Source: Halobellus limi (GTDB taxonomy: Archaea > Halobacteriota > Halobacteria > Halobacteriales > Haloferacaceae). Taken from it: 64,000 nucleotides of DNA. Within the stretch, counting starts at the first letter, position 1, and each line of letters starts with the position of its first letter. The stretch covers positions 1,178,001 through 1,242,000 of the forward strand of contig NZ_CP031311.1 in assembly GCF_004799685.1 (NCBI RefSeq), in the 5' to 3' direction. The notes under the pieces were generated by a model. That model saw only the letters and a program-made list of their open reading frames with translations. It ran no database searches and was not told where the DNA came from. This document shows, in pieces, positions 1 to 64,000 of the stretch. Position numbers and translations under genes: made by a program.

Positions 1-409
1 GCGACAGCCCGAGGTAGTAGACGCTCCAGGGGATCGAACTCTCCGGTACGATATCGAGGTAGATGTCCAGTCGGTCGACCCGGTCTGTCAGTTCGACCGT
101 TCCGTTCTCGAACTCGATCACGCCCGCGCGATCGAGGCGGGGGAGGTGCGTCTGCTGGAGCGACGTGTAGACGGTCTTTCGTTCCGCGGAGGTGACCTCC
201 TCGATCTGCTTGTCGTGTTCCCAGGCGGCGACCTGCTCTGCGAGGTCGGACAACTCGACCGGACCGTCGGTCTGTTTGCAGTAGTGGATCGCGTATCGCC
301 GCCGGTGGTTACCCATCAGGTCGAAGATCTCGTCTTTGGGAAGCCTCTCTTCGGCCCCATCCCCGGTGCCGTCGTCGGTCGTCAACTCTGTTGCGGCCCG
401 TTGGCCCAT
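1..409 (-). CDS. DUF7344-type winged-helix regulator, 3' end cut by window
   Basis: The reading frame starts at an ATG complementary to 407-409 and stays open to the window edge, so only the N-terminal 136 residues are seen. The visible part contains the segment KDEIFDLMGNHRRRYAIHYC, followed by a helical region and a segment ending in DRAGVIEFENGTVELT. This is the layout of the haloarchaeal DUF7344 helix-turn-helix family. It probably binds DNA, and its place next to the secreted-protein genes makes it a candidate local regulator, which is inference. The C-terminus is missing, so membrane segments or extra domains cannot be excluded. Confidence 0.75.
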   Translation of the reverse strand, partial: MGQRAATELTTDDGTGDGAEERLPKDEIFDLMGNHRRRYAIHYCKQTDGPVELSDLAEQVAAWEHDKQIEEVTSAERKTVYTSLQQTHLPRLDRAGVIEFENGTVELTDRVDRLDIYLDIVPESSIPWSVYYLGLS

Positions 410-486
410 CCGTCGGATGTCAATAATAACGACACCTACAAATAGCCTCTCCATTCGCTCCGGCTGACAGCTCCCGTGCGGAGCGC

Positions 487-1095
487 CTACTCCTCGCCTT
501 CGACCAGGACTCGGAGCGTCATCTCGTAGTCCTCGGGGTCGGGGAGGTCCGTCAGCGTCGACGGGCCGTGGTCCGCGATGAGGTCGACCTGGACCCCGAA
601 CGGGACGGACTCGCCGGGGGTGAGGACGCCGTCGCCCGCGGCGTCGTCGGGACTCACCGCCAGGAGGTCGTCGCCGGATCCCCCGGTCGTTTCGAGGGTG
701 TCGCCGCCGGCGGTCACCGACAGCGCGTCTTCGACGTCCGAGAGCGTCTCCGTCGAGAGGGTGTCGCTCTCGGCCTCGAACTCGAAGTACAGCCCCGTGA
801 GGTCGATCGTCCCCGAGTTAGCGACCTCGACGATGTCCGCAAACTGCGTGATCGCGCGCTGGTTCAACCCCGTATCGCCGCCCGGAGTGATGGCCGTGAC
901 GCGGTTTTCGCTGTTGGTTTCGACGTGGATCGGCGGGTCGTTCGCGGGCGTGAGTTCGATGAGGCGGGGATAGACGACCGTGAAAGAGGCCTCGGAACTG
1001 GAGGACGTGGCGGTGAACGCCGCCGTCGAACTGACGACGCCGGCGCTGACGAAGGCGCTACCGAGGCCGGCGACGAGTTGGCGGCGAGTGAGCAT
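487..1095 (-). CDS. SipW-type secreted protein (TasA/camelysin-like), 202 aa
   Basis: The protein opens with MLTRRQLVAGLGSAFVSAGV, a twin-Arg start and hydrophobic stretch, then SSTAAFTATSS, the pattern of SipW-dependent signal peptides. The mature part is acidic and beta-rich, with a DUF1102-like look. It should be cut by a signal peptidase and displayed outside the cell, possibly as a fibre subunit. It is the last of three similar minus-strand genes and sits 82 bp after the previous one. The ATG is complementary to 1093-1095. No sorting signal or transmembrane anchor is visible at the C-terminus. Family placement rests on the signal peptide and neighbourhood. Confidence 0.7.
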   Translation of the reverse strand: MLTRRQLVAGLGSAFVSAGVVSSTAAFTATSSSSEASFTVVYPRLIELTPANDPPIHVETNSENRVTAITPGGDTGLNQRAITQFADIVEVANSGTIDLTGLYFEFEAESDTLSTETLSDVEDALSVTAGGDTLETTGGSGDDLLAVSPDDAAGDGVLTPGESVPFGVQVDLIADHGPSTLTDLPDPEDYEMTLRVLVEGEE

Positions 1096-1177
1096 ATGAA
1101 GTTCCTATTATTTGGATAGGCCAATATGGAGAGCGATATTAGTAGAAACTAAAACTTGAGTTCCTTACTCGACGGCT

Positions 1178-1933
1178 CTAGCTTGTCTGAGTCGGGGTTT
1201 CGTCTGCCACCGCTGTGATCTCCGAAATGAGCTCTGACCGTCCTGCTGGATCTCCTTCGCCTTCTGCAGCGAAGTCACCTGCACCTTCGTATTCATCATT
1301 GTACACATCATCATACGGCAGACCTTCACGCGATGCATCTACGTCAAGATTGACCCCTTGATTACTACCACTCCCAACAGAAACCATATTTGCAGGTGTT
1401 TCTCCGTTATTGCTACTAGCCGGCGAAAGCAGAGAACCATCTCCTCTAAATTGGAAAACCGAGTTTGCAGTGCTTTTCGACACACCATTATCGACATCTG
1501 TCCCATATCCAGTGTAGGCAAATCCTACATCGTAGCTTCGATCGTCGTTATTGACTATAGCAATGATATTACTGAAGTCAATATCTCCTGGAGGAGTTCC
1601 TGCAGCAACAGCCGTCTGGACGGTAGCCATCCCATTTCCAGCATCCTTGGCTATCGCTAGTGGTAAATCGTCGAGAGAAAGAGAATCAAAGGCGATGTTA
1701 CCGCTACTGTCGATGTATTCTGGAGAGTTATCACCAGTATACACATGGGATCCTACTGTGAGTCCTTTATCATCTCCAGGAACAATATCGAGTTCGACAT
1801 CCTCGCTTTGTGTCACTATCGACATCGCGGAGTCACTGTTAGCTGACGTAGCGTCGAACGCACCCGTTCCGAGTGCCGTCCCTGCGCCGAGTGCGAGCGT
1901 TCCGATCGCCGTGATGACCTGTCTTCGTTTCAT
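1178..1933 (-). CDS. SipW-type secreted protein, low-GC copy, 251 aa
   Basis: The N-terminus MKRRQVITAIGTLALGAGTA followed by LGTGAFDATSAN is a clear SipW-type signal peptide. The mature protein is rich in Asp, Ser and Asn with short beta-prone stretches and is likely extracellular. It lies between two genes of the same class. An AT-rich upstream segment (about 1940-1980) has TATA-like sequence, so it may have its own promoter. The DNA from about 1190 to 1800 is visibly richer in A and T than both neighbours and uses codons that are rare in this window, which suggests later acquisition or replacement. Function beyond a surface or fibre protein is unknown. Confidence 0.7.
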   Translation of the reverse strand: MKRRQVITAIGTLALGAGTALGTGAFDATSANSDSAMSIVTQSEDVELDIVPGDDKGLTVGSHVYTGDNSPEYIDSSGNIAFDSLSLDDLPLAIAKDAGNGMATVQTAVAAGTPPGDIDFSNIIAIVNNDDRSYDVGFAYTGYGTDVDNGVSKSTANSVFQFRGDGSLLSPASSNNGETPANMVSVGSGSNQGVNLDVDASREGLPYDDVYNDEYEGAGDFAAEGEGDPAGRSELISEITAVADETPTQTS

Positions 1934-1989
1934 TGTGGAGTGAATTTGAATTTATAGTAAGATTTTATAATAATTATGGCTCGTTTCGA

Positions 1990-2574
1990 CTAGTTCTCCC
2001 CGGCGACGATCGTCAGACCGGTGTCCTCAGCGTCCGTGTCGTCCACGGTCGCCTGTCTGGTGTCGATCTCGACATCGAGTTCTGCGGATTCGCCTTCGTC
2101 GAGGTCTTGGGTACTACCATCTCCGACGCTGTTGGAACCAGTCTCACCGACGTAGAAGGTGACCACAGCCGCGCTGTTGTCTCCCTCCGAAGGAACGAGA
2201 ACTGATGCGCTGTCACCAGGTTCTGCCGATTCCGGGCCATCAGTGGAGACTCCGACCGTCGTACTGGCGTCGGTGTCGGCCGCGTTGTTCGTGATCGTGA
2301 CGATACCGTCGATCGTCGTGATCGCTTCCTCGTTGAGCCCGCTGCCATCCGGACCGCCGATGTTGATCGTCAGTGTTCCATCGTCGCCGCTGTTGTCTTC
2401 GACGTAGTCACCGTCACCCGTGATACTGAGGAACGCGCTCGCGTCGCCCGCGGTGCTCACTTCGACGGAGCGTTCCGCGCTCACTGTGGTGAACGCACCC
2501 GTACCCACGAGTGCGCCGCCGCCGCCGACCAATGCTCCGAGTCCGATCAGTACGTTTCGTCTGCTGAGTGCCAT
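1990..2574 (-). CDS. SipW-type secreted protein, 194 aa
   Basis: Residues 1-30 give RRNVLIGLGALVGGGGALVG then TGAFTTVSAE, a typical SipW-dependent signal peptide. The remainder is acidic and beta-rich, with Thr/Val-rich segments such as ITTIDGIVTITNNA that fit a TasA/camelysin-like jelly-roll fold. It is the first gene of the three-gene minus-strand set. It has the best visible promoter: a purine-rich AGGAG 8-12 bases before the ATG, a 5' leader hairpin, a TATA-like box and a perfect dyad upstream. It probably forms or coats a surface structure processed by the signal peptidase at 3321-4469. Confidence 0.72.
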   Translation of the reverse strand: MALSRRNVLIGLGALVGGGGALVGTGAFTTVSAERSVEVSTAGDASAFLSITGDGDYVEDNSGDDGTLTINIGGPDGSGLNEEAITTIDGIVTITNNAADTDASTTVGVSTDGPESAEPGDSASVLVPSEGDNSAAVVTFYVGETGSNSVGDGSTQDLDEGESAELDVEIDTRQATVDDTDAEDTGLTIVAGEN

Positions 2575-2589
2575 AGTAGTGTTCTCCTA

Positions 2590-2607
2590 ACACGGGGTGG
2601 CCCGTGT
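2590..2607 (-). promoter_or_regulatory. Leader hairpin before the first secreted-protein gene
   Basis: A perfect 7-bp inverted repeat (ACACGGG / CCCGTGT, 4-base loop) lies between the TATA-like box and the ribosome-binding site of the gene starting at 2574. It could be an operator or an RNA hairpin in the 5' leader. Confidence 0.45.
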
Positions 2608-2614
2608 CGCTATC

Positions 2615-2624
2615 TGTATAATGT
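2615..2624 (-). promoter_or_regulatory. TATA-like box for the secreted-protein genes
   Basis: On the minus strand this reads CATTATACAG, an archaeal TATA-like element about 45 bases upstream of the ATG at 2574. With transcription starting about 25 bases downstream it leaves a leader that includes the hairpin at 2590-2607. Confidence 0.45.
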
Positions 2625-2649
2625 ACCCTTACCCACTTTGTATTCAGGT

Positions 2650-2668
2650 GCTTGAATCGGATTCAAGC
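2650..2668. promoter_or_regulatory. Perfect 9-bp dyad upstream of the TATA-like box
   Basis: GCTTGAATCGGATTCAAGC is a perfect inverted repeat with a one-base centre, placed 26 bases upstream of the TATA-like box of the gene starting at 2574. Its position fits an activator or repressor site. The likely binder is unknown; the DUF7344 protein or the receiver protein nearby are candidates only by proximity. Confidence 0.45.
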
Positions 2669-2889
2669 CCGGCGAGTAATCCGTAATCACCCGTTACGAA
2701 GAGCATATTCGTCTTCAAGCTCTGCTTTCTCGACGGTTTAGCGCTCCGAGTAATCGAGGCCGCACCGTCGACGGGTCGAAACAGTTCAAACAGCCATCAC
2801 AAATTCTTATTGTTCGGCTCGGGCAATACGTTGACAGCGCCGTCCCGGCGAGTAGGTCCCCAGGCGTCGCGGTAGCGACCCACCCAACA

Positions 2890-3246
2890 ATGGCCGATGT
2901 CTTGATCGTCGAGGATCTCGGGCTCCAGCGAGCGGTCCTCCGCGGATTCCTGAGCACGACCCATACCGTCGTTGGAGAGGCGACGACCGAACGGGAGGCG
3001 GTGCGGCTCGCCCGTCACCACGCGCCCGACGTCGTGGTGATGGATCTGAACCTCGAACGCGGAAACGGGGTCGAAGCGACGGCGGTGATCAAGACCCTCG
3101 ATCCGTCGATCGCGGTCGTCGTCAGCACGGTCACCGTCACCGAGGCCGTCCGCGAGCAGGCGATGGAAGCGGGCGCGGACGCGTACCTCTCGAAACCGTA
3201 CGGCAAGGCGGATCTCTTGGAGGCCATCGAGTCGACGCTGGGCTGA
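2890..3246 (+). CDS. Stand-alone receiver (REC) response regulator, 118 aa
   Basis: The whole protein is one CheY-like receiver domain. Near the start MADVLIVEDL supplies the acidic pocket, VVVMDLNLERG carries the phospho-acceptor Asp, and AYLSKPYGKADLLEAI carries the conserved Lys-Pro. There is no DNA-binding or output domain, so it must act by protein contact or phosphotransfer. It lies between the secreted-protein genes, read on the other strand, and the signal peptidase gene, read on the same strand 74 bp further on. A role in controlling this surface locus is plausible but inferred. Confidence 0.9.
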   Translation: MADVLIVEDLGLQRAVLRGFLSTTHTVVGEATTEREAVRLARHHAPDVVVMDLNLERGNGVEATAVIKTLDPSIAVVVSTVTVTEAVREQAMEAGADAYLSKPYGKADLLEAIESTLG

Positions 3247-3320
3247 CGTCGACCACGGCCGGACACCGAGCGCCCGGAACCGTATCAAGCGTTATATCGA
3301 TCGATCGTCTAGGCGCTCGC

Positions 3321-4469
3321 GTGAAGCTCTCGACGGCCGTCCAGAACGGGGTCCTCATCCTGCTGATCCTCGCCGTCGGTGCGATGCTGTTCGGGCAGGC
3401 GGCCGGACAGCCGGTCCTCCTCGGCTACGTCGAGACCGGGAGTATGGAACCCACGATGGAGCCCGGCGACGGGTTCGTCGCCGTGCCGTCGGCCATCGCC
3501 GGGCCGCCACAGGAGGGCGACGTCGTCGTCTTCGTCGCCGAGGAGCTGCAAGGCGGAGGGCTGACCACCCACCGGATCGTCGGCGAGACAGAAGAGGGCT
3601 ATATCACCCGCGGCGACGCGAACCCGTTCACCGACCAGTCGGGGGCCGAACCGCCGGTCACCGAAGAGCAGATCGTCGCCGAAGCGCTGCAGATCAACGG
3701 TCAGGTGGTCGTCATTCCGAACCTGGGCTCCGGCGTCGTCGGCTTCCAGGAGTGGCTGACGAGTGCGTGGGCCGCGATCGGAGTCGGTGCGCTCCTGAGC
3801 GGCGGCGGGTCCGCACAGTCGCTGGTCCTTCTGGGCATCGGCATCATCGCCGTCGGCTTCGTCGTCGACGCGTTCACCGGAGACCGGGGGACGAGTCGGC
3901 GGAGTCGGCGCCGCTCGAACTACATCAAGACGTCGACGTTCCTGCTCGTGCTCGCACTCGTCGTACTGGCCCCCGCGACGGCGAGTATGATGGTCCCCTC
4001 GGGGACGACGTCCTTCGACATCGTCAGCTCGGAGTCGCCGAACGAGAACCCGCTGGTCATCGGTGTCGGCGAGGAAGCGACCGTCGAATACCGCGTCGCC
4101 AACGACGGATTCATTCCCGTCCTGACCGTGATCGAACCGCGGAGCCCCAGCCTCTCGGTGTCGCGCTCGTCGTTCATCGTCTCGGGGCGCTCCGAGGAGG
4201 TGACCTCCCTCCGGATACGGGCACCGGACGCCACCGGGTCCTACACGCGCAGCATCTCCGAGTGGCGGTACCTCCCGATCCTCCCGCGTTCTGTCATCCT
4301 CGCGCTGCACGCGATACACCCGGTCGTCGCCGTGCTGGTCATCGATCTGGTGCTGTTGACCGTCGCGGTCACGGCGGGGCTCATCGCGGTGGGAGTCGGC
4401 CCGATACGGATGCGGTCGACCGGACGGAACATCACGCTCGTCCAACAACTCAAGCGGCGGCTGTTCTGA
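3321..4469 (+). CDS. SipW/ER-type signal peptidase I with C-terminal membrane extension, 382 aa
   Basis: Residues 1-190 form an S26 signal peptidase: a first membrane helix, then TGSMEPTMEPGD with the catalytic Ser at about 41, TTHRIV with His at about 84 in place of the bacterial Lys, and ITRGDANPFTDQ with Asp residues at about 99 and 105. The Ser-His form is the ER/SipW type. A second helix follows near 165-180. The rest holds another membrane helix, a predicted extracellular beta domain of about 100 residues and paired C-terminal helices. The GTG start was chosen because it opens just before the first helix. It probably cleaves the neighbouring SipW-type precursors. The last 20 bases overlap the convergent gene. 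Confidence 0.85.
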   Translation: MKLSTAVQNGVLILLILAVGAMLFGQAAGQPVLLGYVETGSMEPTMEPGDGFVAVPSAIAGPPQEGDVVVFVAEELQGGGLTTHRIVGETEEGYITRGDANPFTDQSGAEPPVTEEQIVAEALQINGQVVVIPNLGSGVVGFQEWLTSAWAAIGVGALLSGGGSAQSLVLLGIGIIAVGFVVDAFTGDRGTSRRSRRRSNYIKTSTFLLVLALVVLAPATASMMVPSGTTSFDIVSSESPNENPLVIGVGEEATVEYRVANDGFIPVLTVIEPRSPSLSVSRSSFIVSGRSEEVTSLRIRAPDATGSYTRSISEWRYLPILPRSVILALHAIHPVVAVLVIDLVLLTVAVTAGLIAVGVGPIRMRSTGRNITLVQQLKRRLF

Positions 4470-5076
4470 GCGGTATCGATCCCGCTGTCGTGTCCGTGCG
4501 GCCCGTGGCGGTCCTCCCGCTCGTGCGGGCTGTGGCGGTCTCCCCGCCCGTGCAGTCGTAGGCGACCCGCACGTCGAGTTCCCGGTTCGAGGCCGTCGTG
4601 TTCGTGCTCGTTTCCACGACGGTCACCGTCAGCCGTGCGGTCCCCGACGCCTCGGTCGAGGCCACACACCGCGCGAACAGTCGATGCTGTCCGCCCTGCG
4701 GAATCGTCACCGTGTCGCTGGCGTTCCGAAGTGCGATCGCATCGGCGTCGGTGCGCGCCCGGTACGTGACGTTGACCGTCGCGTCCGCGTCGTTGACGAG
4801 CGCGGCGACGACGACTCCCGCTTCGCTCGTTCGATCGTCCTCGGTTGTCCCGGCTGCTGTCCTCGATGTCGAGTCCGTGGACTCGGAGTCGGGTCCCGCG
4901 TCCGTCACCTCGGTGTCCGTCGCGACGAGGGAGATCGGCCCCTCGGAGCGACCGTCGCCCGGGAGTCCGTCGGCGCTATCGCCGAAGAGCGCTCCGAAGC
5001 CGGCACTCGGCACGGCGGCGAACGTGACGCCGGCCGCGATGAGCAGCAGCCCGAGGTACCAGAGGTTGCGGTCCAT
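4450..5076 (-). CDS. Single-pass membrane-anchored protein, 208 aa
   Basis: The ATG complementary to 5074-5076 opens MDRNLWYLGLLLIAAGVTFA, an N-terminal membrane helix or uncleaved signal. It is followed by a Ser/Thr/Asp-rich linker and a beta-rich domain (about residues 75-175) with several NVT/NTT sequons and two Cys. The tail is Thr/Arg-rich. It follows the DUF5305-like gene on the same strand after 137 bp and overlaps the signal peptidase gene tail to tail by 20 bases. I do not recognise a named family. The context suggests a surface component of the SipW-like locus. A longer upstream frame exists but looks like out-of-frame high-GC sequence. Confidence 0.65.
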   Translation of the reverse strand: MDRNLWYLGLLLIAAGVTFAAVPSAGFGALFGDSADGLPGDGRSEGPISLVATDTEVTDAGPDSESTDSTSRTAAGTTEDDRTSEAGVVVAALVNDADATVNVTYRARTDADAIALRNASDTVTIPQGGQHRLFARCVASTEASGTARLTVTVVETSTNTTASNRELDVRVAYDCTGGETATARTSGRTATGRTDTTAGSIPLRTAAA

Positions 5077-5213
5077 ACGAGAGAGACCGTGGTTGTCTCC
5101 AACAGCGTCTCCCGCCGTCTTGTACTCTTCGGGCGCCGCACCGGAGTCAGTGCCGGATTCGAACACCGTACCCGACGAAGGACGGAACGGATCGAAGCGG
5201 GGCCGAGAACCTC

Positions 5214-6236
5214 TCAGATGTCGAGCCACTCGTCGGCCTGGATCTCGTCCAGCGCGTAGTAGTAGATCTCCGAACTGTCGATCACCGCGTAGGCGTCGAT
5301 CTGCGGGTCGTGGATCACCCGGCGGTTGGTATCGATCGCGACGTCGACGAGGTCTTCGAGCGTCAGGATCGAGATGTACTGCTTCTCGGAGTCGGTGGGG
5401 AACTGCCCTCGGGAGATCCACTCGGCGTGCTGGTCGTGGACGATCTGCGTCCGAAGCTCCTCGGGATCGACACGGTCTTCGAGGCGGCTCACGACGGCGG
5501 CGACGCCGAACAGGAGGAGCCCGACCGCCGCGAGGCCGCCGTACTCCGCCGGGCTCGGTGGCTGGGTGACCTCTCGCTCGACGAAGGTCGATTCGGTCTC
5601 TTCGGCCGCGAGCGCCCCGTCGATGTAGTACGATTGGCCCTGGATCACGAACGGTGCGGTCGATCGAAGCGTCCCCTCGTACTCTCCGGTGCTGTAGGTC
5701 ACTTCCAGGAGCAATCGGAGTCGGAACTGGCCGACGTCTTGGGCGTCCTCCAGCAGGACCGCGAGATCCCGTCCGACCGCGGAGACGTTCACCGTCTCCG
5801 AGGCGGTCACGCGGCCGTCCGAGACGGTCTCGTTCGTCTCGATGAGCGTCCGCGTCGAGCGGTAGAACGGCTGTCCGTCGCGGGTCCCGAGAATCTCCAG
5901 TTCGAGCCGTTGCGCCACGCTGACCCGCTGTCCGGACGGTACCGTGGTGTTGGCCTCGAATCTCATCGACGGCGAGGCCGAGAGGAAGTAGACCGAACGG
6001 TTCTCGAGCCGTTCCCCCTGTTCGTACAGCGCCGTCGGCCGAGTCACCAGCGCGCTCGACCCCACGCGGGTCTCGAACGTCTGCTGGTCGGTTTCCTCGG
6101 TGATCGTCTGTGTGGTCGGCGTACTGAACACGTAGCCCGCACCGACGAGACAGAGCACGCCACCCAGCAGTAACAGCGCGACAACCAGCCTGTGGTTCTC
6201 ACTGACGAACAGTTTGACACGGTGCTCAAACGCCAT
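5214..6236 (-). CDS. DUF5305-like membrane protein, 340 aa
   Basis: A membrane helix at about residues 19-36 (VVALLLLGGVLCLVGAGYVF) is followed by a long extracellular beta-rich region and a second helix at about 230-248. A cytoplasmic tail includes the segment DEIQADEWLDI at the end. This two-helix layout and sequence match haloarchaeal DUF5305 proteins, which recur beside signal peptidase and SipW-type precursors. The biochemical role is unknown; assembly or anchoring of the exported proteins is a reasonable guess. It heads a minus-strand pair with the gene at 4450-5076. Confidence 0.75.
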   Translation of the reverse strand: MAFEHRVKLFVSENHRLVVALLLLGGVLCLVGAGYVFSTPTTQTITEETDQQTFETRVGSSALVTRPTALYEQGERLENRSVYFLSASPSMRFEANTTVPSGQRVSVAQRLELEILGTRDGQPFYRSTRTLIETNETVSDGRVTASETVNVSAVGRDLAVLLEDAQDVGQFRLRLLLEVTYSTGEYEGTLRSTAPFVIQGQSYYIDGALAAEETESTFVEREVTQPPSPAEYGGLAAVGLLLFGVAAVVSRLEDRVDPEELRTQIVHDQHAEWISRGQFPTDSEKQYISILTLEDLVDVAIDTNRRVIHDPQIDAYAVIDSSEIYYYALDEIQADEWLDI

Positions 6237-6367
6237 CGGGGGCAGTTCCTCCAGAGAGAAGCGCGATCGAACACCGACAGGCGGGAGACATCGTGTTTAA
6301 TATGGTCGTAACGGTAACAAAACTTTTGTTCTCACTCACCTTAGGTACGGTAACTGTACCGACCGAG

Positions 6368-7954
6368 ATGTCCAACGACATTCCAGACAGCGGTGACGGC
6401 CCCTCGACGACCACCTCCTTCGAGGAGTGGTTAGACCAGCACGCCGCGACCCAGGGCATCTCGCGCGAGGAGCTTTTCGAGCGGTTAGTCTCCTCTTACT
6501 GGACGCTCAACGAACTGATGCAACTGCTCGACGACTCGGGGAGCGGCAACCCCTCGTTCGGAGGGGCGTCCGAGCCGACCGACGAGTCCGGAGCGCTCCC
6601 GATCGGTCCCGAACGAACCGATCCGACCGCAGAGGCCGAACACGCCGGAACGGATGGGTCACGAAACGACCGCGAGGCGGCGACCGACGTCGAGGCGCTG
6701 GCCGAGGAACTCGATACACTCGGGGACCGCGTCGACGAACTGCAATCGACGCTCGAAGCGGAGGCGGAGCGCGGTCGATCGCTGGATCAGGTCACCGAGA
6801 CGATCGCGACTCGGCTCGCGGAGGTCGAATCGGAACTGGAGGGCCTGGCGTCGGAGTCGGAGGCGACCCGCGAGTCGCTCACCAGGGAGTACGAGTCCCT
6901 CTCCGAGCGGGTCGAGACGATCGAGTCGGAACTCGACAGGGAGCGGGAGACGCGAGCCACGGAACAGCGAGAGCTGGCTACAGAGCAGAAGGAGATCAGG
7001 TCGCGGCTGGACTCGGAGTTCGACAACCTGGAGACGATCCTCAAATACCTCGTCTCTCAGACCGACGAACTGGGGGCTGACCTCGCGAGTGCAGAGTCGC
7101 GGTACGAGGACGCGCTGTCGCGGATCCGCCGGGAGCAAGAGACGTTGGCCTCGCTCAAACGCGACGCCGCGGCGGCGGACGCACACGCCGGCGAGTGCGA
7201 GTCCTGCGGTGAAACGGTCGACCTCGACCTGCTTTCTCGACCGTACTGCCCGCACTGTGAAGAGGGGCTGACCGGGGTCGAGAAACAACGCAAGTGGCTG
7301 CTCTTCTCTGATACCCTCGTCACCACGGACGACGAAGGCCGCTCGAAGCCCACGGAAGGAACGCGGGGACAGACCGGGAGACAGCCGCCCTCGCAGCCGC
7401 GGTCCGGGAGCGGAACCCGAAGCCAGGCTCCGTCTTCGAAGGGAGGCGGCTCATCGATACCGACTGGCTCCAGTGAGTCACGGTCGTCGGTCGGTGACCA
7501 CGAAACGCGCGGCCGCGGGGCCGACTCCGGAACGCAGCGTCGGGGCGACGAAGCGGAGACGGTCGAATCGGAGACGGCCGCCGATCGAACCCTGGGCGGA
7601 TTCTCGGGATTCGATTCCGCGGAGGACGAGGACGTCGAATCCGCGGCCGACAGCGCGACCGAACGGACGGACGAGACGGCCTCCCCCTTCGAGTTCGGCG
7701 ACTCCGGAACGGACCCGAGAGACACGGCTTCGGAGTCCGCTTCCGAACCCAGCAGGCAGGGGGGCCGGGGGTCTACGGGACGGAACCGGGACCAGGAGGA
7801 CCCACGTCGGCGAACCCCGGCCGAGCCCGAAGCGGCCGAGTACGCTGCGGGGGGCGACGAGCGGTCATCCACGCAGTCGGAATCGGCGTCCGGATCCGAT
7901 TCGCCATTCGGGAACCTCGAAGATCTGGAACGGCGAGAAGGCGTCGACGAGTAA
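6368..7954 (+). CDS. Coiled-coil protein with zinc ribbon, 528 aa
   Basis: The start chosen gives MSNDIPDSGDGP; an earlier in-frame ATG at 6293 adds 25 residues with no family look. Residues 20-60 contain an amphipathic region (ISREELFERLVSSYWTLNEL). About residues 115-285 are a long Glu/Arg-rich coiled coil. A zinc ribbon follows near 278-300, CESCG then CPHC. The last 220 residues are low-complexity, rich in Ser, Glu, Arg and Gly. It is divergent from the DUF5305-like gene, so it may belong to the surface locus. Its role is unknown. The stop lies only 11 bases from the convergent tnpB stop. Confidence 0.7.
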   Translation: MSNDIPDSGDGPSTTTSFEEWLDQHAATQGISREELFERLVSSYWTLNELMQLLDDSGSGNPSFGGASEPTDESGALPIGPERTDPTAEAEHAGTDGSRNDREAATDVEALAEELDTLGDRVDELQSTLEAEAERGRSLDQVTETIATRLAEVESELEGLASESEATRESLTREYESLSERVETIESELDRERETRATEQRELATEQKEIRSRLDSEFDNLETILKYLVSQTDELGADLASAESRYEDALSRIRREQETLASLKRDAAAADAHAGECESCGETVDLDLLSRPYCPHCEEGLTGVEKQRKWLLFSDTLVTTDDEGRSKPTEGTRGQTGRQPPSQPRSGSGTRSQAPSSKGGGSSIPTGSSESRSSVGDHETRGRGADSGTQRRGDEAETVESETAADRTLGGFSGFDSAEDEDVESAADSATERTDETASPFEFGDSGTDPRDTASESASEPSRQGGRGSTGRNRDQEDPRRRTPAEPEAAEYAAGGDERSSTQSESASGSDSPFGNLEDLERREGVDE

Positions 7955-8060
7955 ACTACTCCACCCTACTCGCTCACGGCGTCGCCGTTCGCTTCGTTGA
8001 GGGTTCCGTCAGACTTCGTCTGACGGCGTGCAGACTGTGCGTCTGCACTGGGGTTTTCGC
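7955..8060 (-). ncRNA. Candidate reRNA (omega RNA) from the 3' end of tnpB
   Basis: Inside the 3' end of tnpB are two adjacent perfect hairpins: an 8-bp stem at 8028-8035/8041-8048 and a 9-bp stem with a 3-base loop at 8006-8014/8018-8026. A smaller GC-rich hairpin follows nearer the stop codon. TnpB guide RNAs are known to be made from the 3' end of tnpB and the element's right end. Boundaries are estimated, and the guide segment would fall at or below about 7960. Confidence 0.45.
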
Positions 8061-9285
8061 GTGGACTCTCGTTCTGGCCTTCACAGGCAGGCTCGTAATC
8101 GCCGTTCACGTTCAACGTCCCGCGATTCAAGCGCACGTTTACGGGTGCGCCTCCGCTCGACGACTTTTGCGCCGAACGGAGATACTTCAGACCGATATTC
8201 TTCGCCGCGTTATAGTCAGCGTTCACTTCGTAGCCGCACTTCTGGCAACAGAACCACTCTTGTGTCTGGCGGTTCTCGCGGAGTGTCGTCCCACACTTCG
8301 AACACCGTTGGGATGTGTAGGTGGGACTCACTTGCTCGACCGAGATGCCGACCACCTCGGCTTTGTATTCAACGTACTCGAACAGCCGGCGGAACGCCCA
8401 GACGTGGAATTTCTTGGCGTTCGGCATCCGCTCACGAATTCCAGTCAGGTTCTCGAACGCGATCACGTCGCAGTCGGTTTCGACGGCTTCCGCGATGAGT
8501 TCCTTCGAGACGGTGTGTAAGAAGTGGTCGTAGCGGCCTGTCTCCGTGCGTCCGACCGACTGGATAGTTTCGTGAGCGGCTCGCGTTCCACGTTGTTGAA
8601 GCGATCCGCGCCGCTTCTCGAACTCGCGGTGCCAGTGGTTCAACTCTGATCCGTTCCAGAACGTACCTGTCGAAGTGACGGCGACGTTTTCGATGCCGAG
8701 GTCAACGCCGAGGACTGTGCTGTGCTCGTCGTTGCCTTCGTCGGCAGTCTCGAACTCCACGTCCGCCTTTGTTCGGACGTGAAGGTAGAAATCCCCCTCT
8801 CGGTAGTGGAGTTCTGCGCCCGTCACTTCGTAATTAGTATTGAACAAGTACTTCGAGTGTGGCGTCTCGCGGTTCTCGTCGGGAAGAACGTACTCGGCGG
8901 TGATGCGTCCGTCCACGGTTGAGAGTGTGGCGTGGTCGTCGTTGAACGTCGCACACCGCTTGTCGTAGACGAGCGTCGGGGCGGAGAAGTGCGGTTTTCC
9001 TGCGTAATCACCTTGCTTCCACCGAGCGACGACGCTCTGGACGGCGTCGGCGGCCTTGTTGCGGGCGTTCTGCACGAGATTCGCTTGGAGCCGAGTCTCT
9101 GCCCGCACGTGGTCGTACGTTTCGCGTTGGAGTTCGGCTTTGCTTGTCGTCTTGTACTCGCCTTGCCACGCGTGGTCTACGACGTAATTGGCAGCCCACA
9201 AGAACTCGGAGACGGTTTCGTGGAGGAGGTCGGCGTCGCTGTCTGCCACGTCGAGTTTTACTGGAACAGTACGACGGACCTCCAT
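7966..9285 (-). CDS. tnpB: TnpB, RNA-guided nuclease of an IS200/IS605 (IS1341-type) element
   Basis: The 439-residue protein has the RuvC-like triad: D195 in [11 protein letters not shown]278 in IAFENLTG and D357 in [11 protein letters not shown] zinc finger lies between the last two (CSKC at 328-331, C347 and C350). The N-terminal half has the usual wedge/REC-like region. All catalytic residues are present, so it looks active. No tnpA is seen within the window, which makes it an IS1341-type element that would need a transposase elsewhere. GC is a little lower than in neighbours. The C-terminal 60 residues are encoded by hairpin-rich DNA that probably doubles as guide RNA. Confidence 0.92.
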
Positions 9286-9385
9286 CCGTACTTCAGATGG
9301 GTGTCTATGCCTTTATATTAGTGACGGGTCGTTGGGAGTCGGTCAGCAATCGAGCGTGGTTGGTGTCGTACTGTGTCGGTTTCCT

Positions 9386-9428
9386 CTCCGACCTACTCGC
9401 TCGCTACGCTCGCTCCTTGAGGTCGGAG
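9386..9428. repeat. Inverted repeat upstream of tnpB
   Basis: CTCCGACCT at 9386-9394 pairs perfectly with AGGTCGGAG at 9420-9428 around a loop made of CGCTCG-type repeats. It could be the left-end hairpin of the tnpB element or an unrelated terminator-like structure for the DUF7504-like gene ending at 9477. Confidence 0.4.
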
Positions 9429-9476
9429 GCTCCTCCTTGCATTCGCTGAAGTCCGTTTGCGGCGATCGACGCCCGC

Positions 9477-10334
9477 TCACAACAGCGAGACCGACCCGTC
9501 GTCGTCGAACTGGAGGACCGTATCGAACAGCGACTGGAACGTGCGGACGGTCTGGTCGTCGTGCTGCTGTGGGTCGAAGTGGTAGTGAGCGCGGACGCCG
9601 GCAGACTGCACGCGGCCGCGGAGGACGTGCAGGAACCGAAACACCCGCTCGTGGTCGTCGTTCAGGCTGAGCAGGTCCGAGAGGGAGTGAAAACACATCG
9701 TCGTCTGCCCCGACGTCTCCTCCCACTCCGTGAGGATCTTGCTGGTCACGATGCCGATCCGTCGGAGGTCCTGCGTGTTCGAGACGCTTCTGACCGTGAC
9801 GGGGCCGTCGTACTCGTCGTAGCTCACCTCCCGGTTGTAATTCCGCACGTCGACGACGGCCGTCTCACCGACCGGTCCGTTGAGGTAGTTTTCGAGCACC
9901 GAGAGGCGTTGGCTCGGCGTGTCGGTGATCGTGATCACGAGGAGGTTCACGCGCTCTTCCGAACGGGACTCCATCAGTCGCGAACAGAGCCCCTGTTCTG
10001 CGGGACAGTCGGAGGGGCCGTTCAGGAGGACGTTGGACGCCCCGCCGGTCAGTTCCAGGAGGGCCTCCGTTTTCGGATCGAGGGCGGACTCCCTGCCGCT
10101 CTCTTCACCCTGAGCGACGAAGTCCCACTCGCCGAGGTCCTCGTCGTCGAGCGTCGGTTCGGCATCGCTTCGCCGTTCGAGCGATTCGGCGAGCTCCGAC
10201 AGTGACTGTGAGCCGCCTGTCTCTCCGGCCTTATCGACTTCGCCGGACCCGCCGCTGAGACGATCAGCCAACTCAGACAGAGACGAGGAACGATCGCTAT
10301 CGGAAGTCGACGACGTCTCCTCGTCGTTTCCCAT
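9477..10334 (-). CDS. DUF7504-like haloarchaeal protein, 285 aa
   Basis: The first 95 residues are a disordered acidic region containing two SLSELA-type motifs (SSSLSELADRLSGG and SQSLSELAESLERR). The remainder resembles the RecA/KaiC-like fold of haloarchaeal DUF7504 proteins: NVLLNGPSDCPAEQGLCSRL near residue 100, then RVNLLVITITDTPSQRL and TTMCFHSLSDLLSLNDDHER. A canonical Walker A is absent, so ATP use is doubtful. These genes often lie beside HalX or other signalling genes, as here with the divergent HalX gene. Its role in signalling is inferred. Confidence 0.7.
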   Translation of the reverse strand: MGNDEETSSTSDSDRSSSLSELADRLSGGSGEVDKAGETGGSQSLSELAESLERRSDAEPTLDDEDLGEWDFVAQGEESGRESALDPKTEALLELTGGASNVLLNGPSDCPAEQGLCSRLMESRSEERVNLLVITITDTPSQRLSVLENYLNGPVGETAVVDVRNYNREVSYDEYDGPVTVRSVSNTQDLRRIGIVTSKILTEWEETSGQTTMCFHSLSDLLSLNDDHERVFRFLHVLRGRVQSAGVRAHYHFDPQQHDDQTVRTFQSLFDTVLQFDDDGSVSLL

Positions 10335-10445
10335 ACGGGGTACTGTTAGAGCGAATTAATAAGTCTTAGCGTCAGGCGAGCGAAACCCAACGGCGGCCAT
10401 CAAAAACTGATAATCCTGAAAGCGCGGGTGCATTCTATCTGAGTT

Positions 10446-10478
10446 ACGTCCTTCAGGACGTGGGGGTGGTCAACCCCC
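10446..10478. repeat. Two adjacent hairpins upstream of the HalX gene
   Basis: ACGTCC/GGACGT with a 4-base loop (10446-10461) is followed directly by a GGGGG/CCCCC stem with a 7-base loop (10462-10478). They end about 50 bases before the HalX start codon, so they could be regulatory. The pair also looks like a solo end of an IS200/IS605-type element. Confidence 0.4.
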
Positions 10479-10528
10479 GTAAACTTATCACCACAACGGC
10501 CCAAACCGTTGGCAGGCGCACCGACAGT

Positions 10529-11092
10529 ATGAGCACATATCCCCACGTCCTGATTGTCGACGACGAGCCGGACCTCGCAGAGTTATACGCGTCGTGGTTG
10601 CCGGAGGACCACATCGTCGAGACGGCTCACGACGGGACCACCGCGCTCGAACGGTTCGGCGAGTCGGTCGACGTCGTGCTCTTAGACCGGCGGATGCCGG
10701 GGCTCTCCGGCGACGAGGTCCTCGAGCGGATCCGCGAACGCCCGACGAACTGCGGCGTCGCGATGATCACCGCCGTCGATCCGGACTTCGACATCCTGGA
10801 ACTGGGGTTCGACGCGTACCTCACGAAGCCGGTCGGAAAACCGGACCTCAGAGACGTCATCGATCGCCTGCTTCGGCGCTCGGAGTACACCGAAACGCTC
10901 CGGCAGTTCTTTATGAAGCTCTCGAAGCGCGAGGCGCTGATGGCCCAGAAGCCGCTGTCCGAACTCGAATCCGATTCGCGGTACCAACAGCTGGAATCGG
11001 AGATCGAAACGCTGCGGCAGGAGTCGGAGGCGCATATGGCCGAACTCGACGGGGAGGACTTCGAGGCGCTGTTCTACCGGCTCGACGCCTGA
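10529..11092 (+). CDS. HalX-type response regulator, 187 aa
   Basis: Residues 1-120 form a receiver domain: MSTYPHVLIVDDEPDLAELY gives the acidic pair, VVLLDRRMPG the phospho-acceptor Asp, and AYLTKPVGKPDL the conserved Lys. The C-terminal 65 residues are the HalX helical domain, with FFMKLSKREALMAQKPLSEL and a coiled segment. HalX proteins are haloarchaeal signalling outputs of uncertain mechanism. The ATG at 10529 is preferred to the upstream in-frame ATG at 10460 because the receiver starts there and a TATA-like AAACTTATCA (10481-10490) sits about 40 bases upstream. Confidence 0.9.
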   Translation: MSTYPHVLIVDDEPDLAELYASWLPEDHIVETAHDGTTALERFGESVDVVLLDRRMPGLSGDEVLERIRERPTNCGVAMITAVDPDFDILELGFDAYLTKPVGKPDLRDVIDRLLRRSEYTETLRQFFMKLSKREALMAQKPLSELESDSRYQQLESEIETLRQESEAHMAELDGEDFEALFYRLDA

Positions 11093-11340
11093 GGCGATCG
11101 AAGGCCATTCGCAGTGACGACGGTACGCACTCGGAATCGGGGGGAGCCCGCTCACGTCGGATCACACTCGTTTCTCCGGTGGCCGTTGCCAGTTCACTCG
11201 TACGACGGAGGTGATCCCGAGGTCGACGAGCGACCATCGGGAGTGATCCGAGAGGCAGTACGTCTCTTTCGTCGTCACGAGAACACTTCGCTCTCTCGAA
11301 CGACGGGGGAGCTTTTACAGAGCCAGCGACGCCGTCGCTT
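11093..11340. other. Intergenic stretch with no gene seen
   Basis: Between the HalX gene and repeat copy A I see no convincing reading frame. The sequence is ordinary high-GC DNA with no start and ribosome-site combination that fits a conserved protein. Confidence 0.5.
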
Positions 11341-11395
11341 GCCCAGCGGAACACTACCGGGCGAAAAGGGATTAATAGACTCGGTGGAACTGTAA
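11341..11395 (+). repeat. Island repeat, copy A
   Basis: This copy contains the invariant core GGAACACTACCGG followed by GGGCG and, about 20 bases on, TAATAGACTCGGTGGAA. The first half forms a GC-rich hairpin with a 2-base insertion compared with copies B-D. It lies 83 bp before the universal stress protein gene. Confidence 0.8.
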
Positions 11396-11477
11396 TGGGT
11401 AGGCTGTGGCATTCAAGCAGGAGTTTTCGCCGATCAGTTGGGAACGTGTGTATTGTGGAAAATTGGCTCCCATCTTG

Positions 11478-12362
11478 ATGTGGCCCCTGAACGAATTCGG
11501 TGGTGTGTTCGAGAACATCCTTGTCCCGACCGACGGAAGCGACTGTGCGCAGGCGGCTGTCGGGTACGCCGCAGACTTGGCGACACGTTATGATTCGAGG
11601 GTACACGCGCTCTGTGTGGCTGATTCCAGAACGCTCGAAAACCTCCCACAGTACGACCAAATTACGAAAGAACGTGAGGAGGTCGCTGAAAGGGCCTGCA
11701 ACGACCTTTCCGAGAGTGGCGTCGCAGTTGAACAAGCCGTCCGTACTGGCGTCCCCTACGAGACGATTCTCCGGTACGCGACCGAACAGGATATCGATCT
11801 CATCGTGATGGGGACACACGGTCGAACCGGCGTCCAACGGTATCTGCTAGGGAGTGTCACCGAGAAGGTCGTCCGGCTCTCGGATGTGCCAGTATTGACG
11901 GCGAAATCGGAAGGCGACGGCGAAGTCACGTGCCCTTACACCGAAATCTTGGTGCCGACCGACGGAAGCGAGGGAGCTGAGGCCGCTGTTGACCCCGCGG
12001 TCGATATCGCACACACCTACAATGCTCGCCTCCATACGCTCTCGATCATCGATACGATGGCGATGGGCGTCGACGTCCGTTCCGGTGCAATCCTCGAAGC
12101 ACTCGAAGAGTCAGCCCGATCCGCGGTAAAAACCGTCGAGGAGCAAGCGGCCCAAGCTTCTGTGTCTGCGGTAGAAACCGAGATTGAACACGGGAGCCCC
12201 TACCGAGGGATTCGTTCCTACGTTGAGGAACACGACATTGATCTCGTCGTGATGGGTACCCACGGACGCAGTGGGATCGAGCGATACCTCTTGGGAAGCG
12301 TCGCCGAAAAGACAGTGCGTACGTCACCAGTTCCTGTAATGACCGTTCGTCAGCCAGAGTGA
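11478..12362 (+). CDS. Two-domain universal stress protein, 294 aa
   Basis: Two UspA domains lie in tandem. The first begins VFENILVPTDGSDCAQAAVG and ends with the ATP-binding motif MGTHGRTGVQRYLLGSVTEK. The second begins YTEILVPTDGSEGAEAAVDP and ends MGTHGRSGIERYLLGSVAEK. Both G-2X-G-9X-G(S/T) type loops are intact, so it is probably an ATP-binding UspA. The ATG at 11478 was chosen; a GTG at 11505 would start right at the first domain, and an ATG-less extension upstream has no family match. It lies in the repeat-bounded island, just after copy A. Confidence 0.88.
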   Translation: MWPLNEFGGVFENILVPTDGSDCAQAAVGYAADLATRYDSRVHALCVADSRTLENLPQYDQITKEREEVAERACNDLSESGVAVEQAVRTGVPYETILRYATEQDIDLIVMGTHGRTGVQRYLLGSVTEKVVRLSDVPVLTAKSEGDGEVTCPYTEILVPTDGSEGAEAAVDPAVDIAHTYNARLHTLSIIDTMAMGVDVRSGAILEALEESARSAVKTVEEQAAQASVSAVETEIEHGSPYRGIRSYVEEHDIDLVVMGTHGRSGIERYLLGSVAEKTVRTSPVPVMTVRQPE

Positions 12363-12428
12363 ACCAGCGATCAGGAATGAGTCTTGATCTGTCTTGCCGT
12401 GTAGAATCTACAGATAAGCAAGGCGAGT

Positions 12429-12451
12429 GCCTCGGGGCTTGACCCCGAGGC
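12429..12451. repeat. Perfect 9-bp hairpin after the stress-protein gene
   Basis: GCCTCGGGG and CCCCGAGGC pair around CTTGA. It is 66 bases past the stop codon, so it could end transcription. The stem and the following CGGTTCACCG recur in a degraded form at 23273-23300, which points to a dispersed element end. Confidence 0.5.
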
Positions 12452-12647
12452 GGTTCACCGTTCTCAACACTGAGTCCGCCCTGAACCACTTCTCCGGTCA
12501 AAGGATGCCCCGCTTCTGTACTCGACACTGACTACTAGGTCATCCCCCGGCGTGCTTCCAGTAACTAATGGCTGTCTCCGGTTCGACGGGCTGTAGGTAA
12601 TTAAGCATAAAAGACGGGAGAATTTTTTGGTGGTCTCGGGAGACCGT

Positions 12648-13571
12648 TCAGGTCGTCTCTTCTTTCGGGGGCTGATACCCACGGCGGGAGAGATGAAAGA
12701 TGTTGAGCGTCCGGAGAATTCCGTGGATACCCAGACATGAGCCGAACGCTATCGTCCCCAATTTCCCGCCTGACCCCCCGACGAACGGCGTCGTGTACAC
12801 GACTACCAGCCCGACCCCGATTCCAGTCGTTCCGATCCACCACTCGTTCGGGATTCGTTTCGGATCCGTCATCCCCGCGAACGAAGCGGAGTAAACGGCC
12901 GCGGCGAGTAGTTCCCCCGAGGCATCGACGAATACCGGGAGCAGGAGCCCGCCAACTGTACCCACGAGCCCGGAGGCCAAGACCGGATCCGCAGCCGAGC
13001 GAGTATGAACCGTGAAGGAGCTGATGGCACTGAGTGCCGCGAACCCGACCACTGGGAAGAGTACACGCTGACTGGGGATTGTGCCACTCTGAAAGGAGCC
13101 AGCAGTCGGCAGCAAGATCATCAACACTCCGACGAACGCGGTCGTTCCCAGCTTTCCACCTACGCCGTGAAACACCGGATGGGCGACGGTAAACAGAAGT
13201 CCGGCAAGCACCGCGGCGAGGGTCGCATACCAGTATGACCCGAACAGCTCCGGAGAGGTCATCCCGACGAACGCGCCGCAGTACACTGGGACAGCCACGC
13301 CTTGGATGGTTATGGCTGCGATGATTCCGACCAAACTGGCGGCTACAATCGGAGACACCCCCAGTTCTGCGACACCAGCGAAGGTGAGCAACGTCCCGCT
13401 AACGACAGCTAACAGGTTCTGATGGGCCTCGCTAACAACAACAGTCCCTTGGTCGATAACACGACGCAGTTCCCACCACTCGTATCTGATTCCTAACCCG
13501 GTTCCGAGGGTACCAGCAATGAGGACTGGACTCAGCAGTATGGGCCCGCTCGGAAGGAAGGTGCCCCACAC
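12648..13571 (-). CDS. Polytopic membrane protein of unknown function, 307 aa or longer
   Basis: About eight to nine hydrophobic helices are visible. Two related segments occur, AVPVYCGAFVGMTSPELFGS and AAAVYSASFAGMTDPKRIPN, suggesting an internal duplication. GGKLGT also occurs twice (VGGKLGTTAFVG and SGGKLGTIAFGS). The only start in this frame is a GTG at 13571, but hydrophobic coding sequence continues in frame upstream to about 13643 without any ATG or GTG, ending at a stop. The gene may have lost its true start. I cannot assign a substrate. It is convergent with the stress-protein gene and lies between repeat copies A and B. Confidence 0.6.
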   Translation of the reverse strand: MWGTFLPSGPILLSPVLIAGTLGTGLGIRYEWWELRRVIDQGTVVVSEAHQNLLAVVSGTLLTFAGVAELGVSPIVAASLVGIIAAITIQGVAVPVYCGAFVGMTSPELFGSYWYATLAAVLAGLLFTVAHPVFHGVGGKLGTTAFVGVLMILLPTAGSFQSGTIPSQRVLFPVVGFAALSAISSFTVHTRSAADPVLASGLVGTVGGLLLPVFVDASGELLAAAVYSASFAGMTDPKRIPNEWWIGTTGIGVGLVVVYTTPFVGGSGGKLGTIAFGSCLGIHGILRTLNIFHLSRRGYQPPKEETT

Positions 13572-13787
13572 GCCGAAGCCGAAGAGAACGAGCGGTGCTA
13601 CCGCCAGGAGGAGAAACCCCCGACCACTGGTGGCCAGGGCAGTGACCGTTCAAGTACGTTCCAGTGTGTCATCGGTCAGCTAGAGGGATCGGCAATTCGG
13701 TTCAATCGATGAGCATCCATTGACGGTGTCCGGACTAAAGCCGTTCGTATTATTCACAGACTTTTCTAATAGAATATCTGAAATGTC

Positions 13788-13837
13788 GCCCGGAACACTA
13801 CCGGGCGAGTTTCTACTAATAGCTCGGTGAAAGTGAA
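13788..13837 (+). repeat. Island repeat, copy B
   Basis: GCCCGGAACACTACCGGGC makes a perfect 6-bp hairpin with a 7-base loop. It is followed by GAGTTTCTACTAATAG and CTCGGTGAAAGTGAA. It lies between the membrane-protein gene and the APC permease gene. The rest of the 323-base gap (13572-13894) holds only the possible upstream coding remnant described for the membrane protein. Confidence 0.85.
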
Positions 13838-13894
13838 CGAGTGAGTCCACATTGAACGAGGGCGTCTCGCCGTTTTGAAATTTCGTCGCTCAGA

Positions 13895-15247
13895 TCAGCC
13901 TCTCTCCCCACTGTCGACATCGGGTGTGAACGAACTCCGATCGACATAGAGGGACTCGACGAGAAAGACTACCGCGAAGATCCCGATAATCCAGAGCAGA
14001 ATCTCCACGTCAGTCCGATAGAGGTGATAGAGAACGATCGGGAGTGCGACTCCCGTACCGACCAGACCGAGTACTGGGATGAAGCGGTTCGACCCCGTCT
14101 CGTCGGCGAGTATGAGGTTCGTGTAATTCGTGACTGCAAACGAGATCAGAAACGCCACTGATCCGAACTCGGTGATCTGTTTGAGAGTGCCGAGGGCTGC
14201 GAGTGCTGCCGTCAGACTCCCGATGATCAGCAACGCGTAGACCGGGATTCCGTCCCGATTCCGAAACGAGAACAGACGGGGGAGTGCTCCCTCCGTTGCG
14301 ATTTTATTAACGAGCCGCGAGGTGCCGAAGAGAGTCGCGTTGATACCTGAGGAAGTGCTCTTCATCGCCGAAAGGATCACCAGAACGAATCCCGCACTCC
14401 CGAGCACCGGTATGTTGGAGACGGCCTCGGCCAGGGCGACTTCCCGATGGGCGAGGAGTTGCTCGGGCGTGAGATGGAGCGTTGCCATGAACGACACCGA
14501 AACGTAGATTAGAATCGCGATAGCGATGGCGACGTACATCCCGATTGGTAACACTCGTTCTACGTTTTCGATGTCTTCGTAGTCATAGACCAGTAGTTGG
14601 AATCCTTCATAGGAGACGAAGATGATGGCGAATCCGGTGATGGGGCTGACGACGCCCTTGCTGAAGAAGTCCAGCGCAGCCACGCTCCCATCGTAGAAAA
14701 CCACTCCGAGGGTTGCGAGCGACAGCAAGATGACGATTTTGATGTACACCGCGATATCTTCAAAGAGACCAGTCTCCTGGACCCCCCGGAGGTTGAGCCC
14801 GACGAACGCAGCGACGATCATTGTCGAAATCACCGGCCGCAGGAGTTGCGGGAGTTCGATTCCTGCGATGGCTCGCGCGGCAGTGAGCGTGTACGCACCG
14901 AAGGCGAACGCGTACATCGCCATCACACCCACGTATCCGACGACGAGAATCCACCCGACGTACGCGGCGACAGTCGGATTGTCGACGATGTGCTCGACGA
15001 ACGAAAAGACGCCGCCGTGCTCGCCGAAGTGCAGCGTGAGTTTGAGATAGGAATAGGCAGTGAGGAGGGTGATGACGCCCGCAATGAAATACGACAACGG
15101 GACTGCATTACCGGCTTGCTGCATTGCGACGCCGAGTACGGCGTAGATCCCGCCGGAAACCATTCCGCCGACACCCATCGCGACGACCTCGACGAGTCCG
15201 AGTCGCCCGGGACGACTGCGAGTCAGGAGAGATCGGAGTGATTTCAT
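13895..15247 (-). CDS. APC-superfamily amino acid permease, 450 aa
   Basis: Twelve hydrophobic helices are visible. The first includes VEVVAMGVGGMVSGGIYAVL, the glycine-rich unwound helix that binds substrate backbone in APC transporters. Helix 6-like sequence GFAIIFVSYEGFQLLVYDYE matches the second broken helix. The length is usual for the family. It should import amino acids or related compounds across the cell membrane, but the substrate is not readable. It is the only gene between repeat copies B and C. No stress-protein domain is fused, unlike the permease at 34780-37032. Confidence 0.85.
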   Translation of the reverse strand: MKSLRSLLTRSRPGRLGLVEVVAMGVGGMVSGGIYAVLGVAMQQAGNAVPLSYFIAGVITLLTAYSYLKLTLHFGEHGGVFSFVEHIVDNPTVAAYVGWILVVGYVGVMAMYAFAFGAYTLTAARAIAGIELPQLLRPVISTMIVAAFVGLNLRGVQETGLFEDIAVYIKIVILLSLATLGVVFYDGSVAALDFFSKGVVSPITGFAIIFVSYEGFQLLVYDYEDIENVERVLPIGMYVAIAIAILIYVSVSFMATLHLTPEQLLAHREVALAEAVSNIPVLGSAGFVLVILSAMKSTSSGINATLFGTSRLVNKIATEGALPRLFSFRNRDGIPVYALLIIGSLTAALAALGTLKQITEFGSVAFLISFAVTNYTNLILADETGSNRFIPVLGLVGTGVALPIVLYHLYRTDVEILLWIIGIFAVVFLVESLYVDRSSFTPDVDSGERG

Positions 15248-15290
15248 AGGGGATATGATCGAGATGTCCAGTTAACCCATTAAAACATCT

Positions 15291-15343
15291 GCCCGGAACA
15301 CTACCGGACCAGAAACTGCTAGTAGGCTCGGTGGAAGTGTAAC
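15291..15343 (+). repeat. Island repeat, copy C
   Basis: GCCCGGAACACTACCGG is followed by ACCAGAAACTGCTAGTAGG and CTCGGTGGAAGTGTAA. It lies between the permease start and the Doc-locus small gene. The second palindrome (CTGCTAGTAG) keeps its pairing character with different bases from copies B and D. Confidence 0.85.
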
Positions 15344-15383
15344 TCACGCGTCTGCGAATCGAGAATAGACGTATGTGAAACCG

Positions 15384-15524
15384 CTACTCGTTTTCGAGGG
15401 CGTCGTAAATATCGCGGTGTTCATCCCGATCAGCCTTGGCGACGTGCAACACGAGCGCTCGACGAATGTCATCCATCACATCATCGAGTGGCGTTCGTTC
15501 GCCTGTCTTCTCTTCCGTCGCCAT
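15384..15524 (-). CDS. Small acidic protein beside a broken Doc toxin, 46 aa
   Basis: The ATG complementary to 15522-15524 gives MATEEKTGERTPLDDVMDDI and a short Asp/Glu-rich helical protein. A longer in-frame start at 15602 overlaps the toxin reading frame and is less likely. It begins 25 bases after the toxin stop, so the two were probably one transcript. It could be an antitoxin or accessory protein, but it shows no Phd/YefM or AbrB motif that I can recognise. Confidence 0.5.
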   Translation of the reverse strand: MATEEKTGERTPLDDVMDDIRRALVLHVAKADRDEHRDIYDALENE

Positions 15525-15549
15525 ATCTATCTCTTGTCTATGAATCCGG

Positions 15550-16037
15550 TTAATCGTTCGGGTCCGATGAGTCATCGGACAGCTGTTCGAGTCCATACTC
15601 AACGAGATCGCCTCGACATCGCTTGACCACTTCGTTCAAATCGACACCGGACGTGTGTGTTCGGAGATATTCGAGCACGTGGTCCTCATCGACCGTCGTC
15701 TCGTCCGTCCCGAACTGCTTCAGTATCTCCCTGACCTCGTCGTCGTAGTCGAATCGATACCCATTGAGCAGGTAGAACACAGTCGTCGCGTTGAGTGCGG
15801 TGCGCTTGTTGCCGTCCACGACGGGTGATTGGCGACGAGAAGCCGAAGCAGATGAAACGCCTTCTCGTGAACCGTCTCCGGAACTGACCCGAAGCTCCCT
15901 TCGCTGATGTAATCCAGCGCGAATTCGATGTCGCCACGGCTCTGGATGCCCGAACTCGTGTCGGGATACTCCGAGACGATGTCCTCGTGGATGTCGAGGA
16001 CATCCTCGACCGATGGATACCAGAACGAGTCGGTCAT
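15550..16037 (-). pseudogene. Doc/Fic-family toxin gene broken by a frameshift
   Basis: The 5' part (start 16037) encodes MTDSFWYPSVEDVLDIHEDI through FHLLRLLVANHP. In the next frame the sequence resumes with VVDGNKRTALNATTVFYLLN, so together they restore the Fic/Doc active motif HPxxDGNKR. The junction is near 15822, where one base is missing after the CACCC. The rest of the Doc fold, including the C-terminal helices, is intact. Doc toxins phosphorylate EF-Tu in bacteria. As written the gene makes a truncated protein, so the toxin is probably dead unless this is a base-call error. Confidence 0.8.
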
Positions 16038-16148
16038 CGTCGGAGTCTCACGCCGAACAGACCTATTGTTTTCTCTCTACGACTGTACGAGTCTCGGAAG
16101 TACTCCACAGGTCTTCTGTGAGTAGAATCATTGTATCGAAGGATGTGC

Positions 16149-16199
16149 GCCCGGAACACTACCGGACGAGTTTCTACTAGTAGACTCAGTGAAAGTAAA
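16149..16199 (+). repeat. Island repeat, copy D
   Basis: GCCCGGAACACTACCGG, ACGAGTTTCTACTAGTAG and ACTCAGTGAAAGTAAAA match copy B closely. The central CTACTAGTAG is a perfect palindrome. It lies 112 bases upstream of the Doc start codon. Confidence 0.85.
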
Positions 16200-16381
16200 A
16201 CGGACTGGAGCACCAGCATCTGGCGACCGAGTGGCTCGTAGAGCCCGGTAGGTCGCCAGTTCACTCGCGCGAGCGAATGCGAGCGCGAGGCCAAGGAAGG
16301 GGCGAAGCCCCTGACGCAGGCTTTTGGTCGAGCTTTTGCCGAGCGAGCCGCAGGCTCGCGTAGCGCAAAAGGTCGATGTAC
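16200..16381. other. Gene-free low-complexity stretch between repeat copies D and E
   Basis: The sequence contains runs of GCGAGCG-type repeats, a GAGCC/GGCTC hairpin near 16346-16356 and short direct repeats such as GCTTTTGGTCGAGCTTTTGC. No coding sequence is apparent. Such sequence is common beside insertion scars in haloarchaea, which is background knowledge rather than proof here. Confidence 0.5.
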
Positions 16382-16405
16382 GCCCGGAACACTAACGGCC
16401 GGCCT
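16382..16405 (+). repeat. Island repeat, copy E, truncated
   Basis: GCCCGGAACACTAACGG keeps the first hairpin half with one change from the core and then diverges. The upstream context GATGTACGCCCGG matches copy D's GATGTGCGCCCGG. It is the last copy before the core-type gene at 16615. Confidence 0.6.
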
Positions 16406-16614
16406 CATCCCGGGGCTGCGTGCCGCGTCGGCCGGGAAACCCTCGTGTCGGGCGGTCCGTCTTTCGGGCGCGGACGGTCCACGGATGTCGCACACCCGGG
16501 TTCGCCGCCGATTCATCGCTCCCGTAACGGGAGAACTCGGGCGGGGACTAAGGGTGCGCACTCGGACGAACGGGACCGACGCCCAAGGCCGTTCCGGCTC
16601 GCTGTCGGAACCGG

Positions 16615-18000
16615 CTACACCGTGTACTCGGATTCGGACAACTGGACGTACTTGCCGTTGCGGAACGAGAACTTCTTGCGCTTGTAGCTGGTGACCAGCC
16701 GGGCGGCGCCGAATCCGGCCCGGACGTTGCTCGTGTCGAACAGGCCGTAGCCTTCGCTCTTTTCCATCAGTTTCCGCGCCGTCGAGAACGCCCAGTCCCA
16801 GTCGTCCGGGTCGTAGTCGTGGACGACGTCAGCCATCGCGACGTTGCGGAGCACCTCGTCGCCGATGGCGTCCTTCCAGCGGTCGTTGTACGTCGAGAGG
16901 TCGCCCGAAGCGGCCAGTTCGCCCGCGATTGCCCCCGTTCGAACGGCCGTGTGATCGCCGCCCTCGTGGAACGCCGACGTCGCGCCCATCGCGCCGCCGA
17001 CGACGGCGATTCCGGCGGCGGTCGGCGAGTCGATCGGCCGCGTCGACGAGATGGCGTACGTCTCGGTCCCGCCCGATTTCCCGCGCTCTTCGACGAGCGG
17101 GAAATCCTCCTCGACGTCGTACTCGTCACCGTACTCCATCTCTAGGAGCCGTCGGATGTACTCCTTGCCCTGCGGGATCCGCTCGTCCTCGGGGCGGAGG
17201 AGGGGATAGTCCTCGCGGCTCTCGACGTCGTCGAGGTCCATCCCGATGGGCATCGTCAGCCCGATCCGGGCGACGTTGTCGTCGTTCGGGAATATCCACG
17301 GGTAGGCGGTGTGACCCGGCATATGTCCCCACCAGAACTTGATCGCGCCGGCGACCTCCTCGAAGACCTCCTCGGGCAGGCGGCGGTGTTCCTGGTAGGC
17401 GATGTGGTTCGTCTCTCGGGTCGAGAGACGTTCGGTGACGTCGAAGGGAAGGTACTCGTCGAGGACGCCCGACGTGACCTGTCGCTGCGGACCGTCCGCT
17501 AAGATCAGGAAGTCGGCACCGACGGCCTCGCCGTCGGCGAGTTCGATTCGGTGTCGCGGTCCGTCCGTCGCTGCCGGATCCGTCTCGACGCCGCGGACCG
17601 ACGTGCCGACCCGGTAGGTCGCACCCGCTTGCTCCGCGCGGTCGCGGAGGAAGTCGTCGAAGCGGGCCCGGTGCATACAGAATCCGAACTCGTCGTACGA
17701 CGACTCGATGCCCGTCGAGCGCAGCGTCAGCGACTCCGTCGGGCCGATGAACTCGGCCCTGTCTAACTCGCCGAGCACGACGCCCTCGGGCATCTCGTCG
17801 GGGTGAATGCCCATGATGTCCACCCAGTAGTCGAGGATGCCCGCGGCGTCCGTCGAGTCGGGACCCAGTCGATCCGGCCGATCAGCCCGCGGGACGCCCT
17901 TTTCGAGGACGACCGCCGACGCGCCGGCCGACGCGGCGGCGTGTCCGGCGGACGACCCCGCGGGGCCGCCGCCGACGATGGCTACGTCGAATCGCTCCAT
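16615..18000 (-). CDS. Geranylgeranyl reductase family flavoprotein, 461 aa
   Basis: The start MERFDVAIVGGGPAGSSAGH gives the GxGxxG dinucleotide-binding motif. ADFLILADGPQRQV and a second FAD motif near GIAVVGGAMGATSAFHEGGD complete the p-hydroxybenzoate hydroxylase-like fold used by digeranylgeranylglycerophospholipid reductases. The family saturates the isoprenoid chains of archaeal membrane lipids or related compounds. The length of 461 residues fits. The ATG complementary to 17998-18000 was chosen because it begins the Rossmann motif; a much longer open frame upstream is not coding. The substrate could also be menaquinone or carotenoid-type. Confidence 0.85.
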   Translation of the reverse strand: MERFDVAIVGGGPAGSSAGHAAASAGASAVVLEKGVPRADRPDRLGPDSTDAAGILDYWVDIMGIHPDEMPEGVVLGELDRAEFIGPTESLTLRSTGIESSYDEFGFCMHRARFDDFLRDRAEQAGATYRVGTSVRGVETDPAATDGPRHRIELADGEAVGADFLILADGPQRQVTSGVLDEYLPFDVTERLSTRETNHIAYQEHRRLPEEVFEEVAGAIKFWWGHMPGHTAYPWIFPNDDNVARIGLTMPIGMDLDDVESREDYPLLRPEDERIPQGKEYIRRLLEMEYGDEYDVEEDFPLVEERGKSGGTETYAISSTRPIDSPTAAGIAVVGGAMGATSAFHEGGDHTAVRTGAIAGELAASGDLSTYNDRWKDAIGDEVLRNVAMADVVHDYDPDDWDWAFSTARKLMEKSEGYGLFDTSNVRAGFGAARLVTSYKRKKFSFRNGKYVQLSESEYTV

Positions 18001-18204
18001 ATGGCTACAGCGACCCCGACCCGGTATTATACTGTCGCCTGGCGGTCGAAAGCGAGGCACCCTCACCGCGGTTCGGCTCCCGTGGTCCTCCAGCAGTGCT
18101 CCGTGATTCTCTAACAGCGCTCCCGCGGTCCTCCAGCAGCGGTTCCCTCCGACCGCGGCCGTCCCCGAAAACCTATCCGCGTCGGGAGAGTGCTGTTCTA
18201 TGAC

Positions 18205-19605
18205 ATGCAAGTCCTCTTCATCGACATCGACTCCCTCCGAGCGGATCACGTCGGCGGCTACGGCTACGAGGGGCCGACGACCCCGAACATCGACGACCTC
18301 ATCGACGACGCCGTCGCGTTCGAGCGCGGATACGTCGCGAACTCCCCGTGTATGCCGTCGCGGGCGGCCTTGACCTCCGGACGGTTCGGCATCGCGAACG
18401 GCGTCGAAACCCACGGGCGGCAGTCCCAGCAGATCGACCGCCCCGAGAACCGGACCGACTGGGCCGGGTCGTGGACGGAGAACCAGCCGGAGCGACCCTG
18501 GTGGACGCTCCCGGAACTGTTCTTCCAGAACCGCATCCCGACGATCGGCGTCTCGTCGTTCCCGCGACACCCCGCGCCGTGGTTCTACCACGTCTGGCAC
18601 ACGTTCAGACAGCCGCAGGAGCCCGACGAGGAGATGACGGTCGAGTGGGGGCACGTCTCGTTTCAGACCCCGCGCGCCGAGACCGTCACCGACACCGCGA
18701 TCGAGGAACTCGAAGCCGTCGACGGCGACTCGTTCTTCCTGTACGCCCAGTACTGGGACCCCCACGCCCCGTACAACCGCTCGGCGGACGAGATCGAGCG
18801 CTTCCGCGACACCCCGTTGCCGCCGCATCCCACAGAGGAGCAACTCGAAGCACACCGCGAGTGGGACACGCTCCGCGGGGCGACCCAGGAGGGAATCGAG
18901 ACGCGCGGCGATCTCAACGAGATGATCTCAGCGTACGACGCCGAGATCCGGTACACCGACCGTCACGTCGGCCGACTCTTGGAGTACCTCAAATCGACCG
19001 GGCAGTACGACGAGACGCTGATCGTCCTCTCGGGCGATCACGGCGAGGAGTTCGGCGAGCACGGCCTCTACAGAGAGCACTGGAGCACCCACGACGGCAC
19101 CCAGCGCGTGCCGATGATCGTCAAACCGCCGGCGGACACCGAGATGGAACAGGGGACCCGCGAGCACCTGATAACGAACGTCGACTTCGCGCCGACAATC
19201 GCGGACTACCTCGGCGAGTCGCCGCCGGAGCGCTGGCAGGGTACGTCGCTCCGGGCGATAATCGAGTCGTCGGACGCGGACGGACGGGACGCGATCGTGT
19301 TCGACCACGGCCTCTACACCGCCCAGCGAGCGATCCGGACGCCGGAGTGGAAGCTCGTCCGGACGTACCACCCCGGGATGTGGGGCGGAGTCCTTCCCGA
19401 GTACCAGCTGTACGAGATGAACGACGACCCCTGGGAACAGGACGACCTGGCGGCGGACCGCCCGGACCTCGTCGACTCACTCGAGGAGGAAATGATCCTC
19501 TGGGCGGAGCGCCACCGGACGGGCAGCGTCGATCCCCTCCGGCGCGTCGCCGAGCGCGGGCCTTCCGGCTACAACTCGTTCAAAGACGGATTCGAGGGCG
19601 TGTGA
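18205..19605 (+). CDS. Type I sulfatase, 466 aa
   Basis: The N-terminal metal site is seen in FIDIDSLRADHVGGYGYEGP. The formylglycine motif is NSPCMPSRAALTSGR, with Cys in a CxPSR core, so activation by a formylglycine-generating enzyme is expected. Further active-site segments are YWDPHAPYN and SGDHGEEFGEHGLY. No signal peptide is visible, so it is probably cytoplasmic. The enzyme should hydrolyse a sulfate or related ester; the substrate is unknown. The ATG at 18205 is preferred over 18190 because it starts at the conserved first strand. It is divergent from the lipid reductase, 204 bp away. Confidence 0.88.
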   Translation: MQVLFIDIDSLRADHVGGYGYEGPTTPNIDDLIDDAVAFERGYVANSPCMPSRAALTSGRFGIANGVETHGRQSQQIDRPENRTDWAGSWTENQPERPWWTLPELFFQNRIPTIGVSSFPRHPAPWFYHVWHTFRQPQEPDEEMTVEWGHVSFQTPRAETVTDTAIEELEAVDGDSFFLYAQYWDPHAPYNRSADEIERFRDTPLPPHPTEEQLEAHREWDTLRGATQEGIETRGDLNEMISAYDAEIRYTDRHVGRLLEYLKSTGQYDETLIVLSGDHGEEFGEHGLYREHWSTHDGTQRVPMIVKPPADTEMEQGTREHLITNVDFAPTIADYLGESPPERWQGTSLRAIIESSDADGRDAIVFDHGLYTAQRAIRTPEWKLVRTYHPGMWGGVLPEYQLYEMNDDPWEQDDLAADRPDLVDSLEEEMILWAERHRTGSVDPLRRVAERGPSGYNSFKDGFEGV

Positions 19606-19708
19606 CCTGGAGCGCATCTGTGTCGCCGCCTCGATCAACAGCGTGCGTCACTGCCATCGGTGAGTCCCCGACACGGGGGCTTTTATTCGCCCGCCACGAG
19701 CAGCAAGT

Positions 19709-20098
19709 ATGCCCGAGCGGAACGTTCTCGGCGGAGAACTCGCCACGTGTAGCGCCGATCCGAAAACCGGCTTCGAGCGCGACGGGTGTTGTCGAACGCA
19801 CCCCGACGACCGGGGGCGACACGAACTCTGTGCGGTGATGACCGACGAATTTCTGGCCTTCAGCAGGGAGCGGGGTAACGACCTCGTGACGCCACGGCCC
19901 GAGCTCCAGTTCCCGGGGCTGGAGCCGGGCGATCGGTGGTGCGTCTGTCTCGGCCGGTGGCTCGAGGCCCTCGAAGCGACGCGGGCGGAACGCAGACCGG
20001 AAACGACCGTCCCGCCCGTCGTTCTCGAGGCGACGAACGCGGCCGTGCTGGACGCCGTAGAACTGGAGACGCTCGAGGCACACGCATACGACGTTTGA
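19709..20098 (+). CDS. DUF2237 family protein, 129 aa
   Basis: MPERNVLGGELATCSADPKT followed by GFERDGCCRTHPDDRGRHEL is the signature start of DUF2237. The sequence GDRWCVCLGRWLEA lies in the second half. The conserved cysteines and histidine suggest metal or redox chemistry, but the function is not established. A conserved C-terminal region of the form VVLEATNAAVLDAVELETLE completes the family. It is a single gene about 100 bp after the sulfatase. Confidence 0.85.
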   Translation: MPERNVLGGELATCSADPKTGFERDGCCRTHPDDRGRHELCAVMTDEFLAFSRERGNDLVTPRPELQFPGLEPGDRWCVCLGRWLEALEATRAERRPETTVPPVVLEATNAAVLDAVELETLEAHAYDV

Positions 20099-20335
20099 CA
20101 CTCTCTGCGAGTCTGACACTCTCTGCGGGCCTCTCTTTGACATACGATTTCCGCGAATCGGCACGAGCGACTGCGGCGTCAACGCTGAGATCACCCGAAC
20201 ACGCCGCTATCGACGGCGAGAGCGTCACTGTGTTTTCCTACGAAATGCTGCGCACTCGGGCCTCCGCGTCTGTGAATGTCTGTCTGATATGACATTCAAG
20301 GCATACTTTTCTGATCACGGGCGGAGTCCTGTCGT

Positions 20336-21763
20336 ATGGATGACTCCATAAAACGGTCGTTTGCGGCCGTTATGACGGCAGTATTGCTCCTCTCGGCTGT
20401 GGGGATGATCGGACTCGCGGGTGCGCAAGATGGGGGCACTCCGGACCCAGAGCCCACAGCAACAGTCTCGTTCGCTGATCAGCAAACGAACGGAACGACT
20501 GTCACCGTGGACGCGGTGAACGTCTCCGCGGGCGGCTTCGTGGCGATCCACGACAGTAGCCTCCTCGACGGGGCCGTAATCGAGAGCGTTATCGGGGTGT
20601 CGGGGTACCTCGAACCCGGACTTCACGAGAACGTGACGGTCACGCTGTACGACGTGCCCGGGGCGACGTTCGAACAGTCGGCGCTCACGGAAGACGAAAC
20701 GCTCGTCGCGATGCCGCACCGGGACACGAACGAGAGCGGAACCTACGACTTCGTCGCGACCAACGGCAGCGAGGACGGTCCCTACCTCGCGAACGCGAGT
20801 CCCGTGGTCGACAGCGCGAACGTGACCGTTCCGGAGCAGACCACCGGCGCCTCGTTCACCGTCGCGAACTTGACTGCACCCGAACTCGTCGAGCGCAACG
20901 AGTCCGTCGAGGTCTCCGCGACGGTCGCGAACCCCAACGACGTCGCCGACACCCAGGAAGTGACGTTCCGGTTCGACGGCGAGGTGCTGGTCCGTGAGGA
21001 CGTCGCGCTCGAACCGGGTGAATCGACCGAGTTCGACACCACCGTCGACACGACTGGCGTCGAAACCGGGACGTTCTTCCACGGCGTGTACACCCGGGAG
21101 AGTGGCGCTGCCGCACAACTTCGCGTGGTCGACCAGATCCAATCGTTCGGGGTCTCGAACCTGACCGCACCGGCGAATGCGACCGTCGGGGAGTCGGTCT
21201 CGGTGACCGCGACCGTGACGAATCCCAACGAGTTCGGGTCTGAGCAGTCCGTCGAGTACCGGTTCGACGGGGCGCTCATCGAAGCCCGAGACGTCGATGT
21301 CGGCGGCGAAGGATCGGCTACCGTCGAATTCGAACTCGGCACCGGCTCGCTGGCTTCCGGGACCTACATCCACAGCGTCTTTTCCACCGATTTCGGCGAG
21401 AGCGCGCTGATCGTGCTCGAATCCCCTGACGACGGGGACGACGCTGATGACGGTGGCGACGCGGACAATGGAGACGCCGACGACGCGGATGATGGTGACG
21501 CCGGCGACGGCGACGGAGATTCCGACGACAGCGACAACGCCGATGACGGAGACGACGCTGACGATGCGGATGACGGAGACGACGCTGATGACAGCGACGA
21601 TGGAAACGACGCCGACGATGCTGATGACGGAGACGACGCTGACGACGCCGACGACGGGGACAACGCCGACGGTTCAGATGGTGAAGCGGGTACTGACGAG
21701 GCGGGTGATCAGAGCGGTCCGGACGGGGAAGCCACGGACGAGGACAGTCAGATGGCGGAGTGA
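20336..21763 (+). CDS. Secreted protein with DUF7282/CARDB-like domains and Asp-rich tail, 475 aa
   Basis: A Sec signal peptide occupies residues 1-31 (SFAAVMTAVLLLSAVGMIGL, then AGAQ). Residues 38-165 resemble a DUF7282 domain (VTVDAVNVSAGGFVAIHDSS). Two CARDB-like beta domains follow, each opening with NLTAP (about 180-265 and 278-360). The last 110 residues are a repetitive tail built from DDADDGD units. It has no PGF-CTERM motif or terminal helix, so it is probably released or loosely attached to the cell surface. Many NxS/T sequons suggest N-glycosylation. Function unknown. Confidence 0.75.
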   Translation: MDDSIKRSFAAVMTAVLLLSAVGMIGLAGAQDGGTPDPEPTATVSFADQQTNGTTVTVDAVNVSAGGFVAIHDSSLLDGAVIESVIGVSGYLEPGLHENVTVTLYDVPGATFEQSALTEDETLVAMPHRDTNESGTYDFVATNGSEDGPYLANASPVVDSANVTVPEQTTGASFTVANLTAPELVERNESVEVSATVANPNDVADTQEVTFRFDGEVLVREDVALEPGESTEFDTTVDTTGVETGTFFHGVYTRESGAAAQLRVVDQIQSFGVSNLTAPANATVGESVSVTATVTNPNEFGSEQSVEYRFDGALIEARDVDVGGEGSATVEFELGTGSLASGTYIHSVFSTDFGESALIVLESPDDGDDADDGGDADNGDADDADDGDAGDGDGDSDDSDNADDGDDADDADDGDDADDSDDGNDADDADDGDDADDADDGDNADGSDGEAGTDEAGDQSGPDGEATDEDSQMAE

Positions 21764-21861
21764 CGGAACGAATCGATTCGGGATCCGGCCCCGAGGCTGG
21801 TCCGTTCCTCCGACGTGACTCGCAGACCCGCGCTGAAAGTCAGAACAGTCTTCAAAACGGG

Positions 21862-22167
21862 TCACTCGGACTCCGTCCGCTCTGCCCACTCGATGAGTTT
21901 CTCGAAGCCGGCGAAAACGACGAGAAACAGGATCATAAACACACTCCATCGGATCACGTCGAATTCGCCAGTGAAGGCCAACACGTTGAAAATGTAGGAT
22001 ATCGAGGCACCGACCGCACCCGCTATATAGAGCTGTCTTCGCGCGTTCATACGCAAAATACCGGTCGCAGCTACAATAGCTGCCGGGGTGATGGCCGTCT
22101 CGAATGCAGGGAAGTCGGACGCCGCTTGTGAGTCCTCGGTAAACGGTAAACCTCTGTGAGATTCCAT
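21862..22167 (-). CDS. Small membrane protein, 101 aa
   Basis: Two or three hydrophobic segments are visible: ITPAAIVAATGIL, LYIAGAVGASISYIFNVLAF and VIRWSVFMILFLVVFAGF. The tail EKLIEWAERTESE is charged. An internal ATG at 22050 would give a 62-residue protein with two helices and is a realistic alternative start. No family is recognised. It stands alone between the Asp-rich secreted protein and the restriction-modification remnant, so it may be part of the accessory zone. Confidence 0.5.
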   Translation of the reverse strand: MESHRGLPFTEDSQAASDFPAFETAITPAAIVAATGILRMNARRQLYIAGAVGASISYIFNVLAFTGEFDVIRWSVFMILFLVVFAGFEKLIEWAERTESE

Positions 22168-22453
22168 CGGGTCCCCCGAGGGTGTGATGAAAATGGTCGT
22201 TACTCTGGAACGTCCTTCTGCAGCGTCAACTCGGTATGCGCTCGCTCGTCCTCTGCAGGTACGCCTCTGGTGGAAGGAGCATCGGGGGGCCTATCTGGAA
22301 CTTGGAAAAGTTCCGTAATGTCAGAGACACCCCTGACCCCGACTGCTGGTTCGATTCGCAACTGTATATAGTACCGCTGTCACTCAGTTCCTCCTCACGA
22401 GAATCCGCTTCGGCCTAGTGACTACACTCGTTTATTAACCGTCGCGGCCGGAG
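22168..22453. other. Intergenic region with no gene seen
   Basis: No reading frame here has a convincing start and family look. The GC is moderate and the stretch may hold further decayed sequence from the neighbouring restriction-modification remnant. Confidence 0.4.
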
Positions 22454-22757
22454 TCAACGGTCGTTCTCCGGCTGCTTCCGATACTCCTCGACGTCGACGA
22501 CTTCTCTCCCCCAGTGTCTCGATCGCCTCGTCGGTGAGTCCGTACAGCGTGTAGACGGCCTCGTCGATCAGTTCGTCGTCCAGTTCGTCGGCCCGTTCGA
22601 TCTTCTCGTCCAGTTCCTCGGCGCGCGCTTTCGCGTCGACGTATCGCTCCAGCCCGTCGGCGACATCGTCGGGATCGGGGAGTCGTTCGTCTATGTAGTG
22701 GTCGGAAAAGAGGTTCGAGTTGACGTAGGGGCGGTCAGCAAGCGTCGCCGGACTCAT
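22454..22757 (-). pseudogene. Remnant of an Eco57I-type restriction-modification gene
   Basis: The frame begins MSPATLADRPYVNSNLFSDH, like the N-terminus of large haloarchaeal Eco57I-type methylase/restriction proteins. It then jumps after about 35 residues to sequence like their C-terminus (DELIDEAVYTLYGLTDEAIE). A further frameshift near 22505 is needed to reach the natural ending VDVEEYRKQPENDR and stop at 22454. The roughly 1,000-residue catalytic core is missing. It is therefore an internal-deletion remnant. The identification rests on recall of the family's end sequences. Confidence 0.6.
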
Positions 22758-22903
22758 TTCGGATATGCAGACCTCCCGGGACCATTACAGATAGGTGGCG
22801 CCAATCGATCCTCGGCCTCTCGGGTGACCTCCGTCTCGAACGCAGAGAAATCACCAAGGGATCTATCACCTAGATTTTTGCAGATCGGCTATCGATTTGG
22901 GCT

Positions 22904-23266
22904 ATGTCAGAGATCGTCGAGGCCACCCAGAACTTCGAGCCGGCCACGCCGCGGCTCGTCGCCGAGTTACGGACCCTCGATTTCGAGATCGAGTACATTC
23001 GAGACGACGTGGAGATCCGCTACACGGACGAGGAACTCGACGAAGCATACAAACGAATTATGGGGAACCTCGTCGCCAGTGACGAATTCAAATCGGTCAT
23101 CGGCGAGCGGGATTGCAGGGCTCAAACCCTGTTTTTCGACAACGTCCTGGTCTTCCTCTTCCCGTCCGAACGCTATCGAGCCGTCTTCGCTTCTTTTGAT
23201 TACGACGAGGGCTTTCCGGTGAACGAGTTCGTCCAACACGTTACGGAGATCGCTTCGACCGAGTAA
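22904..23266 (+). CDS. Haloarchaeal conserved hypothetical protein, 120 aa
   Basis: MSEIVEATQNFEPATPRLVA opens a soluble alpha/beta protein with charged helices (DDVEIRYTDEELDEAYKRIM). A hydrophobic strand segment, DNVLVFLFPSERYRAVFASF, follows. There is one Cys and no obvious catalytic motif. The ATG follows an AT-rich segment (CTAGATTTTTGC near 22870-22882) that could serve as a promoter. It stands among HalOD1 genes, a setting common for small haloarchaeal signalling proteins. I do not recognise a function. Confidence 0.7.
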   Translation: MSEIVEATQNFEPATPRLVAELRTLDFEIEYIRDDVEIRYTDEELDEAYKRIMGNLVASDEFKSVIGERDCRAQTLFFDNVLVFLFPSERYRAVFASFDYDEGFPVNEFVQHVTEIASTE

Positions 23267-23272
23267 ATCACT

Positions 23273-23300
23273 CTCGGGGCTCGACCGAGGCGGTTTACCG
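23273..23300. repeat. Degraded copy of the 12429 hairpin motif
   Basis: CTCGGGGCTCGACCGAGGCG followed by GTTTACCG resembles the hairpin plus CGGTTCACCG at 12431-12462, with a 4-base deletion in one arm. It directly follows the stop codon of the gene at 22904-23266, as the first copy follows the stress-protein gene. Confidence 0.45.
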
Positions 23301-23311
23301 GTCGTTGATCG

Positions 23312-23572
23312 CTAATCTCGTAATTCCGGCCGAGTGCCACCGTCGGGAGTGAGTGTGACCGCTCCCGTTTCGTCGACCGTTATCTCGTGATCCGAATATT
23401 CGAATCGCACTACACAGGTCATTTCTGAGTCCGCTGACTGTGACTCTATGAGTCGGTTAATCGCATCGGGATCGATCGTCTCGTACAGCGGAGGAAGGGC
23501 GGTGGGATCTGTGCCTTCCGCTTCTGCTACAGTGTTCACGATGCGTTCTAAAATATGGTTCATATAGAACAT
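23312..23572 (-). CDS. HalOD1 output-domain protein, 86 aa
   Basis: The protein is a single HalOD1 domain: RIVNTVAEAEGTDPTALPPL with the conserved LPPLYETIDPDAINRL helix pair, then a beta section VRFEYSDHEITVDETGAVTL. HalOD1 is a haloarchaeal output domain found alone or behind receivers; its target is unknown. An in-frame ATG three codons in is an equal start. The upstream region is very AT-rich (23573-23610) and likely carries the promoter. It is the first of four HalOD1 genes within 3.5 kb. Confidence 0.85.
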   Translation of the reverse strand: MFYMNHILERIVNTVAEAEGTDPTALPPLYETIDPDAINRLIESQSADSEMTCVVRFEYSDHEITVDETGAVTLTPDGGTRPELRD

Positions 23573-23668
23573 ATCGTTATTATACTATAATTAAATTACC
23601 GGATAGTTCAGCAGTTAACCGAACAGCCACCCTTACTCGATACGTCATTTGGACTGAGTGGTTCGCTC

Positions 23669-23900
23669 GATTTCACGTGTATTTCGATCACTCAGCCGAG
23701 AGAGCGAGCGGTTCGCCGAGGGCGCTTTTTGATCCACCCTGAGACGCTCCGCATCTCACGAGCCTCGCTTCGCTTCGCTCAGCAAGACAGCTTTTCGTAA
23801 CGAGGGCGAGACGGCTCTGCGGTCTCGCTTCCCACGGGCGATTCACGGATCGTCCGCGGGGAGTGGTGCGCGAAGCCGCACCCGAGTCAGCGAAAAGTGG
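23669..23900. repeat. Long direct repeat, copy 1
   Basis: Matching blocks with copy 2 (26896-27210) include GATTTCACGTGTATTTCGAT at the left, TTTTGATCCACC and ACGCTCCGCATCTCACG in the middle, and CACCCGAGTCAGC then AAAAGTGG at the right end. The right end touches the stop codon of the HalOD1 gene ending at 23901. No coding sequence is seen inside. It fills most of the 328-base gap. Confidence 0.8.
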
Positions 23901-24146
23901 CTACGCCGATCGCTCGGAGCGATGAAAGTCCCCGTCGACGACCACCCGCGAGTCGTGGCTGATCGTGACGTAGTGGGTCCCGTAGCGAAACGTGAACCGC
24001 CACTCGGTGTCGTTCTCTACCCCGTCCAGCCTGTACAACACTTCGGGGTCTATGTACTCGTGCAGCGGCTCGACCGCCGACGGCTCGACCCCGTCGGCGG
24101 CGGCCACCGCCTTGACGACCTCGGTGAGGAGGTCAGTTCGAGTCAT
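23901..24146 (-). CDS. HalOD1 output-domain protein, 81 aa
   Basis: MTRTDLLTEVVKAVAAADGV leads into the HalOD1 helices EPSAVEPLHEYIDPEVLYRL and the strand region WRFTFRYGTHYVTISHDSRV. The start at 24146 overlaps the end of the upstream DUF7344 gene by 14 bases, so the two are translationally coupled and probably cotranscribed. A start 8 codons earlier (24170) is possible. Pairing of DUF7344 and HalOD1 suggests one regulatory unit. Confidence 0.85.
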   Translation of the reverse strand: MTRTDLLTEVVKAVAAADGVEPSAVEPLHEYIDPEVLYRLDGVENDTEWRFTFRYGTHYVTISHDSRVVVDGDFHRSERSA

Positions 24147-24525
24147 TCGTCGCACCTCCGATGACGACACACTCCTCGCGTAATCGTTCCGGGTACTTCT
24201 CGTCCGCCTCGATCATCCTGCTCACGACGAATCCCGGCTCCTCGAAGTGCGGGCCGCGTCTGACGCGGAACGGGTCACTCTCCCAGCGGACGTACCCCGC
24301 GTCGGCGAGCTTGGGGAGGTGGTGATGTCGAAGTTCTATGCGCGGCTCTTGGGAATCCATCGGTTGCATCGGTGAGTCCGCGGCGTCGGGCAACGAAAGC
24401 CACTGGTCTTCGGGTGCCTTCAGTAGCGAAAAGATGATCGTCCGCCGTGGCTGGGACGCCAGCGCTTCGTACAACTGGTCCCATCTCTCAGTGGTCTTTC
24501 CACTCCCGGCGGTGTCGGTGGCCAT
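24133..24525 (-). CDS. DUF7344-type winged-helix regulator, 130 aa
   Basis: The region WDQLYEALASQPRRTIIFSL starts a winged helix-turn-helix domain, followed by IELRHHHLPKLADAGYVRWE and the wing. It ends with a short tail ECVVIGGATNDSN. The family is haloarchaeal and proposed to be transcriptional. The upstream TATA-like AATAAATCG near 24550 fits a promoter. It overlaps the HalOD1 gene downstream. Confidence in the fold is good, but its targets are unknown. Confidence 0.8.
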   Translation of the reverse strand: MATDTAGSGKTTERWDQLYEALASQPRRTIIFSLLKAPEDQWLSLPDAADSPMQPMDSQEPRIELRHHHLPKLADAGYVRWESDPFRVRRGPHFEEPGFVVSRMIEADEKYPERLREECVVIGGATNDSN

Positions 24526-24902
24526 AGTGATGCGTACGGTCTTGAAGAATAAATCGTTATGTCCCGATCACGTCGAATCGATTTTAAATCTATGCGACCC
24601 CGGAGTACGCCGGATCATCCCGTGTAGATTCCTCCCTGCGGGTGCCGTCGCCGACGACCGTCGTCCGCCCGCGATTCGGCCAGCGAAGACCACGGGCCGG
24701 TCCGTGAGAATCGGACTCACCGCGCTCGCGACATAGCCGGCGGACGTCTCAATTCATCTCCCCCGCAATCGCTGTCGCACTCTCCAGACGGAGGGTGACC
24801 GCCGTTCCACTCTCGGCGACCTCCAGATCTGTCTCGCCGTTCACGTCGGATCAATGACTCGTCTACTCGTACTCTGCGTGGCTGCTGGCCCGAAAGGGGC
24901 GG
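24526..24902. other. Gap with a possible decayed signalling-gene tail
   Basis: On the minus strand, 24750-24850 reads as NGETDLEVAESGTAVTLRLE and then ATAIAGEMN before a stop, somewhat like the last strand of haloarchaeal sensor kinases. No start or ATPase motifs accompany it. The remainder has no gene that I can support. Confidence 0.25.
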
Positions 24903-25370
24903 TCAGTACTTGTACAGCGAGACGACGAACGGGAGCCGGTCGTACATCCAGACGGCCACCGGAAGTCCGACGATGCTAATCGAGGCGAGCCACGCGATCG
25001 ACATCCAGACCCCGCTGAACCACCAGCCGACCAGGAGGAAGTACACCCCGCGAACGACGAGTGAGTACTGCTCGCTCGTCGACTCGGTGACGGTCACGTC
25101 GCCGGCCTCCGTTCGCGTGATCGTCATCGTGATCTTCTGATCTTTCAGCGAGACGATCTTCGGCACCCTGTTGATCATCTTGATCCCGAGCGGCATCCCG
25201 ATGATCGTGAGGTTGAGGAACCACGCGACGCTCAGCCAGATCCCGCTCGCCCACCACCCAATCAAAAGGAAGTACGCTGCGCGGACCACGATCGAGGGCG
25301 TCGCGTCACGCTGCTCGACGGTGACATCCACGCCGGCGTCGGCCCGATTCTCTGTCGGTGAGTCGCTCAT
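24903..25370 (-). CDS. YccF-domain inner membrane protein, 155 aa
   Basis: Two YccF-type units are present. Each has a paired hydrophobic helix with the motif LLIGWWASGIWLSVAW or LLVGWWFSGVWMSIAW, followed by GMPLGIKMINRVPKIVSL or GLPVAVWMYDRLPFVVSL. The first 25 residues are acidic and disordered. The function of YccF proteins is unknown. The gene is alone on the minus strand between the DUF7344-HalOD1 pair and another HalOD1 gene. The length matches two-unit family members. Confidence 0.9.
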   Translation of the reverse strand: MSDSPTENRADAGVDVTVEQRDATPSIVVRAAYFLLIGWWASGIWLSVAWFLNLTIIGMPLGIKMINRVPKIVSLKDQKITMTITRTEAGDVTVTESTSEQYSLVVRGVYFLLVGWWFSGVWMSIAWLASISIVGLPVAVWMYDRLPFVVSLYKY

Positions 25371-25475
25371 AGGTCCGACTACGCCGGGAATGCGCTTAAC
25401 ACCGCGGACGACCGGACTCCTGTCTCTCGGGGACCGCGTCTGTGTGACTTCCCGTTCAGTACAGCGCCTCGCGGC

Positions 25476-25706
25476 TCACCTGTCGTTGATCGCCACCTGA
25501 CCGTCCGCCACCACTACCTCGTAACCCAAGTACCGAAACGAGATACGCGTGCCTTCCGTCTGCGCGACTTGCTCGACCGCTTCGACGTCGATCGTCCGAC
25601 CGAGCGGCGGAAGATCAGCCACATCGTCGCCTTCTAACCGTGCGATTTTCCGCAAGATCTCGACCGCGAGTGACGTTGACTCGCCGCTACTCCAGGACGC
25701 TTCCAT
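25476..25706 (-). CDS. HalOD1 output-domain protein, 76 aa
   Basis: The sequence SLAVEILRKIARLEGDDVAD followed by LPPLGRTIDVEAVEQV is the HalOD1 helix signature, then ISFRYLGYEVVVADGQVAIN forms the strand part. It is a complete single-domain protein. The upstream region to 25740 is AT-rich. It stands 105 bases upstream of the YccF gene on the same strand, so cotranscription is possible. Confidence 0.85.
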   Translation of the reverse strand: MEASWSSGESTSLAVEILRKIARLEGDDVADLPPLGRTIDVEAVEQVAQTEGTRISFRYLGYEVVVADGQVAINDR

Positions 25707-25983
25707 AGGCTATTGCTGACATATCCGTTGATAATATTGTGTAAACTTCTGTTGACCTATTCGAAGTTTACGATGCCACAGACTCGAAGTAGTCCCACGA
25801 TGCGAGTGCCATAGAACCCTCACCGTGGTAGTCGTTTCACGATTCCCCCGGCCGACTCGGCCTGTAGAGCGTCCGTGCTACTTGATCCGGGTATAGAATC
25901 CTCCGAATGGGGCATACGGAATAACTCTCTGCGGTCTGTGCTGAGCGGTACATTTATTTGTTTTATTGTTGACTTTTTCAGAC

Positions 25984-26472
25984 ATGAGCTACGACAACCT
26001 TCTGATCCCCACCGACGGGAGCGAACAGGCCGCCAACGCGGTAGAAGAAGGCATCAAACTCGCAAATGAAGTCGACGCCACCGTCCACATTCTTCACGTA
26101 GTGGATGCGTTTGAGGCAAAAATACTCCCGATAACCGGAGAGGAAGAAGCGAAGCGAGAGGAATACGTCGAGTACGGCGAGCAGATCACGACCGAGGCCG
26201 CACAGGTAGCAAAAGATGCTGGCCTCGAAGTCGAGACGGCAGTCGTCGTCGGCATCGCTCACAAGGAGATCCAGGCCTACGTCGAGGAGAATGAGATCGA
26301 TCTCGTTGTGATCGGCTCTCGTGGACTCGGTGGCGTCGAAGAGATGCTGCTTGGCAGTACCGCCGACAAAGTCATTCGGCTCGTAAATAAGCCAGTGACC
26401 GTCGTGTATCAACAACCCGCCGAGGAAGTCCGATGGATGCTGCCCTCTGCTGAGGACACGATTCATCGGTAG
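25984..26472 (+). CDS. Single-domain universal stress protein, 162 aa
   Basis: MSYDNLLIPTDGSEQAANAV begins the UspA fold. The nucleotide-binding loop GSRGLGGVEEMLLGSTADKV is intact, with the Gly/Ser residues of the ATP-binding type. A C-terminal tail of about 17 residues extends past the domain. The ATG at 25984 is preferred over the upstream 25966 because it starts the first strand, and a TATA-like CATTTATTTG (25950-25959) lies just upstream. It probably acts in general stress survival. Confidence 0.88.
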   Translation: MSYDNLLIPTDGSEQAANAVEEGIKLANEVDATVHILHVVDAFEAKILPITGEEEAKREEYVEYGEQITTEAAQVAKDAGLEVETAVVVGIAHKEIQAYVEENEIDLVVIGSRGLGGVEEMLLGSTADKVIRLVNKPVTVVYQQPAEEVRWMLPSAEDTIHR

Positions 26473-26499
26473 GCGATCGTTAAACGCTACTGAGCGAAT

Positions 26500-26781
26500 T
26501 TATTCACGTGAGTAGATCGTGATAGCCTCGGGAGTGATACGCAATGGGTAGCCCCATACTGTCGTTCGCACTTCCAACTGTGGGTTGTCCCAGTTTAACT
26601 GCGCAAGGGCAAATGGGTCAACGAACTCCATCATCGGTACCCCTTGGTCCTCCAAGTCTGCACCGGCTACCTCAAATGCCGTGAGTAAGTCATCTTCAAA
26701 CGAGGTATCATCCTGTCGTTCGTAAATGACTAGTTCGCTTTCCTCAGAGAATTCAATAGAATCAGACGGTTCGGACGACAT
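26500..26781 (-). CDS. HalOD1-like protein, divergent, 93 aa
   Basis: The first 35 residues are acidic. The remainder, LTAFEVAGADLEDQGVPMME then FVDPFALAQLNWDN and a beta tail GYPLRITPEAITIYS, follows HalOD1 spacing. The usual LPPL segment is replaced by VPMMEFVDP. The AT content is higher than average. It converges on the stress-protein gene with a 27-base gap. HalOD1 assignment is likely but weaker than for the other three. Confidence 0.7.
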   Translation of the reverse strand: MSSEPSDSIEFSEESELVIYERQDDTSFEDDLLTAFEVAGADLEDQGVPMMEFVDPFALAQLNWDNPQLEVRTTVWGYPLRITPEAITIYSRE

Positions 26782-26895
26782 TATGAGAAATCTCTATCGT
26801 ATATTTCTTGACATCCGACCAATGTAATTGTTACGGCATACTGTCGTGAACGCCCGAATCTATTGATCCTCTGGGCTGGGTGATTCGCTACCTTT

Positions 26896-27210
26896 GATTT
26901 CACGTGTATTTCGATCGCTCAGCCGAGAGAACGATCGAGCGGTTCGCCGACGGAGCCGCCGGAGTTCCCGTGAGCGACTGAAAGAAGCGATTAGGAGCAC
27001 GGAAGAGCGGAGTTCTTCCGGAAGCGGCGGAGTCGGACGCTTTTGATCCACCGTGAGACGCTCCGCATCTCACGGGCCTCGCTTCGCTCAGCAAGACAGC
27101 TTTTCGCAACGAGGGCGAGACGGCGCTGCCGTCTCGCTTCCCACGGGCGACCTGTGAGTCGCCCGTGGAGAGTGGCGCGCCGGAGACGCACCCGAGTCAG
27201 CAAAAAGTGG
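26896..27210. repeat. Long direct repeat, copy 2
   Basis: This copy shares end blocks and internal blocks with copy 1 at 23669-23900 in the same orientation, but has an extra segment of about 80 bases near 26945-27030. Its right end, CACCCGAGTCAGC then AAAAAGTGG, lies three bases from the stop of the next minus-strand gene. It fills most of the 432-base gap. The left 110 bases of the gap (26782-26895) show nothing else. Confidence 0.8.
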
Positions 27211-27213
27211 GTT

Positions 27214-27486
27214 CTATGGATCGATATGGTGTACCGCTTCAGGAGAGAGGAGCCGACCGGTCGGTAACGCGACCCAACTGTTTGGAAGAATACGAACCTT
27301 CCCTTGGTGGAGAATCTGCTCCTGTTCAAAATCGCCGTACACGGTCGCACCTTCGTACTCGATTATCGAGCCATCCACAACCTCGTCTGCGATTTCATCC
27401 CATACTGACGTGGTGGAAATGACCATAGTCGACGAACAGCTTTCACAGTATATTTCGGTTTCCCAACGGCGACCCGCAACTCGCAT
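27214..27486 (-). CDS. Small hypothetical protein with CxxC motif, 90 aa
   Basis: MRVAGRRWETEIYCESCSST carries one CxxC pair near residues 14-17. It is followed by VWDEIADEVVDGSIIEYEGA and a strand-rich tail RILPNSWVALPTGRLLSPEA. One pair alone cannot make a full zinc ribbon unless it dimerises. No family is recognised. Its stop touches repeat copy 2. It may be a degraded relative of HalOD1-type proteins, since the tail has similar strand spacing, but this is speculative. Confidence 0.5.
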   Translation of the reverse strand: MRVAGRRWETEIYCESCSSTMVISTTSVWDEIADEVVDGSIIEYEGATVYGDFEQEQILHQGKVRILPNSWVALPTGRLLSPEAVHHIDP

Positions 27487-27544
27487 GTATAGTCATCACT
27501 GAATCATTCGTCGGACGTAATACCGCGCCGTCACGCGGTCCACG

Positions 27545-27754
27545 TCAATCGCGGTTGCTCCTCAGCAGAAGTGCGACCCCTGTAACCGATATCGATATTC
27601 CAAGGAGGATCAGACCGAGGTATGCGATCGCTATCGACCCGATATCCTGAATCGCCGAATGGTACTGGTTGGTCGTATGCAAGAACAGTAACAGGGTGGC
27701 TACGATACTGATGAGGAGTCCCACTGCGTTCGCCCACAGTCCTACCTTCGCCAT
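27545..27754 (-). CDS. Small two-helix membrane protein, 69 aa
   Basis: MAKVGLWANAVGLLISIVAT begins a protein with two hydrophobic helices separated by a polar loop (FLHTTNQYHSAIQDIG). It ends ISVTGVALLLRSNRD. The internal ATG at 27754 is preferred over 27799 because the extra 15 residues are charged and unlike a membrane start. It lies between the CxxC protein and the kinase. The function is unknown. Confidence 0.55.
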   Translation of the reverse strand: MAKVGLWANAVGLLISIVATLLLFLHTTNQYHSAIQDIGSIAIAYLGLILLGISISVTGVALLLRSNRD

Positions 27755-27858
27755 ACTGTCACCTCGTGTTCTCCAGTCTACGGCGAGAATATGTGACAAG
27801 TTTTACGCTTTTGTCTCCTGTCCGCACGCCGCGCGGAACCCCAGCAGTCCTGCGAACG

Positions 27859-29250
27859 CTACGAAAGGTCGATCGTGACGACGTTCCCGCGCTTTTCGCC
27901 CCGATCGAAGTGCAGCGATCCACCGGACTGCCGCACGGCGTGGTAGACGAACCAGAGACCGAATCCCGCGGAGTGGTACGTCGAATCCAGTAGCGAATCC
28001 TCCGAGAACGATCGGTACTCCATCTCCGGGATGGGCGGGCCGTCGTCGCTGACTCGGATCACCACTCTCGGATCGGTGTGCTCGACGTCGATTTCGATCT
28101 GCGGCTCCCGTCTCTCGTTGTGCTCGATCGCGTTCTCGACTAACTCCCGGAGCGCGAGTTTGAGTGTGTGAACCCCCGAGACGCCCGCCCGCTCGGGGAG
28201 GTCGGTCGTGATCGTGGCCGCAGGATACGACTCGCCGCACTCTCGGGCGATAGCTTCGAGGGCCGCCACCACGTCGATGGATTCCGTCGGTTGCGGTGTC
28301 GTCAGCTGATCGATGATGAGGTGGTGGTTATCGAAGATGGATAGCAGCCGTTCGGCGGCCGCGTCGATACGCTCGGCCGCAGACTGACCTTGCGCCGAAC
28401 TGGCGTCGGAGACCAGTTCGACCGATCCCTGAATGATGTTGATCTGATTCCGGAGGTTGTGTTGCAGGAGGTAATCAACCGCGCGGAGGTGTTGCTCGCG
28501 GGCCTTCCGCTCGGAGATATCGCGCCCGATTCCGGCCAGTCCGATCACGTCCTCGCCGTCGACGAGTCGTCGCTTGCGGAACTCGAACGGGATCTCCCTC
28601 CCCTGTTTGGTGACGACTGTCGCTTCCACGGTGTCAGCGCCCTCAGCGAACGCCGTCGCGATCGACTCGGAGATCCGCTCGGTATGCGACTCCACGAAGA
28701 AGTCCTCGATGTCCATCGCTCGAACCTCCTCGGCGTCGTACCCAGAGACGTCGAGCAGCGAGTCGTTCCATCGATCCAGCTCTCCACCGGGTGTGATGAC
28801 GTAGAAGACGTCCGGAAGGGCATTCAGCGCGTTCTGTACGAACTGCCGCTCCGTTTCGAGTTCCTCGTGAGCACGCTCCAGTTCCGTGACGTCGATGACC
28901 ACCGCCTGCCCGATGTCTCTGCCCCGGAATCGGCCAGGGGCAGTGGATACCCGAATACTCCGGATCTCACCGTCAGCACGCCGCAACTGCATCGGCGTCG
29001 GCCCCGTCGCCGTCTTCGACTTGACGACGTCGACGAGTTCTTGCTCTGCGGTGTACTGATCCTCCGCGACGATAAAGTCGAATATGGATCGACCGATCAG
29101 ATCCTCCCTGGAATCGAGTCCCAAGAGATCGAGAACTGCGTCGTTTCCCCAGATGATCTCTCCGGATTCGTCAAAGAGGTTGATCGGGGCGGGCGACACG
29201 CTGATCAACTGCTGATAGTTTCCCGGCTCCGCGTTCTCTTCGTCGGCCAT
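27859..29250 (-). CDS. PAS-PAS sensor histidine kinase, 463 aa
   Basis: Two PAS domains come first: about residues 10-125, with LFDESGEIIWGNDAVLDLLG, and 135-250, with VITPGGELDRWNDSLLDVSG. The phosphoacceptor region is about 257-320 with LLQHNLRNQINIIQG, where His is the likely phosphorylation site. The ATPase follows: LRELVENAIEHNE is the N box, VRVSDDGPPIP-type sequence the G1 box, and SAGFGLWFVYHAVRQSGGSL the G2 region. No membrane helix is present, so it senses a cytoplasmic signal. The partner is unknown; the HalOD1 cluster upstream is a candidate by location. Confidence 0.92.
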   Translation of the reverse strand: MADEENAEPGNYQQLISVSPAPINLFDESGEIIWGNDAVLDLLGLDSREDLIGRSIFDFIVAEDQYTAEQELVDVVKSKTATGPTPMQLRRADGEIRSIRVSTAPGRFRGRDIGQAVVIDVTELERAHEELETERQFVQNALNALPDVFYVITPGGELDRWNDSLLDVSGYDAEEVRAMDIEDFFVESHTERISESIATAFAEGADTVEATVVTKQGREIPFEFRKRRLVDGEDVIGLAGIGRDISERKAREQHLRAVDYLLQHNLRNQINIIQGSVELVSDASSAQGQSAAERIDAAAERLLSIFDNHHLIIDQLTTPQPTESIDVVAALEAIARECGESYPAATITTDLPERAGVSGVHTLKLALRELVENAIEHNERREPQIEIDVEHTDPRVVIRVSDDGPPIPEMEYRSFSEDSLLDSTYHSAGFGLWFVYHAVRQSGGSLHFDRGEKRGNVVTIDLS

Positions 29251-29480
29251 AGTGTGCGTGGTAACCGTGGTTCTCTCTTGGGGAACAGAGAGTATTGACC
29301 CGTCAGATACGGGGGCGTCCTTATTGTTGTAATAGCATCATATAAGTTCTCGTCGGCGGTATCGGGCGGGGTGACGTTCTCACCGCATCTCACGAACGCA
29401 CTGCTGAACCCGCCTGTAACCGTAGTACGGGAGAACCCTCGAAATCACGGGAGATTTTCCTTTTACAGGCCGAACCCGAA

Positions 29481-29723
29481 TGCACGGCCTCGAAAGCCGA
29501 CGAGCGGGGCCGGATCTACCTCCCCGAGAAAATCCGGGAGAAGCGCGACTGAAAATACCGCATCGTCGAACTCCCGTCGCACGTCGCGCTGTTCCCCGTC
29601 GCCGACGACCCACTCGCCGCGTTCGAAGGTCGCCGAGTTCACCTCGCGTTGAGCCCCGAAGTCCAGCGGCGTCACGCTGACGCACCTCCGAGAATAACGA
29701 CTAATCCAACTGGTACCCGATGA
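29481..29723 (+). pseudogene. Broken VapB-type AbrB antitoxin
   Basis: In one frame the sequence reads SKADERGRIYLPEKIREKRD, then TGA (29550-29552), then KYRIVELPSHVALFPVADDP. This is the AbrB/VapB swapped-hairpin domain interrupted by one in-frame stop. There is no start codon in the preceding frame, and the C-terminal part after ADDPLAAF no longer looks like VapB. No VapC toxin is present. It is therefore a remnant. The tRNA-Pro gene lies just downstream, a common place for such debris. Confidence 0.65.
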
Positions 29724-29741
29724 AATTGGAGAAATAGGCTA

Positions 29742-29812
29742 TGGGACCGCTGAGAGTCGAACTCAGGTCCTACCGACCCCATCGGCAGAGGATACCACTA
29801 CCCCACGGTCCC
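29742..29812 (-). tRNA. tRNA-Pro (GGG)
   Basis: The minus strand folds as a tRNA: acceptor GGGACCG pairs with CGGTCCC, the T arm is CTGAG/CTCAG around TTCGACT, and the anticodon loop ATGGGGT gives anticodon GGG. CCA is not encoded. Length is 71 bases. Confidence 0.9.
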
Positions 29813-29926
29813 GTCGTGCATTCGAGACGATGCGAGTTGGACCGTTAAGTCCTTCGTTTCCTCGCGCGGCGAGAGACACAGTCGCACGGACGGGCGATCC
29901 GCGATCCGGAGGACGGTCGCTGCCCC

Positions 29927-30811
29927 TCAGACGAGGACGCGTTCGAGCGAGACCACTTCGCCGGTCGACGCCGTCGGATCGCCCACCAACCGGCCGAGAC
30001 AGACGGCGGCACCGTCGGGGGTGAAGCAGGCGAGGAGCGTCTCCTTCTCTGCCGTCTCGACGGCGTCCCCGACGTCGACGACCCCGGGCGCGTACACCGG
30101 CGCGCCCTCGGCGATCTGTTCGGCCGCGGAGAACGCGACGGTGAGTCGCGGGAGGTGCCGAAGTGCTCGCTCGGCGGGCGCGACCACCTCGCGGAGCGGC
30201 CCCTCGTCGCCCTCATCGGCGAAGACGAGCCCGTCCGTCAGGTCCGCGGTCGAGACCAGAGCCGTGTCGTCGAACGGGTCCGTCGCGGTCCGGCGGAGAT
30301 CGCCCATATGCGCGCCGGTCCCCGCCGCGAGTCCGAGGTCGTGACAGAGCTTTCGGACGTACGTCCCGCTCTCACAGCGGATGCGAATCAGGGCCTGCCG
30401 CTCGCGAACCTCCAGGAGATCGAGTTCGTGGATCTCGCGGGTTCGGAGGCGGCGCGCGACGGCGCTCTTCCGGGGCGGTTTCTGGTAGATCTCGCCTTCG
30501 AACTCCGCGAGTACGGCGTCGAGGTCTGCGGGCGCGGGGCCGTGCAGTTCCAGGACCGCGACGTACTCCTTCGTGCCTTCGAGGAACACCTGCGCGAGCC
30601 GGGTCGCGTCGCCGAGCAGGATCGGCAGACAGCCGGTCACCTTCGGATCGAGCGTCCCCGCGTGGGCGGCGCGGCCGACGCCCGCTCGGTCGCGGGCCCA
30701 CGCCGACACCTGGTGGGCCGAGGGCCCCGGCGGCTTGTCGAGGTTGACGACGCCGAACGACAGCAGGTCGTCGACCGACCGTTCCTCGGGCGGGTCGCGG
30801 AGCGTCGGCAC
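29927..30811 (-). CDS. truB: tRNA/rRNA pseudouridine synthase Cbf5/TruB, 294 aa
   Basis: The catalytic motif RAAHAGTLDPKVTGCLPI carries the conserved Asp. GTKEYVAVLELHG and RKLCHDLGLAAGTGAHMGDL are further family motifs. The last 80 residues form a PUA domain (AEGAPVYAPGVVDVGDAVE). In archaea the protein modifies tRNA U55 and works in the H/ACA complex on rRNA. Its length is normal. It follows cmk on the minus strand after 67 bases, in the adk-DUF106-cmk-truB order typical of haloarchaea. Confidence 0.93.
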   Translation of the reverse strand: MPTLRDPPEERSVDDLLSFGVVNLDKPPGPSAHQVSAWARDRAGVGRAAHAGTLDPKVTGCLPILLGDATRLAQVFLEGTKEYVAVLELHGPAPADLDAVLAEFEGEIYQKPPRKSAVARRLRTREIHELDLLEVRERQALIRIRCESGTYVRKLCHDLGLAAGTGAHMGDLRRTATDPFDDTALVSTADLTDGLVFADEGDEGPLREVVAPAERALRHLPRLTVAFSAAEQIAEGAPVYAPGVVDVGDAVETAEKETLLACFTPDGAAVCLGRLVGDPTASTGEVVSLERVLV

Positions 30812-30878
30812 TCTCAGGCACCCCCGAGTACCACCGGCGTCGGCGGGGCCGTCCGCCTCGGCGAGGGTCCGGTCATCG

Positions 30879-31457
30879 TTAGAAGTCGTAGCTGACGCCT
30901 TCGACGGGGTACTTACCCTCGTCGGCGGTCGGATCGTACGCGCGGACCGCCGCGGTCAGGATGTCCGGGACGTCCGCCTCGCTCCAGCGAGCCGTGTTCA
31001 ACGCGACGTCGTAGATCGAGAGGTCAGCGATGTCGATGTTGTAGTACTCCCGATAGCGGAGCGCTTCGCTCTCCTCGCGGGCGCGGGTCTCTTCGAGCGC
31101 GGTCTCGGCGGATTTGTCCTCCCGCTCTGCGATCCGCGCGGCCCGGACCTCGATCGGGGCGTCCAGCCAGAGACGGAGGTCGGCGGCGTCGCCCGCGAGC
31201 CACCCGGCGAGTCGGGACTCCAAGAGGACGTCGTCGCGTTCGAGAGCGACCGACCGGAGCCGTCGGTCCAGGTCCCGGTCGATCTGATCGTCCTCCTCGG
31301 CGAGCCTGTTGAACTCGACGGCCGACATTCCGCGCTCGTCGGCGAGTTCGCGGAAGATGTCGCCGCCGCTGACGTGTTCGAGATCGAACGCGTCCGCGAG
31401 CGCACTCACAGTAGTACTCTTGCCGGCCCCCGGCGGGCCAGAGACGGTCAACAACAT
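30879..31457 (-). CDS. cmk: Cytidylate kinase, 192 aa
   Basis: The start [20 protein letters not shown] holds the Walker A loop. The archaeal CMP kinase features [20 protein letters not shown] and the [20 protein letters not shown] segment follow. It phosphorylates CMP and dCMP with ATP in nucleotide metabolism. Its length of about 190 residues fits the archaeal form. It lies 99 bases downstream of DUF106 and 67 bases upstream of truB on the same strand. Confidence 0.93.
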
Positions 31458-31556
31458 ACTCTCCCTGCGGGAAGGCGAGTAAAAGAGGTTGTCTTTGCGC
31501 GCCGCCGGCGAGAGCGGTCTCCCGATCGGCTCGTCGGGACCGAGAGCGGTTCGCGA

Positions 31557-32483
31557 TCAGCTCGTCGTCGGCGAGATGTCGATGTTCAGGCTCTTGCGGA
31601 TGATCTGGGTGAAGCCCATCGAGCAGAGGAAGTACCAGACGATCCACGCCTGGATCGGGCCGATGACCGAGTCGGTCCACCCGACCTCCCCGCGCAGCGG
31701 GAGCACCAGCGGGTCGAGCGGGACGTGCGCGCTCGCGTTCTGCCCGACGCCGATCGCCCAGTACATCCACAGGAACACCGGGATGGTGAGGAACATGATC
31801 CACACCATCGGGCGGAACTGCTCTTTGAACATCCCGAGCTGGTCGCCCATCGCGTCCATCTGCTCCTCCTGGATCGCGTCGAGGGCGTCGTCGTCGCCGG
31901 CCTCCTTGGCCTCCTTGCGGCGCTCTTGGATGTCCTTCATCCGCTCCTGGTAGGCGGACATCTTGTCCATGTTCATCAGATTCGCCTGCAGCAGCGTCGA
32001 GTACAGCCCCGTCGCGAGCGCGAGGATCATCACGACGGCGTAGAAGGGAAGCATCTCTCCGAGCGGCCCGAGCACGACGTCCATCACGGTCCCGATGAGG
32101 TCCCGGAGCGGCTTCCACGAGTAGCCGACGAAGAGGCCGACGGTGACCAGCGCCGCGCCCTTGTCGTACTTCGACCACGAGGACTCGTCGTCGTCGGGTA
32201 TCTCGGTGACGCTCCCCGACGATGTCGACGTGTCCTCGCCGGACGCGGGTTCGAGTCCGGCTCGCGTCGCCTCGGCGTCGGCAACGCGGAACCCTTCCTC
32301 GCCCTCGACGAGCACTTCCTTCTCGATGAGGCGACCCCACTGGCCCGACGTGATGTCGCCTTTGACGTCGAGCCATTTGACTTCGGTCTCGCCGTCGTCG
32401 GTCCGCTCGAGGACCGTCTCGACGGCCTCGCGCATCCCGTCGTCGGATGCGAGGGTGCGCACCTTCGATTCGATTCGTGGCAT
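31557..32483 (-). CDS. DUF106 Oxa1/EMC3-like membrane protein, 308 aa
   Basis: An N-terminal soluble region of about 95 residues precedes the membrane part. Helices occur at about 108-122, 138-158, 220-238 and 265-285, with a charged coiled segment (MDKMSAYQERMKDIQERRKE) in between. This is the DUF106 layout, the archaeal branch of the YidC/Oxa1/EMC3 insertase superfamily. It probably helps insert membrane proteins. It follows adk after 143 bases, which include a polypyrimidine stretch (plus strand, 32578-32596). Confidence 0.9.
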   Translation of the reverse strand: MPRIESKVRTLASDDGMREAVETVLERTDDGETEVKWLDVKGDITSGQWGRLIEKEVLVEGEEGFRVADAEATRAGLEPASGEDTSTSSGSVTEIPDDDESSWSKYDKGAALVTVGLFVGYSWKPLRDLIGTVMDVVLGPLGEMLPFYAVVMILALATGLYSTLLQANLMNMDKMSAYQERMKDIQERRKEAKEAGDDDALDAIQEEQMDAMGDQLGMFKEQFRPMVWIMFLTIPVFLWMYWAIGVGQNASAHVPLDPLVLPLRGEVGWTDSVIGPIQAWIVWYFLCSMGFTQIIRKSLNIDISPTTS

Positions 32484-32626
32484 CTACCCCCAGATAACCC
32501 CCCATCGGTTATGAACCTTTTACTCTTCGCGCGTCAGCGCGTGCTACGCGGAACAGGGGCGAAAAACTGATTCGGCCCTTTCTTTTCTTTTCCTTTACAG
32601 AACGGTCCCCGAGCCCCAGCGACTGC

Positions 32627-33265
32627 TTACTGGTCGACGACGTCCGCGATGGCTTCGAAGACCTCGTCCGGCGTGCCCTCGCCGTCGACCTCGACGAGGA
32701 CGCCCTCCCCGCGGTAGTGTTCGACGACCGGCGCGGTGTTCTCCTCGTAGACGCGGAGCCGTTCGCGGACGGTCTCCTCGGTGTCGTCGTCGCGCTGGAC
32801 CAGTTCAGCGCCGCACTCGTCGCAGACGCCCGACTCCTCCGGCGGTTCGAACTCGACGTGGTAGCTCGCGCCGCAGTCGGGACAGACGCGACGCCCCGTC
32901 AGTCGGTCGACGAGTTCGTCGGTGTCGACCGAGAGGTAGACGACGGCGTCGAGGTCGGTCATCGACGAGAGCTCCTCGGCCTGTTCGAGGTTTCGCGGGT
33001 AGCCGTCGAGGACGTAACCGTCGGCGCTGGAGAGCGCCTCCTCGACGATGGCGTTGACGACCTCGTCGGGGACGAGTTCGCCGGCGTCCATGTACGCGCC
33101 CGGCGTGTCGTACTCGGTGTCCATCTCGCTGATGTCCATCTCCTTGTTGGCGCGGAGCGCGTCGCCGGTCGTCACGTGTTCGAGGTCGAACTCCTCGGCG
33201 AGGCGCTTCGACTGCGTTCCCTTCCCGGCACCCGGCGGGCCCAGAAGCAGGATGTGCTTGCCCAT
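32627..33265 (-). CDS. adk: Adenylate kinase with zinc LID, 212 aa
   Basis: [20 protein letters not shown] contains Walker A. AMP-binding sequence [10 protein letters not shown] and [10 protein letters not shown] follow. The LID carries CPDC and, further on, CDEC, giving four Cys for zinc. The enzyme interconverts ATP, ADP and AMP. Its length is usual for bacterial-type adenylate kinase used by haloarchaea. It heads the four-gene minus-strand block adk, DUF106, cmk, truB. Confidence 0.95.
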
Positions 33266-33402
33266 ATCGCACCAGTCTGCGTCCGCCCGTATAACGTTGA
33301 AGAAATGTGTCCGTGTGCGCCGGGATCACTGCCAACCGCCCGGCCGCTCGCGTTCGTCCCGTAATCGGCGACTTTTCACACCTGCGGTGGAAGGTAGAGA
33401 CG

Positions 33403-33801
33403 ATGACCAGATTCGACGCCGCGGACCCGCGCGAGCGACAGAAGTTGTTCGCAGAGGCCATCGCCGCCCACCGGACGCGAGCGAGCGCGTTCCTGACGCT
33501 CGAAGCCGAACACGACCCCGATATCGACGGCGACGACTCGCCCGCCCCGTGGGTGCAGTTCGCCGAGAGCACGTTCAACCTCGACGTCGACGACGACGAA
33601 CTGGACCGGTTGAACGAGGTCGTCGACGACTTTCCCGCCTTCCGGATCGACCAGTTGGAGTCCCCCGAGGAGGCCGAGGCGACGAACGTCCGGATCACGG
33701 CGCGCTCGGACGCCAATCGGCTGGCGGCGTTCGCCGATCGCGTGTTTCGAGACGTGTACGGCCGCGACGACGACTACCGGGTCTGGGTGGCGGCCGTCTG
33801 A
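33403..33801 (+). CDS. Haloarchaeal conserved acidic protein, 132 aa
   Basis: MTRFDAADPRERQKLFAEAI starts the chosen form; 32 further in-frame residues upstream are Arg-rich and look non-coding. The protein is very acidic with helix-rich segments (FAESTFNLDVDDDELDRLNE, DANRLAAFADRVFRDVYGRD). There are no Cys and no catalytic motif. It is divergent from adk with 137 bases between. The family is conserved in haloarchaea as far as I can recall, but it has no known role. Confidence 0.7.
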   Translation: MTRFDAADPRERQKLFAEAIAAHRTRASAFLTLEAEHDPDIDGDDSPAPWVQFAESTFNLDVDDDELDRLNEVVDDFPAFRIDQLESPEEAEATNVRITARSDANRLAAFADRVFRDVYGRDDDYRVWVAAV

Positions 33802-33865
33802 CTTGAGCGCGGGGAGAGTATCGTGGCCGACCGGTGGTCCACAGACCCCCCGCCGGCCGCGGTCT

Positions 33866-33889
33866 TCGATTCGGCTGAGGCCGAATCGA
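33866..33889. terminator. Perfect 10-bp hairpin after the acidic-protein gene
   Basis: TCGATTCGGC and GCCGAATCGA pair around a 4-base loop, 65 bases past the stop. No T-run follows, so it may instead be a regulatory dyad. The rest of 33802-34211 shows no gene I can support. Confidence 0.35.
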
Positions 33890-34211
33890 CGGATTGCGAC
33901 GATACTCTCGATGAGAGGACAGGACGTGAATTCGACCGGTGCGTGGTGACGAAACGATACCGTAATACTATCTATCGTGTCGAGGTGACAACGAGATGCG
34001 CGTTTCGCGGGCGCGAGTGAGAACCACTTTACCCGATGCCGTCATAGAAGCCCTGTATGACTGTCCGGAAAAACGACCCGTCGCGATCGAATCTGCTCCC
34101 GTCTCGGGGACGGCTGGGATCTCAGCCGGCGGCAACGGCGGCGACGAGGCGCGACAGGACGGACGGACCGCGTCGGCGGCGTCGGAGCACTGCCGTCAGT
34201 ACTCCACACAG

Positions 34212-34727
34212 ATGAACGAGGTCGAACCACTGTTCGCCCGGCCGCTCCTCCCGGTCGCGAACGAGGAGGACGCCGATCGAACGGCGAGGCTGGCGTTTCC
34301 GCACGTCGCCGCCGCGGGCGGTCGCGCGATAGTCACCCACGTGATCGAGAAGGCCGGCGGCGCGCCCGACAAGGCGCCGCTCGAACAGCGCGAGGAGATG
34401 GCCGAGTCGATCTTCGAGCGAGTGCGCTCGTCGGCCGAGGACGCCGGCGTCGACGTCGAGACTGAACTGCACTACGGCACCGACGTCGCCGACACGATCC
34501 TCGACGCCGCGGATGCGGTCGACGCGACGGCCATCGTTTTCACCCCGCGCGGCGGCAAGGCCTGGTGGGATATTTTCAGCGGCGACACCCGCGATGCGCT
34601 CACCACCGAGAGCGAGATTCCGGTCGTGGTGTTCCCGACACGCGAGCGCGCTGCTTCGTCGGACGTCGACGACGACTCGGACGCCTCAGACGACGTAACC
34701 GAATCCACGGGCGGTGACGGCGCGTGA
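34212..34727 (+). CDS. Universal stress protein-like, degenerate binding loop, 171 aa
   Basis: The ATG at 34212 starts MNEVEPLFARPLLPVANEED, a UspA fold beginning with a changed first strand. A longer open frame to 33996 is Arg/Gly-rich and unlikely. The usual GxxG nucleotide loop near IVFTPRGGKAWWDIFSGDTR is altered, so ATP binding is doubtful. The acidic tail (residues 143-171) is disordered. It lies 52 bases upstream of the permease-stress protein fusion and is probably cotranscribed with it. Confidence 0.75.
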   Translation: MNEVEPLFARPLLPVANEEDADRTARLAFPHVAAAGGRAIVTHVIEKAGGAPDKAPLEQREEMAESIFERVRSSAEDAGVDVETELHYGTDVADTILDAADAVDATAIVFTPRGGKAWWDIFSGDTRDALTTESEIPVVVFPTRERAASSDVDDDSDASDDVTESTGGDGA

Positions 34728-34779
34728 GCGGAGAGTGCTCCTCCCCCCTCACGTCTAGCCCACACGGAGGTGACTGCGC

Positions 34780-37032
34780 GTGAGCGGAGAGGAGGAACTC
34801 GCGAAGGACCTCGGTCCCCTCGCGGCGCTCACGATCGGCGTCGGCACGATGATCGGGGCCGGGATCTTCGTCCTCCCCGGCGAGGCCATCCTCCGATCCG
34901 GATCGTTCGCCTCCATCGCGTTCGTTCTCGGCGGCGTCATCGCGATGTTCACGGCGCTGTCGGCCAGCGAACTCGGGACGGCGATGCCGCGGTCCGGCGG
35001 GGCGTACTACTACGTCAATCACGCGCTCGGGCCGCTGCTCGGGTCGGTCGCCGGCTGGGCGAACTGGCTCGGTCTCGCGTTCGCCAGCGCGTTCTACATG
35101 GTCGGTTTCGGCCGCTACATCTCGCGGATTTTCGGCATCAGCGGCACGGTGGGGATCGGTCCGATCGGACTCGACATGGTGACCATCGCCGCGCTCGTCG
35201 GCGGGGCGTTCTTCGTCTTCGTCAACTACGTCGGCGCGAAGGAGACCGGTCGGCTCCAGAACGTCATCGTCCTCCTCCTGATCGCCATCCTGGCCGCGTT
35301 CACGCTGCTCGGAACGCTTCAGGCGGACCTGTCGAACCTCCCCGAACCCAGCACGGTCGGCGAGACCCTCGGCACGACCGGGTTCATCTTCGTCTCCTAC
35401 CTCGGGTTCGTCCAGATCACGAGCGTCGCAGAAGAGATCAAGGACCCGGGGAAGAACCTCCCGCGAGCGGTCATCGGGAGCGTCGTCCTCGTCACGGTCA
35501 TCTACGCGCTGGTTCTGGTCGTGATGAGCGCGGCCGTCCCGCAGGGATTCATCGCCGACCTCGTCACGGACGTCGCGCCCGGCGAGACCCAACCGATCGC
35601 CGTCGTCGAGGTCGGCCGCCAGGTTCAGGGCGCCCTGATGGGCGGCGCGCTGCTGTTCGGTGGGCTCCTCGCGACCGCCTCCAGCGCGAACGCCTCGATC
35701 CTCGCGTCCTCGCGGATCAACTTCGCGATGGGCCGGGACAAGATCGTCACGCCGTCGCTCAACGAGATCCACCCCCGGTTCGGGACGCCGTACCGGTCGA
35801 TCGCCATCACGGGCGGACTCATTCTGCTGTTCATCCTGGTGGGCGACATCGCGTTGCTTTCGGGAGCCGCCTCCGGGCTTCACCTCATCATCTACGGGCT
35901 CCTGAACATCGCGCTCATCGCGATGCGGTACATCGCTCCGGAGGACTACCAGCCGGACTTCACGGTGCCGCTCTTCCCCCTGTTGCCGATCCTGGGGACC
36001 GTGTTGTCGTTCGCGCTGTTGGCGTACGTCGAGTCGAGCGCTCGGCTGCTGTCGTTCGGCATCGCCGCCGCGGCCATCGTCTGGTATCTCCTCTACGCTC
36101 GCAGCAGGACCACGAAACAGGGGATTCTCGGGAAGTACATCCTCCACCGCTCCGAGCAGATGCCCGACGCCGCCGTCTCGGCTGCCACCTCCGTCCAGCC
36201 GGACGGCGGGGACTACCGCGTGATGGTCCCGCTCGCGAACCCCGAGCACGAGACCGATCTCATCACGCTCGCCAGCGCCGTCGCCAAGCAGCGGAACGGG
36301 ACCCTCGTCGCGGTGCACATCGAGAAGGTGCCGGATCAGACGGCGCTCGAATCGGCCCGCGAGAAACTGGACCTCTCGGCGTCCCACGACCTCCTCGAAC
36401 AGGCCCGCGGCGACGCCGAGACGTTCGACGTGCCGATCGAGACGCACACCGTGCTCTCACACCAGAGCTTCGAGGGCATCTTCGACGCCGCGAAGACGTA
36501 CGACGCCGACCTGACGGTGATGGGCTGGGGTCCCGACTCCCACGGCTCGCCGGGGCGCGCCGAGAGCGCGATCGACGAACTCGCCGCGTCGCTGCCGTGT
36601 GACTTCCTCGTCCTGAAGGACCGCGGCTTCGACCCCTCGGAGATCCTGCTGCCGACCGCCGGCGGTCCGGATTCGGAACTCTCGGCGGCCATCGCGAGTG
36701 CACTCCAGGGCGAATACGACGCCGAGGTGTCGCTGCTTCACGTCACCGACGACGAGGCGGCGGGCCGGGAGTTCCTCGAAGCGTGGGCGGCCGAGAACGG
36801 CCTTCCGGACGCGAACCTGATCGTCGAGTCCGGCGACGTCGAGGAAGCGATCGAACGGCACGCCGCCGACGCGTCGATGCTCGTCATCGGCGCGACGGAA
36901 CGCGGCCTCCTCTCGCGGCTCGCCCGCGGGACGCTCGTCTTGGACGTCCTCAACGAGGTCGAGTGCTCGGTGCTGCTCGCAGAAAAGAAGCGGAAGCGGA
37001 CGCTGTGGGAGCGGCTGTTCGGCAGTCGTTGA
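34780..37032 (+). CDS. APC permease fused to two universal stress domains, 750 aa
   Basis: Residues 1-450 hold 12 membrane helices. The first carries IGVGTMIGAGIFVLPGEAIL, the APC substrate-binding unwound helix. From about residue 480 two UspA-like domains follow: YRVMVPLANPEHETDLITLA with its end LTVMGWGPDSHG, then PSEILLPTAGGPDSELSAAI with IGATERGLLSRLARGTLV. The start is GTG. It probably imports an amino acid or cation-linked solute, with the stress domains sensing nucleotide. It follows the 34212 gene closely, suggesting one transcript. Confidence 0.9.
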   Translation: MSGEEELAKDLGPLAALTIGVGTMIGAGIFVLPGEAILRSGSFASIAFVLGGVIAMFTALSASELGTAMPRSGGAYYYVNHALGPLLGSVAGWANWLGLAFASAFYMVGFGRYISRIFGISGTVGIGPIGLDMVTIAALVGGAFFVFVNYVGAKETGRLQNVIVLLLIAILAAFTLLGTLQADLSNLPEPSTVGETLGTTGFIFVSYLGFVQITSVAEEIKDPGKNLPRAVIGSVVLVTVIYALVLVVMSAAVPQGFIADLVTDVAPGETQPIAVVEVGRQVQGALMGGALLFGGLLATASSANASILASSRINFAMGRDKIVTPSLNEIHPRFGTPYRSIAITGGLILLFILVGDIALLSGAASGLHLIIYGLLNIALIAMRYIAPEDYQPDFTVPLFPLLPILGTVLSFALLAYVESSARLLSFGIAAAAIVWYLLYARSRTTKQGILGKYILHRSEQMPDAAVSAATSVQPDGGDYRVMVPLANPEHETDLITLASAVAKQRNGTLVAVHIEKVPDQTALESAREKLDLSASHDLLEQARGDAETFDVPIETHTVLSHQSFEGIFDAAKTYDADLTVMGWGPDSHGSPGRAESAIDELAASLPCDFLVLKDRGFDPSEILLPTAGGPDSELSAAIASALQGEYDAEVSLLHVTDDEAAGREFLEAWAAENGLPDANLIVESGDVEEAIERHAADASMLVIGATERGLLSRLARGTLVLDVLNEVECSVLLAEKKRKRTLWERLFGSR

Positions 37033-37056
37033 CTCTAAACTAAAAAAGCCGACCCC

Positions 37057-37377
37057 TCAAGCTTCGTTCGCGTCGACGAACTGCTCTGCGCCCTCGTAGA
37101 ACCAGTAGTCGTTCTCGCGCATCGCGCGACCGACCGCCTTGTGGAACGCGACGAAGTCCTCGAACTCGTCGGGTTCGACGTGCTCGAAGATCTCCTCGAC
37201 GGAGACGACGCGCTCGTAGTCCAGTCGAACGGGGTGGTCGCCGTACTCCTCGACGAACTCGTCGCGGTCGAGCGGGAAGTCCTCCTCCTCGTCGACCTTC
37301 TTGGCGATCACCGCGTGGCCGTACTTGCGTCTGCCCTCGGAGCCCTCCTCGCCGTCGGGGTCGTGTGGCCAGTCCAT
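37057..37377 (-). CDS. DUF5785-like haloarchaeal protein, 106 aa
   Basis: The ATG complementary to 37375-37377 gives MDWPHDPDGEEGSEGRRKYG, the usual start of this haloarchaeal family. Charged acidic sequence (EEDFPLDRDEFVEEYGDHPV) and EFEDFVAFHKAVGRAMREND follow. An earlier in-frame ATG at 37437 adds 20 Arg-rich residues that look non-coding. The protein is small, soluble and acidic with no catalytic motif. Function unknown. Its upstream region leads into the tRNA-Ser repeat area. Confidence 0.75.
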   Translation of the reverse strand: MDWPHDPDGEEGSEGRRKYGHAVIAKKVDEEEDFPLDRDEFVEEYGDHPVRLDYERVVSVEEIFEHVEPDEFEDFVAFHKAVGRAMRENDYWFYEGAEQFVDANEA

Positions 37378-37492
37378 ACCCGCGTGTTGGGGAGCCACGG
37401 CAAAGCCGTTACGCATCTCTCGGCGGCGACGCTCCACAGTTTGGATCCCACCTGTTCCGACGATCGCGCTCGCTGTCGCTCGCGCATTCGAT

Positions 37493-37517
37493 ACGGTGGG
37501 ACTGGGATTTGAACCGG
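37493..37517 (-). repeat. Partial copy 1 of the tRNA-Ser(TGA) 3' end
   Basis: The block GGTGGGACTGGGATTTGAAC equals the T-arm and acceptor 3' part of the complete tRNA at 37774-37857. An inverted piece GCTCAAATCCCA follows about 55 bases on. It could be an old attachment site. Confidence 0.75.
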
Positions 37518-37639
37518 AGCCAGACGTGCTCGCTCGTTCCTCGCTGCGCGCGACTGGCAGGGCTCAAATCCCACTCGTTCCCGAGATGTTCGGTCACGTG
37601 TACGCCGCAGACGGGGCTGCGGCGCGAGTGATCCTCACA

Positions 37640-37666
37640 AAATGCGGTGGGACTGGGATTTGAACT
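37640..37666 (-). repeat. Partial copy 2 of the tRNA-Ser(TGA) 3' end
   Basis: The block ATGCGGTGGGACTGGGATTT plus GAAC is identical to the 37771-37794 region of the real tRNA, including three flanking bases. An inverted GCTCAAATCCCAGT follows near 37694. It lies 130 bases from the tRNA copy. Confidence 0.8.
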
Positions 37667-37773
37667 CACTCGCAAATCACAGATTTGCTCGCTGCTCAAA
37701 TCCCAGTGTGTCCGAAATAGTCACTCACGTGTCGCGAGCACATAGGGTGCTCGCGGGGGTTCGTGACAATATG

Positions 37774-37857
37774 CGGTGGGACTGGGATTTGAACCCAGGA
37801 ATCCGTGAGGATACCTGCTTTCAAGGCAGGCGCAATAGGCCGCTCTGCCATCCCACC
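37774..37857 (-). tRNA. tRNA-Ser (TGA)
   Basis: The acceptor GGTGGGA pairs with TCCCACC, the discriminator is G as expected for serine, the T arm is CTGGG/CCCAG and the anticodon loop CTTGAAA gives TGA. A long variable arm fits class II. Length is 84 bases; CCA is not encoded. Confidence 0.93.
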
Positions 37858-37920
37858 GCGCCCGGTACTTTCCGACCCGGCGTCTAAGACTTGTCGGTCG
37901 CTTCCGACCCGACTACCGGA

Positions 37921-38691
37921 TCACTCCCGGACGAGACGCAGATCGGCGTCCCCATCCGCGTCGCTGCCGACGACCGTCAGCCCGTGATCGACGACGAACT
38001 CCGCCGTCCGCTCGGGGACGACCCGACCGGCCTGCCAGCGGGCGCGGATCGTCGACACGAGCGTCGCAAGGTCCGAACCCGTCCGGACCGTCGGTTGCAT
38101 CTCCAGGAATCCGACGTCGCGGTCGGCGTCGTTCGCGCAGTCCACGAGCGTCTCCGCCTCGGGAGCGGCGAACGCGCCCGCGAAGTCGATCGTCGTCTTG
38201 AACCCCGCGTAGTAGACCCGGCCGTCCGTCGAGGGACCGAGCACCACGTCGTGCGTGCGGAGCTTCATCGCCGCGGAATCGATCGTCGACCGGAGCACGA
38301 ACGGCGCGTCGCCGCGGAGCACCGCGGCCGACTGCACGCCCTCCTCGCCGAGCAGGTGGCTCACCGTGTTGCCGGCACGCGCGGAGAACGTCGAGCCGAC
38401 CTGGACCTCGAAGCGCGCCGCCGTGGGATCGTCGAGGGCGTCCGCGGCGATCGATTTGAGCGCGTCCTCGGCGGACTCCTCGGGGTCGACCGCGGACTCC
38501 GGGAGGAGGTCGTCCGGTCGGTAGTTCACGAGCAGGTCGCCCCCGGAGCGCTCGACGGCGCGGAGGGTGTCCCGGAGCATCGCCTCCGAGAGCTCCGCGG
38601 CCTCCGACTGGGAAAGCGGGCTCGCCTCCGCGAGTCGCGGTAACGCGAGTCCCGGGCGCGGCGGGTCGGCCAAGACGGCGACGACGGTCAT
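37921..38691 (-). CDS. DUF2064-like GT-A fold protein, 256 aa
   Basis: MTVVAVLADPPRPGLALPRL opens a nucleotide-sugar-transferase-like fold related to DUF2064. The region VSHLLGEEGVQSAAVLRGDA followed by PFVLRSTIDSAAMKLRTHDV resembles the family's sugar-nucleotide core, and VLGPSTDGRVYYAGFK fits the GPxxDGGYxLxG-type motif in altered form. It could be a nucleotidyl- or glycosyltransferase, but the acceptor is unknown. It is the last gene of a minus-strand run behind the uracil-DNA glycosylase. Confidence 0.65.
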   Translation of the reverse strand: MTVVAVLADPPRPGLALPRLAEASPLSQSEAAELSEAMLRDTLRAVERSGGDLLVNYRPDDLLPESAVDPEESAEDALKSIAADALDDPTAARFEVQVGSTFSARAGNTVSHLLGEEGVQSAAVLRGDAPFVLRSTIDSAAMKLRTHDVVLGPSTDGRVYYAGFKTTIDFAGAFAAPEAETLVDCANDADRDVGFLEMQPTVRTGSDLATLVSTIRARWQAGRVVPERTAEFVVDHGLTVVGSDADGDADLRLVRE

Positions 38692-38823
38692 ACCTCCCCT
38701 CGGCCGCCGTCGCTCTTGAACCCGACGTTTTCGGACCCCGGCGGGCCCGGTTCTCGCGGACGCGACACCCTCGTCGTCGCAGACGCAACGCCGCCGACTC
38801 GGCCCCGTCTACCGGGTCGGCCG

Positions 38824-39459
38824 TCACCGACCGCGACGACCCTTCGTCTGCCGGTAGTCGCGAGAGAAGACGTTCTCCAGGAGGTGGTCGACGAACGCCT
38901 CGGTCTGCTCGTCGGTCTGACGCTCCAGGTCGACCATCGGTACGAGTTCGAAGCCTCGCCCTCTGATGGTCGTCGCGTGCGCGTTCGCGACGTCGACGTC
39001 GCCCGGCCGGTTCGTCGTGTAGTCCGTCGCGAGCGCGTCCAGCGTCCGCTGGCCGATCGGGACGATGATCTCGGGGTTGATCATCCGGATCTCGGCGTTG
39101 AGGTACGGCTCGCAGGTCCGAATCTCCTCGTCGGTCGGCCGCCGGTCGGGGTGGCGACAGCGCGTGAGGTACGTGAGAAAGGCGTTCTGTAGCTCGGGTT
39201 CGTCGGCGTCGGGCGGGGAGCGCGCGAACCCGAGGTCGCCGAGAACCCGCTGGAGGCGTTCGCCCGCCGCGTCGCCGGTGAACGGGACGCCGGACTCGTC
39301 GGCCCCGGCATGGGGTCGCTCGGCGACGAACAGGAACTCCCCGCCGACGTCGCCGTAGCCGTGGACGACGTTCGATCGGGCGTCACAGAGGCCCTCGCAG
39401 TTCCGACACTCCGCGTCCATACTGAACGGGTTCGCCAGGGAGTCCTGCTCGGCGTCCAT
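38824..39459 (-). CDS. Uracil-DNA glycosylase family protein, 211 aa
   Basis: Cys residues in DAECRNCEGLC suggest a Fe-S cluster as in family 4/5 enzymes. EFLFVAERPHAGADESGVPF with TGDAAGERLQRVLG is the family active-site region, and TYLTRCRHPDRRPTDEEIRT with IIVPIGQRTLDALA follow. It should remove uracil or related damaged bases from DNA. The N-terminus shows two near-identical starts (MDAEQD and, 13 codons on, MDAECR); the first was chosen. It starts 3 bases after the mrp stop, so the two are cotranscribed. Confidence 0.85.
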   Translation of the reverse strand: MDAEQDSLANPFSMDAECRNCEGLCDARSNVVHGYGDVGGEFLFVAERPHAGADESGVPFTGDAAGERLQRVLGDLGFARSPPDADEPELQNAFLTYLTRCRHPDRRPTDEEIRTCEPYLNAEIRMINPEIIVPIGQRTLDALATDYTTNRPGDVDVANAHATTIRGRGFELVPMVDLERQTDEQTEAFVDHLLENVFSRDYRQTKGRRGR

Positions 39460-39461
39460 AC

Positions 39462-40535
39462 TCACTCCTGCGGCGGCCGGCCGGCCGAGGCGTTCCGCCG
39501 CGAGGCCTCGCGTCGACGGACGACGCCGGCCATGTCGGCCGTGGTCTCGGTCGTCACGCGGAACGCGTCGGCCGTGTCGCCGTCGTCGAAGACGATCGGT
39601 TCGCCGCCGTCGCCGCCGTCTCGAACCGACGGGTCGAGCGGGATCGACCCGAGGAACGGCAGGTCGTTCTCCGCGGCGAACGCCTCGCCGCCGCCCGCCC
39701 CGAAGATGTCGTGGGTCGAGCCGCAGTCGGGACACCGGAACGACGCCATGTTCTCGACGATGCCGAGGACGTTCGTGTCGTGCTTGCCGAACATCTCAAG
39801 GCCCTTCCGGGCGTCGTCGACGGCGACGTCCTGGGGCGTCGTGACGATCACCGCGCCCGTGAGCGGGAGCGTCTGCAGGACGGTCAACTGGGTGTCGCCG
39901 GTGCCCGGGGGGAGGTCGAGCACGAGGTAGTCGAGGTCGCCCCACTCGACGTCCTCGACGAGTTGGGTGAGGAGCTGGTGGACCATCGGACCGCGCCAGA
40001 TCACCGGGTCGTCCTCGCCGACGAGGAACGCCATCGACATCAGTTTCACCCCGTACTTCTCGGGCGGGATGATCGTGTCCTCGCCCGTCGCCTGCGGAGC
40101 CTCGTCGGCGCCGACCATCCGCGGGACGTTCGGCCCGTAGACGTCGGCGTCGAACAGGCCGACGCGCGCGCCGAGTTCGGAGAGCCCCGCCGCGAGGTTG
40201 ACCGCGACGGTCGACTTGCCGACGCCGCCCTTCCCGCTCGCGACCGCGATCACGTTCTCGACGCCCGGGAGGACGTCCTCGTCGGCGTCGACCTCCGAGG
40301 GGATCCGCGCCGTGAGGTCGACCTCGTATCCGGTGTCCGAGAGCGCCTCGCGCACGTCGCTCGCGATCTCGGTCTCCGATGGGGAGTAGGGTGCACCCAA
40401 CGCGAGCGAGATCCGGACGGTTCCGGCGTCCTCGTCGACGTCGACGGCGTTGACGAGTCCGAGCGAGACGATGTCGTCGCCGAGATCGGGGTCCGTGACC
40501 GAGCGGAGGCGCTCGCGGACGGCTTCGTCGTTCAT
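39462..40535 (-). CDS. Mrp/NBP35-type Fe-S carrier ATPase, 357 aa
   Basis: An N-terminal MIP18-like domain (DUF59, residues 1-85) precedes the P-loop IAVASGKGGVGKSTVAVNLA. LFDADVYGPNVPRMVG and LDYLVLDLPPGTGDTQLTVL are the ATPase motifs. CPDCGSTHDIFG gives the bridging CxxC that holds a Fe-S cluster between subunits. It should assemble or carry Fe-S clusters. The ATG complementary to 40533-40535 begins the MIP18-like domain; a longer start adds 22 basic residues. Confidence 0.93.
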   Translation of the reverse strand: MNDEAVRERLRSVTDPDLGDDIVSLGLVNAVDVDEDAGTVRISLALGAPYSPSETEIASDVREALSDTGYEVDLTARIPSEVDADEDVLPGVENVIAVASGKGGVGKSTVAVNLAAGLSELGARVGLFDADVYGPNVPRMVGADEAPQATGEDTIIPPEKYGVKLMSMAFLVGEDDPVIWRGPMVHQLLTQLVEDVEWGDLDYLVLDLPPGTGDTQLTVLQTLPLTGAVIVTTPQDVAVDDARKGLEMFGKHDTNVLGIVENMASFRCPDCGSTHDIFGAGGGEAFAAENDLPFLGSIPLDPSVRDGGDGGEPIVFDDGDTADAFRVTTETTADMAGVVRRREASRRNASAGRPPQE

Positions 40536-40684
40536 ACTCCGAGGTCGGTGAGATCGGCGGATAAGGGTTTTGACCGGTTCCGTCGTCTTTTGCCGGTACA
40601 TTTCCGAAGAATGTAATTACAAACGGTTACGTTTCGGGCGGAGACGACGGCGAATTTATCTGCATCGCGACGAACTCTCGGATA

Positions 40685-41671
40685 ATGCTCGAAGACGACT
40701 TCGGGCGCGAGGTGTCCGGCGTTCGCGTCTCCCTGACGGACCGATGCAACTTCGACTGCGTCTACTGTCACAACGAAGGACTCGGCGACACTCGCGGCCC
40801 GATGGACCCACAGGACGACGAGATGACCGCCGACGAGATCGTGCGGTTCCTCGAGGTGGTCTCGGAGTTCGGCGTCCGGAAGGTGAAGTTCACCGGCGGC
40901 GAACCGATGCTGCGGGGCGACCTCGAAGAGATCATCGAACGGACCCCCGACTCGATGGAGGTGTCGCTGACGACGAACGGGACGTTCCTCCCCGGCCGCG
41001 CGGAGGACCTCAAAGCGGCGGGGCTCGAACGCGTCAACGTCTCTCAGGACGCCATCGACCCCGACGCGTTCGCGGAGATCACGAAGTCCGGCGCGTACGA
41101 GAAGGTCATCGAGGGCGTCGAGGCCGCCCTCGACGCCGGGCTCGACCCGGTGAAACTGAATATGGTCGTCTTCGAGCACACCGCCGGCTACGTCGAGGGA
41201 ATGGTCGACCACGTCGCGGAGAACTCCGGCCTCCAACTGCAGCTCATCGAGTATATGCCGGAGCTGACGGGGCGTCCCGAGTGGAACATCGACATCGAGC
41301 GCGTGCACGACTGGCTCGAAGAGAAGGCCGACCGCGTCGAGACCAGGGAGATGCACAACCGCCGGCGCTACTACGTCGGCGAGGACTCGGGCGAGGGCGG
41401 GATGGTCGAGATCGTCGACCCCGTCGAGAACCCGAACTTCTGCGCGAACTGCCACCGCGTTCGCGTCACCCACGAGGGCTACCTGAAGGGCTGTCTCAAC
41501 CGCAACGACGACCTGCGCTCGATGGGCGAGATGAGCCGAGAGGAGATCCGCGAGACGTTCCGCGAGACCGTCGCCAATCGGGTCCCCTATTACGGCGAAT
41601 ACATGGTCAAAGAGGAGGGCGAGTGGGTCGTCAACGACGACTACATCGACGCGCCGGTGACGCACTCCTGA
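40685..41671 (+). CDS. moaA: GTP 3',8-cyclase MoaA, 328 aa
   Basis: The radical SAM motif is in [16 protein letters not shown] (CxxxCxxC). [20 protein letters not shown] is the GGEP segment. The C-terminal Fe-S site [20 protein letters not shown] gives the second cysteine set. The enzyme makes the first intermediate of molybdenum cofactor. Its length fits. It is divergent from mrp with 149 bases between. A TATA-like GAATTTATC at about 40652-40660 lies 25-30 bases before the ATG, as for a leaderless transcript. Confidence 0.95.
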
Positions 41672-41736
41672 CCGTCTTCTGCGAGCGCACGGACCGACAC
41701 CTAGGACCGCTTCTCTCCGCCGCCGACGCCAGTGTC

Positions 41737-41874
41737 GCTTTCCCGGAATCGTCGTAGTACTGCTTTCCCGGAATCGTCGTAGTACTCTTTCCCAGAATCG
41801 TCGTAGTACTGTCTCCCCCGAATCGCCGTCGTACTGCTTCCGTGGAATCGTACTGCTTCCCCGGAATCTCCGTG
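41737..41874. repeat. 25-bp tandem repeat, about six degenerate units
   Basis: The first two units are identical, built on CCCGGAATCGTCGTAGTACT. Later units change and the last two are shortened to about 20 bases. There are no spacers, so this is not CRISPR. It lies 66 bases past the moaA stop and fills the middle of the 315-base gap before the amidotransferase gene; nothing else is seen in this gap. Confidence 0.85.
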
Positions 41875-41986
41875 ATCTCTGCCGTCCGAACCGCGGTCGT
41901 GACGAGCCTCGCGACCGCCGATCGGTTGTGCGCGATAGTGAACATTCTAGACAATATTAAAGCGTCGTCGGTCCGTAGGGACGCGT

Positions 41987-42709
41987 ATGAGTGCACCCCA
42001 CATCGCCCTGTTCGACGCCTCGGTGGGCGAGACGCCGGCAGAGCGCAACGTCCGGCGCGAACTCGACGCGACGGTGACGGCGTTCAAAGTGAGCGAGGGC
42101 GAGTTCCCGGAGTGGCCCGGTGCGGACGGATCGTGGCCGTACGACGGCGTCGTCGTCTCCGGGTCGCAGACCGCCGTCTACGACGACGAGCCGTGGATGG
42201 AGACCCTGGGAGAACTGGTCGTGGACCTCCACGAGCTCGGCGTCCCGATGCTGGGCATCTGCTGGGGCCACCAGTTCCTCGCGCAGGAACTCGGCGGCTG
42301 CGTCGACGATATGGGCGAGTACGAACTCGGGTATCAGCGCATCGAACGCTACGACGACTCGCCGCTTTTCGCGTCGATGCCCGGCGAGTTCGTCGCCTTC
42401 GAGACGCACTCCGACGAGGTGCTGCGACTCCCGCCGGGCGCGGTCGAACTCGCCGGCAACGAGACGTCGTGTCAGGCCTTCTCGCTGGGGCCGACGTTCG
42501 GCGTGCAGTTCCACCCCGAGTACGACTTGGAGACGGTGCGGCAGGTCGTCGAGGGCAAGCGCGAGGAGGGCGTGCCCGCGGAGAGGGTAGAGGCGGTCCT
42601 GGCCGAGGCGACGCCGGAGCGACACGCCGAGACCGAGGCCGCGAAACGGGTCTTCGAGAACTTCCTGGCGGTCGTCGAGAGCGAGCCGATCGCCACGGCC
42701 GCGGAGTGA
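41987..42709 (+). CDS. Class I glutamine amidotransferase, 240 aa
   Basis: The nucleophile elbow is GVPMLGICWGHQFLAQELGG with Cys. The catalytic His is in GVQFHPEYDLETVRQVVEGK with a Glu two residues on. Early motif YDGVVVSGSQTAVYDDEPWM gives the fold. Such stand-alone proteins hydrolyse glutamine or gamma-glutamyl compounds, and some are GMP synthase-like. No synthetase partner is adjacent, so it may be a gamma-glutamyl peptidase. The upstream AT-rich stretch ATATTAAAGC near 41955 is a good promoter candidate. Confidence 0.88.
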   Translation: MSAPHIALFDASVGETPAERNVRRELDATVTAFKVSEGEFPEWPGADGSWPYDGVVVSGSQTAVYDDEPWMETLGELVVDLHELGVPMLGICWGHQFLAQELGGCVDDMGEYELGYQRIERYDDSPLFASMPGEFVAFETHSDEVLRLPPGAVELAGNETSCQAFSLGPTFGVQFHPEYDLETVRQVVEGKREEGVPAERVEAVLAEATPERHAETEAAKRVFENFLAVVESEPIATAAE

Positions 42710-42846
42710 ACCGGCGGTGACTGCCGGGCGCTTCGAGTCAGCGACGGCCGCTCGAACGCTCCGGTGACGAGGGTCTGACCGACCGATCGCGCTCCGCGGG
42801 CGCGAACGAGCGCCGAACTTTTGTCCGCCGCGGAGAGACGGAGCGT

Positions 42847-43053
42847 ATGCCCTCCGAGAAGGTCTGCCCGGACTGTGGGGAACCGCTGGAACGAATGGAG
42901 CTACAGGGGACTAACGCCCTCGGATCCCTGTCGATCGTTTCTCCCGCCGACGACGACGGGCTTCTGAGCGGAATCCGAGCGGACGAGATTCTCGGGCCGG
43001 TCCCGTACGTCTGCCCGGCCTGCCGACGGACGCTCCTGTACGCGGAGGAGTGA
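42847..43053 (+). CDS. Small zinc-ribbon protein, 68 aa
   Basis: CPDCGEPLERMEL near the start and VCPACRRTLLYAEE near the end give two CxxC pairs that make one zinc ribbon. The middle 35 residues are a flexible Gly/Asp-rich loop. The family is not recognised. It stands alone between the amidotransferase and the thioredoxin-like gene. Confidence 0.8.
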   Translation: MPSEKVCPDCGEPLERMELQGTNALGSLSIVSPADDDGLLSGIRADEILGPVPYVCPACRRTLLYAEE

Positions 43054-43124
43054 GGAGCGAGTCCGGAGCGCCGCGGTCTCGTGCTACGGTGCGTGAATGC
43101 GACGGTTCGGGCGTCGATTGCCGC

Positions 43125-43490
43125 CTATTCGTCGCCGCCGGGGTTCTCGATGAACGCGTCGATGGCGTCGCCGCCCTGGAAGCCGCTGGCGAGCCGCCCC
43201 ACGACCTCGCCGTCCTCGAAGAGCAGGAGCGTCGGCGCGCTCGTGATCCGGAACCGATCGATCAGCGGCGGGTCGTTTCGGGGGTTGATCGTCGCGACGG
43301 CGAGGTCGTCGTGCGCGCGGGCGACGTTGCCGACGACCGGCTCGATGCTGGCACACAGCGTACAGCCCTCGGTGTAGAAGTCGACGAGGACGCGGTCGTG
43401 TGCGGCGAGGAACTCGTCGAGGTCGGCCTCGCTTTCGAGGGCCACGGGTCGTTCCGGCGTCGAGTCTGTCGCGGATGCGTCGGTGCTCAT
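43125..43490 (-). CDS. Thioredoxin-like protein, 121 aa
   Basis: VLVDFYTEGCTLCASIEPVV contains the active-site CxxC (CTLC), and SAPTLLLFEDGEVVGRLASG gives the conserved cis-Pro region. It should reduce protein disulfides in the cytoplasm. The Thr-Leu between the Cys differs from the classical Gly-Pro, which shifts redox potential. The ATG complementary to 43488-43490 starts a 20-residue acidic leader before the fold. It is divergent from the tRNA-Ser/ribosomal cluster. Confidence 0.88.
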   Translation of the reverse strand: MSTDASATDSTPERPVALESEADLDEFLAAHDRVLVDFYTEGCTLCASIEPVVGNVARAHDDLAVATINPRNDPPLIDRFRITSAPTLLLFEDGEVVGRLASGFQGGDAIDAFIENPGGDE

Positions 43491-43628
43491 ACCCACCGCT
43501 TGGGCGTCGAGGGTGATATACTGTCGGCGCGCTGTCCGGAGCGGCGCACACCCGCCACCGTCTGTCGTGGGTGTCTCTCCCACGAAACCCGCCGTGTGGG
43601 TCGCTCGCACCCACAGACCCTATCGTGA

Positions 43629-43640
43629 CGTTTAAGTAGC
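43629..43640 (+). promoter_or_regulatory. TATA-like element upstream of tRNA-Ser and uS13
   Basis: CGTTTAAGTAGC is an archaeal TATA-like sequence in front of the tRNA-Ser(GCT) gene, about 80 bases upstream of its 5' end. It is the only strong candidate in the divergent gap. Confidence 0.4.
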
Positions 43641-43720
43641 GACCGCGGCTTGTTAAGCCTGCAATACGCTGTAGGGGGATTGGCTCCCGAGTCCGCAAGG
43701 GCGACAGTACGAAACCGCGC

Positions 43721-43806
43721 GTTGCGGTAGCCAAGCCTGGCCCAAGGCGCAGGGTTGCTAACTCTGTGGCGTTAATGCCTCCGGGGTTCGAATCCCCGCC
43801 GCAACG
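43721..43806 (+). tRNA. tRNA-Ser (GCT)
   Basis: GTTGCGG pairs with CCGCAAC in the acceptor, the discriminator is G, the T arm is CGGGG/CCCCG and the anticodon loop TTGCTAA gives GCT. A long variable arm is present. It sits 23 bases before the uS13 gene and is probably cut from the same transcript. Confidence 0.94.
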
Positions 43807-43829
43807 CTCACCAGACTGCCCAAAAAGTC

Positions 43830-44363
43830 ATGAGTGCAGAAGAACCACAGGACGACGCTCCCGAGGAGGAGGAAGACCTCCGATACTTCGTCCGGATCGG
43901 ACAGACCGATCTCGACGGGACGAAGACGGTAGAGCGGAGTCTCAGCGAGATGAAAGGAATCGGCAAGCGCACGGCGCGCATCGTTGCCGACGCCGCGGAT
44001 GTGGACCGACACGCGACGTTCGGTCTGCTCGACGACGACGAGATCGACTCCGTCGTCGAGGTCGTCGAGAACTTCGACGAACACATCCCCGAGTGGATGG
44101 CCAACCGCCAGAGCGACTTCTTCAGCGGAGAGACCACCCACGAGACCGGCTCGGACCTCGAAGAGAAACGCCGCCACGACATCAACCGCATGAAGATGAT
44201 CGACTCCTACAAGGGCGTCCGACACAAGCGCGGACAGAAGGTCCGCGGACAGCGGACGAAGTCCACCGGGCGTACCGAGGGGACGATCGGCGTCAACGTC
44301 GAGGCGATCAAAGAGGAGGCGGCCGCCGAAGAGGCCGCCGAAGAGGAAGGCGACGAAGAGTAA
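43830..44363 (+). CDS. rps13: Ribosomal protein uS13, 177 aa
   Basis: LRYFVRIGQTDLDGTKTVER and EMKGIGKRTARIVADAADVD give the uS13 start with its helix-hairpin-helix. GVRHKRGQKVRGQRTKSTGR is the conserved C-terminal RNA-binding tail. Acidic extensions at both ends are haloarchaeal. It is part of the small-subunit head and opens the run uS13-uS4-uS11-rpoD. The distance to uS4 is 3 bases. Confidence 0.97.
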   Translation: MSAEEPQDDAPEEEEDLRYFVRIGQTDLDGTKTVERSLSEMKGIGKRTARIVADAADVDRHATFGLLDDDEIDSVVEVVENFDEHIPEWMANRQSDFFSGETTHETGSDLEEKRRHDINRMKMIDSYKGVRHKRGQKVRGQRTKSTGRTEGTIGVNVEAIKEEAAAEEAAEEEGDEE

Positions 44364-44366
44364 CCA

Positions 44367-44894
44367 ATGGCGACCGGAAACAACACCAAGCGGTACGAGA
44401 CGCCGAATCACCCGTTCCAGGGCGAGCGCATCGTCCAGGAGGGTGACCTTCTCGGCCGCTACGGCCTGAAGAACAAAGAGGAGCTCTGGCGCGCCCAGTC
44501 GGAGCTCCGGAACTACCGGCGCGAGGCCCGACGCCTCATCGGCGAGGCGCAGGGCGACCTGGAGGCAGCCGAGGCGGCCGGCGAGGAGTTCCTCGCTCGG
44601 CTCCGCCGCTACGGCGTCCTCTCGGAGGACGACGACATCAGTCGCGTCCTCGGCCTCGACGTCACCGACATTCTCGAACGCCGACTGCAGACCGTCGCGT
44701 ACCGGAAGGGCCTCGCGAGCACGCCCGAGCAGGCGCGACAGTTCATCGTCCACGGCCACGTCGTCGTCGACGGCGCGCGCGTCACGCGCCCGTCGAAGAC
44801 CGTCGAAGTGGCGGAGGAAGACAGCATCGCGTTCGACGAGACGAGCCCGCTCGCGGACGAACTGCACCCCGAGCGCGCGGAGGGACAGGAGTAA
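44367..44894 (+). CDS. rps4: Ribosomal protein uS4, 175 aa
   Basis: PNHPFQGERIVQEGDLLGRY is the N-terminal signature, and the S4 RNA-binding domain is seen in RRLQTVAYRKGLASTPEQAR then FIVHGHVVVDGARVTRPS. The length fits archaeal uS4. It binds 16S rRNA early in small-subunit assembly. The start codon follows the uS13 stop by three bases and uS11 follows after three. Confidence 0.97.
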   Translation: MATGNNTKRYETPNHPFQGERIVQEGDLLGRYGLKNKEELWRAQSELRNYRREARRLIGEAQGDLEAAEAAGEEFLARLRRYGVLSEDDDISRVLGLDVTDILERRLQTVAYRKGLASTPEQARQFIVHGHVVVDGARVTRPSKTVEVAEEDSIAFDETSPLADELHPERAEGQE

Positions 44895-44897
44895 CCC

Positions 44898-45293
44898 ATG
44901 AGCGAATCCGAGACAACCCGAGACAAGTGGGGGATCGCCCACGTCCACGCGTCGTTCAACAACACGCTCATCACGGTCACCGATCTGACCGGTGCCGAGA
45001 CGATCGTGAAGTCCTCGGGCGGCGCCGTGGTGAAGCAGAACCGCGACGAGGCGTCGCCGTACGCGGCGATGCAGATGGCCGAGTCCGTCGCCGAGGAGAT
45101 CAAGGCGGCGGGCATCGAGGGCCTGCACGTTCGCGTCCGCGGCCCGGGCGGGAACGACAACAAGAGCCCCGGCCCCGGCGCGCAGGCGACGATCCGCGCG
45201 CTGGCCCGCGCCGGACTCGAGATCGGCCGCATCGAGGACGTCACACCGATCCCGCACGACGGGACCCGCGCGCCGAAAAACAGCCGCCTCTGA
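44898..45293 (+). CDS. rps11: Ribosomal protein uS11, 131 aa
   Basis: [20 protein letters not shown] is the family opening, followed by [20 protein letters not shown]. The basic ending [10 protein letters not shown]-type segment ([17 protein letters not shown]) is typical. It forms part of the small-subunit platform. Seven bases separate it from rpoD. Confidence 0.97.
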
Positions 45294-45300
45294 GACACCA

Positions 45301-46083
45301 ATGACGAACGATTTCGAGGTCGAGTTCATCGAACGCGGCGACCGGAAGGCCCGGTTCCTCGTCCGCGGCGCGTCGCCCGCCGTCGCCAACGGCATCCGCC
45401 GAGCGATGGTGGCAGACGTGCCGACGTTCAGTATCGACACCGTCCGGTTCGTCGAGAACTCATCGGTGATGTTCGACGAGATGATCGGACTCCGACTCGG
45501 GCTCGTCCCGCTGACGACGCCGCTCGACGACTTCGAGGTCGGCGACACCGTCACCCTCGCGCTCGACGTGCAGGGGCCGGCGACGGCGTACTCCGGCGAC
45601 ATCGAGTCCTCGGACGCGCTCGTCCAGCCGGCGGACGAGAACGTCCCCATCGTCGAACTGAAAGAGGACCAGCACCTCGAGTTCGAGGCCGACGCGGTCC
45701 TCGACACCGGGAAGGCGCACGCCAAACACCAGGGCGGCGTCTCCGTCGGCTACCGACACCTCCAGCGCGTGGAGGTCGTCGGCGACGCCGGCGAGTTCGA
45801 GTCGCAGGATCCGAACATCCTGCGCGGCGTGATCGAGGAAGCGGCGGCGGACTACGCCGCCGACGAGACCGCCGAAGACGGCGATCTCGTCCCCACCGAC
45901 GCGTTCGACAACGACCTCACGAACCGGTATCCGGGCAAGGAGGTCGCGGTCCACGACGTGCCCGAGGCGTTCGTCTTCCACGTGGAGACGGACGGGTCGT
46001 TCACCGTCGAGGAACTGGTGCTTCGCGCCGCCGGGTCGCTCGGCGACCGCGCAGCAGAACTCGAAGAGAAGGTCGCGGTATAG
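45301..46083 (+). CDS. rpoD: RNA polymerase subunit D (alpha-like), 260 aa
   Basis: [20 protein letters not shown] begins the Rpb3/RpoA-like fold. [20 protein letters not shown] is the conserved dimerisation region, and [16 protein letters not shown] follows. It pairs with subunit L in RNA polymerase assembly. The protein has no Cys at all, so the Fe-S cluster found in some archaeal D subunits is absent; the insert domain lacks its ligands. It closes the uS13-rpoD run before tRNA-Leu. Confidence 0.96.
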
Positions 46084-46259
46084 TATCATGTCTGTCCCTT
46101 CACTCCCACCCCGACGTCCGCCCGCCGCCGCGCCGTCGCCGTCGTCTCAGACGGCGCGGACGGCCGGTAGCGCCGCGACCGGCGCGGCACGGCGCGGACG
46201 CGATCGGCGGTGCCAGATCGAAAGGAGTTTGAAGGGGCACGCAGTAGAACGGAGTGCGA

Positions 46260-46344
46260 GCAGGGATAGCCAAGTCTGGCCAACGGCGCAGCGTTCAGGG
46301 CGCTGTCCCATAGGGGTCCGCAGGTTCAAATCCTGCTCCCTGCA
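46260..46344 (+). tRNA. tRNA-Leu (CAG)
   Basis: The acceptor GCAGGGA pairs with TCCCTGC, the discriminator is A, the T arm is GCAGG/CCTGC and the anticodon loop TTCAGGG gives CAG. A long variable arm is present. It lies upstream of L18e, as in related haloarchaeal clusters. Confidence 0.94.
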
Positions 46345-46375
46345 CTTCTCAGCTCGACCGAACGGGAGAGCTGTG

Positions 46376-46450
46376 CGTGCAGCAGGGAGATTTGAACCTC
46401 GGGGGACGCGGTGCGTCACCCGGCAGTTCGAATCCTGCTCCCTGCACTTT
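46376..46450 (+). repeat. Partial copies of the tRNA-Leu 3' end
   Basis: GTTCGAATCCTGCTCCCTGC followed by ACTT at 46428-46450 repeats the 3' end of the tRNA, with one base change in the T loop. An inverted piece GCAGGGAGATTTGAACC lies at 46383-46399, so the block can fold back on itself. It may be an attachment-site scar. Confidence 0.75.
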
Positions 46451-46550
46451 TCGGATCGACGACCCCGGAGAGCCGTAGATGCCCGCTCTCGCTCCGTTTT
46501 CTCTCGTACGGCCGGCAGAAGCCGTCCGTATCACTCTCAGGAGACAGATA

Positions 46551-46900
46551 ATGAGTAAGACGAATCCGAGACTCAACAGTCTCATCGCCGAGCTGAAGGC
46601 GGTCTCTCGCGAGTCCGGTGCCAACATCTGGCAGGACGTCGCGGACCGTCTGGAGAAGCCGCGGCGCACCCACGCGGAGGTCAACCTCGGGCGTATCGAA
46701 CGGTACGCCCAAGAAGAGGAGACCGTCGTCGTCCCCGGCAAGGTGCTGGGGAGTGGGGCGCTGCAAAAGAACGTTACAGTCGCGGCGGTCGACTTCTCGT
46801 CGTCCGCTCGAAAAAAATCGAACAGGTCGGGGAGACCGTGGCGCTCGAACGCGCCATCGAGGAGAACCCCGAAGGAAGCAACGTGCGGGTGATCCGATGA
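46551..46900 (+). CDS. rpl18e: Ribosomal protein L18e (eL18), frameshifted as written
   Basis: Residues 1-88 read normally: [20 protein letters not shown] through [20 protein letters not shown]. At a run of seven A (46811-46817) the frame must shift by -1 to continue [20 protein letters not shown] and end SNVRVIR at 46898-46900. Without the shift the product ends at 46892 with unrelated residues. L18e binds 23S rRNA and the gene is normally essential and single-copy, so an assembly or homopolymer error is most likely. The heptamer A-AAA-AAA is in the right phase for -1 slippage. The stop overlaps the uL13 start. Confidence 0.85.
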
Positions 46901-47334
46901 GCCTCGCAGAGTTCGACGCCGACGTCGTCGTCGACGCGCGAAACTGCATCGTCGGCCGCGTCGCCAGCGAGGTCGCCCAGCGCGCCCTCGCCGGCGAGAC
47001 GGTCGCGATCGTCAACGCGGAGGACGCCGTCATCACCGGCACCGAAGAGGACGTGATGGCGACCTACGAGAAGCGGGCGGAGGTCGGCTCCGACCGCGGA
47101 CCGCACTACCCGACGCGTCCGGACGGGATCTTCAAGCGCGCCGTGCGCGGAATGCTCCCCTACAAGAAACAGCGCGGTCGCGAGGCGCTCTCGAACGTCC
47201 GCGTCTACGTCGGCAACCCGTTCGACGAGGACGGCGAGGCGCTCGAGGACACCACGCTGGATCGACTCTCGAACATCAAGTTCCTCACGCTCGGAGAGAT
47301 TTCCGAGAACCTGGGTGCGAAAGTCACATGGTAA
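46897..47334 (+). CDS. rpl13: Ribosomal protein uL13, 145 aa
   Basis: [20 protein letters not shown] is the family start, and [20 protein letters not shown] is the conserved core. The ATG overlaps the end of L18e by four bases, so translation is coupled. The ending [13 protein letters not shown] is typical of haloarchaea. It belongs to the large subunit. Confidence 0.96.
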
Positions 47335-47726
47335 CGAACACCTCTGGCAAGAAGAAGACGGCCATCGCCCGCGCCACCGTGCGCGACGGCGAGGGTCGCG
47401 TCCGAATCGACTCCCAGCCCGTCGAACTCGTCGAGCCGGAGATGGCCCGCCTGAAGATGCTGGAACCGTTCCGCATCGCCGGCGAGGATCTCCGCTCGCA
47501 GGTCGACATCGACGTCAGTCTCTCCGGCGGCGGCTTCGCCGGGCAGGCCGACGCCGCGCGGACGGCCATCGCCCGCGGGCTGGTGCAGCATCTCAACGAC
47601 GCCGAACTCCGCGACGCGTACATGGACTTCGACCGCTCGCTGCTCGTCAACGACGTGCGTCAGTCCGAACCCAAGAAGTGGGGCGGACCGGGCGCGCGAG
47701 CGCGCTATCAGAAGTCCTACCGCTGA
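47328..47726 (+). CDS. rps9: Ribosomal protein uS9, 132 aa
   Basis: [20 protein letters not shown] is the typical start and the protein ends with the conserved basic [13 protein letters not shown] tail that reaches the decoding centre. The start codon overlaps the uL13 gene by 7 bases. The middle [20 protein letters not shown] matches the family. It belongs to the small subunit. Confidence 0.97.
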
Positions 47727-47738
47727 GGTGATCCAACT

Positions 47739-47933
47739 ATGATGATACCAGTTCGGTGTTTCACGTGCGGCAACGTCGTGGGTGAACACTGGGACGAATT
47801 CAAAGAGCGTGCCCGCGAGGGCGACGAGGATCCGGCGAAAGTGCTGGACGAACTCGGCGTCGAGCGGCACTGCTGCCGACGGATGATGGTTTCGCACAAA
47901 GACCTCGTCGACGTCGTCGCCCCCTACCAATGA
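47739..47933 (+). CDS. rpoN: RNA polymerase subunit N (Rpb10), 64 aa
   Basis: [16 protein letters not shown] and [15 protein letters not shown] carry the CxxC and CC zinc ligands of Rpb10. It helps assemble the D-L platform of archaeal RNA polymerase. Two adjacent ATG codons open the frame; either may be used. The stop overlaps the rpoK start by four bases. Confidence 0.96.
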
Positions 47934-48112
47934 GCGGACGCACGCAGTACAACCGGTACGAGAAGGCCCGCATCCTCGGCGCGCGAGCGCTGCAGGTGTC
48001 CTACGGGGCACCCGTGCTCGTCGACACCGACCAGTCCGAACCGATCCTGGTCGCCGCCGAGGAGTACGACGCCGGCGTCCTTCCGTTCACGGTCAAGCGC
48101 GAGGGCAACTGA
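47930..48112 (+). CDS. rpoK: RNA polymerase subunit K (Rpb6), 60 aa
   Basis: [20 protein letters not shown] is the Rpb6/omega signature, and [11 protein letters not shown]-type sequence ([20 protein letters not shown]) ends it. It stabilises the polymerase clamp. The start lies within the rpoN stop and the stop is one base before the enolase ATG region. The length is normal for archaea. Confidence 0.96.
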
Positions 48113-48113
48113 C

Positions 48114-49319
48114 ATGACGCTGATCACGAACGTCTCGCTCCGGCGCGTCCTCGACTCCCGTGGCAACCCCACCGTCGAGGCCGACGTCCTGACCGAGTCC
48201 GGCGGCTTCGGCCGCGCGGCCGCTCCGAGCGGGGCGAGCACGGGCGAGTACGAGGCGATCGAACTCGAACCGTCGGAGGCCATCGCCGCCGCGCGAGAGC
48301 ACGCGCTCCCGCGGCTCGTCGGCGAGGTCTACGCCGGCAACCAGCGCGAGGTCGACGCCGCGCTCCACGCGGCGGACGGCACCGACGACTTCTCCGCGAT
48401 CGGTGCGAACAGCGCCGTCGCCATCTCGATGGCGGCCGCGAAGGCCGGCGCCGACGTGCTCGGCGCGCCGCTGTACCAGCATCTGGGCGGCACCTTCCGC
48501 GGGGAGTCGTTCCCGACGCCGCTCGGCAACGTCGTCGGCGGCGGCGAGCACGCCAAGGAGGCGACCCACATCCAGGAGTTCCTCGCCGCGCCGGTCGGCG
48601 CGCCGAGCGTCTCCGAGGCCGTCTTCGCGAACGCGGCGGTCCACGCACGCATCTCCGAGATCCTCGACGACCGCGGGGTGCCCGCGGCGAAGGGCGACGA
48701 GGGCGCGTGGGCCCCGCCGATCTCCGACGCGGAGGCGTTCGAGGTCGTCGACGAGGCCGTCGCCGACACGGCCGACGAACTCGGCTTCGAGATCGGCTTC
48801 GGCCTGGATATGGCCGCCGCCGAACTCTACGACGCCGACGAGGGCGGCTACGTCTACGGCGACGAGGTCAAATCGACCGCCGAACAGGTCGACTACGTCG
48901 CCGAGATGGTCGACGAGTACGACCTCGTCTACGTCGAGGACCCCCTCGACGAGGACGACTACGAGGGCTTCGCGGATCTCACAGACCGCGTCGGCGACCG
49001 GACGCTGATCTGCGGGGACGACCTCTTCGTGACGAACGTCGAGCGCCTGCAGGACGGCATCGACGCCGATGCCGGGAATTCGATCCTCATCAAGCCCAAC
49101 CAGATCGGCACGCTCTCGGACGCCTTCGACGCGATCGAACTGGCGACCGAGAACGGCTACGAGACGGTCATCTCCCACCGATCGGGCGAGACCGAGGACA
49201 CCACCATCGCACACCTCGCCGTGGCGACCGACGCCGGCTTCATCAAGACCGGGACGGTCCAGGGCGAGCGCACCGCCAAACTCAACGAACTCATCCGCAT
49301 CGCGGACGACGCAGTATGA
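48114..49319 (+). CDS. eno: Enolase, 401 aa
   Basis: [20 protein letters not shown] is the N-terminal signature, [20 protein letters not shown] follows, and [20 protein letters not shown] is the conserved active-site segment. [14 protein letters not shown] supplies metal ligands. It converts 2-phosphoglycerate to phosphoenolpyruvate. Its place between RNA polymerase and uS2 genes is conserved in archaea. The last codon overlaps the uS2 start. Confidence 0.96.
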
Positions 49320-50131
49320 CAGAGAACGACAACGACGCGGTCGAAGTCGTCGACGACGAGTCCGACGTGGCCGAGGAGGCCGCCGAGGGCGTCGAGGCGA
49401 CCGAGGCCGACGCCGAGACGACCGAACCGGTCGCCGAGGCCGCCGAGGAGGGCGCCGCCGACGAGGGCGCGGCCGCCGACGAGGCTGCCGAGGCCGAAGC
49501 ACCCGAGGAATCGGGCCCGACGTTCGACGAGGACGTCATGCCCGACGAGGAGGCCGACCTCCTCATCCCGGTCGAGGACTACCTCTCCGCAGGCGTCCAC
49601 ATCGGGACCCAGCAGAAGACCGAGGACATGGAGCGGTTCATCCACCGCGTCCGCGACGACGGCCTGTACGTCTTAGACGTCAGCCAGACCGACTCGCGGA
49701 TCCGGACGGCCGCGGACTTCCTCGCGAACTACGACCCCGAACAGATCCTGGTCACGAGCTCGCGGCAGTACGGCCGCTTCCCGGCGACGAAGTTCGCCGA
49801 CGCGGTCGGCGCGCGCGCCCGGACCGGCCGATTCATCCCGGGGACGCTGACGAACCCCGACTACGCCGGCTACATCGAGCCCGACGTGGTCGTCGTCACC
49901 GACCCGATCGGCGACGCGCAGGCGGTCAAGGAGGCCATCACGGTCGGCATCCCCGTCATCGCGATGTGCGACTCGAACAACCAGACCAGCAACGTCGACC
50001 TCGTCGTCCCGACGAACAACAAGGGTCGACGCGCGCTGTCGGTCGTCTACTGGCTGCTCGCCAACGAGACGCTCGACCGCCGCGGCAGCGACACCGTCTA
50101 CGGCCTCGAGGACTTCGAGGACGAGATCTAA
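49316..50131 (+). CDS. rps2: Ribosomal protein uS2, 271 aa
   Basis: The conserved region begins near residue 75: [20 protein letters not shown], followed by [20 protein letters not shown] and the closing [20 protein letters not shown]. The first 70 residues are an acidic Glu/Ala repeat extension, common in haloarchaea. The ATG overlaps the enolase stop by four bases. It joins the small subunit late in assembly. Confidence 0.96.
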
Positions 50132-50276
50132 CGGCTTTCGACGCTCGCAGAGACTTTTCGCGTTCGCGTTTCCGTCGGTCGCTCGCGACGCCAGCGGGGA
50201 GCGACGGCTCTCGCCCGACGAACGCGACCGCCGCCGGCCAGAAACGATTATTCGCGTGTGTCCCATATCCGCACCT

Positions 50277-51428
50277 ATGCCGAAACTGCTCGATCAGCTC
50301 ACCGTCGAGGAACTCGCCGCGGCGATCGACGCCGGCGAGGACCTCACCGTCGTCGACACCCGACCGGCCGAGAGCTTCGACGCCTGGCACGTGCCGGGCG
50401 CGGTGAACGTCCCGTACCACCCGGTCGAGGGCCTCGGCGGCGGGACGGACTGGGACGACGTAGAGGAGATCGTCGAGGGGCAACGAGTGGCGGTCATCTG
50501 CGGCAAGGGGCTGTCCTCGACGTCGTTCGGCTTCGAGCTCTCCACGCGGGGCCACGACGTCCAGGTGGTCAAAGGCGGGATGGAAGACTGGAGCAAGCTC
50601 TACGACGTCGTCGAGGTGGAGACCGACGGCGACCTCTTCATCGCGCAGGTCCAGCGGCGCGCGAAGGGCTGTCTGGGCTACGTCGTGGGCGACCGCGAGG
50701 CGGGCGAGGCGCTCGTCGTCGACCCCACGCGCCAGTACCACGAGTTCGAGCTCGTCGCCGCGGACAACGGGATGGTGATCACGGGCGTGCTGGACACCCA
50801 CGTCCACGCCGATCACGTCTCCGGCGGACGCGCTTTGGCCGAGCGGCTCTCGGTCCCGTACTACCTGAGCGCCGACGCCGAGGAACGCGACGTCGCCTAC
50901 GACTACGAGGGCGTCGCGGACGGCGAGACGCTCTCGGTCGGCGACGTCGACGTCGAGACGCTGGCCGCGCCGGGGCACACCACCGAACTCGTGAACCTCC
51001 TCGTCGACGGTTCCTATCTCCTCTCCGCCGACACGCTGTTCGTCGAGTCGGTCGGCCGGACCGAACTGGAGTTCGGTGAGGAGGGCGCAGAACACGGCGC
51101 GAGGCTGCTCTACGAGACGATCCACGAGCGGTACGATCCGCTCTCCGACGACGTGGTCGTCCTGCCCGGCCACGTCTCCGTCGACGCCGACGGCCGGTTC
51201 GGCGTCGGTCGACCGGGCGAACTGATCGCGGCGACGCTCGGCGACCTCCGCGACGAACTCGACCTGTTCGCCCTCGACGAGGCGGCGTTCGTCGAGCGCC
51301 TGACCGGCGAGGGGAACGAGAAGCCGCCGAACTACGAGACGGTCATCGACGTGAACCGCGGGACGGCCGAACTCGACGAGAACGAGGCGACGGAGGTCGA
51401 GTTGGGGCCGAACAACTGCGCGGCGTAG
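50277..51428 (+). CDS. Rhodanese plus metallo-beta-lactamase protein, 383 aa
   Basis: Residues 1-115 form a rhodanese: TRPAESFDAWHVPGAVNVPY and AVICGKGLSSTSFGFELSTR with the active Cys. Residues 125-365 are a metallo-beta-lactamase fold: DTHVHADHVSGG gives the HxHxDH metal site, AAPGHTTELVNLL and VVVLPGHVSVDADG the further ligands. The combination resembles persulfide dioxygenase/sulfur-transfer proteins, so it probably handles glutathione-like or thiol persulfides. The domain order is reversed compared with many such fusions. The ATG at 50277 begins the rhodanese. Confidence 0.88.
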   Translation: MPKLLDQLTVEELAAAIDAGEDLTVVDTRPAESFDAWHVPGAVNVPYHPVEGLGGGTDWDDVEEIVEGQRVAVICGKGLSSTSFGFELSTRGHDVQVVKGGMEDWSKLYDVVEVETDGDLFIAQVQRRAKGCLGYVVGDREAGEALVVDPTRQYHEFELVAADNGMVITGVLDTHVHADHVSGGRALAERLSVPYYLSADAEERDVAYDYEGVADGETLSVGDVDVETLAAPGHTTELVNLLVDGSYLLSADTLFVESVGRTELEFGEEGAEHGARLLYETIHERYDPLSDDVVVLPGHVSVDADGRFGVGRPGELIAATLGDLRDELDLFALDEAAFVERLTGEGNEKPPNYETVIDVNRGTAELDENEATEVELGPNNCAA

Positions 51429-51543
51429 CGGAGCGGGAGCGTCGCGACACGGCGTGTCGGTGACGACCGGCCGACGCCGGTGGGGGACGCTCCGAGCCGA
51501 CCGTCGGAACAAGGGTTTTGCGCACGGGTCGCCACGTATCGGT

Positions 51544-52575
51544 ATGGACCTCTATCGGAGCGTTCGCGCGATCGCGAGCGCGTCGGGCACGGGCGACGGA
51601 TCCGGAGGCATCGACTGGGACGCCGTCGCGACCGCCGCCAAGAGCGCTACCGACGCGGGGACGCTGGAGCTGTCGCCCGACGACCGCGCCGGGTACGCCG
51701 CGGACGTCCGCGACGCCCGCGAGCGCCTGCGGTCGGTCGGCGGACTCGACTTCGAGGTCCCCGAGACGATCGAGGTGCAGAACCGCCACCACTGGATCGA
51801 CGCCAACGTGTCCGCCTTCCGTCGGGTGATGCGCCCCGTCGAGTCCGAACTGCAGGTGGCCTTTCCGAACGCGACCCGCGTGATCAACACCGGGTCGATG
51901 ACGTTCGTCCTCTCGTTTCTCGGCTCGCACGTCCTCGGCCAGTACGACCCGCTGCTTTTGGCCGACGGCGACGCCTCCGGGCCGGGAGACGACGTCTCGG
52001 CGTCGGAGGCCTCGTCGGGCAGCCGTGTCGAGGACCCCCAGCACAGCCTCTACTTCGTCCACCCGAACATCGTCGCCGCCGCCGACGCGCTCGACGTCGA
52101 CTACCCCCGGTTCCGTCGCTGGATCGCGTTTCACGAGGTGGCTCACGCCGCGGAGTTCGGCGCCGCCCCGTGGCTCTCGGAGCACCTGGAGTCGCGGATG
52201 GAAGACGGCCTGGAGACGCTCACGAAGGGGGAGTTCGACCGCGAGGCGTTCCACGACCTCGACGTCGCGATGACGGCCGTAGAGGGGTACGCCGAGATGC
52301 TGATGGACCGCGCCTTCGACGCCGAGTACGCCGATCTGCGAGCGAAACTCGACGAGCGCCGACGCGGCGGCGGTCCGCTCGCCCGCCTCGCGCGTCGACT
52401 GCTCGGCCTCGGACTGAAGCGCCGACAGTACGAGCGCGGGGCGCGGTTCTTCCGAACCGTCGCCGATCGCCGGGGGGTCGCGGCCGCCGCGGCCGTCTGG
52501 GAACGCCCCGAGAACCTCCCGACGAGCGCCGAGCTGGACGACCCCGGACAGTGGCTGAAGCGGGTCGATCCGTAG
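51544..52575 (+). CDS. DUF2342-like zincin metalloprotease, 343 aa
   Basis: The zinc motif is HEVAHAAEFGAAPWLSEHLE in the pattern HExxH, with the helix FRRWIAFHEVAHAAEF. The third ligand is probably the Glu/Asp in AVEGYAEMLMDRAFD. This fits DUF2342, a zincin-like family first seen with F420-linked proteins. The N-terminal 100 residues are helical. The substrate is unknown and many members may not be active proteases. The ATG at 51544 is chosen; an earlier frame to 51454 is Arg-rich. Confidence 0.8.
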   Translation: MDLYRSVRAIASASGTGDGSGGIDWDAVATAAKSATDAGTLELSPDDRAGYAADVRDARERLRSVGGLDFEVPETIEVQNRHHWIDANVSAFRRVMRPVESELQVAFPNATRVINTGSMTFVLSFLGSHVLGQYDPLLLADGDASGPGDDVSASEASSGSRVEDPQHSLYFVHPNIVAAADALDVDYPRFRRWIAFHEVAHAAEFGAAPWLSEHLESRMEDGLETLTKGEFDREAFHDLDVAMTAVEGYAEMLMDRAFDAEYADLRAKLDERRRGGGPLARLARRLLGLGLKRRQYERGARFFRTVADRRGVAAAAAVWERPENLPTSAELDDPGQWLKRVDP

Positions 52576-52698
52576 GCTCGACGGGGGCTGTAGACGGTCG
52601 ATCCGCCGACCCGCGACGCCGGGTCCCCGGTCGCTCGCGACTCGCTCCGCCGACCCGCGACCGTCATACTCTTTCTCTCGGGGGGTATATCGGGAGAT

Positions 52699-53256
52699 AT
52701 GCGCGTCAGAGACTGGCAGGACATCCTCGCGGACGTGACCGAAGCGGACGTCGACCCCGACGGGTGGCGGGCCGTCGCCGGTGACAGACGCGGCGGCCTC
52801 GGGGAAGACCTCTTTCTCGGGCACCCCGACGCCGGCGTGTACGCCCTGAAGACGTACACGAAGAACCCGACCGAACTCCGCGGCGTCGGGGGCCGCGTCG
52901 CCCGCCGGATCGACGACGACCTCGAACCGCTGCTGCCGAACCAGGAGCGCGAGGAGGGCGGGCGGTTCGCGGTCCAGTCGCCCCCCGAGGACGAAGACCA
53001 CGCGAAGTCGATGGCGACGCGCCTCGAAGAGACGGTGAAGGTCCACTCGGAGGCCCCCACGACGCCGGACGATTTCTTCGAGGACGTGATGGACGCCCTC
53101 GACAGCCCCGCGTTCGGGCCGATGGACTACGAGTTCGACGGCCGCCCCGACCGCCTCGACGACCTGAGCGAGGAGTTCGCCGACGCCGACGAGTTGCTCT
53201 CGAAGGACCTCGACGACCTCGTCGAGGAGGACGGCGTCGGCCGCGGGTTCCAGTGA
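52699..53256 (+). CDS. Haloarchaeal conserved hypothetical protein, 185 aa
   Basis: MRVRDWQDILADVTEADVDP opens a soluble acidic protein. A motif GLGEDLFLGHPDAGVYALKT follows, then a helix-rich second half ending DELLSKDLDDLVEEDGVGRG. No Cys and no catalytic motif are visible. It sits 124 bases after the zincin gene and 96 bases before a small membrane protein on the same strand. Function unknown. Confidence 0.75.
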   Translation: MRVRDWQDILADVTEADVDPDGWRAVAGDRRGGLGEDLFLGHPDAGVYALKTYTKNPTELRGVGGRVARRIDDDLEPLLPNQEREEGGRFAVQSPPEDEDHAKSMATRLEETVKVHSEAPTTPDDFFEDVMDALDSPAFGPMDYEFDGRPDRLDDLSEEFADADELLSKDLDDLVEEDGVGRGFQ

Positions 53257-53351
53257 CCGCCCGTCTCCCGCGCTTCGGAGCGGCGCCATCCCCGCGGTCC
53301 GGAGCCGCCACAGACCGGCTCCGACAGGCGGACGTCGAGGGAGGACGCTGA

Positions 53352-53585
53352 ATGGTCGGACCGAGTCTCACGCCGACCGAACGCGACGTCGCCAGCCGGC
53401 GCCTGAAGGCCGGGTTCGTCGCCCTCGTCGGGATCTCCGGCGCGCTCATCGCGACCCAGGCGGGCGGGTCGCTCCCGATCGTTACGGCCGGGTTCGTCGC
53501 CGGCCTCGCGCTCGGGGTCGTCCTCCTGTGGTTTCTACTACGATGGTGGGCGGAGTTCCTCCCGTCGCCGCGAAACGACCGCTGA
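53352..53585 (+). CDS. Small two-helix membrane protein, 77 aa
   Basis: After a basic start MVGPSLTPTERDVASRRLKA, two hydrophobic helices follow (GFVALVGISGALIATQAGGS and VTAGFVAGLALGVVLLWFLL). The ending RWWAEFLPSPRNDR is positively charged and probably cytoplasmic. No family is recognised. The gene is 69 bases before the Dna2-like gene. Confidence 0.7.
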   Translation: MVGPSLTPTERDVASRRLKAGFVALVGISGALIATQAGGSLPIVTAGFVAGLALGVVLLWFLLRWWAEFLPSPRNDR

Positions 53586-53654
53586 TTTCGGTGGGAGACC
53601 GCCCGAACCGGAACGACCGATAGCGTCTTATCTCGCCGCCCGCAGGTACGCCAC

Positions 53655-56558
53655 GTGAAACTGCGCGGCCGGATCGTCGACGTCGGCGACGAGCGCGAGG
53701 TGGAGACGAAGTACGGATCGCGGTCGCTCGCGGAGGTGACGGTCCGTCCCGAGGGGGACGGGTGGGTCCCCGACGGCGGCCAGACGGACTCCGGCGACGC
53801 CGACCACGGACGGGCGGCGCGAGGTGAGGACGGCGACGGACAGACGACCCTGGGTGATGCGGACGGGGAGACGTCCCTGAGTGACGCCGACGGGGAGACG
53901 ACGCCCGCGGAGCGCGACACCGGGGACGGGACCGTTCGGCTCACGCTCTGGGGGAAGTGGACGCACACGGTCGAACACGCCGAGGTCGGGATGGAACTGC
54001 TCGCGATCGACGTTGAGGAGTCCGAGTACCGCGGGGAGACGACCTACGCGACCGGCGGGGACTCCCGCGTCGTGCTCGAACCCGGCTTCCTCGTCGACGT
54101 GACGGACATCCGCTCGTGGGTCCAGTGCCCGCGGATGTACTACCTGAACAAGCTCTCGGGGATCCCGCTGAACTACCCGGTCGTGAAGGGGACGATCGTC
54201 CACGAGGTGTTCGGCGACCTGCTTCGCGACCGCGACCTGGAGGACTCGATCGACGAGCGCGTCCGGGAGGCGGGGCTGGAACTGGGACTGCTCGGCCGGG
54301 ACGCCGATGAGGTCCGCGACGAGGTGCGGCGCAACGCCGCCGCGATCGAGGGCTGGCTGCAGCAGGGGACGCTCACCGAGGAGGACGCCTGGCGCTCCGA
54401 ATACACGCTCATCTCGCCGACGTTCGGGATCAAAGGGCGGGCCGACGCGCTCCGCCGCGGGATGCCGGTCGAACTCAAGACGGGCAAGAACACCAACCGC
54501 GAGCCGCGCTTTCAGGACAAGATCCAGGCGGCCGCCTACGCTCTGGTGCTCGCCGAGCGGGGCGTCCCGGCCGACACGGGGACGCTTTTGTACACGAAGA
54601 ACACGGCGCTCGAACGCCACGAGGAGAGCGGCGACCTCTCGCCGGCGAAGGAGTTCTCCATCGGCGACGGCCTGCTCGACTTCGTCGTTCGAACCAGGAA
54701 CGAGATCGCGGCGATGGAGTTCGACGTCTCGGTCCCGACGGGCTACGAGGCCGACGCCCGGTGTGAGTACTGCTTCGAACAGGACACCTGTATGGTCGTC
54801 TCGGGTCGACTCGACCAGGAGTCGAAGGCCGGACAGATCGGCGAGGCCGTCCCCGAGGACGAACTGGAGTACTTCGAGCGCTTCTACCGCGCCATCGAGG
54901 CCGAGCGGCGCGCGGTCCACGCCGAGTACCGGAAGCTCTGGGAACAGTCCGCCGAGGAACGCGCCGAGGACGACCGGGCGCTGATCGGCCTGGAGCCGGC
55001 GGGGAACGAGGAACTCGACGACGGCCGCTGGGAGATGCGAGCCCGGAAATCCGACGACGCCGTCTCGAAGCTCCGCGAGGGGGACGTCGCCCTGGCGAGC
55101 GACGGCGACCCGGTCGATGGCCACGCCGAACTGTGTCGGATCCGCGAGTTGGGCGAGGCGGTCGTCGTCACCGCCGACGAACCCGTCTCCCTCCGACGGC
55201 TCGACGTCTACCCCTCCGAGATCGGCGTCGATCGGATGCTCACGGCGCTGCACGACTTCGTGCTGAAGGGCGATCCCGACCGCAAGGACGTGCTGTTCGG
55301 ACGGCGGGAGCCGGAGTTCGCCGACGGGGACGCGTCCGAGGGCGGCGAGGGAGACCGCGAGCCCTACGTCGACAACAACGCGGCCCAGGACCGCGCGGTG
55401 CAGATGGCGGTAGACGCCGAGGACTTCGCGCTCGTCCACGGGCCGCCGGGGACGGGCAAGACGTACACGATCGCACAGATCGTCGCCGCGCTGGTCGACC
55501 GCGGTCAGCGCGTCTTGCTCTCAGCGTTCACGAACCGCGCGGTCGACAACGCGCTGGAGGCGATCCGCGAACGGGGGATCGACGATGTCGTCCGCGTCGG
55601 GACCGAGAACGGCGTCCGCGAGGACATGCTGGACGTGCGACTGGAGCGCGGCGGCGACCCGAACGAGCGGGCGGCGGCGCTTCGGGACGCACCGGTCGTC
55701 GCGGCCACGACCTCCACCTGCGGGTCGCGCGTGATGCGCGAGAACGCCTTCGACGTCGCGCTCGTCGACGAGGCCTCACAGCTGACCGAGCCGGGAACGC
55801 TCGCGGCCGTCGAACTCGCGGATCGGTTCGTCCTCGTCGGCGACCACGAGCAACTGCCGCCGGTCGTGCAGGCGAGCGGGACCCAGCGCGGCGCGGCGTC
55901 GCCGAACGGTTCGTCTGCGAGCGGCGAGGAGCCGCGACCGGCGAACGACCTCCAGACGTCGCTGTTCGAGCGACTGATCGAGACGTATCCCGACGCCTCC
56001 GTCCTGCTGGACCGTCAGTACCGGATGAGCCAGCGCATTCAGGCGTTCTCCTCGCGGGAGTTCTACGACGGGGCACTCAGACCGGCGAACGGCGCGGTCG
56101 CCGCCCAGCGGCTCTCGGACCTCGGCGTCGACGAGGGGGCGCTGCCGCCGGCACTCGGTGACCCCGTCGCGTTCGTCGATCCGGACGGGGAGCGCGTCGG
56201 AAACACGAATCCGACCGAGGCCGACCGCGTGGCAGAGATCGTCGACGCCTACGTCGCCGCCGGGGTCGACCCCGACGACGTCGGCGTCATCGCCCCGTTC
56301 CGCGCGCAGGTGGCCGAGATCGGTCGACGGACCGACGTGACCGTCGACACAGTCGACCGCTTCCAGGGGTCGGCGAAGGAGGTGATCGTCGTCTCTTTCG
56401 TCGCCACCGACGCGCTCGACGGCCCGATATTCGAGGACTATCGACGCATCAACGTCGCGCTCACGCGGGCGAAGAAGGCGCTGGCGCTCGTCGGCGACGC
56501 CGAAGCGCTCTCGACGGAGCCGTTCTACGAACGGTTGCTCGACTGGGCGCGTCGGTAG
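53655..56558 (+). CDS. Dna2-like nuclease and SF1 helicase, 967 aa
   Basis: An N-terminal OB-like part leads to a Cas4/Dna2-type nuclease (about residues 140-390) with IVHEVFGDLLRD, the motif PVELKTGKNTNREPRF and a Fe-S Cys set including CEYCFEQDTC. The helicase follows: LVHGPPGTGKTYTIAQIVAA is Walker A near residue 595, VALVDEASQLTEPG motif II, RINVALTRAKKALALVGD motif VI. It should process DNA ends or flaps in repair or replication. The start is GTG at 53655, where the OB-like strand begins. Confidence 0.92.
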   Translation: MKLRGRIVDVGDEREVETKYGSRSLAEVTVRPEGDGWVPDGGQTDSGDADHGRAARGEDGDGQTTLGDADGETSLSDADGETTPAERDTGDGTVRLTLWGKWTHTVEHAEVGMELLAIDVEESEYRGETTYATGGDSRVVLEPGFLVDVTDIRSWVQCPRMYYLNKLSGIPLNYPVVKGTIVHEVFGDLLRDRDLEDSIDERVREAGLELGLLGRDADEVRDEVRRNAAAIEGWLQQGTLTEEDAWRSEYTLISPTFGIKGRADALRRGMPVELKTGKNTNREPRFQDKIQAAAYALVLAERGVPADTGTLLYTKNTALERHEESGDLSPAKEFSIGDGLLDFVVRTRNEIAAMEFDVSVPTGYEADARCEYCFEQDTCMVVSGRLDQESKAGQIGEAVPEDELEYFERFYRAIEAERRAVHAEYRKLWEQSAEERAEDDRALIGLEPAGNEELDDGRWEMRARKSDDAVSKLREGDVALASDGDPVDGHAELCRIRELGEAVVVTADEPVSLRRLDVYPSEIGVDRMLTALHDFVLKGDPDRKDVLFGRREPEFADGDASEGGEGDREPYVDNNAAQDRAVQMAVDAEDFALVHGPPGTGKTYTIAQIVAALVDRGQRVLLSAFTNRAVDNALEAIRERGIDDVVRVGTENGVREDMLDVRLERGGDPNERAAALRDAPVVAATTSTCGSRVMRENAFDVALVDEASQLTEPGTLAAVELADRFVLVGDHEQLPPVVQASGTQRGAASPNGSSASGEEPRPANDLQTSLFERLIETYPDASVLLDRQYRMSQRIQAFSSREFYDGALRPANGAVAAQRLSDLGVDEGALPPALGDPVAFVDPDGERVGNTNPTEADRVAEIVDAYVAAGVDPDDVGVIAPFRAQVAEIGRRTDVTVDTVDRFQGSAKEVIVVSFVATDALDGPIFEDYRRINVALTRAKKALALVGDAEALSTEPFYERLLDWARR

Positions 56559-56569
56559 CGCTCGCCGTG

Positions 56570-58171
56570 CTACCAGAGGAACGCGGGCCAGACGAACCGG
56601 AACAGCACCCAGAGTAGCCCCGTGAGAACGACGGTCATCACCAGATTCAAAACGACGCCGGCGCGCAGCATATGTCGCTGTTCGACGTACCCCGATCCGA
56701 AGACGATCGCGTTCGGCGGCGTCGCCACCGGGAGCGCGAACGCGAAACTCGCCGCGATAGCGCCCGACACCGCGAGAAAGATCGCGGTCGAGACCTCGGC
56801 GACCCCGAGCCGAACCGCGAAGACGCTTCCCACGCTGATCAGGATCGGAATGACGATGGTCGCGGTCGCGGTGTTCGAGGTCACCTCCGTGAGGAAGACG
56901 ACGAGTATCACGACCACGCCGACCACGAGGACGATCGGCGCGTCGGTGAGCGAGGTGAAGACCGTACTCGCGATCCAGTCGGTCGCGGCGGTGGCCGCGA
57001 GCGAATCGGCCAGCGAGATCCCGCCGCCGAACAGGAGGATCGTTCCCCAGTCGACGTCGGCCAGTTCCTCCCACTCCATCGTGTCTGCGAGCACGAGCGC
57101 GGGGATCGCAGCCAGACCGACCATCACGTAGTAGAGCAGCCCCTGGTGTCCGTCGACGCCGAGGACCGTCACGCCGCTCCCACCGAAGATCGTCGTCGCC
57201 CACGCCGGCGGCAGCGCGGGGGCGAAGAACTCTCCGAGACCGCCGAGGACCCACAGGGACGCCGTCGCGGTGAAGACGTACGCGACGCGCCGGCCGCGCG
57301 AACCCAGATCGCCCTCGGCTTCGAGGACGTCCCTCGCTCCCGTCCGGGCCGGTTCGACGGACGCGACCTGCGGCGGGTAGAGCCGGAAGGTGAGCAGGTA
57401 CCAGACGATCGGGAGCGTGACGGCGACGATCGGTACGCCGACGAGCAGCCACCGCGCGAACCCGATCTCGTACCCGAGGATCCCGTTCAACTGCGCGGCG
57501 AGAATCGCGTTCGGCGGAGTCCCGATGAGCGTCCCGACGCCGCCGATGCTGGCGGCGTAGGCCGTTCCGAGCAGCATCGAGACCTGGAGGTTGCTGAACG
57601 GCTTTTCGTCGCCGTCCCCCTCATCGACACCGTCCGCGACGTGCCGTCCGGGGACGGTCGCGACGGCGTCACGGCCGAGCACCTGTGCCAGGATCCCGAC
57701 GGCTATCGGCGTCATCATCGCGGCGGTCGCCGTGTTCGACACCCACATCGAGAGGAATGCGGTCGCGAGCATCACGGCAGCGACGAGTCGACGCGGCGAC
57801 GTGCCCATCTTCGACAGCAGCCACAGCGCGATCCGACGGTCGATGTCGTACTTCTGCAGCGCGTTGGCCAGCATAAACCCCGCCAGAAACAGGAAGATGA
57901 TCGGATCCGCGAAGCCGGCGAGTGCGGCGTCGAGTTCCGCGTACACGCCGAACGCCGTCAACACGAACGGGATCGAGAGGGCCGTCACGGGCAGCGGCAG
58001 CGTTCCGGAAACCCACAGGAAGCCCGCGAAGAACATCGTCGCCAGCGCGTACTGCCCGGAGGTCGAGAGCCCGCTCGGCGAGGGGGCAGCGGCGACGAGC
58101 ACCGTCCCGCCGACGGCGACGAGGAACAGCGCTACCCGCCGTCGGCTCCGGGAGTTTCCGAGCGGACTCAT
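56570..58171 (-). CDS. SLC13-family (DASS) permease, 533 aa
   Basis: About 11 membrane helices are present. The signature SNTATAAMMTPIAVGIL in the first half and SNTATATIVIPILISVG in the second are the two sodium/substrate-binding SNT motifs of the divalent-anion sodium symporters. A third piece, GTPPNAILAAQLNGILGYEI, fits the family. The substrate could be a dicarboxylate, sulfate or similar. The ATG complementary to 58169-58171 is preferred; an extra 12 residues upstream are unlikely. It converges on the Dna2-like gene. Confidence 0.9.
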   Translation of the reverse strand: MSPLGNSRSRRRVALFLVAVGGTVLVAAAPSPSGLSTSGQYALATMFFAGFLWVSGTLPLPVTALSIPFVLTAFGVYAELDAALAGFADPIIFLFLAGFMLANALQKYDIDRRIALWLLSKMGTSPRRLVAAVMLATAFLSMWVSNTATAAMMTPIAVGILAQVLGRDAVATVPGRHVADGVDEGDGDEKPFSNLQVSMLLGTAYAASIGGVGTLIGTPPNAILAAQLNGILGYEIGFARWLLVGVPIVAVTLPIVWYLLTFRLYPPQVASVEPARTGARDVLEAEGDLGSRGRRVAYVFTATASLWVLGGLGEFFAPALPPAWATTIFGGSGVTVLGVDGHQGLLYYVMVGLAAIPALVLADTMEWEELADVDWGTILLFGGGISLADSLAATAATDWIASTVFTSLTDAPIVLVVGVVVILVVFLTEVTSNTATATIVIPILISVGSVFAVRLGVAEVSTAIFLAVSGAIAASFAFALPVATPPNAIVFGSGYVEQRHMLRAGVVLNLVMTVVLTGLLWVLFRFVWPAFLW

Positions 58172-58243
58172 CAGTAGAGTGTCCGTGAAAATCGGTTGAC
58201 ACTCCACCGAATCAAACTCCGAGGGTCGAAGAGAGGGAGACGC

Positions 58244-61132
58244 TCACGGAACCCCGTCTTCGTCGCCCTCGTCGTCGATCGACTCCAGCACGCGCTCGTG
58301 GAACTCCTGTAACACCGCGCTCTCGTCCTCGGCGAGGACGACGTCGCTGGCGAGCAGCGTCGCGAGCCCGAAGGCCCGCGGCGTGGGCGAGTCCACCCGC
58401 TTCGTGACGACGTCGACGTCGCCGCCCCGAATCGCTCCGAGCGCGTCCTCGACGGCCGCCACGTTCAGTTTGTCCTCGATTATCTCGCGGTAGGTCTCCT
58501 CTATCACCGCGAACGACTCTAACTCCTCGGCGAAGGAGAGAAGCATCTCCGCGGACACCTGTTGTTCGGCCGCGGACTTCTCATAGCCCTTGTAGCGCTT
58601 CAGGATCATCAGCGAACGCGTCGCGTTGATCCGGAAGTAACGCTTGAGGAGATCCGTCCCCTCGAGCGCGTCCCGGAGGTCCGAGCGGACCGTCTCGGGA
58701 TCGAGATCGCGGAGGATCCCGCCGACGTCGACCTTCCGGTTCAGCGGCATAGAGAGCGAAAAGCCGTTGTCGGCGACGGCGATCTGGACGTTCGCGTTCG
58801 AACGGCTGGCACAGCGGGCGGCCACCAGGCGTGAGAGGCCGTCGTTGAACCGCCGACCGTACGTCGAGTGGACGTAGAAGTGCCGGCGGTACGTCTCGCG
58901 GTCCAGCGTCTCCTCGACGACGATCCGCTCGTCGGTCGCGACGCTGTCCGCGCCGGCGTAGCGGCGCTGCTCGTCGAAGAGGCGCGTGATCGCCCGGACC
59001 GCGTTCTCGTCGATCGGGAACGCCCGGAGCCACTCGCGGACCCTGGGCGGGCCGCCGGCGTCGAGGCGGTCCAGCAGATCGGCCTGAAACGCGGCGATCT
59101 CGCGACCGAGGTCGTACGACAGCGGCAGCCGTTCGGAGAACCACGACGGCACGGTCGCCTGCTCGCTCGTCCGATCGACGTACACCTTCGAGCCGCGGCG
59201 GTAGCGGTAGGCGAACCGGTCGCCGCCGAGGACGAACACGTCGCCTTTCTCTAACGTGTCGAGGTAGTCCTCGTCGAGCGTCCCGACCCACTCCTCGCCC
59301 TGCCGGGTCACCACCTCGCAGGTGAACGAGTCGGGGATCGTTCCCACGTTCGTCATGTAGATGACGCGGGCGAGCCGCCCCCGCTTGCCGAGCAGCGGTT
59401 CGCCGACGGCGAACGACTCGTAGTGGTGTTCGCCGTCGGGCGGGTCGTTGGTGTCGCGCCAGACCTTCGCGTAGACGTTCTTCTCGTCGAGGCCGTCGTA
59501 GTCGGCCGTGAGGTACCGGAGCAGCCGCTCCCAGTGGTCGTCGGAGTAGTCGCGATAGGGGTAGGCCCGACGGAGCGTCGACAGGACGTCGGCCTCCCGG
59601 CGGACGTCGTTTATCGCCATCCCGTAGACGTGCTGGGCCGCGACGTCGTGGGCGTTCTCCGGGACGAACACGCGGTCGACGAACCCCGACTCGGCCTTCT
59701 CGACCATCACCGCGCACTCGACGAGCTCGTCGCGGTCGAGCGCGATCACGCGTCCCTCGACCGTCTGTCCGAGGCTGTGGCCGGCGCGGCCGACGCGCTG
59801 GAGCAGCGACGCGACCGACTTCGGCGAGCCGACCTGTACGACCAGGTCCAGGTGCGGCATATCGATCCCGAGTTCCAGGCTCGTCGAGGTCGTCACCACG
59901 TCCAACGAACCGCTCTTCAGTCCCTCCTCGACGGTCCCCCGACGTTCCTTCGAGAGGCTGCCGTGGTGACACCCCGAATTCCCGTCGTCGTAGTCGTCGA
60001 AGCGCTCGCGGAGGTTCTCGAGGACGCGCTCGGCGCCCGAGCGGGTGTTCGTGAACACGAGCGTGTTCTCGTGGGACCCGATCAGTTCGTGCAGCCGATC
60101 GTAGAACCCCGACTGGATCTCCGAGCGGGGCGTGTGGATCAGGTCGTCGGTCGGACACTCCACTCGGAGGTCGAAGTCGCGGACGAATCGCGTGTCGACG
60201 ATCTCGTGGTCCCGCGGGTCGCCGTTCTCGCACCCGACGAGGAACTCGGCCATCTCCGAGAGCGGTTCGACCGTCGCCGAACAGCCGATTCGCGTCGGCG
60301 ACTCCTCGGCGAGGTCCTCCAGGCGCTCTAGGGAGACCGACAGGTGCGTACCGCGCTTGTTGGCCGCGAGGCTGTGGACCTCGTCGACGACGACGTACTC
60401 CACGGAGCGGAGCTTCTCTCGGAACTTCGGTGCGTTCAGCAGGATCGCGAGCGTCTCCGGCGTCGTGTTGAGGACGTGCGGCGTCTCCTCCAGCATCCGC
60501 TGTCGCTCGGCGGAGTCGGTGTCACCGTGGCGGATCGCGTGTCGCACCTCGACGTCCGCGTCGCGGGCCTCCATCCGCGCTTCGATGCCCTCCAGCGGGA
60601 CGGTGAGGTTACGGTGGATGTCGTTGGCGAGCGACTTCAGCGGCGAGACGTACAGGCAGTACACCGAGTTGTCGAGGCCGTCCTCGCGCTCTCGTCCGCG
60701 GCGAAACAGGTCGTTGAGGATCGCGGTGAAGGACGCGAGGGTCTTGCCCGACCCGGTCGGCGCACAGACGAGCGCGTTCTCGCCCTCGTCGACCAGCGGG
60801 ATGGCCTCGCGCTGCGGCGGCGTGAAGAAGCCGCCGTTCTGGTCGACGTAGCGGCCGAACTCCTCGACCCACCACTCCCGGACCGCCGGTTCGAGCCGAT
60901 CGAGGACCTCCTCGTCGGCGATGTCGACGGCGTCGGGATCGAACTCGAACGGGTCGCCTGCGGAGGCGCGGTTCGCGTCCGGTACGCCGTCGTCGCGCTC
61001 GACGGCGACGGCGGCGCGGCTGTCGGCGCCCCCGTCGTCGACGTCGGCCTCGCCGTCACCCTCGCACTCGACGTCGGCCGCTGCTGCCTCAGCGGCGACT
61101 CGTCGGAGCAGTTCGCGCCCGCTCGGCGGCAT
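58244..61132 (-). CDS. Lhr-type SF2 DNA helicase, 962 aa
   Basis: Residues 85-110 carry the Q-like region TPPQREAIPLVDEGENALVC, then APTGSGKTLASFTAILN with Walker A, VVVDEVHSL (DEVH box), SATVEP, NTRSGAERVL and the family's VGRAGHSLGQ motif VI. The last 350 residues form the winged helix and the Lhr-core C-terminal domains (YVHSTYGRRFNDGLSRLVAA). It unwinds or anneals DNA in repair. The first 75 residues are acidic and variable. The ATG complementary to 61130-61132 is chosen; the open frame continues to 62404 but overlaps a real plus-strand gene. Confidence 0.93.
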   Translation of the reverse strand: MPPSGRELLRRVAAEAAAADVECEGDGEADVDDGGADSRAAVAVERDDGVPDANRASAGDPFEFDPDAVDIADEEVLDRLEPAVREWWVEEFGRYVDQNGGFFTPPQREAIPLVDEGENALVCAPTGSGKTLASFTAILNDLFRRGREREDGLDNSVYCLYVSPLKSLANDIHRNLTVPLEGIEARMEARDADVEVRHAIRHGDTDSAERQRMLEETPHVLNTTPETLAILLNAPKFREKLRSVEYVVVDEVHSLAANKRGTHLSVSLERLEDLAEESPTRIGCSATVEPLSEMAEFLVGCENGDPRDHEIVDTRFVRDFDLRVECPTDDLIHTPRSEIQSGFYDRLHELIGSHENTLVFTNTRSGAERVLENLRERFDDYDDGNSGCHHGSLSKERRGTVEEGLKSGSLDVVTTSTSLELGIDMPHLDLVVQVGSPKSVASLLQRVGRAGHSLGQTVEGRVIALDRDELVECAVMVEKAESGFVDRVFVPENAHDVAAQHVYGMAINDVRREADVLSTLRRAYPYRDYSDDHWERLLRYLTADYDGLDEKNVYAKVWRDTNDPPDGEHHYESFAVGEPLLGKRGRLARVIYMTNVGTIPDSFTCEVVTRQGEEWVGTLDEDYLDTLEKGDVFVLGGDRFAYRYRRGSKVYVDRTSEQATVPSWFSERLPLSYDLGREIAAFQADLLDRLDAGGPPRVREWLRAFPIDENAVRAITRLFDEQRRYAGADSVATDERIVVEETLDRETYRRHFYVHSTYGRRFNDGLSRLVAARCASRSNANVQIAVADNGFSLSMPLNRKVDVGGILRDLDPETVRSDLRDALEGTDLLKRYFRINATRSLMILKRYKGYEKSAAEQQVSAEMLLSFAEELESFAVIEETYREIIEDKLNVAAVEDALGAIRGGDVDVVTKRVDSPTPRAFGLATLLASDVVLAEDESAVLQEFHERVLESIDDEGDEDGVP

Positions 61133-61402
61133 CGTCCGAAGGTAGGAGCGGAGGGGTAAGTGGGTTCTGCCCGTCGTCGCGGCTCGGCGTTCGTCGTCGG
61201 TCCGCTCGAACGTCGAGGCCGACGGGCGATCGCGTCGTGATCGTCGCGGCGCCGTCTCACCCGTGGCGAACAGCCGGCACCCGCGTCGGCGACGCGCGGC
61301 CTCCTCGGGGCCGCGCTCGCCCGTTCCCGCGCCGGCGTGCCGGACAACCGCGGCCCGACGCGGGGTGTGGCTCACGTCACGGCGGCGATGGCCGCCCGTT
61401 CG

Positions 61403-61410
61403 TATATAAA
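61403..61410 (+). promoter_or_regulatory. TATA box upstream of the RNase Z-like gene
   Basis: TATATAAA is a textbook archaeal TATA box, 73 bases before the ATG at 61483, leaving an untranslated leader of about 45 bases. It is the only strong promoter in the 350-base divergent gap (61133-61482), which otherwise shows no gene. Confidence 0.6.
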
Positions 61411-61482
61411 CCTCCGCCGCGGGTCGGCCGCGAGCGGCGTCGGTTCCGAACGACTTTCGGCCGCCCAGCCGTACGCGACGGT

Positions 61483-62232
61483 ATGCAACTGACGTTCCTC
61501 GGGACCGGCAGCGCGATGCCGCTTCCCGACCGCGTGCAGTCGGGGCTGCTCCTCCAGCGGGACGATCGTGCGCTCCTCGTCGACTGCGGCAGCGGGGTCC
61601 TCCACCGGCTCGCCGGCACGGACGTCGGCTACGAGGGCGTCTCGACCGTGCTCTTGACGCACCACCACCTCGACCACGTCGCCGACCTGCTGCCGCTTTT
61701 GAAGGCGCGCTGGCTGGCCGGCGAGGACCACCTCGAAGTCGTCGGTCCCGCGGGGACGAAATCGCTCGTCGACGACCTGCTCTCCGTCCACGAGTACCTC
61801 GACGGACGGGTCGACCTGAGCGTCCGCGAGGTCGGCCCGACCGAGTTCTCGGTCGCCGGCTTCGACGTCGCCGCGACGGAGACGACCCACTCGGTGGACT
61901 GCCTGGCCTACCGGTTTTCCGCCGACGGAGCCGACGGCGACGTCGTGTTCTCGGGCGACGGCGAGGCCGAGACGCGGGTCGCGAACTTCGCCGACGGCGC
62001 GGCCGTCCTCGCGCACGACTGCTCGTTCCCGGACGACGTCGACGTCTCGAACCACCCGACGCCGTCGCAACTCGGCGAGGCGCTCGCGGGCCACGACATC
62101 GGGCGCGTCTACCTGACGCATCTGTACCCCCACACCGAGGGTCGCCACGAGGAGATGCTCGACGCTGTCGGGGCGCGCTACGACGGCGACGTCCGGTTCG
62201 CACGCGACGGCCTGCGCGTCGAAATCGAGTGA
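61483..62232 (+). CDS. RNase Z-like metallo-beta-lactamase hydrolase, 249 aa
   Basis: MQLTFLGTGSAMPLPDRVQS is the fold start, LLTHHHLDHVADLLPLLKAR is the metal-binding HxHxDH, and the late motif AVLAHDCSFPDDVDVSNHPT plus YLTHLYPHTEG gives the other ligands. The overall shape matches RNase Z/ElaC or related phosphodiesterases rather than glyoxalase. The length is shorter than classical tRNase Z. It could process tRNA 3' ends or a small phosphodiester. It is divergent from the Lhr helicase. Confidence 0.85.
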   Translation: MQLTFLGTGSAMPLPDRVQSGLLLQRDDRALLVDCGSGVLHRLAGTDVGYEGVSTVLLTHHHLDHVADLLPLLKARWLAGEDHLEVVGPAGTKSLVDDLLSVHEYLDGRVDLSVREVGPTEFSVAGFDVAATETTHSVDCLAYRFSADGADGDVVFSGDGEAETRVANFADGAAVLAHDCSFPDDVDVSNHPTPSQLGEALAGHDIGRVYLTHLYPHTEGRHEEMLDAVGARYDGDVRFARDGLRVEIE

Positions 62233-62259
62233 GCGCGACGGCGCGACCGGGCGGAACCG

Positions 62260-63021
62260 CTATTTCGGCTCCTCGGAAGCCAGTTTCGAGTCGTCGAGTT
62301 CCGAGACGGCGATCAGCAGCCTGCCGTCGTCGAGCGCCGTCACCATCTTCGACTCGGTGAACGTGCTGCCGTCCGATCGCAGGCCGCGACTGCGGCCGCT
62401 CCACTCGCCGCCGCGCCGGACGACCGGCAGGACGTGGGTGCGGATGTGTTCGACCTCCTCTTCGGGATGCAGTTCCGTCCAGTGTTTGCCCTCGACGTCC
62501 TCGGACTCGTAGCCGTAGAACGACGCGTAGGTGTCGTCGGCCGCCTCGAAGCGCTCGTCGCTGCCGACGACGCCGACGCCGTCGAGTTCGGTCTCGGCCT
62601 CGGGGTCGAACCGGCCGCCGCCCTCCACCGCGTGTTCGACCCGCCGGATCAACATCGTGTACTGGTCGGTCCCCATCCCCTTCTGGAGGTAGTCGGTGAG
62701 ACCGGCGCGGATGACTTCGGCGGCGACGTCGTTGGTCTCCTCGCCGGAGAAGAGCAGGAGCGGCAGTTCGGGGTGCGTCTCGCGGACGGCTTCGAGGAAC
62801 TCGACCCCGTTCATCTCGGGCATGTTGTAGTCGCTGATCACGCAGTCGAACTCGACGTCCCCGGAACGGATTCGATCGAGCGCGTCGGCCGGCGACGTCT
62901 CCGTCGTGACCGTACAGTCCACGTCGTTCGAGTCGCGTTCCAGATACGCCTTCACGAGCCCCCCCAGGTTCGGGTCGTCGTCAACGTGGAGGATCGAGAG
63001 CGGGTCGTCGGTCGCGGCCAT
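62260..63021 (-). CDS. Receiver-PAS response regulator, 253 aa
   Basis: The receiver spans residues 1-125: LSILHVDDDPNLGGLVKAYL, the phospho-acceptor FDCVISDYNMPEMNG and LTDYLQKGMGTDQY. A PAS domain (about 145-240) follows with GSDERFEAADDTYASFYGYE. There is no kinase domain, so it probably passes a signal by contact. The ATG complementary to 63019-63021 begins the receiver; the open frame upstream to 63411 is not coding. It converges on the RNase Z-like gene. Confidence 0.85.
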   Translation of the reverse strand: MAATDDPLSILHVDDDPNLGGLVKAYLERDSNDVDCTVTTETSPADALDRIRSGDVEFDCVISDYNMPEMNGVEFLEAVRETHPELPLLLFSGEETNDVAAEVIRAGLTDYLQKGMGTDQYTMLIRRVEHAVEGGGRFDPEAETELDGVGVVGSDERFEAADDTYASFYGYESEDVEGKHWTELHPEEEVEHIRTHVLPVVRRGGEWSGRSRGLRSDGSTFTESKMVTALDDGRLLIAVSELDDSKLASEEPK

Positions 63022-63186
63022 AGCGGCGGTACGACCCCGGCGGGAAAGTGTATTTCGCCCAATTATCCGCGCTGATTCCGACGGGGGCGGGTGCCGGCCT
63101 CCCGCGGGGGACGAACGCCAGCCGTCCGCGGGATCGACGCCGCCCGCGCGGCAACTGTTTACTCGCTCCGCATAGAAAGAACCGGT

Positions 63187-63537
63187 ATGGAAGACGTCAT
63201 CTCCGGACTCGAAGGCGAACTCCGGTCGAACGGGGTCAACGTCGAATCGATCGATCCGAGCGGCGAAACCGTCGATTTGGTCTACCTGACCGCCTTCCCG
63301 GACGTGCACGTGAACCACCAGGAGATGGGGCGCGCCCTCCGGACGTTCATCGACGCCGCAGAGCACGACGAGTGGGAGCCCAAGCGGGTCGAGGCGACGG
63401 TACTCCGGCACGAGGACGACGTCCAGGGGACCTGGTACGCCGAACCCGAGTGGTTCCGCCAGTACCTCGAGTACGACATCAGCGGGGAGGAGTTCTCCGC
63501 GCGCGTGATCGAGACGCTCTCGGAGGACGGACAGTGA
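63187..63537 (+). CDS. Haloarchaeal conserved hypothetical protein, 116 aa
   Basis: MEDVISGLEGELRSNGVNVE begins a soluble alpha/beta protein with acidic surface and VDLVYLTAFPDVHVNHQEMG as a conserved-looking core. A second half TVLRHEDDVQGTWYAEPEWF follows. No catalytic residues are evident. The stop overlaps the GTG start of the next gene (GTGA), so translation is coupled. The family is not recognised. Confidence 0.75.
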   Translation: MEDVISGLEGELRSNGVNVESIDPSGETVDLVYLTAFPDVHVNHQEMGRALRTFIDAAEHDEWEPKRVEATVLRHEDDVQGTWYAEPEWFRQYLEYDISGEEFSARVIETLSEDGQ

Positions 63538-64000
63538 CGGTCCGCCGTCCCGAGTCCGGGGAGGACGACGCCGGCGACGACGCGCGGTCGGAGAGCGGCG
63601 ATGACGCGCGACGAGACGACGCTCGCCGCCGTCGGCCCTCCCGCTACGACTTTTCTACAGTGCGGATGACGTTCCGCAGCGGCGACGAGCGCTGTGTGGG
63701 TCGGCTCTATCGACCGGACCGGCCCTCGGACCCGGCGCTGGTCGTCCTCGCCGGCGGCCCGATAGGTGCCTCGGGCGTCGGCCTCGACCGCTACGCCGAG
63801 CGCCTCGCGGCGGCCGGGTACGCGGTCTTCCACTTCGACGTGCGACACACGGGCGACAGCGACGGCGACCCGCGGAACCTGCTCTCGCCGCCGCGGCAGC
63901 GCGCCGACTGGGAGGCGGCGCTCTCGGGGCTGCGGGGCCGAAGCGACGTCGCCACCGACCGGGTCGTCCTCTGGGGCGTCGACCTCGCCGGCGGCACCGT
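63534..64000 (+). CDS. Alpha/beta hydrolase, 3' end cut by window
   Basis: The GTG at 63534 overlaps the previous stop. After an acidic N-terminus of about 35 residues the fold appears: RPDRPSDPALVVLAGGPIGA and GLDRYAERLAAAGYAVFHFD, then VRHTGDSDGDP, typical of alpha/beta hydrolases of the peptidase S9 or dienelactone type. The nucleophile elbow GVDLAGGT near the window end has Asp-Leu-Ala instead of the usual GxSxG, so the true nucleophile may lie elsewhere or be changed. The C-terminal half lies outside the window. Confidence 0.75.
   Translation, partial: MTVRRPESGEDDAGDDARSESGDDARRDDARRRRPSRYDFSTVRMTFRSGDERCVGRLYRPDRPSDPALVVLAGGPIGASGVGLDRYAERLAAAGYAVFHFDVRHTGDSDGDPRNLLSPPRQRADWEAALSGLRGRSDVATDRVVLWGVDLAGGT

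Follow-up and report, generated by a model that had tools for sequence, protein, structure and literature searches.

Several filament systems bear comparison with the locus described here. The Tafi pilus was solved in 2025 (PDB 9P0A, "Structure of Natrinema sp. J7-2 Tafi pilus"), and NCBIfam holds Taf fimbrial families (TafA, TafC, TafE, and TafF). The archaeal bundling pili (7ueg) and the Sulfolobus threads (7pnb) consist of donor-strand beta-sandwich subunits. According to PMC9715654, Sulfolobus thread subunits use Sec for export and are processed by signal peptidase 1. PMC9674648 terms the archaeal bundling pili a TasA-like system and describes, for TapA-SipW-TasA of Bacillus, a signal peptidase dedicated to the fibre subunits alongside which it is encoded. 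No paper on haloarchaeal Tafi pili was among the matches listed from the open-licence literature, and a 9P0A paper may exist outside that set. The matches listed for "Tafi fimbriae" were mostly Salmonella papers.

We analysed a window of 64,000 nucleotides from Halobellus limi and consider it very likely that the locus at its left end (Table 1) specifies a thin Tafi-type pilus whose beta-sandwich subunits are linked by donor strands, with the export, cutting, base, and control steps set out below. The assignment would link a haloarchaeal gene set that is widespread yet anonymous to a solved filament and provide candidate roles for DUF5305 and DUF7344. The first-pass annotation of this DNA had called the function in halophiles little described, a view outdated by the solved filament type and the Taf families. 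Its recognition of a stand-alone receiver, a Ser-His type signal peptidase, a two-helix DUF5305 protein, a membrane-anchored protein, and a DUF7344 regulator was borne out. The unit continues leftward out of the window, taking in the rest of the regulator and an anchored TafC-like protein in L002.

Table 1. Genes of the putative Tafi-type locus, in window coordinates.
Feature	Coordinates	Strand	Basis
DUF7344 winged-helix regulator (runs on past window left edge)	1..454	-	PF24035 6.8e-29 on full protein
p1, pilin-fold precursor, 202 aa	487..1095	-	Family profile match to PDB 9P0A
p2, predicted pilin-fold precursor, 251 aa	1178..1933	-	AlphaFold2 fold, VIA-align, hhalign to p1
p3, Tafi-type pilin, likely major subunit, 194 aa	1990..2574	-	phmmer/profile to 9P0A, AlphaFold2, VIA-align
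Stand-alone response-regulator receiver, 118 aa	2890..3246	+	PF00072 1.8e-25
Tafi-type signal peptidase, 382 aa	3321..4469	+	TIGR02228 61.6 bits; conserved residues
Small membrane-anchored protein, 208 aa, one N-terminal helix	4450..5076	-	Translation, hydropathy, L076 homologue
DUF5305 protein, 340 aa, two helices	5214..6236	-	PF17231 1.1e-43, alignment, hydropathy

The 9P0A pilin is identical at 215 of 215 residues to a protein of Natrinema gari JCM 14663, whose gene neighbours encode homologues of the window peptidase (47% identity), DUF5305 protein (35%), and DUF7344 regulator (53%). This Natrinema locus (L124) shares with the window a pilin homologous to p3 and p1, the same signal-peptide pattern, a two-domain peptidase, DUF5305, DUF7344, and an anchored protein, which in Natrinema has weak beta-solenoid matches. 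The stretch examined in Natrinema holds one pilin, whereas the window has three pilin-fold precursors and a stand-alone receiver; L124 also encodes a 394-aa CARDB protein and a 902-aa protein for which no counterpart was recognised among the window genes examined. Judged by sequence, the window has the features of a Tafi locus, namely pilin homology with a linked two-domain peptidase, DUF5305, and DUF7344. It most likely represents a three-subunit variant of the Tafi filament type. The variant features are three distinct precursors with a pilin fold, a trio retained in Halobellus and Haloferax, together with the receiver by the peptidase, the conserved second external domain of the peptidase, and the apparently membrane-anchored regulator.

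Similarity to the NCBIfam families was partial. The Taf families were over their cut-offs in L028, where the Taf genes have as neighbours a peptidase of the window's type together with DUF5305 and DUF7344. The p3 protein scored 71.2 bits against TafE over almost its full length (cut-off 155) and 44.6 against TafA (cut-off 190), and the TafC model matched the N-terminal part of the relatives' large anchored protein (42.2 bits in L065). Among the window genes scanned, no protein reached a Taf cut-off, and neither a LamG-type TafC nor a match to TafF was found. As a control, the solved Tafi pilin was also below the cut-offs (TafE 77.1 vs 155; TafA 52.9), and we therefore rejected these cut-offs as proof of non-membership.

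A phmmer search matched p3 to the 9P0A pilin (E 3.1e-13), the p3 family profile matched over 7-181 of 188 (E 3.5e-43), and the p1 family profile over 2-137 (E 2.7e-24). The match of the p2 family was weak (E 1.1e-6) and mainly at the signal-peptide end (1-63). We trimmed the signal peptides before hhalign to test for similarity through the signal peptide alone. The mature proteins gave 99.6% for p1-p3, 90.5% for p2-p1, and a weak 40.6% for p2-p3, while 11 other mature-only pairs gave 0.1-0.4%. Because relatedness persisted after trimming, similarity by signal peptide alone was rejected for p1-p3 and p2-p1. By these computations, p1 and p3 are homologous to the solved Tafi pilin.

AlphaFold2 models of p3 (pLDDT 75.1, pTM 0.67) and p2 (pLDDT 72.2, pTM 0.72) were mostly beta, with archaeal donor-strand pili as their best matches. 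The top VIA-align rows were 9P0A (Z 7.6) and 7ueg (6.6) for p3, and 7ueg (Z 7.8), 7pnb (Z 7.4), and 9P0A (Z 6.7) for p2, all with Z < 8, the range that the tool calls common. Foldseek gave no match at E <= 0.001 for either model. The 7ueg and 7pnb subunits belong to other lineages and share about 8 to 13% sequence identity with p2 and p3. The segment right after the predicted cut was poorly ordered in both models. Both p2 and p3 are predicted to carry an archaeal pilin-like fold.

It is possible, though on balance unlikely, that only p3 builds the pilus, with p1 and p2 being separate secreted or surface proteins, for example S-layer-associated ones, that share the peptidase. The distinct composition of the p2 gene (GC 49.5% vs 64.8% for the window), its product's weak sequence similarity to p3, and the one such precursor in the Natrinema stretch are consistent with that arrangement. 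In a close relative whose peptidase is 82% identical (L066), the p1-p2 pair is missing and another TafE-like protein is in its place, which likewise fits p3 acting alone; the triad is therefore not obligatory. However, mature p1 is clearly related to p3, the predicted fold of p2 resembles archaeal pilins, and p1-p2-p3 adjoin the peptidase as a trio in 9/81 loci: that of the window, two from Halobellus, and six from Haloferax. Precursor number and type differ widely among loci, and this variation would suit a general system for exporting and anchoring surface proteins of many kinds that makes no filament at all. We regard this as highly improbable, given that a homologous locus yields a solved filament and that the subunits retain a pilin-like fold.

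The first-pass annotation had read the locus as SipW/TasA-like and described three precursors with SipW-type signal peptides. Three minus-strand precursor genes are indeed present, but none of p1-p3 matched TIGR04088 (SipW-dependent-type signal peptide) or PF12389 (camelysin/TasA) at E <= 1. Positive controls came from the same genome, where three other proteins were above the TIGR04088 cut-off and PF12389 matched at C1:95877. A separate SipW-cognate locus matching both families, with its own signal peptidase, lies 1.08 Mb away; its peptidase scored 66.5 bits against the SipW peptidase model vs 33.8 for that of the window. With both families unmatched in the window and the controls positive, we rejected SipW/TasA/camelysin membership. 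It is very unlikely that the window encodes a haloarchaeal system of SipW-cognate precursors, a SipW peptidase, and TasA-like fibres, even though its peptidase belongs to the Ser-His-Asp archaeal/SipW class and the bundling pili that PMC9674648 calls TasA-like are among the best fold matches. The TasA fibre itself (8aur) gave p3 a weak Foldseek match (E 0.3). It was absent among the VIA-align matches listed for p2 and p3, which speaks neither for nor against a TasA jelly-roll fold. Like TapA-SipW-TasA of Bacillus, the window encodes a dedicated peptidase alongside its subunits; unlike it, the window has unmatched signal-peptide and subunit families, a twin-arginine motif, and no recognised TapA. 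One archaeon thus carries two separate dedicated-peptidase systems.

The window peptidase exceeded the TIGR02228 cut-off of 51.85 bits. Its Ser41-His84-Asp catalytic domain is external, and a second domain, also external (about 218-334), lies between membrane helices. S41, H84, D99, and D105 were found in 81/81 homologues, as was the second domain, although the homologue search patterns themselves include S41 and D99, which accounts for part of the invariance of these two. No column between residues 42 and 139 had Lys in >40/81 homologues. The peptidase appears to have the Ser-His(-Asp) arrangement without a catalytic Lys that is a feature of SipW-cognate and camelysin-TasA systems. Profile comparison gave no similarity between the second domain and the pilins (0.2-0.4%), and a Pfam scan of this domain found no family in the window peptidase and one weak Ig-like row (E 0.0044) in the L124 homologue. 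The DUF5305 protein has a short inside N-terminus, a helix, an external domain, another helix, and a conserved inside C-terminal domain. No Pfam or NCBIfam family was above chance for the small anchored protein. A homologue in L076 was found by family search, and by eye the protein looks like the N-terminal domain of the TafC-like protein encoded to the left of the window.

Beyond the computed homology, predicted folds, synteny, and catalytic residues, we infer a sequence of steps for making and displaying the pilus. All three precursors have twin-arginine signals, with predicted cuts before F27 in p1, before F26 in p2, and at A27/F28 in p3; A27 and F28 are invariant in the p3 alignment (59 rows). 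A cut before F28 would leave residues 28-215, which matches exactly the 188 residues of the solved 9P0A chain. The precursors would be exported, probably by the twin-arginine route, and cut by the linked Ser-His-Asp peptidase just before the conserved Phe. The short N-terminal strand freed in this way would complete the fold of the next subunit (donor-strand polymerisation). The p3 protein is probably the main subunit, and p1 and p2 probably serve at the tip or base or as adapters. The DUF5305 protein would form the membrane base, perhaps together with the second external domain of the peptidase. The TafC-like and small anchored proteins are probably attached parts that serve in adhesion or anchoring.

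A more elaborate and rather improbable version makes the peptidase a combined cutter and assembly platform. Its conserved second external domain and DUF5305 partner would catch the freshly cut pilin, lend it a temporary strand, and hand it on. The DUF7344 regulator, predicted to have two membrane helices, would act as a sensor of assembly at the membrane, the receiver beside the peptidase would gate it, and p1-p2-p3 would form an ordered three-subunit pilus. If true, this would be a single-membrane counterpart of chaperone-usher assembly.

The core of the proposed Tafi-type set recurs across 99 related genomes, with peptidase matches in 71/99 and DUF5305 matches in 68/99. DUF5305 lay within 8 kb of 63 of the 77 strong signal-peptidase matches, where well under one such pairing was expected from match density, so the set is not a chance cluster. 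The DUF5305 family was present in 78 of the 81 peptidase loci. It was found in 0/14 control genomes, among them Haloferax volcanii, and this may be the reason that the system escaped notice in the usual genetic model. Other Haloferax, for example H. gibbonsii and H. prahovense, include strains with the locus.

The likely controls are the DUF7344 regulator and the receiver. At its full length of 207 aa (L002:9831-10454), the regulator has two predicted C-terminal membrane helices by hydropathy and is apparently membrane-anchored. Its family occurs in 68/81 loci, with two predicted helices in 51 of these 68. Where the earlier annotation proposed a regulated export and display unit, a unit for filament export and display, with its own Ser-His type peptidase and precursors resembling archaeal donor-strand pilins, is supported; control by the receiver and DUF7344 protein is plausible solely from where their genes lie. 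The receiver occupies the same position in L076 and L077, with gaps to the peptidase of 75, 90, and 58 bp in the window and these two loci.

Gene calls and family searches bore out the list of genes that the first-pass annotation had drawn up for 487-6236 of the window (G000:C1:1178001-1242000), in a haloarchaeal genome of 3.75 Mb. Sequence homology and synteny, together with the similar fold and the catalytic residues observed, make it most likely that the locus encodes a Tafi-type pilus, with p1 to p3 (see table) as its three pilin-fold precursors; its assembly, subunit roles and regulation we infer. When p3 was compared with solved structures using phmmer, it matched 9P0A ('Structure of Natrinema sp. 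J7-2 Tafi pilus', released 2025-07-23) at E 3.1e-13. A profile of 59 p3-type sequences reached the same entry at E 3.5e-43, the p1 profile at E 2.7e-24 and the p2 profile at E 1.1e-6, the last match lying mostly at the signal-peptide end. A Natrinema gari locus (L124) encodes a pilin identical to 9P0A, around which gene calls gave an anchored protein, a DUF7344 protein, a 902-aa protein, the pilin, a 394-aa CARDB protein, a two-domain peptidase and a DUF5305 protein. Because this pilin has neighbours homologous to those in the window (identity of 47% for the peptidase, 35% for DUF5305 and 53% for DUF7344), the locus type is tied to a solved filament.

Positions of the features discussed (without prefix, window coordinates)
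Feature	Position	Strand	Remark
p1	487-1095	-	
p2	1178-1933	-	GC 49.5% (window 64.8%)
p3	1990-2574	-	
Signal peptidase	3321-4469	+	382 aa
Coiled-coil protein with CxxC motifs	6368-7954	+	adjoins locus
RNA-guided endonuclease TnpB	7966-9285	-	NF040570, 178.5 bits; between coiled-coil and DUF7504 genes
Receiver-HalX protein	10460-11092	+	adjoins locus
Split TafC-like anchored gene	C1 about 1176141-1177773 (L002 8141-9773)		adjoins regulator
Natrinema gari pilin	L124:6860-7537		215/215 residues identical to 9P0A
Second locus, same genome	C1:95820-103928 (L156, G000:C1:92936-104886)		outside window

AlphaFold2 models of p3 (59-row alignment, pLDDT 75.1, pTM 0.67) and p2 (12 rows, pLDDT 72.2, pTM 0.72) were mostly beta. 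With VIA-align, p3 aligned to 9P0A at Z 7.6 (130 aligned, rmsd 4.0) and to the archaeal bundling pili 7ueg at Z 6.6, and p2 to 7ueg at Z 7.8 (149 aligned, rmsd 4.1), to the Sulfolobus threads 7pnb at Z 7.4 and to 9P0A at Z 6.7, all modest values, being below 8. Foldseek searches with both models returned no match at E <= 0.001. The fold assignment carries weight since archaeal donor-strand pili top both VIA-align lists (three for p2, two for p3) and the sequence match agrees. Mature p1 and p3 scored 99.6% in a profile comparison with hhalign and 11 other locus pairs 0.1-0.4%. Model confidence fell below pLDDT 50 at residues 9-20 in p3 and 1-35 in p2. Both models also show little order in the segment that follows the predicted cut, a feature compatible with a free donor strand but no proof of one.

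All three signal peptides contain RR, a motif of twin-arginine export, so that p1 to p3 are probably exported by that route. They end in GTGAF (p2, p3) or STAAF (p1), and A27 and F28 are invariant in the p3 alignment. The solved chain of 9P0A has 188 residues, exactly 28-215 of its precursor, and a cut before F28 is thus predicted. The peptidase has four hydrophobic stretches which, taken with its basic loops as inspected visually, point to an external catalytic domain and another external one around residues 218-334; hydropathy gave two helices for the DUF5305 protein. Ser41, His84, Asp99 and Asp105 occur in 81/81 peptidases, two of these positions falling inside the search patterns by which the peptidases were picked, and no conserved Lys was found across the 81.

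The SipW-like name first given to the window locus belongs instead to the second locus in this genome, where three precursors exceed the TIGR04088 cut-off and the Bacillus SipW model gives the peptidase 66.5 bits, vs 33.8 for that of the window. One of these precursors also exceeds the PF12389 cut-off and two carry VWA domains; a DUF7344 protein lies nearby. Besides p1 to p3 and the TafC-like neighbour, the p3 profile gave one weak match in this genome.

The window peptidase is 82% identical to that of Halobellus captivus and 67% to that of H. clavatus, its nearest named relatives. Its type was found in 71/99 relatives and the DUF5305 family in 68/99. DUF5305 lay within 8 kb of 63/77 strong peptidase matches, a strong peptidase match within 8 kb of 63/87 strong DUF5305 matches, and a TafA-type match (among the 65 used) within 15 kb of 27/77 peptidases. 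Among 81 loci chosen by peptidase (the window plus 80 named, from 293 confirmed; some on contigs that end early), DUF5305 occurred in 78, DUF7344 in 68, a p3-type protein in 66, at least one precursor or anchored relative in 72 and a receiver in 12. The p1-p2-p3 triad was present in nine of the 81 (the window, two Halobellus, six Haloferax); L067 also has it, and L066 is without p1 and p2. In L065, L067, L068 and L070, too, the p2 gene has a lower GC content than the sequence around it. A haloarchaeal-type pilus locus (47% peptidase identity) also stood on PULR01000059.1 (L085), a MAG contig titled 'Mollicutes bacterium' that is probably misbinned or mislabelled.

The window edge truncates the DUF7344 protein, whose full length in the adjoining sequence (L002) is 207 aa, with two predicted C-terminal helices. 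Beyond DUF7344, L065 to L068 encode an anchored protein of 522-567 aa; the N-terminal part of such proteins matches TafC in L065, L066 and L069 (41-46 bits), and no TafC match was found in those of L070 and L077. The two pieces of the split gene, which lies left of the window in our genome, are 66-74% identical to the L065 protein. The frameshift lies near a run of six G and may reflect a sequencing or assembly error, a broken gene or a phase switch.

A receiver directly beside the peptidase was seen in 8/81 loci, stand-alone and 58-90 bp away in the window, L076 and L077, and part of a longer protein 22-52 bp away in L085, L108, L116, L120 and L139; that of L108, the one scanned of these five, has HalX and possibly a DUF5658 domain. 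To the right of the locus, homologues of the coiled-coil and receiver-HalX genes keep their order in L065 and L066. TnpB looks like a recent insertion, as the corresponding genes in these two loci adjoin without it.

Follow-up and report, generated by a model that had tools for sequence, protein, structure and literature searches.

What holds a row of unrelated genes between direct copies of one short repeat? The locus that raises this question lies in a 64,000-nt stretch of the Halobellus limi contig NZ_CP031311.1 (positions 1,178,001 to 1,242,000, forward strand), which we call the window. The initial annotation proposed a cassette array bounded by folded recombination sites, with the ends of a non-autonomous mobile element or small RNA genes as other readings. 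We conclude that the window very probably holds an array of gene cassettes, assembled through site-specific recombination where the HgcG RNA gene has its 3' end, with a recombinase acting in trans.

Repeats and modules of the array

The five plus-strand copies of a common core (A to E) that had been annotated were found at 11348, 13792, 15295, 16153, and 16386, the last with one mismatch. Copies A to D run on for about 50 bp into a second block and E does not, again as described. The question of copies elsewhere was answered by a scan of the whole genome (3.75 Mb): the repeat occurs five times in the forward direction and 0 times in reverse, all five copies are in the array, and the backwards control gave 0 matches. 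The reported lower GC of the genes inside was borne out, with a GC fraction of 0.569 in the array interior vs 0.655 outside; none of the 98 other 5-kb windows reaches this low value. The features of the locus are as follows.

11343..11396, plus strand: site A, the distal end of the array; core at 11343-11363 (CCAGCGG-AACACTA-CCGGGCG) and one-sided extension
11406..12362, plus strand: cassette A-B, universal stress protein with two Usp domains (Pfam PF00582, 3e-74)
12648..13571, minus strand: cassette A-B, membrane protein, no Pfam match
13787..13839, plus strand: site B, perfect core (CGCCCGG-AACACTA-CCGGGCG) and extension
13895..15247, minus strand: cassette B-C, APC-family amino acid permease (Pfam PF13520, 4e-35)
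15290..15343, plus strand: site C, core and extension
15384..15602, minus strand: cassette C-D, small ORF without a Pfam match
15550..16037, minus strand: cassette C-D, Doc/Fic toxin gene, frameshifted (Fic match in the relative L081, 4e-10)
16148..16200, plus strand: site D, core and extension
16169..16380, no strand assigned: cassette D-E, gene-less, of a family found in 11 arrays
16381..16401, plus strand: site E, core (CGCCCGG-AACACTA-ACGGCCG) without extension; 3' end of the RNA gene
16381..16562, minus strand: structured RNA gene whose 3' end is the core, assigned as a haloarchaeal HgcG homologue from covariation, its single copy across the order, and a link to RF00064

The annotated modules (stress protein and membrane protein, permease, and Doc) were all present, and D-E is indeed without a gene. 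However, D-E does not hold "nothing" but a recurrent gene-less cassette, whose family adjoins HgcG in 9 of its 11 arrays. The small ORF at 15384..15602 is probably the antitoxin partner of the Doc/Fic toxin, whose gene in the window has a 1-bp deletion near 15819 relative to its relatives. The left arm of site A is decayed, as would be expected of a displaced old RNA 3' end. With a query joining both flanks, the left flank of the array is not syntenic in relatives, and no empty locus with a matching left flank was found in relatives of the window genome. A TnpB-like ORF is located at 7966-9285. No integrase had been noted in the window, and no PF00589 match lies inside it; the nearest in the genome is 184 kb away.

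We then compared 44 sites from 23 regions in relatives. Their common anatomy is a left arm CGCCCGG, the central AACACTA, a right arm CCGGGCG, and then AGNNNCTACTAGTAGGCTCGGTGGAAGTGAAA. The core spans 21 bp, with inverted 7-bp arms around AACACTA, and it matches the 7-7-7 layout of tyrosine-recombinase cores. In the window, a one-sided motif of about 32 bp (CTACTAGTAG...) lies to the right of the core in sites A to D, and E is without it. This extension may serve to bind an accessory factor.

Cassettes move as whole units

A set of 100 cassettes (median, 995 bp) fell into 45 families, 8 of which are present in more than one genome. Members of several multi-genome families align over their whole length between the cores, at 82-97% identity and with different neighbours; examples are a doc cassette of 858 bp, a PIN-like (DUF5615) cassette of 760 bp, and a PemK-like cassette of 822 bp. 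The 858-bp doc cassette of the window is also present in L080, L081, and L082. Complete modules reappear from core to core in different genomes and orders, in favour of the array of the initial annotation and against independent movement of modules and repeats, which it had named as counter-evidence.

The insertion point is visible in L076 and L077, which are about 98% identical apart from a 225-bp cassette that one of them carries precisely at E. The breakpoint is inside the core, and the left arm of E is replaced by that of the cassette. L072 is an empty locus consisting of an aminotransferase gene, 45 bp, and E; its congener L082 holds 4.5 kb at this place. The RNA gene, which overlaps the core at its 3' end, stays intact after insertion. 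The cassettes are in tandem, have one site each, and move as units into a platform site. Each of the five repeats is a recombination site in an array of gene cassettes, and neither a small RNA nor the end of a MITE.

At a threshold of E ≤ 1e-3, the site model scores in 139 of 392 Halobacteriales genomes, in many families and up to 8 times per genome; most of the matches near 1e-4 represent E. The sites always lie 3' of the RNA with the opposite strand label in the 20 genomes that were checked directly and in those with listed positions. Exceptions away from the RNA are a further pair of sites in G241 and one in G046. When 84,980 species were scanned for the site pattern, only haloarchaea had it, and neither plasmid and phage collections nor viral contigs contained a cassette site. 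Short-core scans of viral contigs gave mostly chance-level matches, and the informative one was L298.

The RNA gene at site E

Conservation of the DNA to the right of E (about 16385-16560) extends to 51 of 60 relatives. The aligned minus-strand RNA has 43 base pairs, 19 of them with compensatory change on both sides, and 97.5% of the cells are paired. No shuffle scored as high, and slid versions failed. The last helix of the RNA pairs the left arm of the core with an internal strand. With a model of the 3' domain, 375 of 392 Halobacteriales genomes have one copy and one genome has two; among high-quality genomes, the RNA is single copy in 339 of 345.

The window RNA has no match to the Rfam RF00064 (HgcG) model, and an Rfam search of the array region gave no match. 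In other classes of the phylum, the haloarchaeal 3'-domain model, R2, has single, full-length, weak matches, and those at L177 and L181 are loci also matched by RF00064. The match of L181 to RF00064 has an E-value of 2e-9 over the full model, with 38.7 bits vs a gathering score of 77. Through the full-length 3'-domain match, the haloarchaeal RNA is connected with RF00064-matching relatives from other Halobacteriota. Because R2 and RF00064 match the same loci in other classes, the window RNA is identified, by transitivity between sequence models, as a divergent haloarchaeal HgcG homologue. Site E is not a truncated copy: this conserved RNA gene has its 3' end there, and the site is the fixed platform on which the array is built.

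The left arm of E has variants by lineage (CGCCCGC, CACCCGG, GGCCCGG, and TGCCCGG), and the fixed partner strand differs to match. Arm and partner strand agree in 96 of 105 pairs, in 15 distinct combinations, and 0 of 2000 shuffles scored as high, with kinship ignored. Where the E arm is variant, 25 of 44 cassette sites share that variant and 4 carry the common arm. This sharing fits the insertion model, in which the sites of an array inherit former E arms. It also suggests that an incoming cassette has to be compatible with the RNA of its host.

In the mechanism that we propose, the fixed site is E, where the minus-strand RNA ends. The intermediate would be a cassette circle carrying one site, composed of left arm, AACACTA overlap, right arm, and one-sided extension. 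After a crossover in the core, the incoming cassette would lie next to the RNA gene, ahead of the older ones. It would contribute a fresh left arm, which becomes the 3' end of the RNA, and the old arm would move outward. By repeated insertion the array would acquire direct sites, and as a general rule the newest cassette would be the one beside the RNA. The best candidate for the catalyst, which would act in trans, is a rare tyrosine integrase accompanied by a helper gene; its carriers are viruses or integrative elements whose own target is the same HgcG core.

Candidate recombinases and known systems

None of the arrays tested carries a recombinase or integrase homologue. The virus contig L298 starts with the 3' end of HgcG, followed by a 212-aa gene and then by a gene for a 368-aa tyrosine integrase. 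The 212-aa helper has weak coiled-coil and HTH matches and resembles the helpers of the SNJ2 integrase, which have coiled-coil and MarR-like parts (PMC8371274). The same integrase-helper pair is also present directly after the HgcG core in chromosomes G099 and G100, with both integrases frameshifted, and the G099 pair is 44% identical to that of L298 over 246 residues. In the G091 array, the helper alone directly adjoins one internal site. A search for the HgcG-linked integrase at 1e-25, a cutoff that is probably too strict to judge its frequency, matched 1 of 382 genomes, and this copy was not beside HgcG. Plasmid and phage collections contained no relative of the integrase. For the G099 and G100 elements, a second end was not found within the approximately 40 kb searched, and no cassette-type extension was detected at a second end of the autonomous elements.

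Integrative elements at tRNA or tmRNA 3' ends, with att-site accretion (SNJ2-type haloarchaeal integrases; PMC8371274), likewise have a core at an RNA 3' end and a gene that is restored by the incoming DNA. The HgcG arrays differ in that their target is HgcG rather than a tRNA, and in that they consist of integrase-less units of about 1 kb with up to seven or eight tandem sites. An integrase of their own is carried by the HgcG-linked L298, G099, and G100 elements but not by the cassettes. Because an integrase and an SNJ2-like helper lie beside the HgcG core, we lean toward mobilization of the cassettes in trans by HgcG-specific integrases over a host Xer-like enzyme.

For the same array, it is possible but rather unlikely that the recombinase is the Xer-like enzyme of the host, a single-copy protein of the Arch1 type in this order. 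Among 60 relatives, 55 encode an Arch1-like protein (47-90% identity), nearly always in one copy; it is XerA-related with an insertion and fits the halobacterial Arch1 type (PMC8138268). The order-wide distribution of the arrays is as predicted for a universal host enzyme, and the movement of dif modules by XerCD in Acinetobacter is a precedent for such a catalyst. These XerCD dif (pdif) modules (PMC6449649, PMC13141974) are likewise accessory, often toxin-antitoxin modules between short core sites, and the recombinase is encoded elsewhere, as we propose for the HgcG cassettes. However, pdif modules are mostly plasmid borne with dif-like sites, whereas the HgcG arrays are chromosomal and in one orientation, have a single RNA gene as their fixed platform, and carry an extension on every cassette site. 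Arch1 has no physical link to the core (the Xer-like gene is 184 kb from the window array), and the integrases that do adjoin HgcG are of another family. Moreover, the core motif GUUAGUG is conserved in the HgcG of other classes, which are without arrays. Conservation of the core is therefore explained by RNA function, with no need for E to be a dif site.

Whichever enzyme acts, the arrays resemble integrons, CALINs, and archaeal integrons (PMC9668308, in which the words "halo" and "Euryarchaeota" are absent). They share a fixed platform site, tandem cassettes in a single orientation with one site each, insertion at the platform (the single resolved case has the newest cassette there), cassettes with toxin-antitoxin genes or without any gene, and an integrase that is often absent in cis. 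We nevertheless consider a true integron with a missing integrase (CALIN) and folded attC sites very improbable. Single copies can be drawn as tempting hairpins, yet none of the three hairpin pairings tested on the 44 sites covaries above shuffles, and RNAalifold finds 0 pairs. On this sequence comparison, a fold of the cassette sites has no support here; the annotated array and its recombination sites stand, but not their folding. GTTRRRY, already reported as lacking, is present in 0 of 44 sites. The arrays encode no IntI-like protein, their sites have symmetric arms and a one-sided extension, and their platform is a noncoding RNA gene. The system is integron-like in its working, but integron membership failed on the tested features, and we place it among site-specific cassette systems.

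Scattering by transposition, with the repeats as ends of MITEs or of an IS200/605-type element, is extremely improbable: the repeats flank unrelated lower-GC genes and a TnpB-like ORF is nearby, but the copies are in tandem at one locus with ectopic copies exceptional (G241 and G046), there are no terminal inverted repeats, the motif that the cassettes share is at one end only, and they insert at a single site. The annotated ends of a non-autonomous mobile element come close to the cassette array that we prefer, except that MITE ends are contradicted by tandem copies at one locus. There is likewise hardly any chance that the repeats encode small RNAs or act as regulatory elements for adjacent genes, since the sites, although near the 5' ends of several genes, keep their strand whatever the gene direction, have no covarying structure or Rfam match, and bound modules that move whole from core to core; the structured RNA adjoins E and is not located in the repeats.

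In the open-access literature searched, which leaves subscription papers and preprints outside its scope, we found no earlier description of these arrays and none of HgcG as an integration platform. We think it fairly likely that the cassette arrays are an order-wide archaeal counterpart of integrons, with HgcG as the platform, a double-stranded one-armed site, and a recombinase in trans. In such a system, the cassettes would supply the 3' end of the RNA, so that the exchanged DNA coevolves with the fixed helix strand.

If this is true, haloarchaea have a gene-capture system comparable to integrons, which would explain the spread of toxin-antitoxin, stress, and transport genes among them; many cassettes across the order are toxin-antitoxin pairs. 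It would also define a hotspot that can be inspected in any haloarchaeal genome, and extend the HgcG RNA family into Halobacteriales. The system can be tested in genetically tractable haloarchaea and may offer a tool for cassette insertion. The exchange of the RNA tail would make HgcG an unusual host RNA that is partly supplied by mobile DNA.

Cassette contents

Compared with loci L078 and L080, the Doc/Fic gene of cassette C-D (15550-16037, minus strand) lacks 1 bp near 15819, which disrupts its reading frame in the region of the Fic motif. This deletion could possibly be a sequencing error. A family of cassettes of about 220 bp is gene-less and comprises window positions 16169-16380 and loci L057, L060, L062, L063, L076, L095, L154, L160, L164 and L171. 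It adjoins the structured RNA gene HgcG in 9 of the 11 arrays that have it, and may contain a promoter, a terminator or an RNA.

Distant sites, a TnpB-like ORF and the Xer-like recombinase

Site pairs distant from HgcG were found in two genomes, at G241:C1:277727 and 285111 (locus L153; spacing, 7.4 kb) and at G046:C1:800 and 3331572. No recognised integrase lies between the sites of either pair. An ORF of another kind lies left of the array:

7966-9285, minus strand: stand-alone TnpB-like (IS605 OrfB) ORF

It shows no sign of connection to the cassette sites. The universal Xer-like recombinase (L135-L138; G000:C1:1378086-1379171) matched PDB chain 9i5v_14. The label of this chain, RaiA translation inhibitor, seems odd.

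Candidate HgcG homologues beyond the class

Candidate HgcG homologues were found in other Halobacteriota classes (L176-L183), and most do not reach the Rfam score. The HgcG family model could be extended.

Follow-up and report, generated by a model that had tools for sequence, protein, structure and literature searches.

The repeats described here lie on either side of the HalOD1/YccF segment in the window, the 64,000-nucleotide stretch of Halobellus limi DNA that was analysed. The initial annotation had described two diverged direct repeats at 23669-23900 and 26896-27210, each ending within a few bases of a minus-strand stop codon, and both observations are correct. The two copies have the same orientation and are 86% identical over the main block. 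Copy 1 starts directly 3′ of the TAG codon of the HalOD1 gene, and copy 2 starts 2 nt past the TAG codon of the gene 27214-27486. The similarity is made up of four blocks in direct orientation: 23669-23710/26896-26937 (93% identity), 23727-23774/27041-27088 (96%), 23767-23871/27076-27180 (86%) and 23871-23900/27181-27210 (90%). By eye, the similar ends extend slightly further, to about 23651 and 26873. A stretch of approximately 85–90 nt is present in copy 2 and absent from copy 1. The features of the locus are the following:

23651..23710, minus strand: copy 1 module D, a hairpin repeat
23725..23734, minus strand: 3′ end of the copy 1 frame, GATCAAAAAG (by eye)
23735..23787, minus strand: copy 1 module B, a palindromic unit flanked by the CTG and the GATC of the frame (boundaries by eye)
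23788..23900, minus strand: copy 1 module A, the frame, its inner palindrome extended by a two-hairpin unit (boundaries by eye); arms worn (T4/A4), 5′ arm CCACTTTT at 23893-23900, 3′ arm GAAAAGCTG
23901..24170, minus strand: HalOD1-domain gene ending at copy 1 (Pfam PF18545, E 3.4e-15)
26873..26946, minus strand: copy 2 module D (boundaries by eye)
26947..27039, minus strand: copy 2 module C, a palindromic unit mostly absent from copy 1
27040..27048, minus strand: 3′ end of the copy 2 frame, GATCAAAAG (by eye)
27049..27096, minus strand: copy 2 module B (boundaries by eye)
27097..27211, minus strand: copy 2 module A, the frame with the two-hairpin unit (boundaries by eye); arms T5/A4, 5′ arm CCCACTTTTT, T5 at 27202-27206
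27214..27486, minus strand: 90-aa gene ending at copy 2, no Pfam match; its G011 ortholog lacks the element

The pair is not isolated. A whole-genome search with copy 1 gave 13 match rows, corresponding to copy 1, copy 2 (two rows; E 9.4e-52, 86% over approximately 170 nt) and ten further places in the same genome. Module D also stands alone, without the other modules (C1:1490781, C3:188289), and module C occurs at several other places, such as C1:733030, 1748078 and 2607778. Palindromic units are found as discrete insertions into the frame, including in both window copies, and in 8 of 10 places, as judged by pattern, module B occupies the same position within the frame. The arms of copy 2 are T5/A4, and those of copy 1 have decayed to T4/A4. 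Judged by their sequence, both window repeats belong to a family of gene-end palindromes dispersed in haloarchaea, of which they are composite and partly worn members.

Placement of the frame

The core frame of the family, CCACCTTTTT ... AAAAA-n-CTGGA-nnn-AAAAA, encloses an inner palindrome, and its two sides are able to pair. The ends of the frame pair as CCA/TGG in most of 21 aligned frames and thus form terminal inverted repeats. A pattern search gave 132 matches, 14 of which were removed by a fold-energy threshold before counting, leaving a sample of 118 frames from 15 genomes. Genes in the fetched loci were called with a codon-score caller trained on the window ORFs; it misses certain AT-rich genes, including 26500-26781 and 27214-27486 of the window. 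The genome searches cap the candidates scored in each genome.

The frame starts 0–10 nt past a same-strand stop codon in 79 of the 118 cases, against a background of 2.4% of intergenic strand-positions (11,298/465,802). When the loci fetched via chosen orthologs were left out, 100 frames remained. Among these, 62 start at most 12 nt past a same-strand stop codon, and 22 lie 30–47 nt upstream of a divergent start; ortholog copies are not independent, and the binomial value computed for this set is therefore overstated. The elements sit behind core genes such as ilvE, radA, asd and the genes for threonyl-tRNA synthetase and the release factor aRF1. A tRNA-Gly gene adjoins the element in five of the seven loci run through ARAGORN, at four distinct places.

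In the window's genome, a T5 tract lies 6–14 nt past the stop codon in all 19 gene ends with the frame, the pattern itself requiring T4–T6. Within 80 nt of the 71 gene ends without the frame, T5 was found in 7 and A5 in 1; these loci were mostly fetched for holding elements, so the split of 19 to 71 is not a genome rate. Together with the 62 of 100 frames close behind stop codons, the T5 tract supports the hint of the initial annotation at a 3′ RNA or terminator role, as far as sequence and position can tell.

The frame had no match in the named plasmids; the one named neighbour to emerge was a plasmid of Halobaculum magnesiiphilum, matched at 91% over 124 nt. Rfam gave no match at gathering score in the loci L161, L061 and L068, and only four weak matches, none of them on the repeats, in the window at 22500-28500. 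An 18-nt word of module B was searched in the named genomes (257 Gb) and occurred in 10 stretches, one in Halobellus rarus and nine in unrelated bacteria. The latter number is close to the chance expectation (about 7.5), and near genomes may be missing from the collection. No published description of the palindrome family was found in the literature searched.

Variation of the interior

The interior of the frame varies among a small number of different palindromes, as grouped by single linkage, which is coarse. The inner stem covaries (score 0.183 vs 0.044; 23 double-change cells vs 7.0; 0 of 500 shuffles), with a control slide of -2 columns still scoring 0.117 and with double-changed pairs (4 vs 3.6) and extra pair types (6 vs 5.4) not above the shuffles.

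Most element-bearing species retain the frame after the ilvE, radA and NF003114 genes, with differing interiors. The interior is common at 80% or more in 32 of 148 ortholog pairs, the proteins of which average 88% identity. From these comparisons it appears that the outer arms tend to stay between species while the middle is swapped for another palindrome; where the T and A arms were demanded by the search pattern, their constancy proves nothing. A hand count of 36 gene ends in carrier species showed the frame to be absent in 6 and worn in 6, and the frame is thus dispensable.

Two individual cases fit such a swap. At two convergent gene ends compared between G000 and G011, one interior has been copied, with 98.9% identity over 89 nt from the stop codon to the A-tract. 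Inversion of the intergenic stretch was rejected as the cause, since the orientation of the spacer is unchanged. The other case is a 60-nt two-hairpin insertion present in G000 relative to G008 and G011, the near flanks being alike in all three. Mean interior likeness is 0.672 within a genome and, between genomes, 0.643 for orthologous and 0.616 for other frames. These means differ little, so homogenisation is weak, and the idea of a strong species-wise homogenisation (concerted replacement) was dropped.

Possible function and spread

We incline, with caution, to the view that the family is a U-tract transcription terminator, probably a two-way one, the interior of which is exchanged between dispersed copies. 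The T5 tract just past the stop codon would be the archaeal U-tract terminator of the gene. On the opposite strand the other arm reads TTTTT-nnn-TCCAG-n-TTTTT and may stop transcripts arriving from the other side, so that both arms together would make the cassette a two-way terminator or insulator. The interior would spread by non-allelic exchange (gene conversion) among the dispersed cassettes, and such spread would be tolerated because the frame survives. Among the observations that count against this view are the dispensability of the frame and the weak homogenisation. The T-tract precedes the hairpin on the sense strand, and the hairpin is therefore not needed for a terminator of the bacterial type. 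In addition, T4 and A4 are equally frequent (9 vs 8) within 40 nt of the 71 frameless gene ends.

It is possible, if rather doubtful, that the T5/A5 frame of existing gene-end terminators is a homing target for palindromic units, or that these overwrite each other there, without a dedicated transposase. In that case, the position of the terminator would be kept to the base across a genus through repeated replacement of its hairpin, and a selfish sequence would be tolerated because the overwritten terminator stays functional. Somewhat less probable, and on the whole unlikely, are small non-autonomous mobile repeats of the REP type or of the Haloquadratum SMR type, targeted to stop codons by an enzyme, with any terminator effect being secondary. 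The dispersal of the copies, some of them near-identical, the discrete 60-nt insertion, the fixed position of module B and the occurrence of orthologous gene ends both with and without the element would fit such repeats. The carriers G000 (most rows), G003, G004, G006 and G013, however, have no match to PF01797 (Y1_Tnp), whereas five element-free genomes carry 10–17 matches each. The inner 60-nt unit has a clean insertion site. No clean empty site was found for the whole element in the G008 and G011 junctions, where homology does not resume downstream of the empty orthologous ends. Placement behind tRNA genes and at promoters is also not explained by one insertion target.

A role in mRNA or translation like that of the E. 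coli REPs, with a 3′ hairpin slowing exonucleases or stalling ribosomes at the stop codon, seems quite improbable. The distance of 0–10 nt from the stop codon falls within the range of less than 16 nt given for REP effects on ribosomes in the available part of the source (PMC12306157), and the inner stem covaries. The same frame, however, also occurs in places without a role for translation, behind tRNA-Gly genes and upstream of divergent promoters. In addition, because the T5 tract comes first, transcription would tend to stop before the hairpin is reached. We give very little credence to the proposal of the initial annotation that the two repeats form a recombination system for deleting or duplicating the HalOD1/YccF segment. 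The common orientation of the copies, their spacing of 3.2 kb, their 86% identity over about 170 nt and the variation of regional gene content between species would suit it, but the two copies are members of a dispersed family, and neither a merged copy nor a duplicated segment was found among the matches listed for 39 relatives, where the 7 best candidates of each genome were scored. Eight stretches from relatives and the G008 and G011 junctions likewise contain no merged single copy, which leaves deletion or duplication of the approximately 3-kb segment unsupported. In the relatives compared, the segment genes lie apart, in other contexts. The HalOD1 gene in G008 and the 27214 gene in G011 have no element past their stop codons, and in G011 no repeat separates the 27214 gene from its neighbour YccF. 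The initial annotation had named two outcomes that would speak against its proposal, copies at random positions and the lack of a strain with a single-copy junction; the copies are not placed at random, while the lack of such a junction holds in the relatives compared.

Comparison with known systems

What is known of archaeal termination concerns mostly bare U-tracts. A frame that is palindromic and perhaps two-way, with an exchangeable interior, at the stop codons of core genes offers a concrete family on which structured haloarchaeal terminators or insulators can be tested. It also allows the spread of short palindromes in haloarchaeal cells to be tested, and it warns that haloarchaeal intergenic repeats are not necessarily recombination scars. 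In Haloferax volcanii, the available text of one study gives a T stretch as the main intergenic termination motif, reports that T5C terminated 95% of transcripts in a reporter and locates hairpins upstream of the transcript end (PMC7237163). The family resembles such U-tract terminators, as far as that text describes them, in that genes are followed at a short distance by a T5 tract. The same text describes no repeated frame (PMC7237163). In our family, the tract forms the 5′ arm of a frame that is palindromic and conserved, and the hairpin follows downstream.

REP/BIME sequences with RAYT transposases are presented, in the accessible parts of the literature, as extragenic palindromes that are dispersed, form composite mosaics and in some cases lie within 15 nt of a stop codon (PMC2817692, PMC3733652, PMC12306157). 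As far as those parts go, our family is likewise dispersed, extragenic, mosaic and close to stop codons; unlike REP/BIME, it has fixed arms and an exchangeable interior. Membership was rejected, as the window's genome has no match to the Y1 transposase (PF01797), and no GTAG or CGTC tag was seen by eye at the ends of the 21 aligned frames. The SMRs and PATEs of Haloquadratum walsbyi are, in the portion of the report available, short repeats without a transposase; the SMRs have terminal inverted repeats, and SMR-A often lies inside IS605-type elements or PATEs (PMC3119063). Being short haloarchaeal repeats with terminal inverted repeats and no transposase of their own, our elements resemble those described there. 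Unlike SMR-A as described there, they lie at gene ends, a distinction made by description (PMC3119063).

An integron-like attC role was dropped because the copies are dispersed behind core genes. Inspection by eye also led us to drop a K-turn of the inner loop. Terminators of Neisseria and Haemophilus that derive from DNA-uptake repeats reportedly have the fixed uptake word as their stem. They are similar to the present family in that a genome-wide repeat doubles as a gene-end hairpin. Unlike that fixed stem, the arms are the fixed part of our family, and it is the interior that is exchanged.

Family and architecture of the repeats

The element described here has a characteristic position relative to genes, an outer frame, a base-paired interior that differs between species at the same gene end, and inserted palindromic units. 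The two direct repeats of the window have the places and orientation reported in the initial annotation, and a search with copy 1 retrieved copy 2 at an E value of 9.4e-52. Read on the minus strand, each begins at a stop codon:

23669-23900, minus strand, copy 1, starting immediately 3′ of the TAG of the HalOD1 gene
26896-27210, minus strand, copy 2, starting 2 nt past the TAG of a 90-aa gene

Searching the genome with copy 1 gave 13 match rows, namely copy 1 itself, copy 2 (two rows) and ten other places. Copy 2 gave 57 rows at E values up to 10, mostly short or weak. Placed side by side, the copies form a mosaic of modules A, B, C, and D in varying combinations. Module A is the frame, CCAC(C)TTTTTG ... 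CAAAAAGCTGGA, whose 5′ T-tract arm and 3′ A-tract/CTGGA arm enclose hairpins; module B is a palindromic unit, and modules C and D are further palindromic repeats. An additional palindromic unit of roughly 85-90 nt is present in copy 2. The predicted RNA fold of copy 2 is much better than that of shuffled sequences (z -4.83, 0/100), and that of copy 1 is modestly better (z -1.84, 6/200).

The 60-nt unit of two hairpins was recognized in one ortholog, where the window's own genome (G000) is 60 nt longer than its relatives G008 and G011; the extra sequence lies within the frame and the near flanks are alike. At locus L061 this insert has CTC at each border, a coincidence or possibly a target duplication of 3 nt. 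The same unit was found by eye in both window copies and in two G008 copies (L312 and L322), which have another inner type. Eight of ten places detected by pattern have module B between the CTG and the GA of the frame; of the remaining two, one is truncated and one, with small differences, comes from G027, a genome of another family. By eye, the 12 B-bearing places of the copy-1-like set likewise have module B between CTG and GA, with small differences. Because the 60-nt unit and module B sit inside the frame, the window copies are frames carrying stacked palindromic additions.

The genome contains the word CCACCTTTTTG nine times (reversed control, 0), and a search of 60 genomes found 25 instances of the frame closed by A5, distributed over 12 of them (control, 0). 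A covariance model matched in 12 of the 17 genomes of the genus and gave zero matches in G001, G009, G010, G012, and G016. It matched 40 times in the window's own genome, a count in which palindromic sites may score on both strands. Several matches in G005 (C2:12074-14127, L281) lie on one strand within 2 kb, part of them about 150 nt apart, a possible tandem array. Across the class, an exact 20-mer from one 3′ arm was found in 12 of 242 genomes, which represent 5 of 73 genera, including one from another family (control, 0). Among seven such loci read outside the genus, three lie 1-4 nt and one 233 nt past a stop codon, and the other three are 32-46 nt ahead of a divergent start. A search of titles and abstract beginnings gave no description of the frame family, which is weak evidence as most subscription journals were outside its coverage; the literature compared was PMC12306157, PMC7237163, PMC3733652, PMC2817692, and PMC3119063.

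Position relative to genes

The initial annotation had taken the location just after genes as a hint of a 3′ RNA or terminator role, and many of the further copies share this location. Six of the 13 places similar to copy 1 lie 1-4 nt past a stop codon and one lies 19 nt past; five precede a divergent start, three of them by 32-41 nt and two by 48 and 54 nt, and the last is cut by a contig end. A fixed pattern applied to the loci yielded 132 frames, 118 of which, from 15 genomes, were kept by the fold threshold. The frame starts 0-10 nt past a same-strand stop codon in 79 of these 118, and the interval counted as post-stop holds 2.4% of the intergenic strand-positions (11,298/465,802). When loci fetched via chosen orthologs were excluded, 62 of 100 frames were post-stop and 22 preceded a divergent start by 30-47 nt; the corresponding numbers for the window's genome are 16 and 3 of 23.

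In the frames that lie 30-47 nt ahead of a divergent start, about one fifth of the total, the CCACC end faces the promoter. By eye, these frames end behind apparent TATA regions. Their orientation would place opposite-strand T-tracts in front of the promoter.

In sampled gene ends of the window's genome, T5 occurs at 6-14 nt in all 19 ends with a frame. In the 71 sampled frameless ends, T5 occurs in 7 and A5 in 1 within 80 nt, and T4 and A4 occur equally often within 40 nt (9 and 8). The carrier genes named from six given proteins encode a branched-chain transaminase (ilvE), RadA, CDP-2,3-bis-(O-geranylgeranyl)-sn-glycerol synthase (NF003114), release factor aRF1, threonyl-tRNA synthetase, and aspartate-semialdehyde dehydrogenase. 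Of seven loci submitted to ARAGORN, five have a tRNA-Gly at the element and represent four distinct places (L123 and L148 being the same); none was found at L182 and L067.

Pairing of the interior

Covariation was analyzed in 21 of the 25 A5-closed frames, excluding L099, L111, L112, and L118 (G027 and G041). The inner stem has 23 cells altered on both sides (shuffles, 7.0) and scores 0.183 for covariation (shuffles, 0.044); neither value was reached in 500 shuffles. Double-change pairs (4 vs 3.6) and further pair types (6 vs 5.4) do not exceed the shuffles, and the score remains 0.117 when the columns are slid by -2. The search pattern demanded the T/A arms, which explains their constancy. 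At other loci the outer stem is altered on both sides, from CCA/TGG to CTA/TAG, as seen by eye.

Turnover of the interior at orthologous gene ends

The ilvE, radA, and NF003114 genes were fetched from all 17 genomes. By hand count, the frame is intact at 24 of the 36 ends of the twelve carrier species, worn at 6, and absent at 6; the five other species have zero frames at 14 resolved ends of 15. At orthologous ends the position of the frame after the stop codon is kept and the interior differs. Among 148 cross-species pairs from 18 ortholog groups, interiors are at least 80% alike in 32, while protein identity over the final 80 residues averages 88%. Single linkage sorted the 118 interiors into 15 types, four of which have 34, 33, 28, and 10 members. 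In the near genomes G000 and G011, five of eight shared sites have kept the interior. Interiors have a mean similarity of 0.672 inside one genome, compared with 0.643 for orthologs and 0.616 for other pairs, values that indicate turnover with little species-wise homogenisation.

At the convergent pair of ilvE and a gene for a 196-aa protein, the interior of each G000 gene is found in G011 at the other gene. The ilvE interior recurs with 98.9% identity along the 89 nt that run from the stop codon to the A-tract, beside the 196-aa gene's own second hairpin; the 196-aa gene's interior, accompanied by its second hairpin, recurs at ilvE at 89% over 110 nt. The orientation of the spacer between the two ends is unchanged. 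The two tracts differ in extent, which fits copying better than a single clean swap.

Proposed function and origin

We propose that transcription ends at the T-tract, that the element would act in both directions, and that its interior may spread by exchange. In a Haloferax volcanii reporter, 95% of transcripts ended at a T5C stretch (PMC7237163). On the sense strand the T-tract precedes the hairpin, so the hairpin may serve the opposite direction.

The distribution of Y1_Tnp argues against a REP-type origin: zero matches were found in the carriers G000, G003, G004, G006, and G013, the other seven carriers have 1-5, and the five element-free genomes have 10, 11, 12, 12, and 17. Gene ends in these element-free genomes of the same genus (G009, G010, G012, G001, and G016, e.g. 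L206-L210) are also AT-richer, the opposite of the carriers.

The segment between the repeats

The repeat pair had also been suggested to delete or duplicate the segment between its copies. In the eight relative stretches compared, the intervening genes have other contexts, and this shuffling could not be tied to recombination between the repeats. Similarity to the G008 HalOD1 ortholog runs to the stop codon and diverges after it; that to the G011 ortholog of the 27214 gene runs through TAGAA and diverges after it, with the YccF gene next. Neither the element nor a merged copy is present at these two junctions. Window positions 22900-29250 form a region of small genes encoding three HalOD1 proteins, a YccF-like protein, a universal stress protein, and several proteins without a Pfam match; their orthologs have differing contexts in relatives, and at the two junctions read homology stops exactly at the gene ends.
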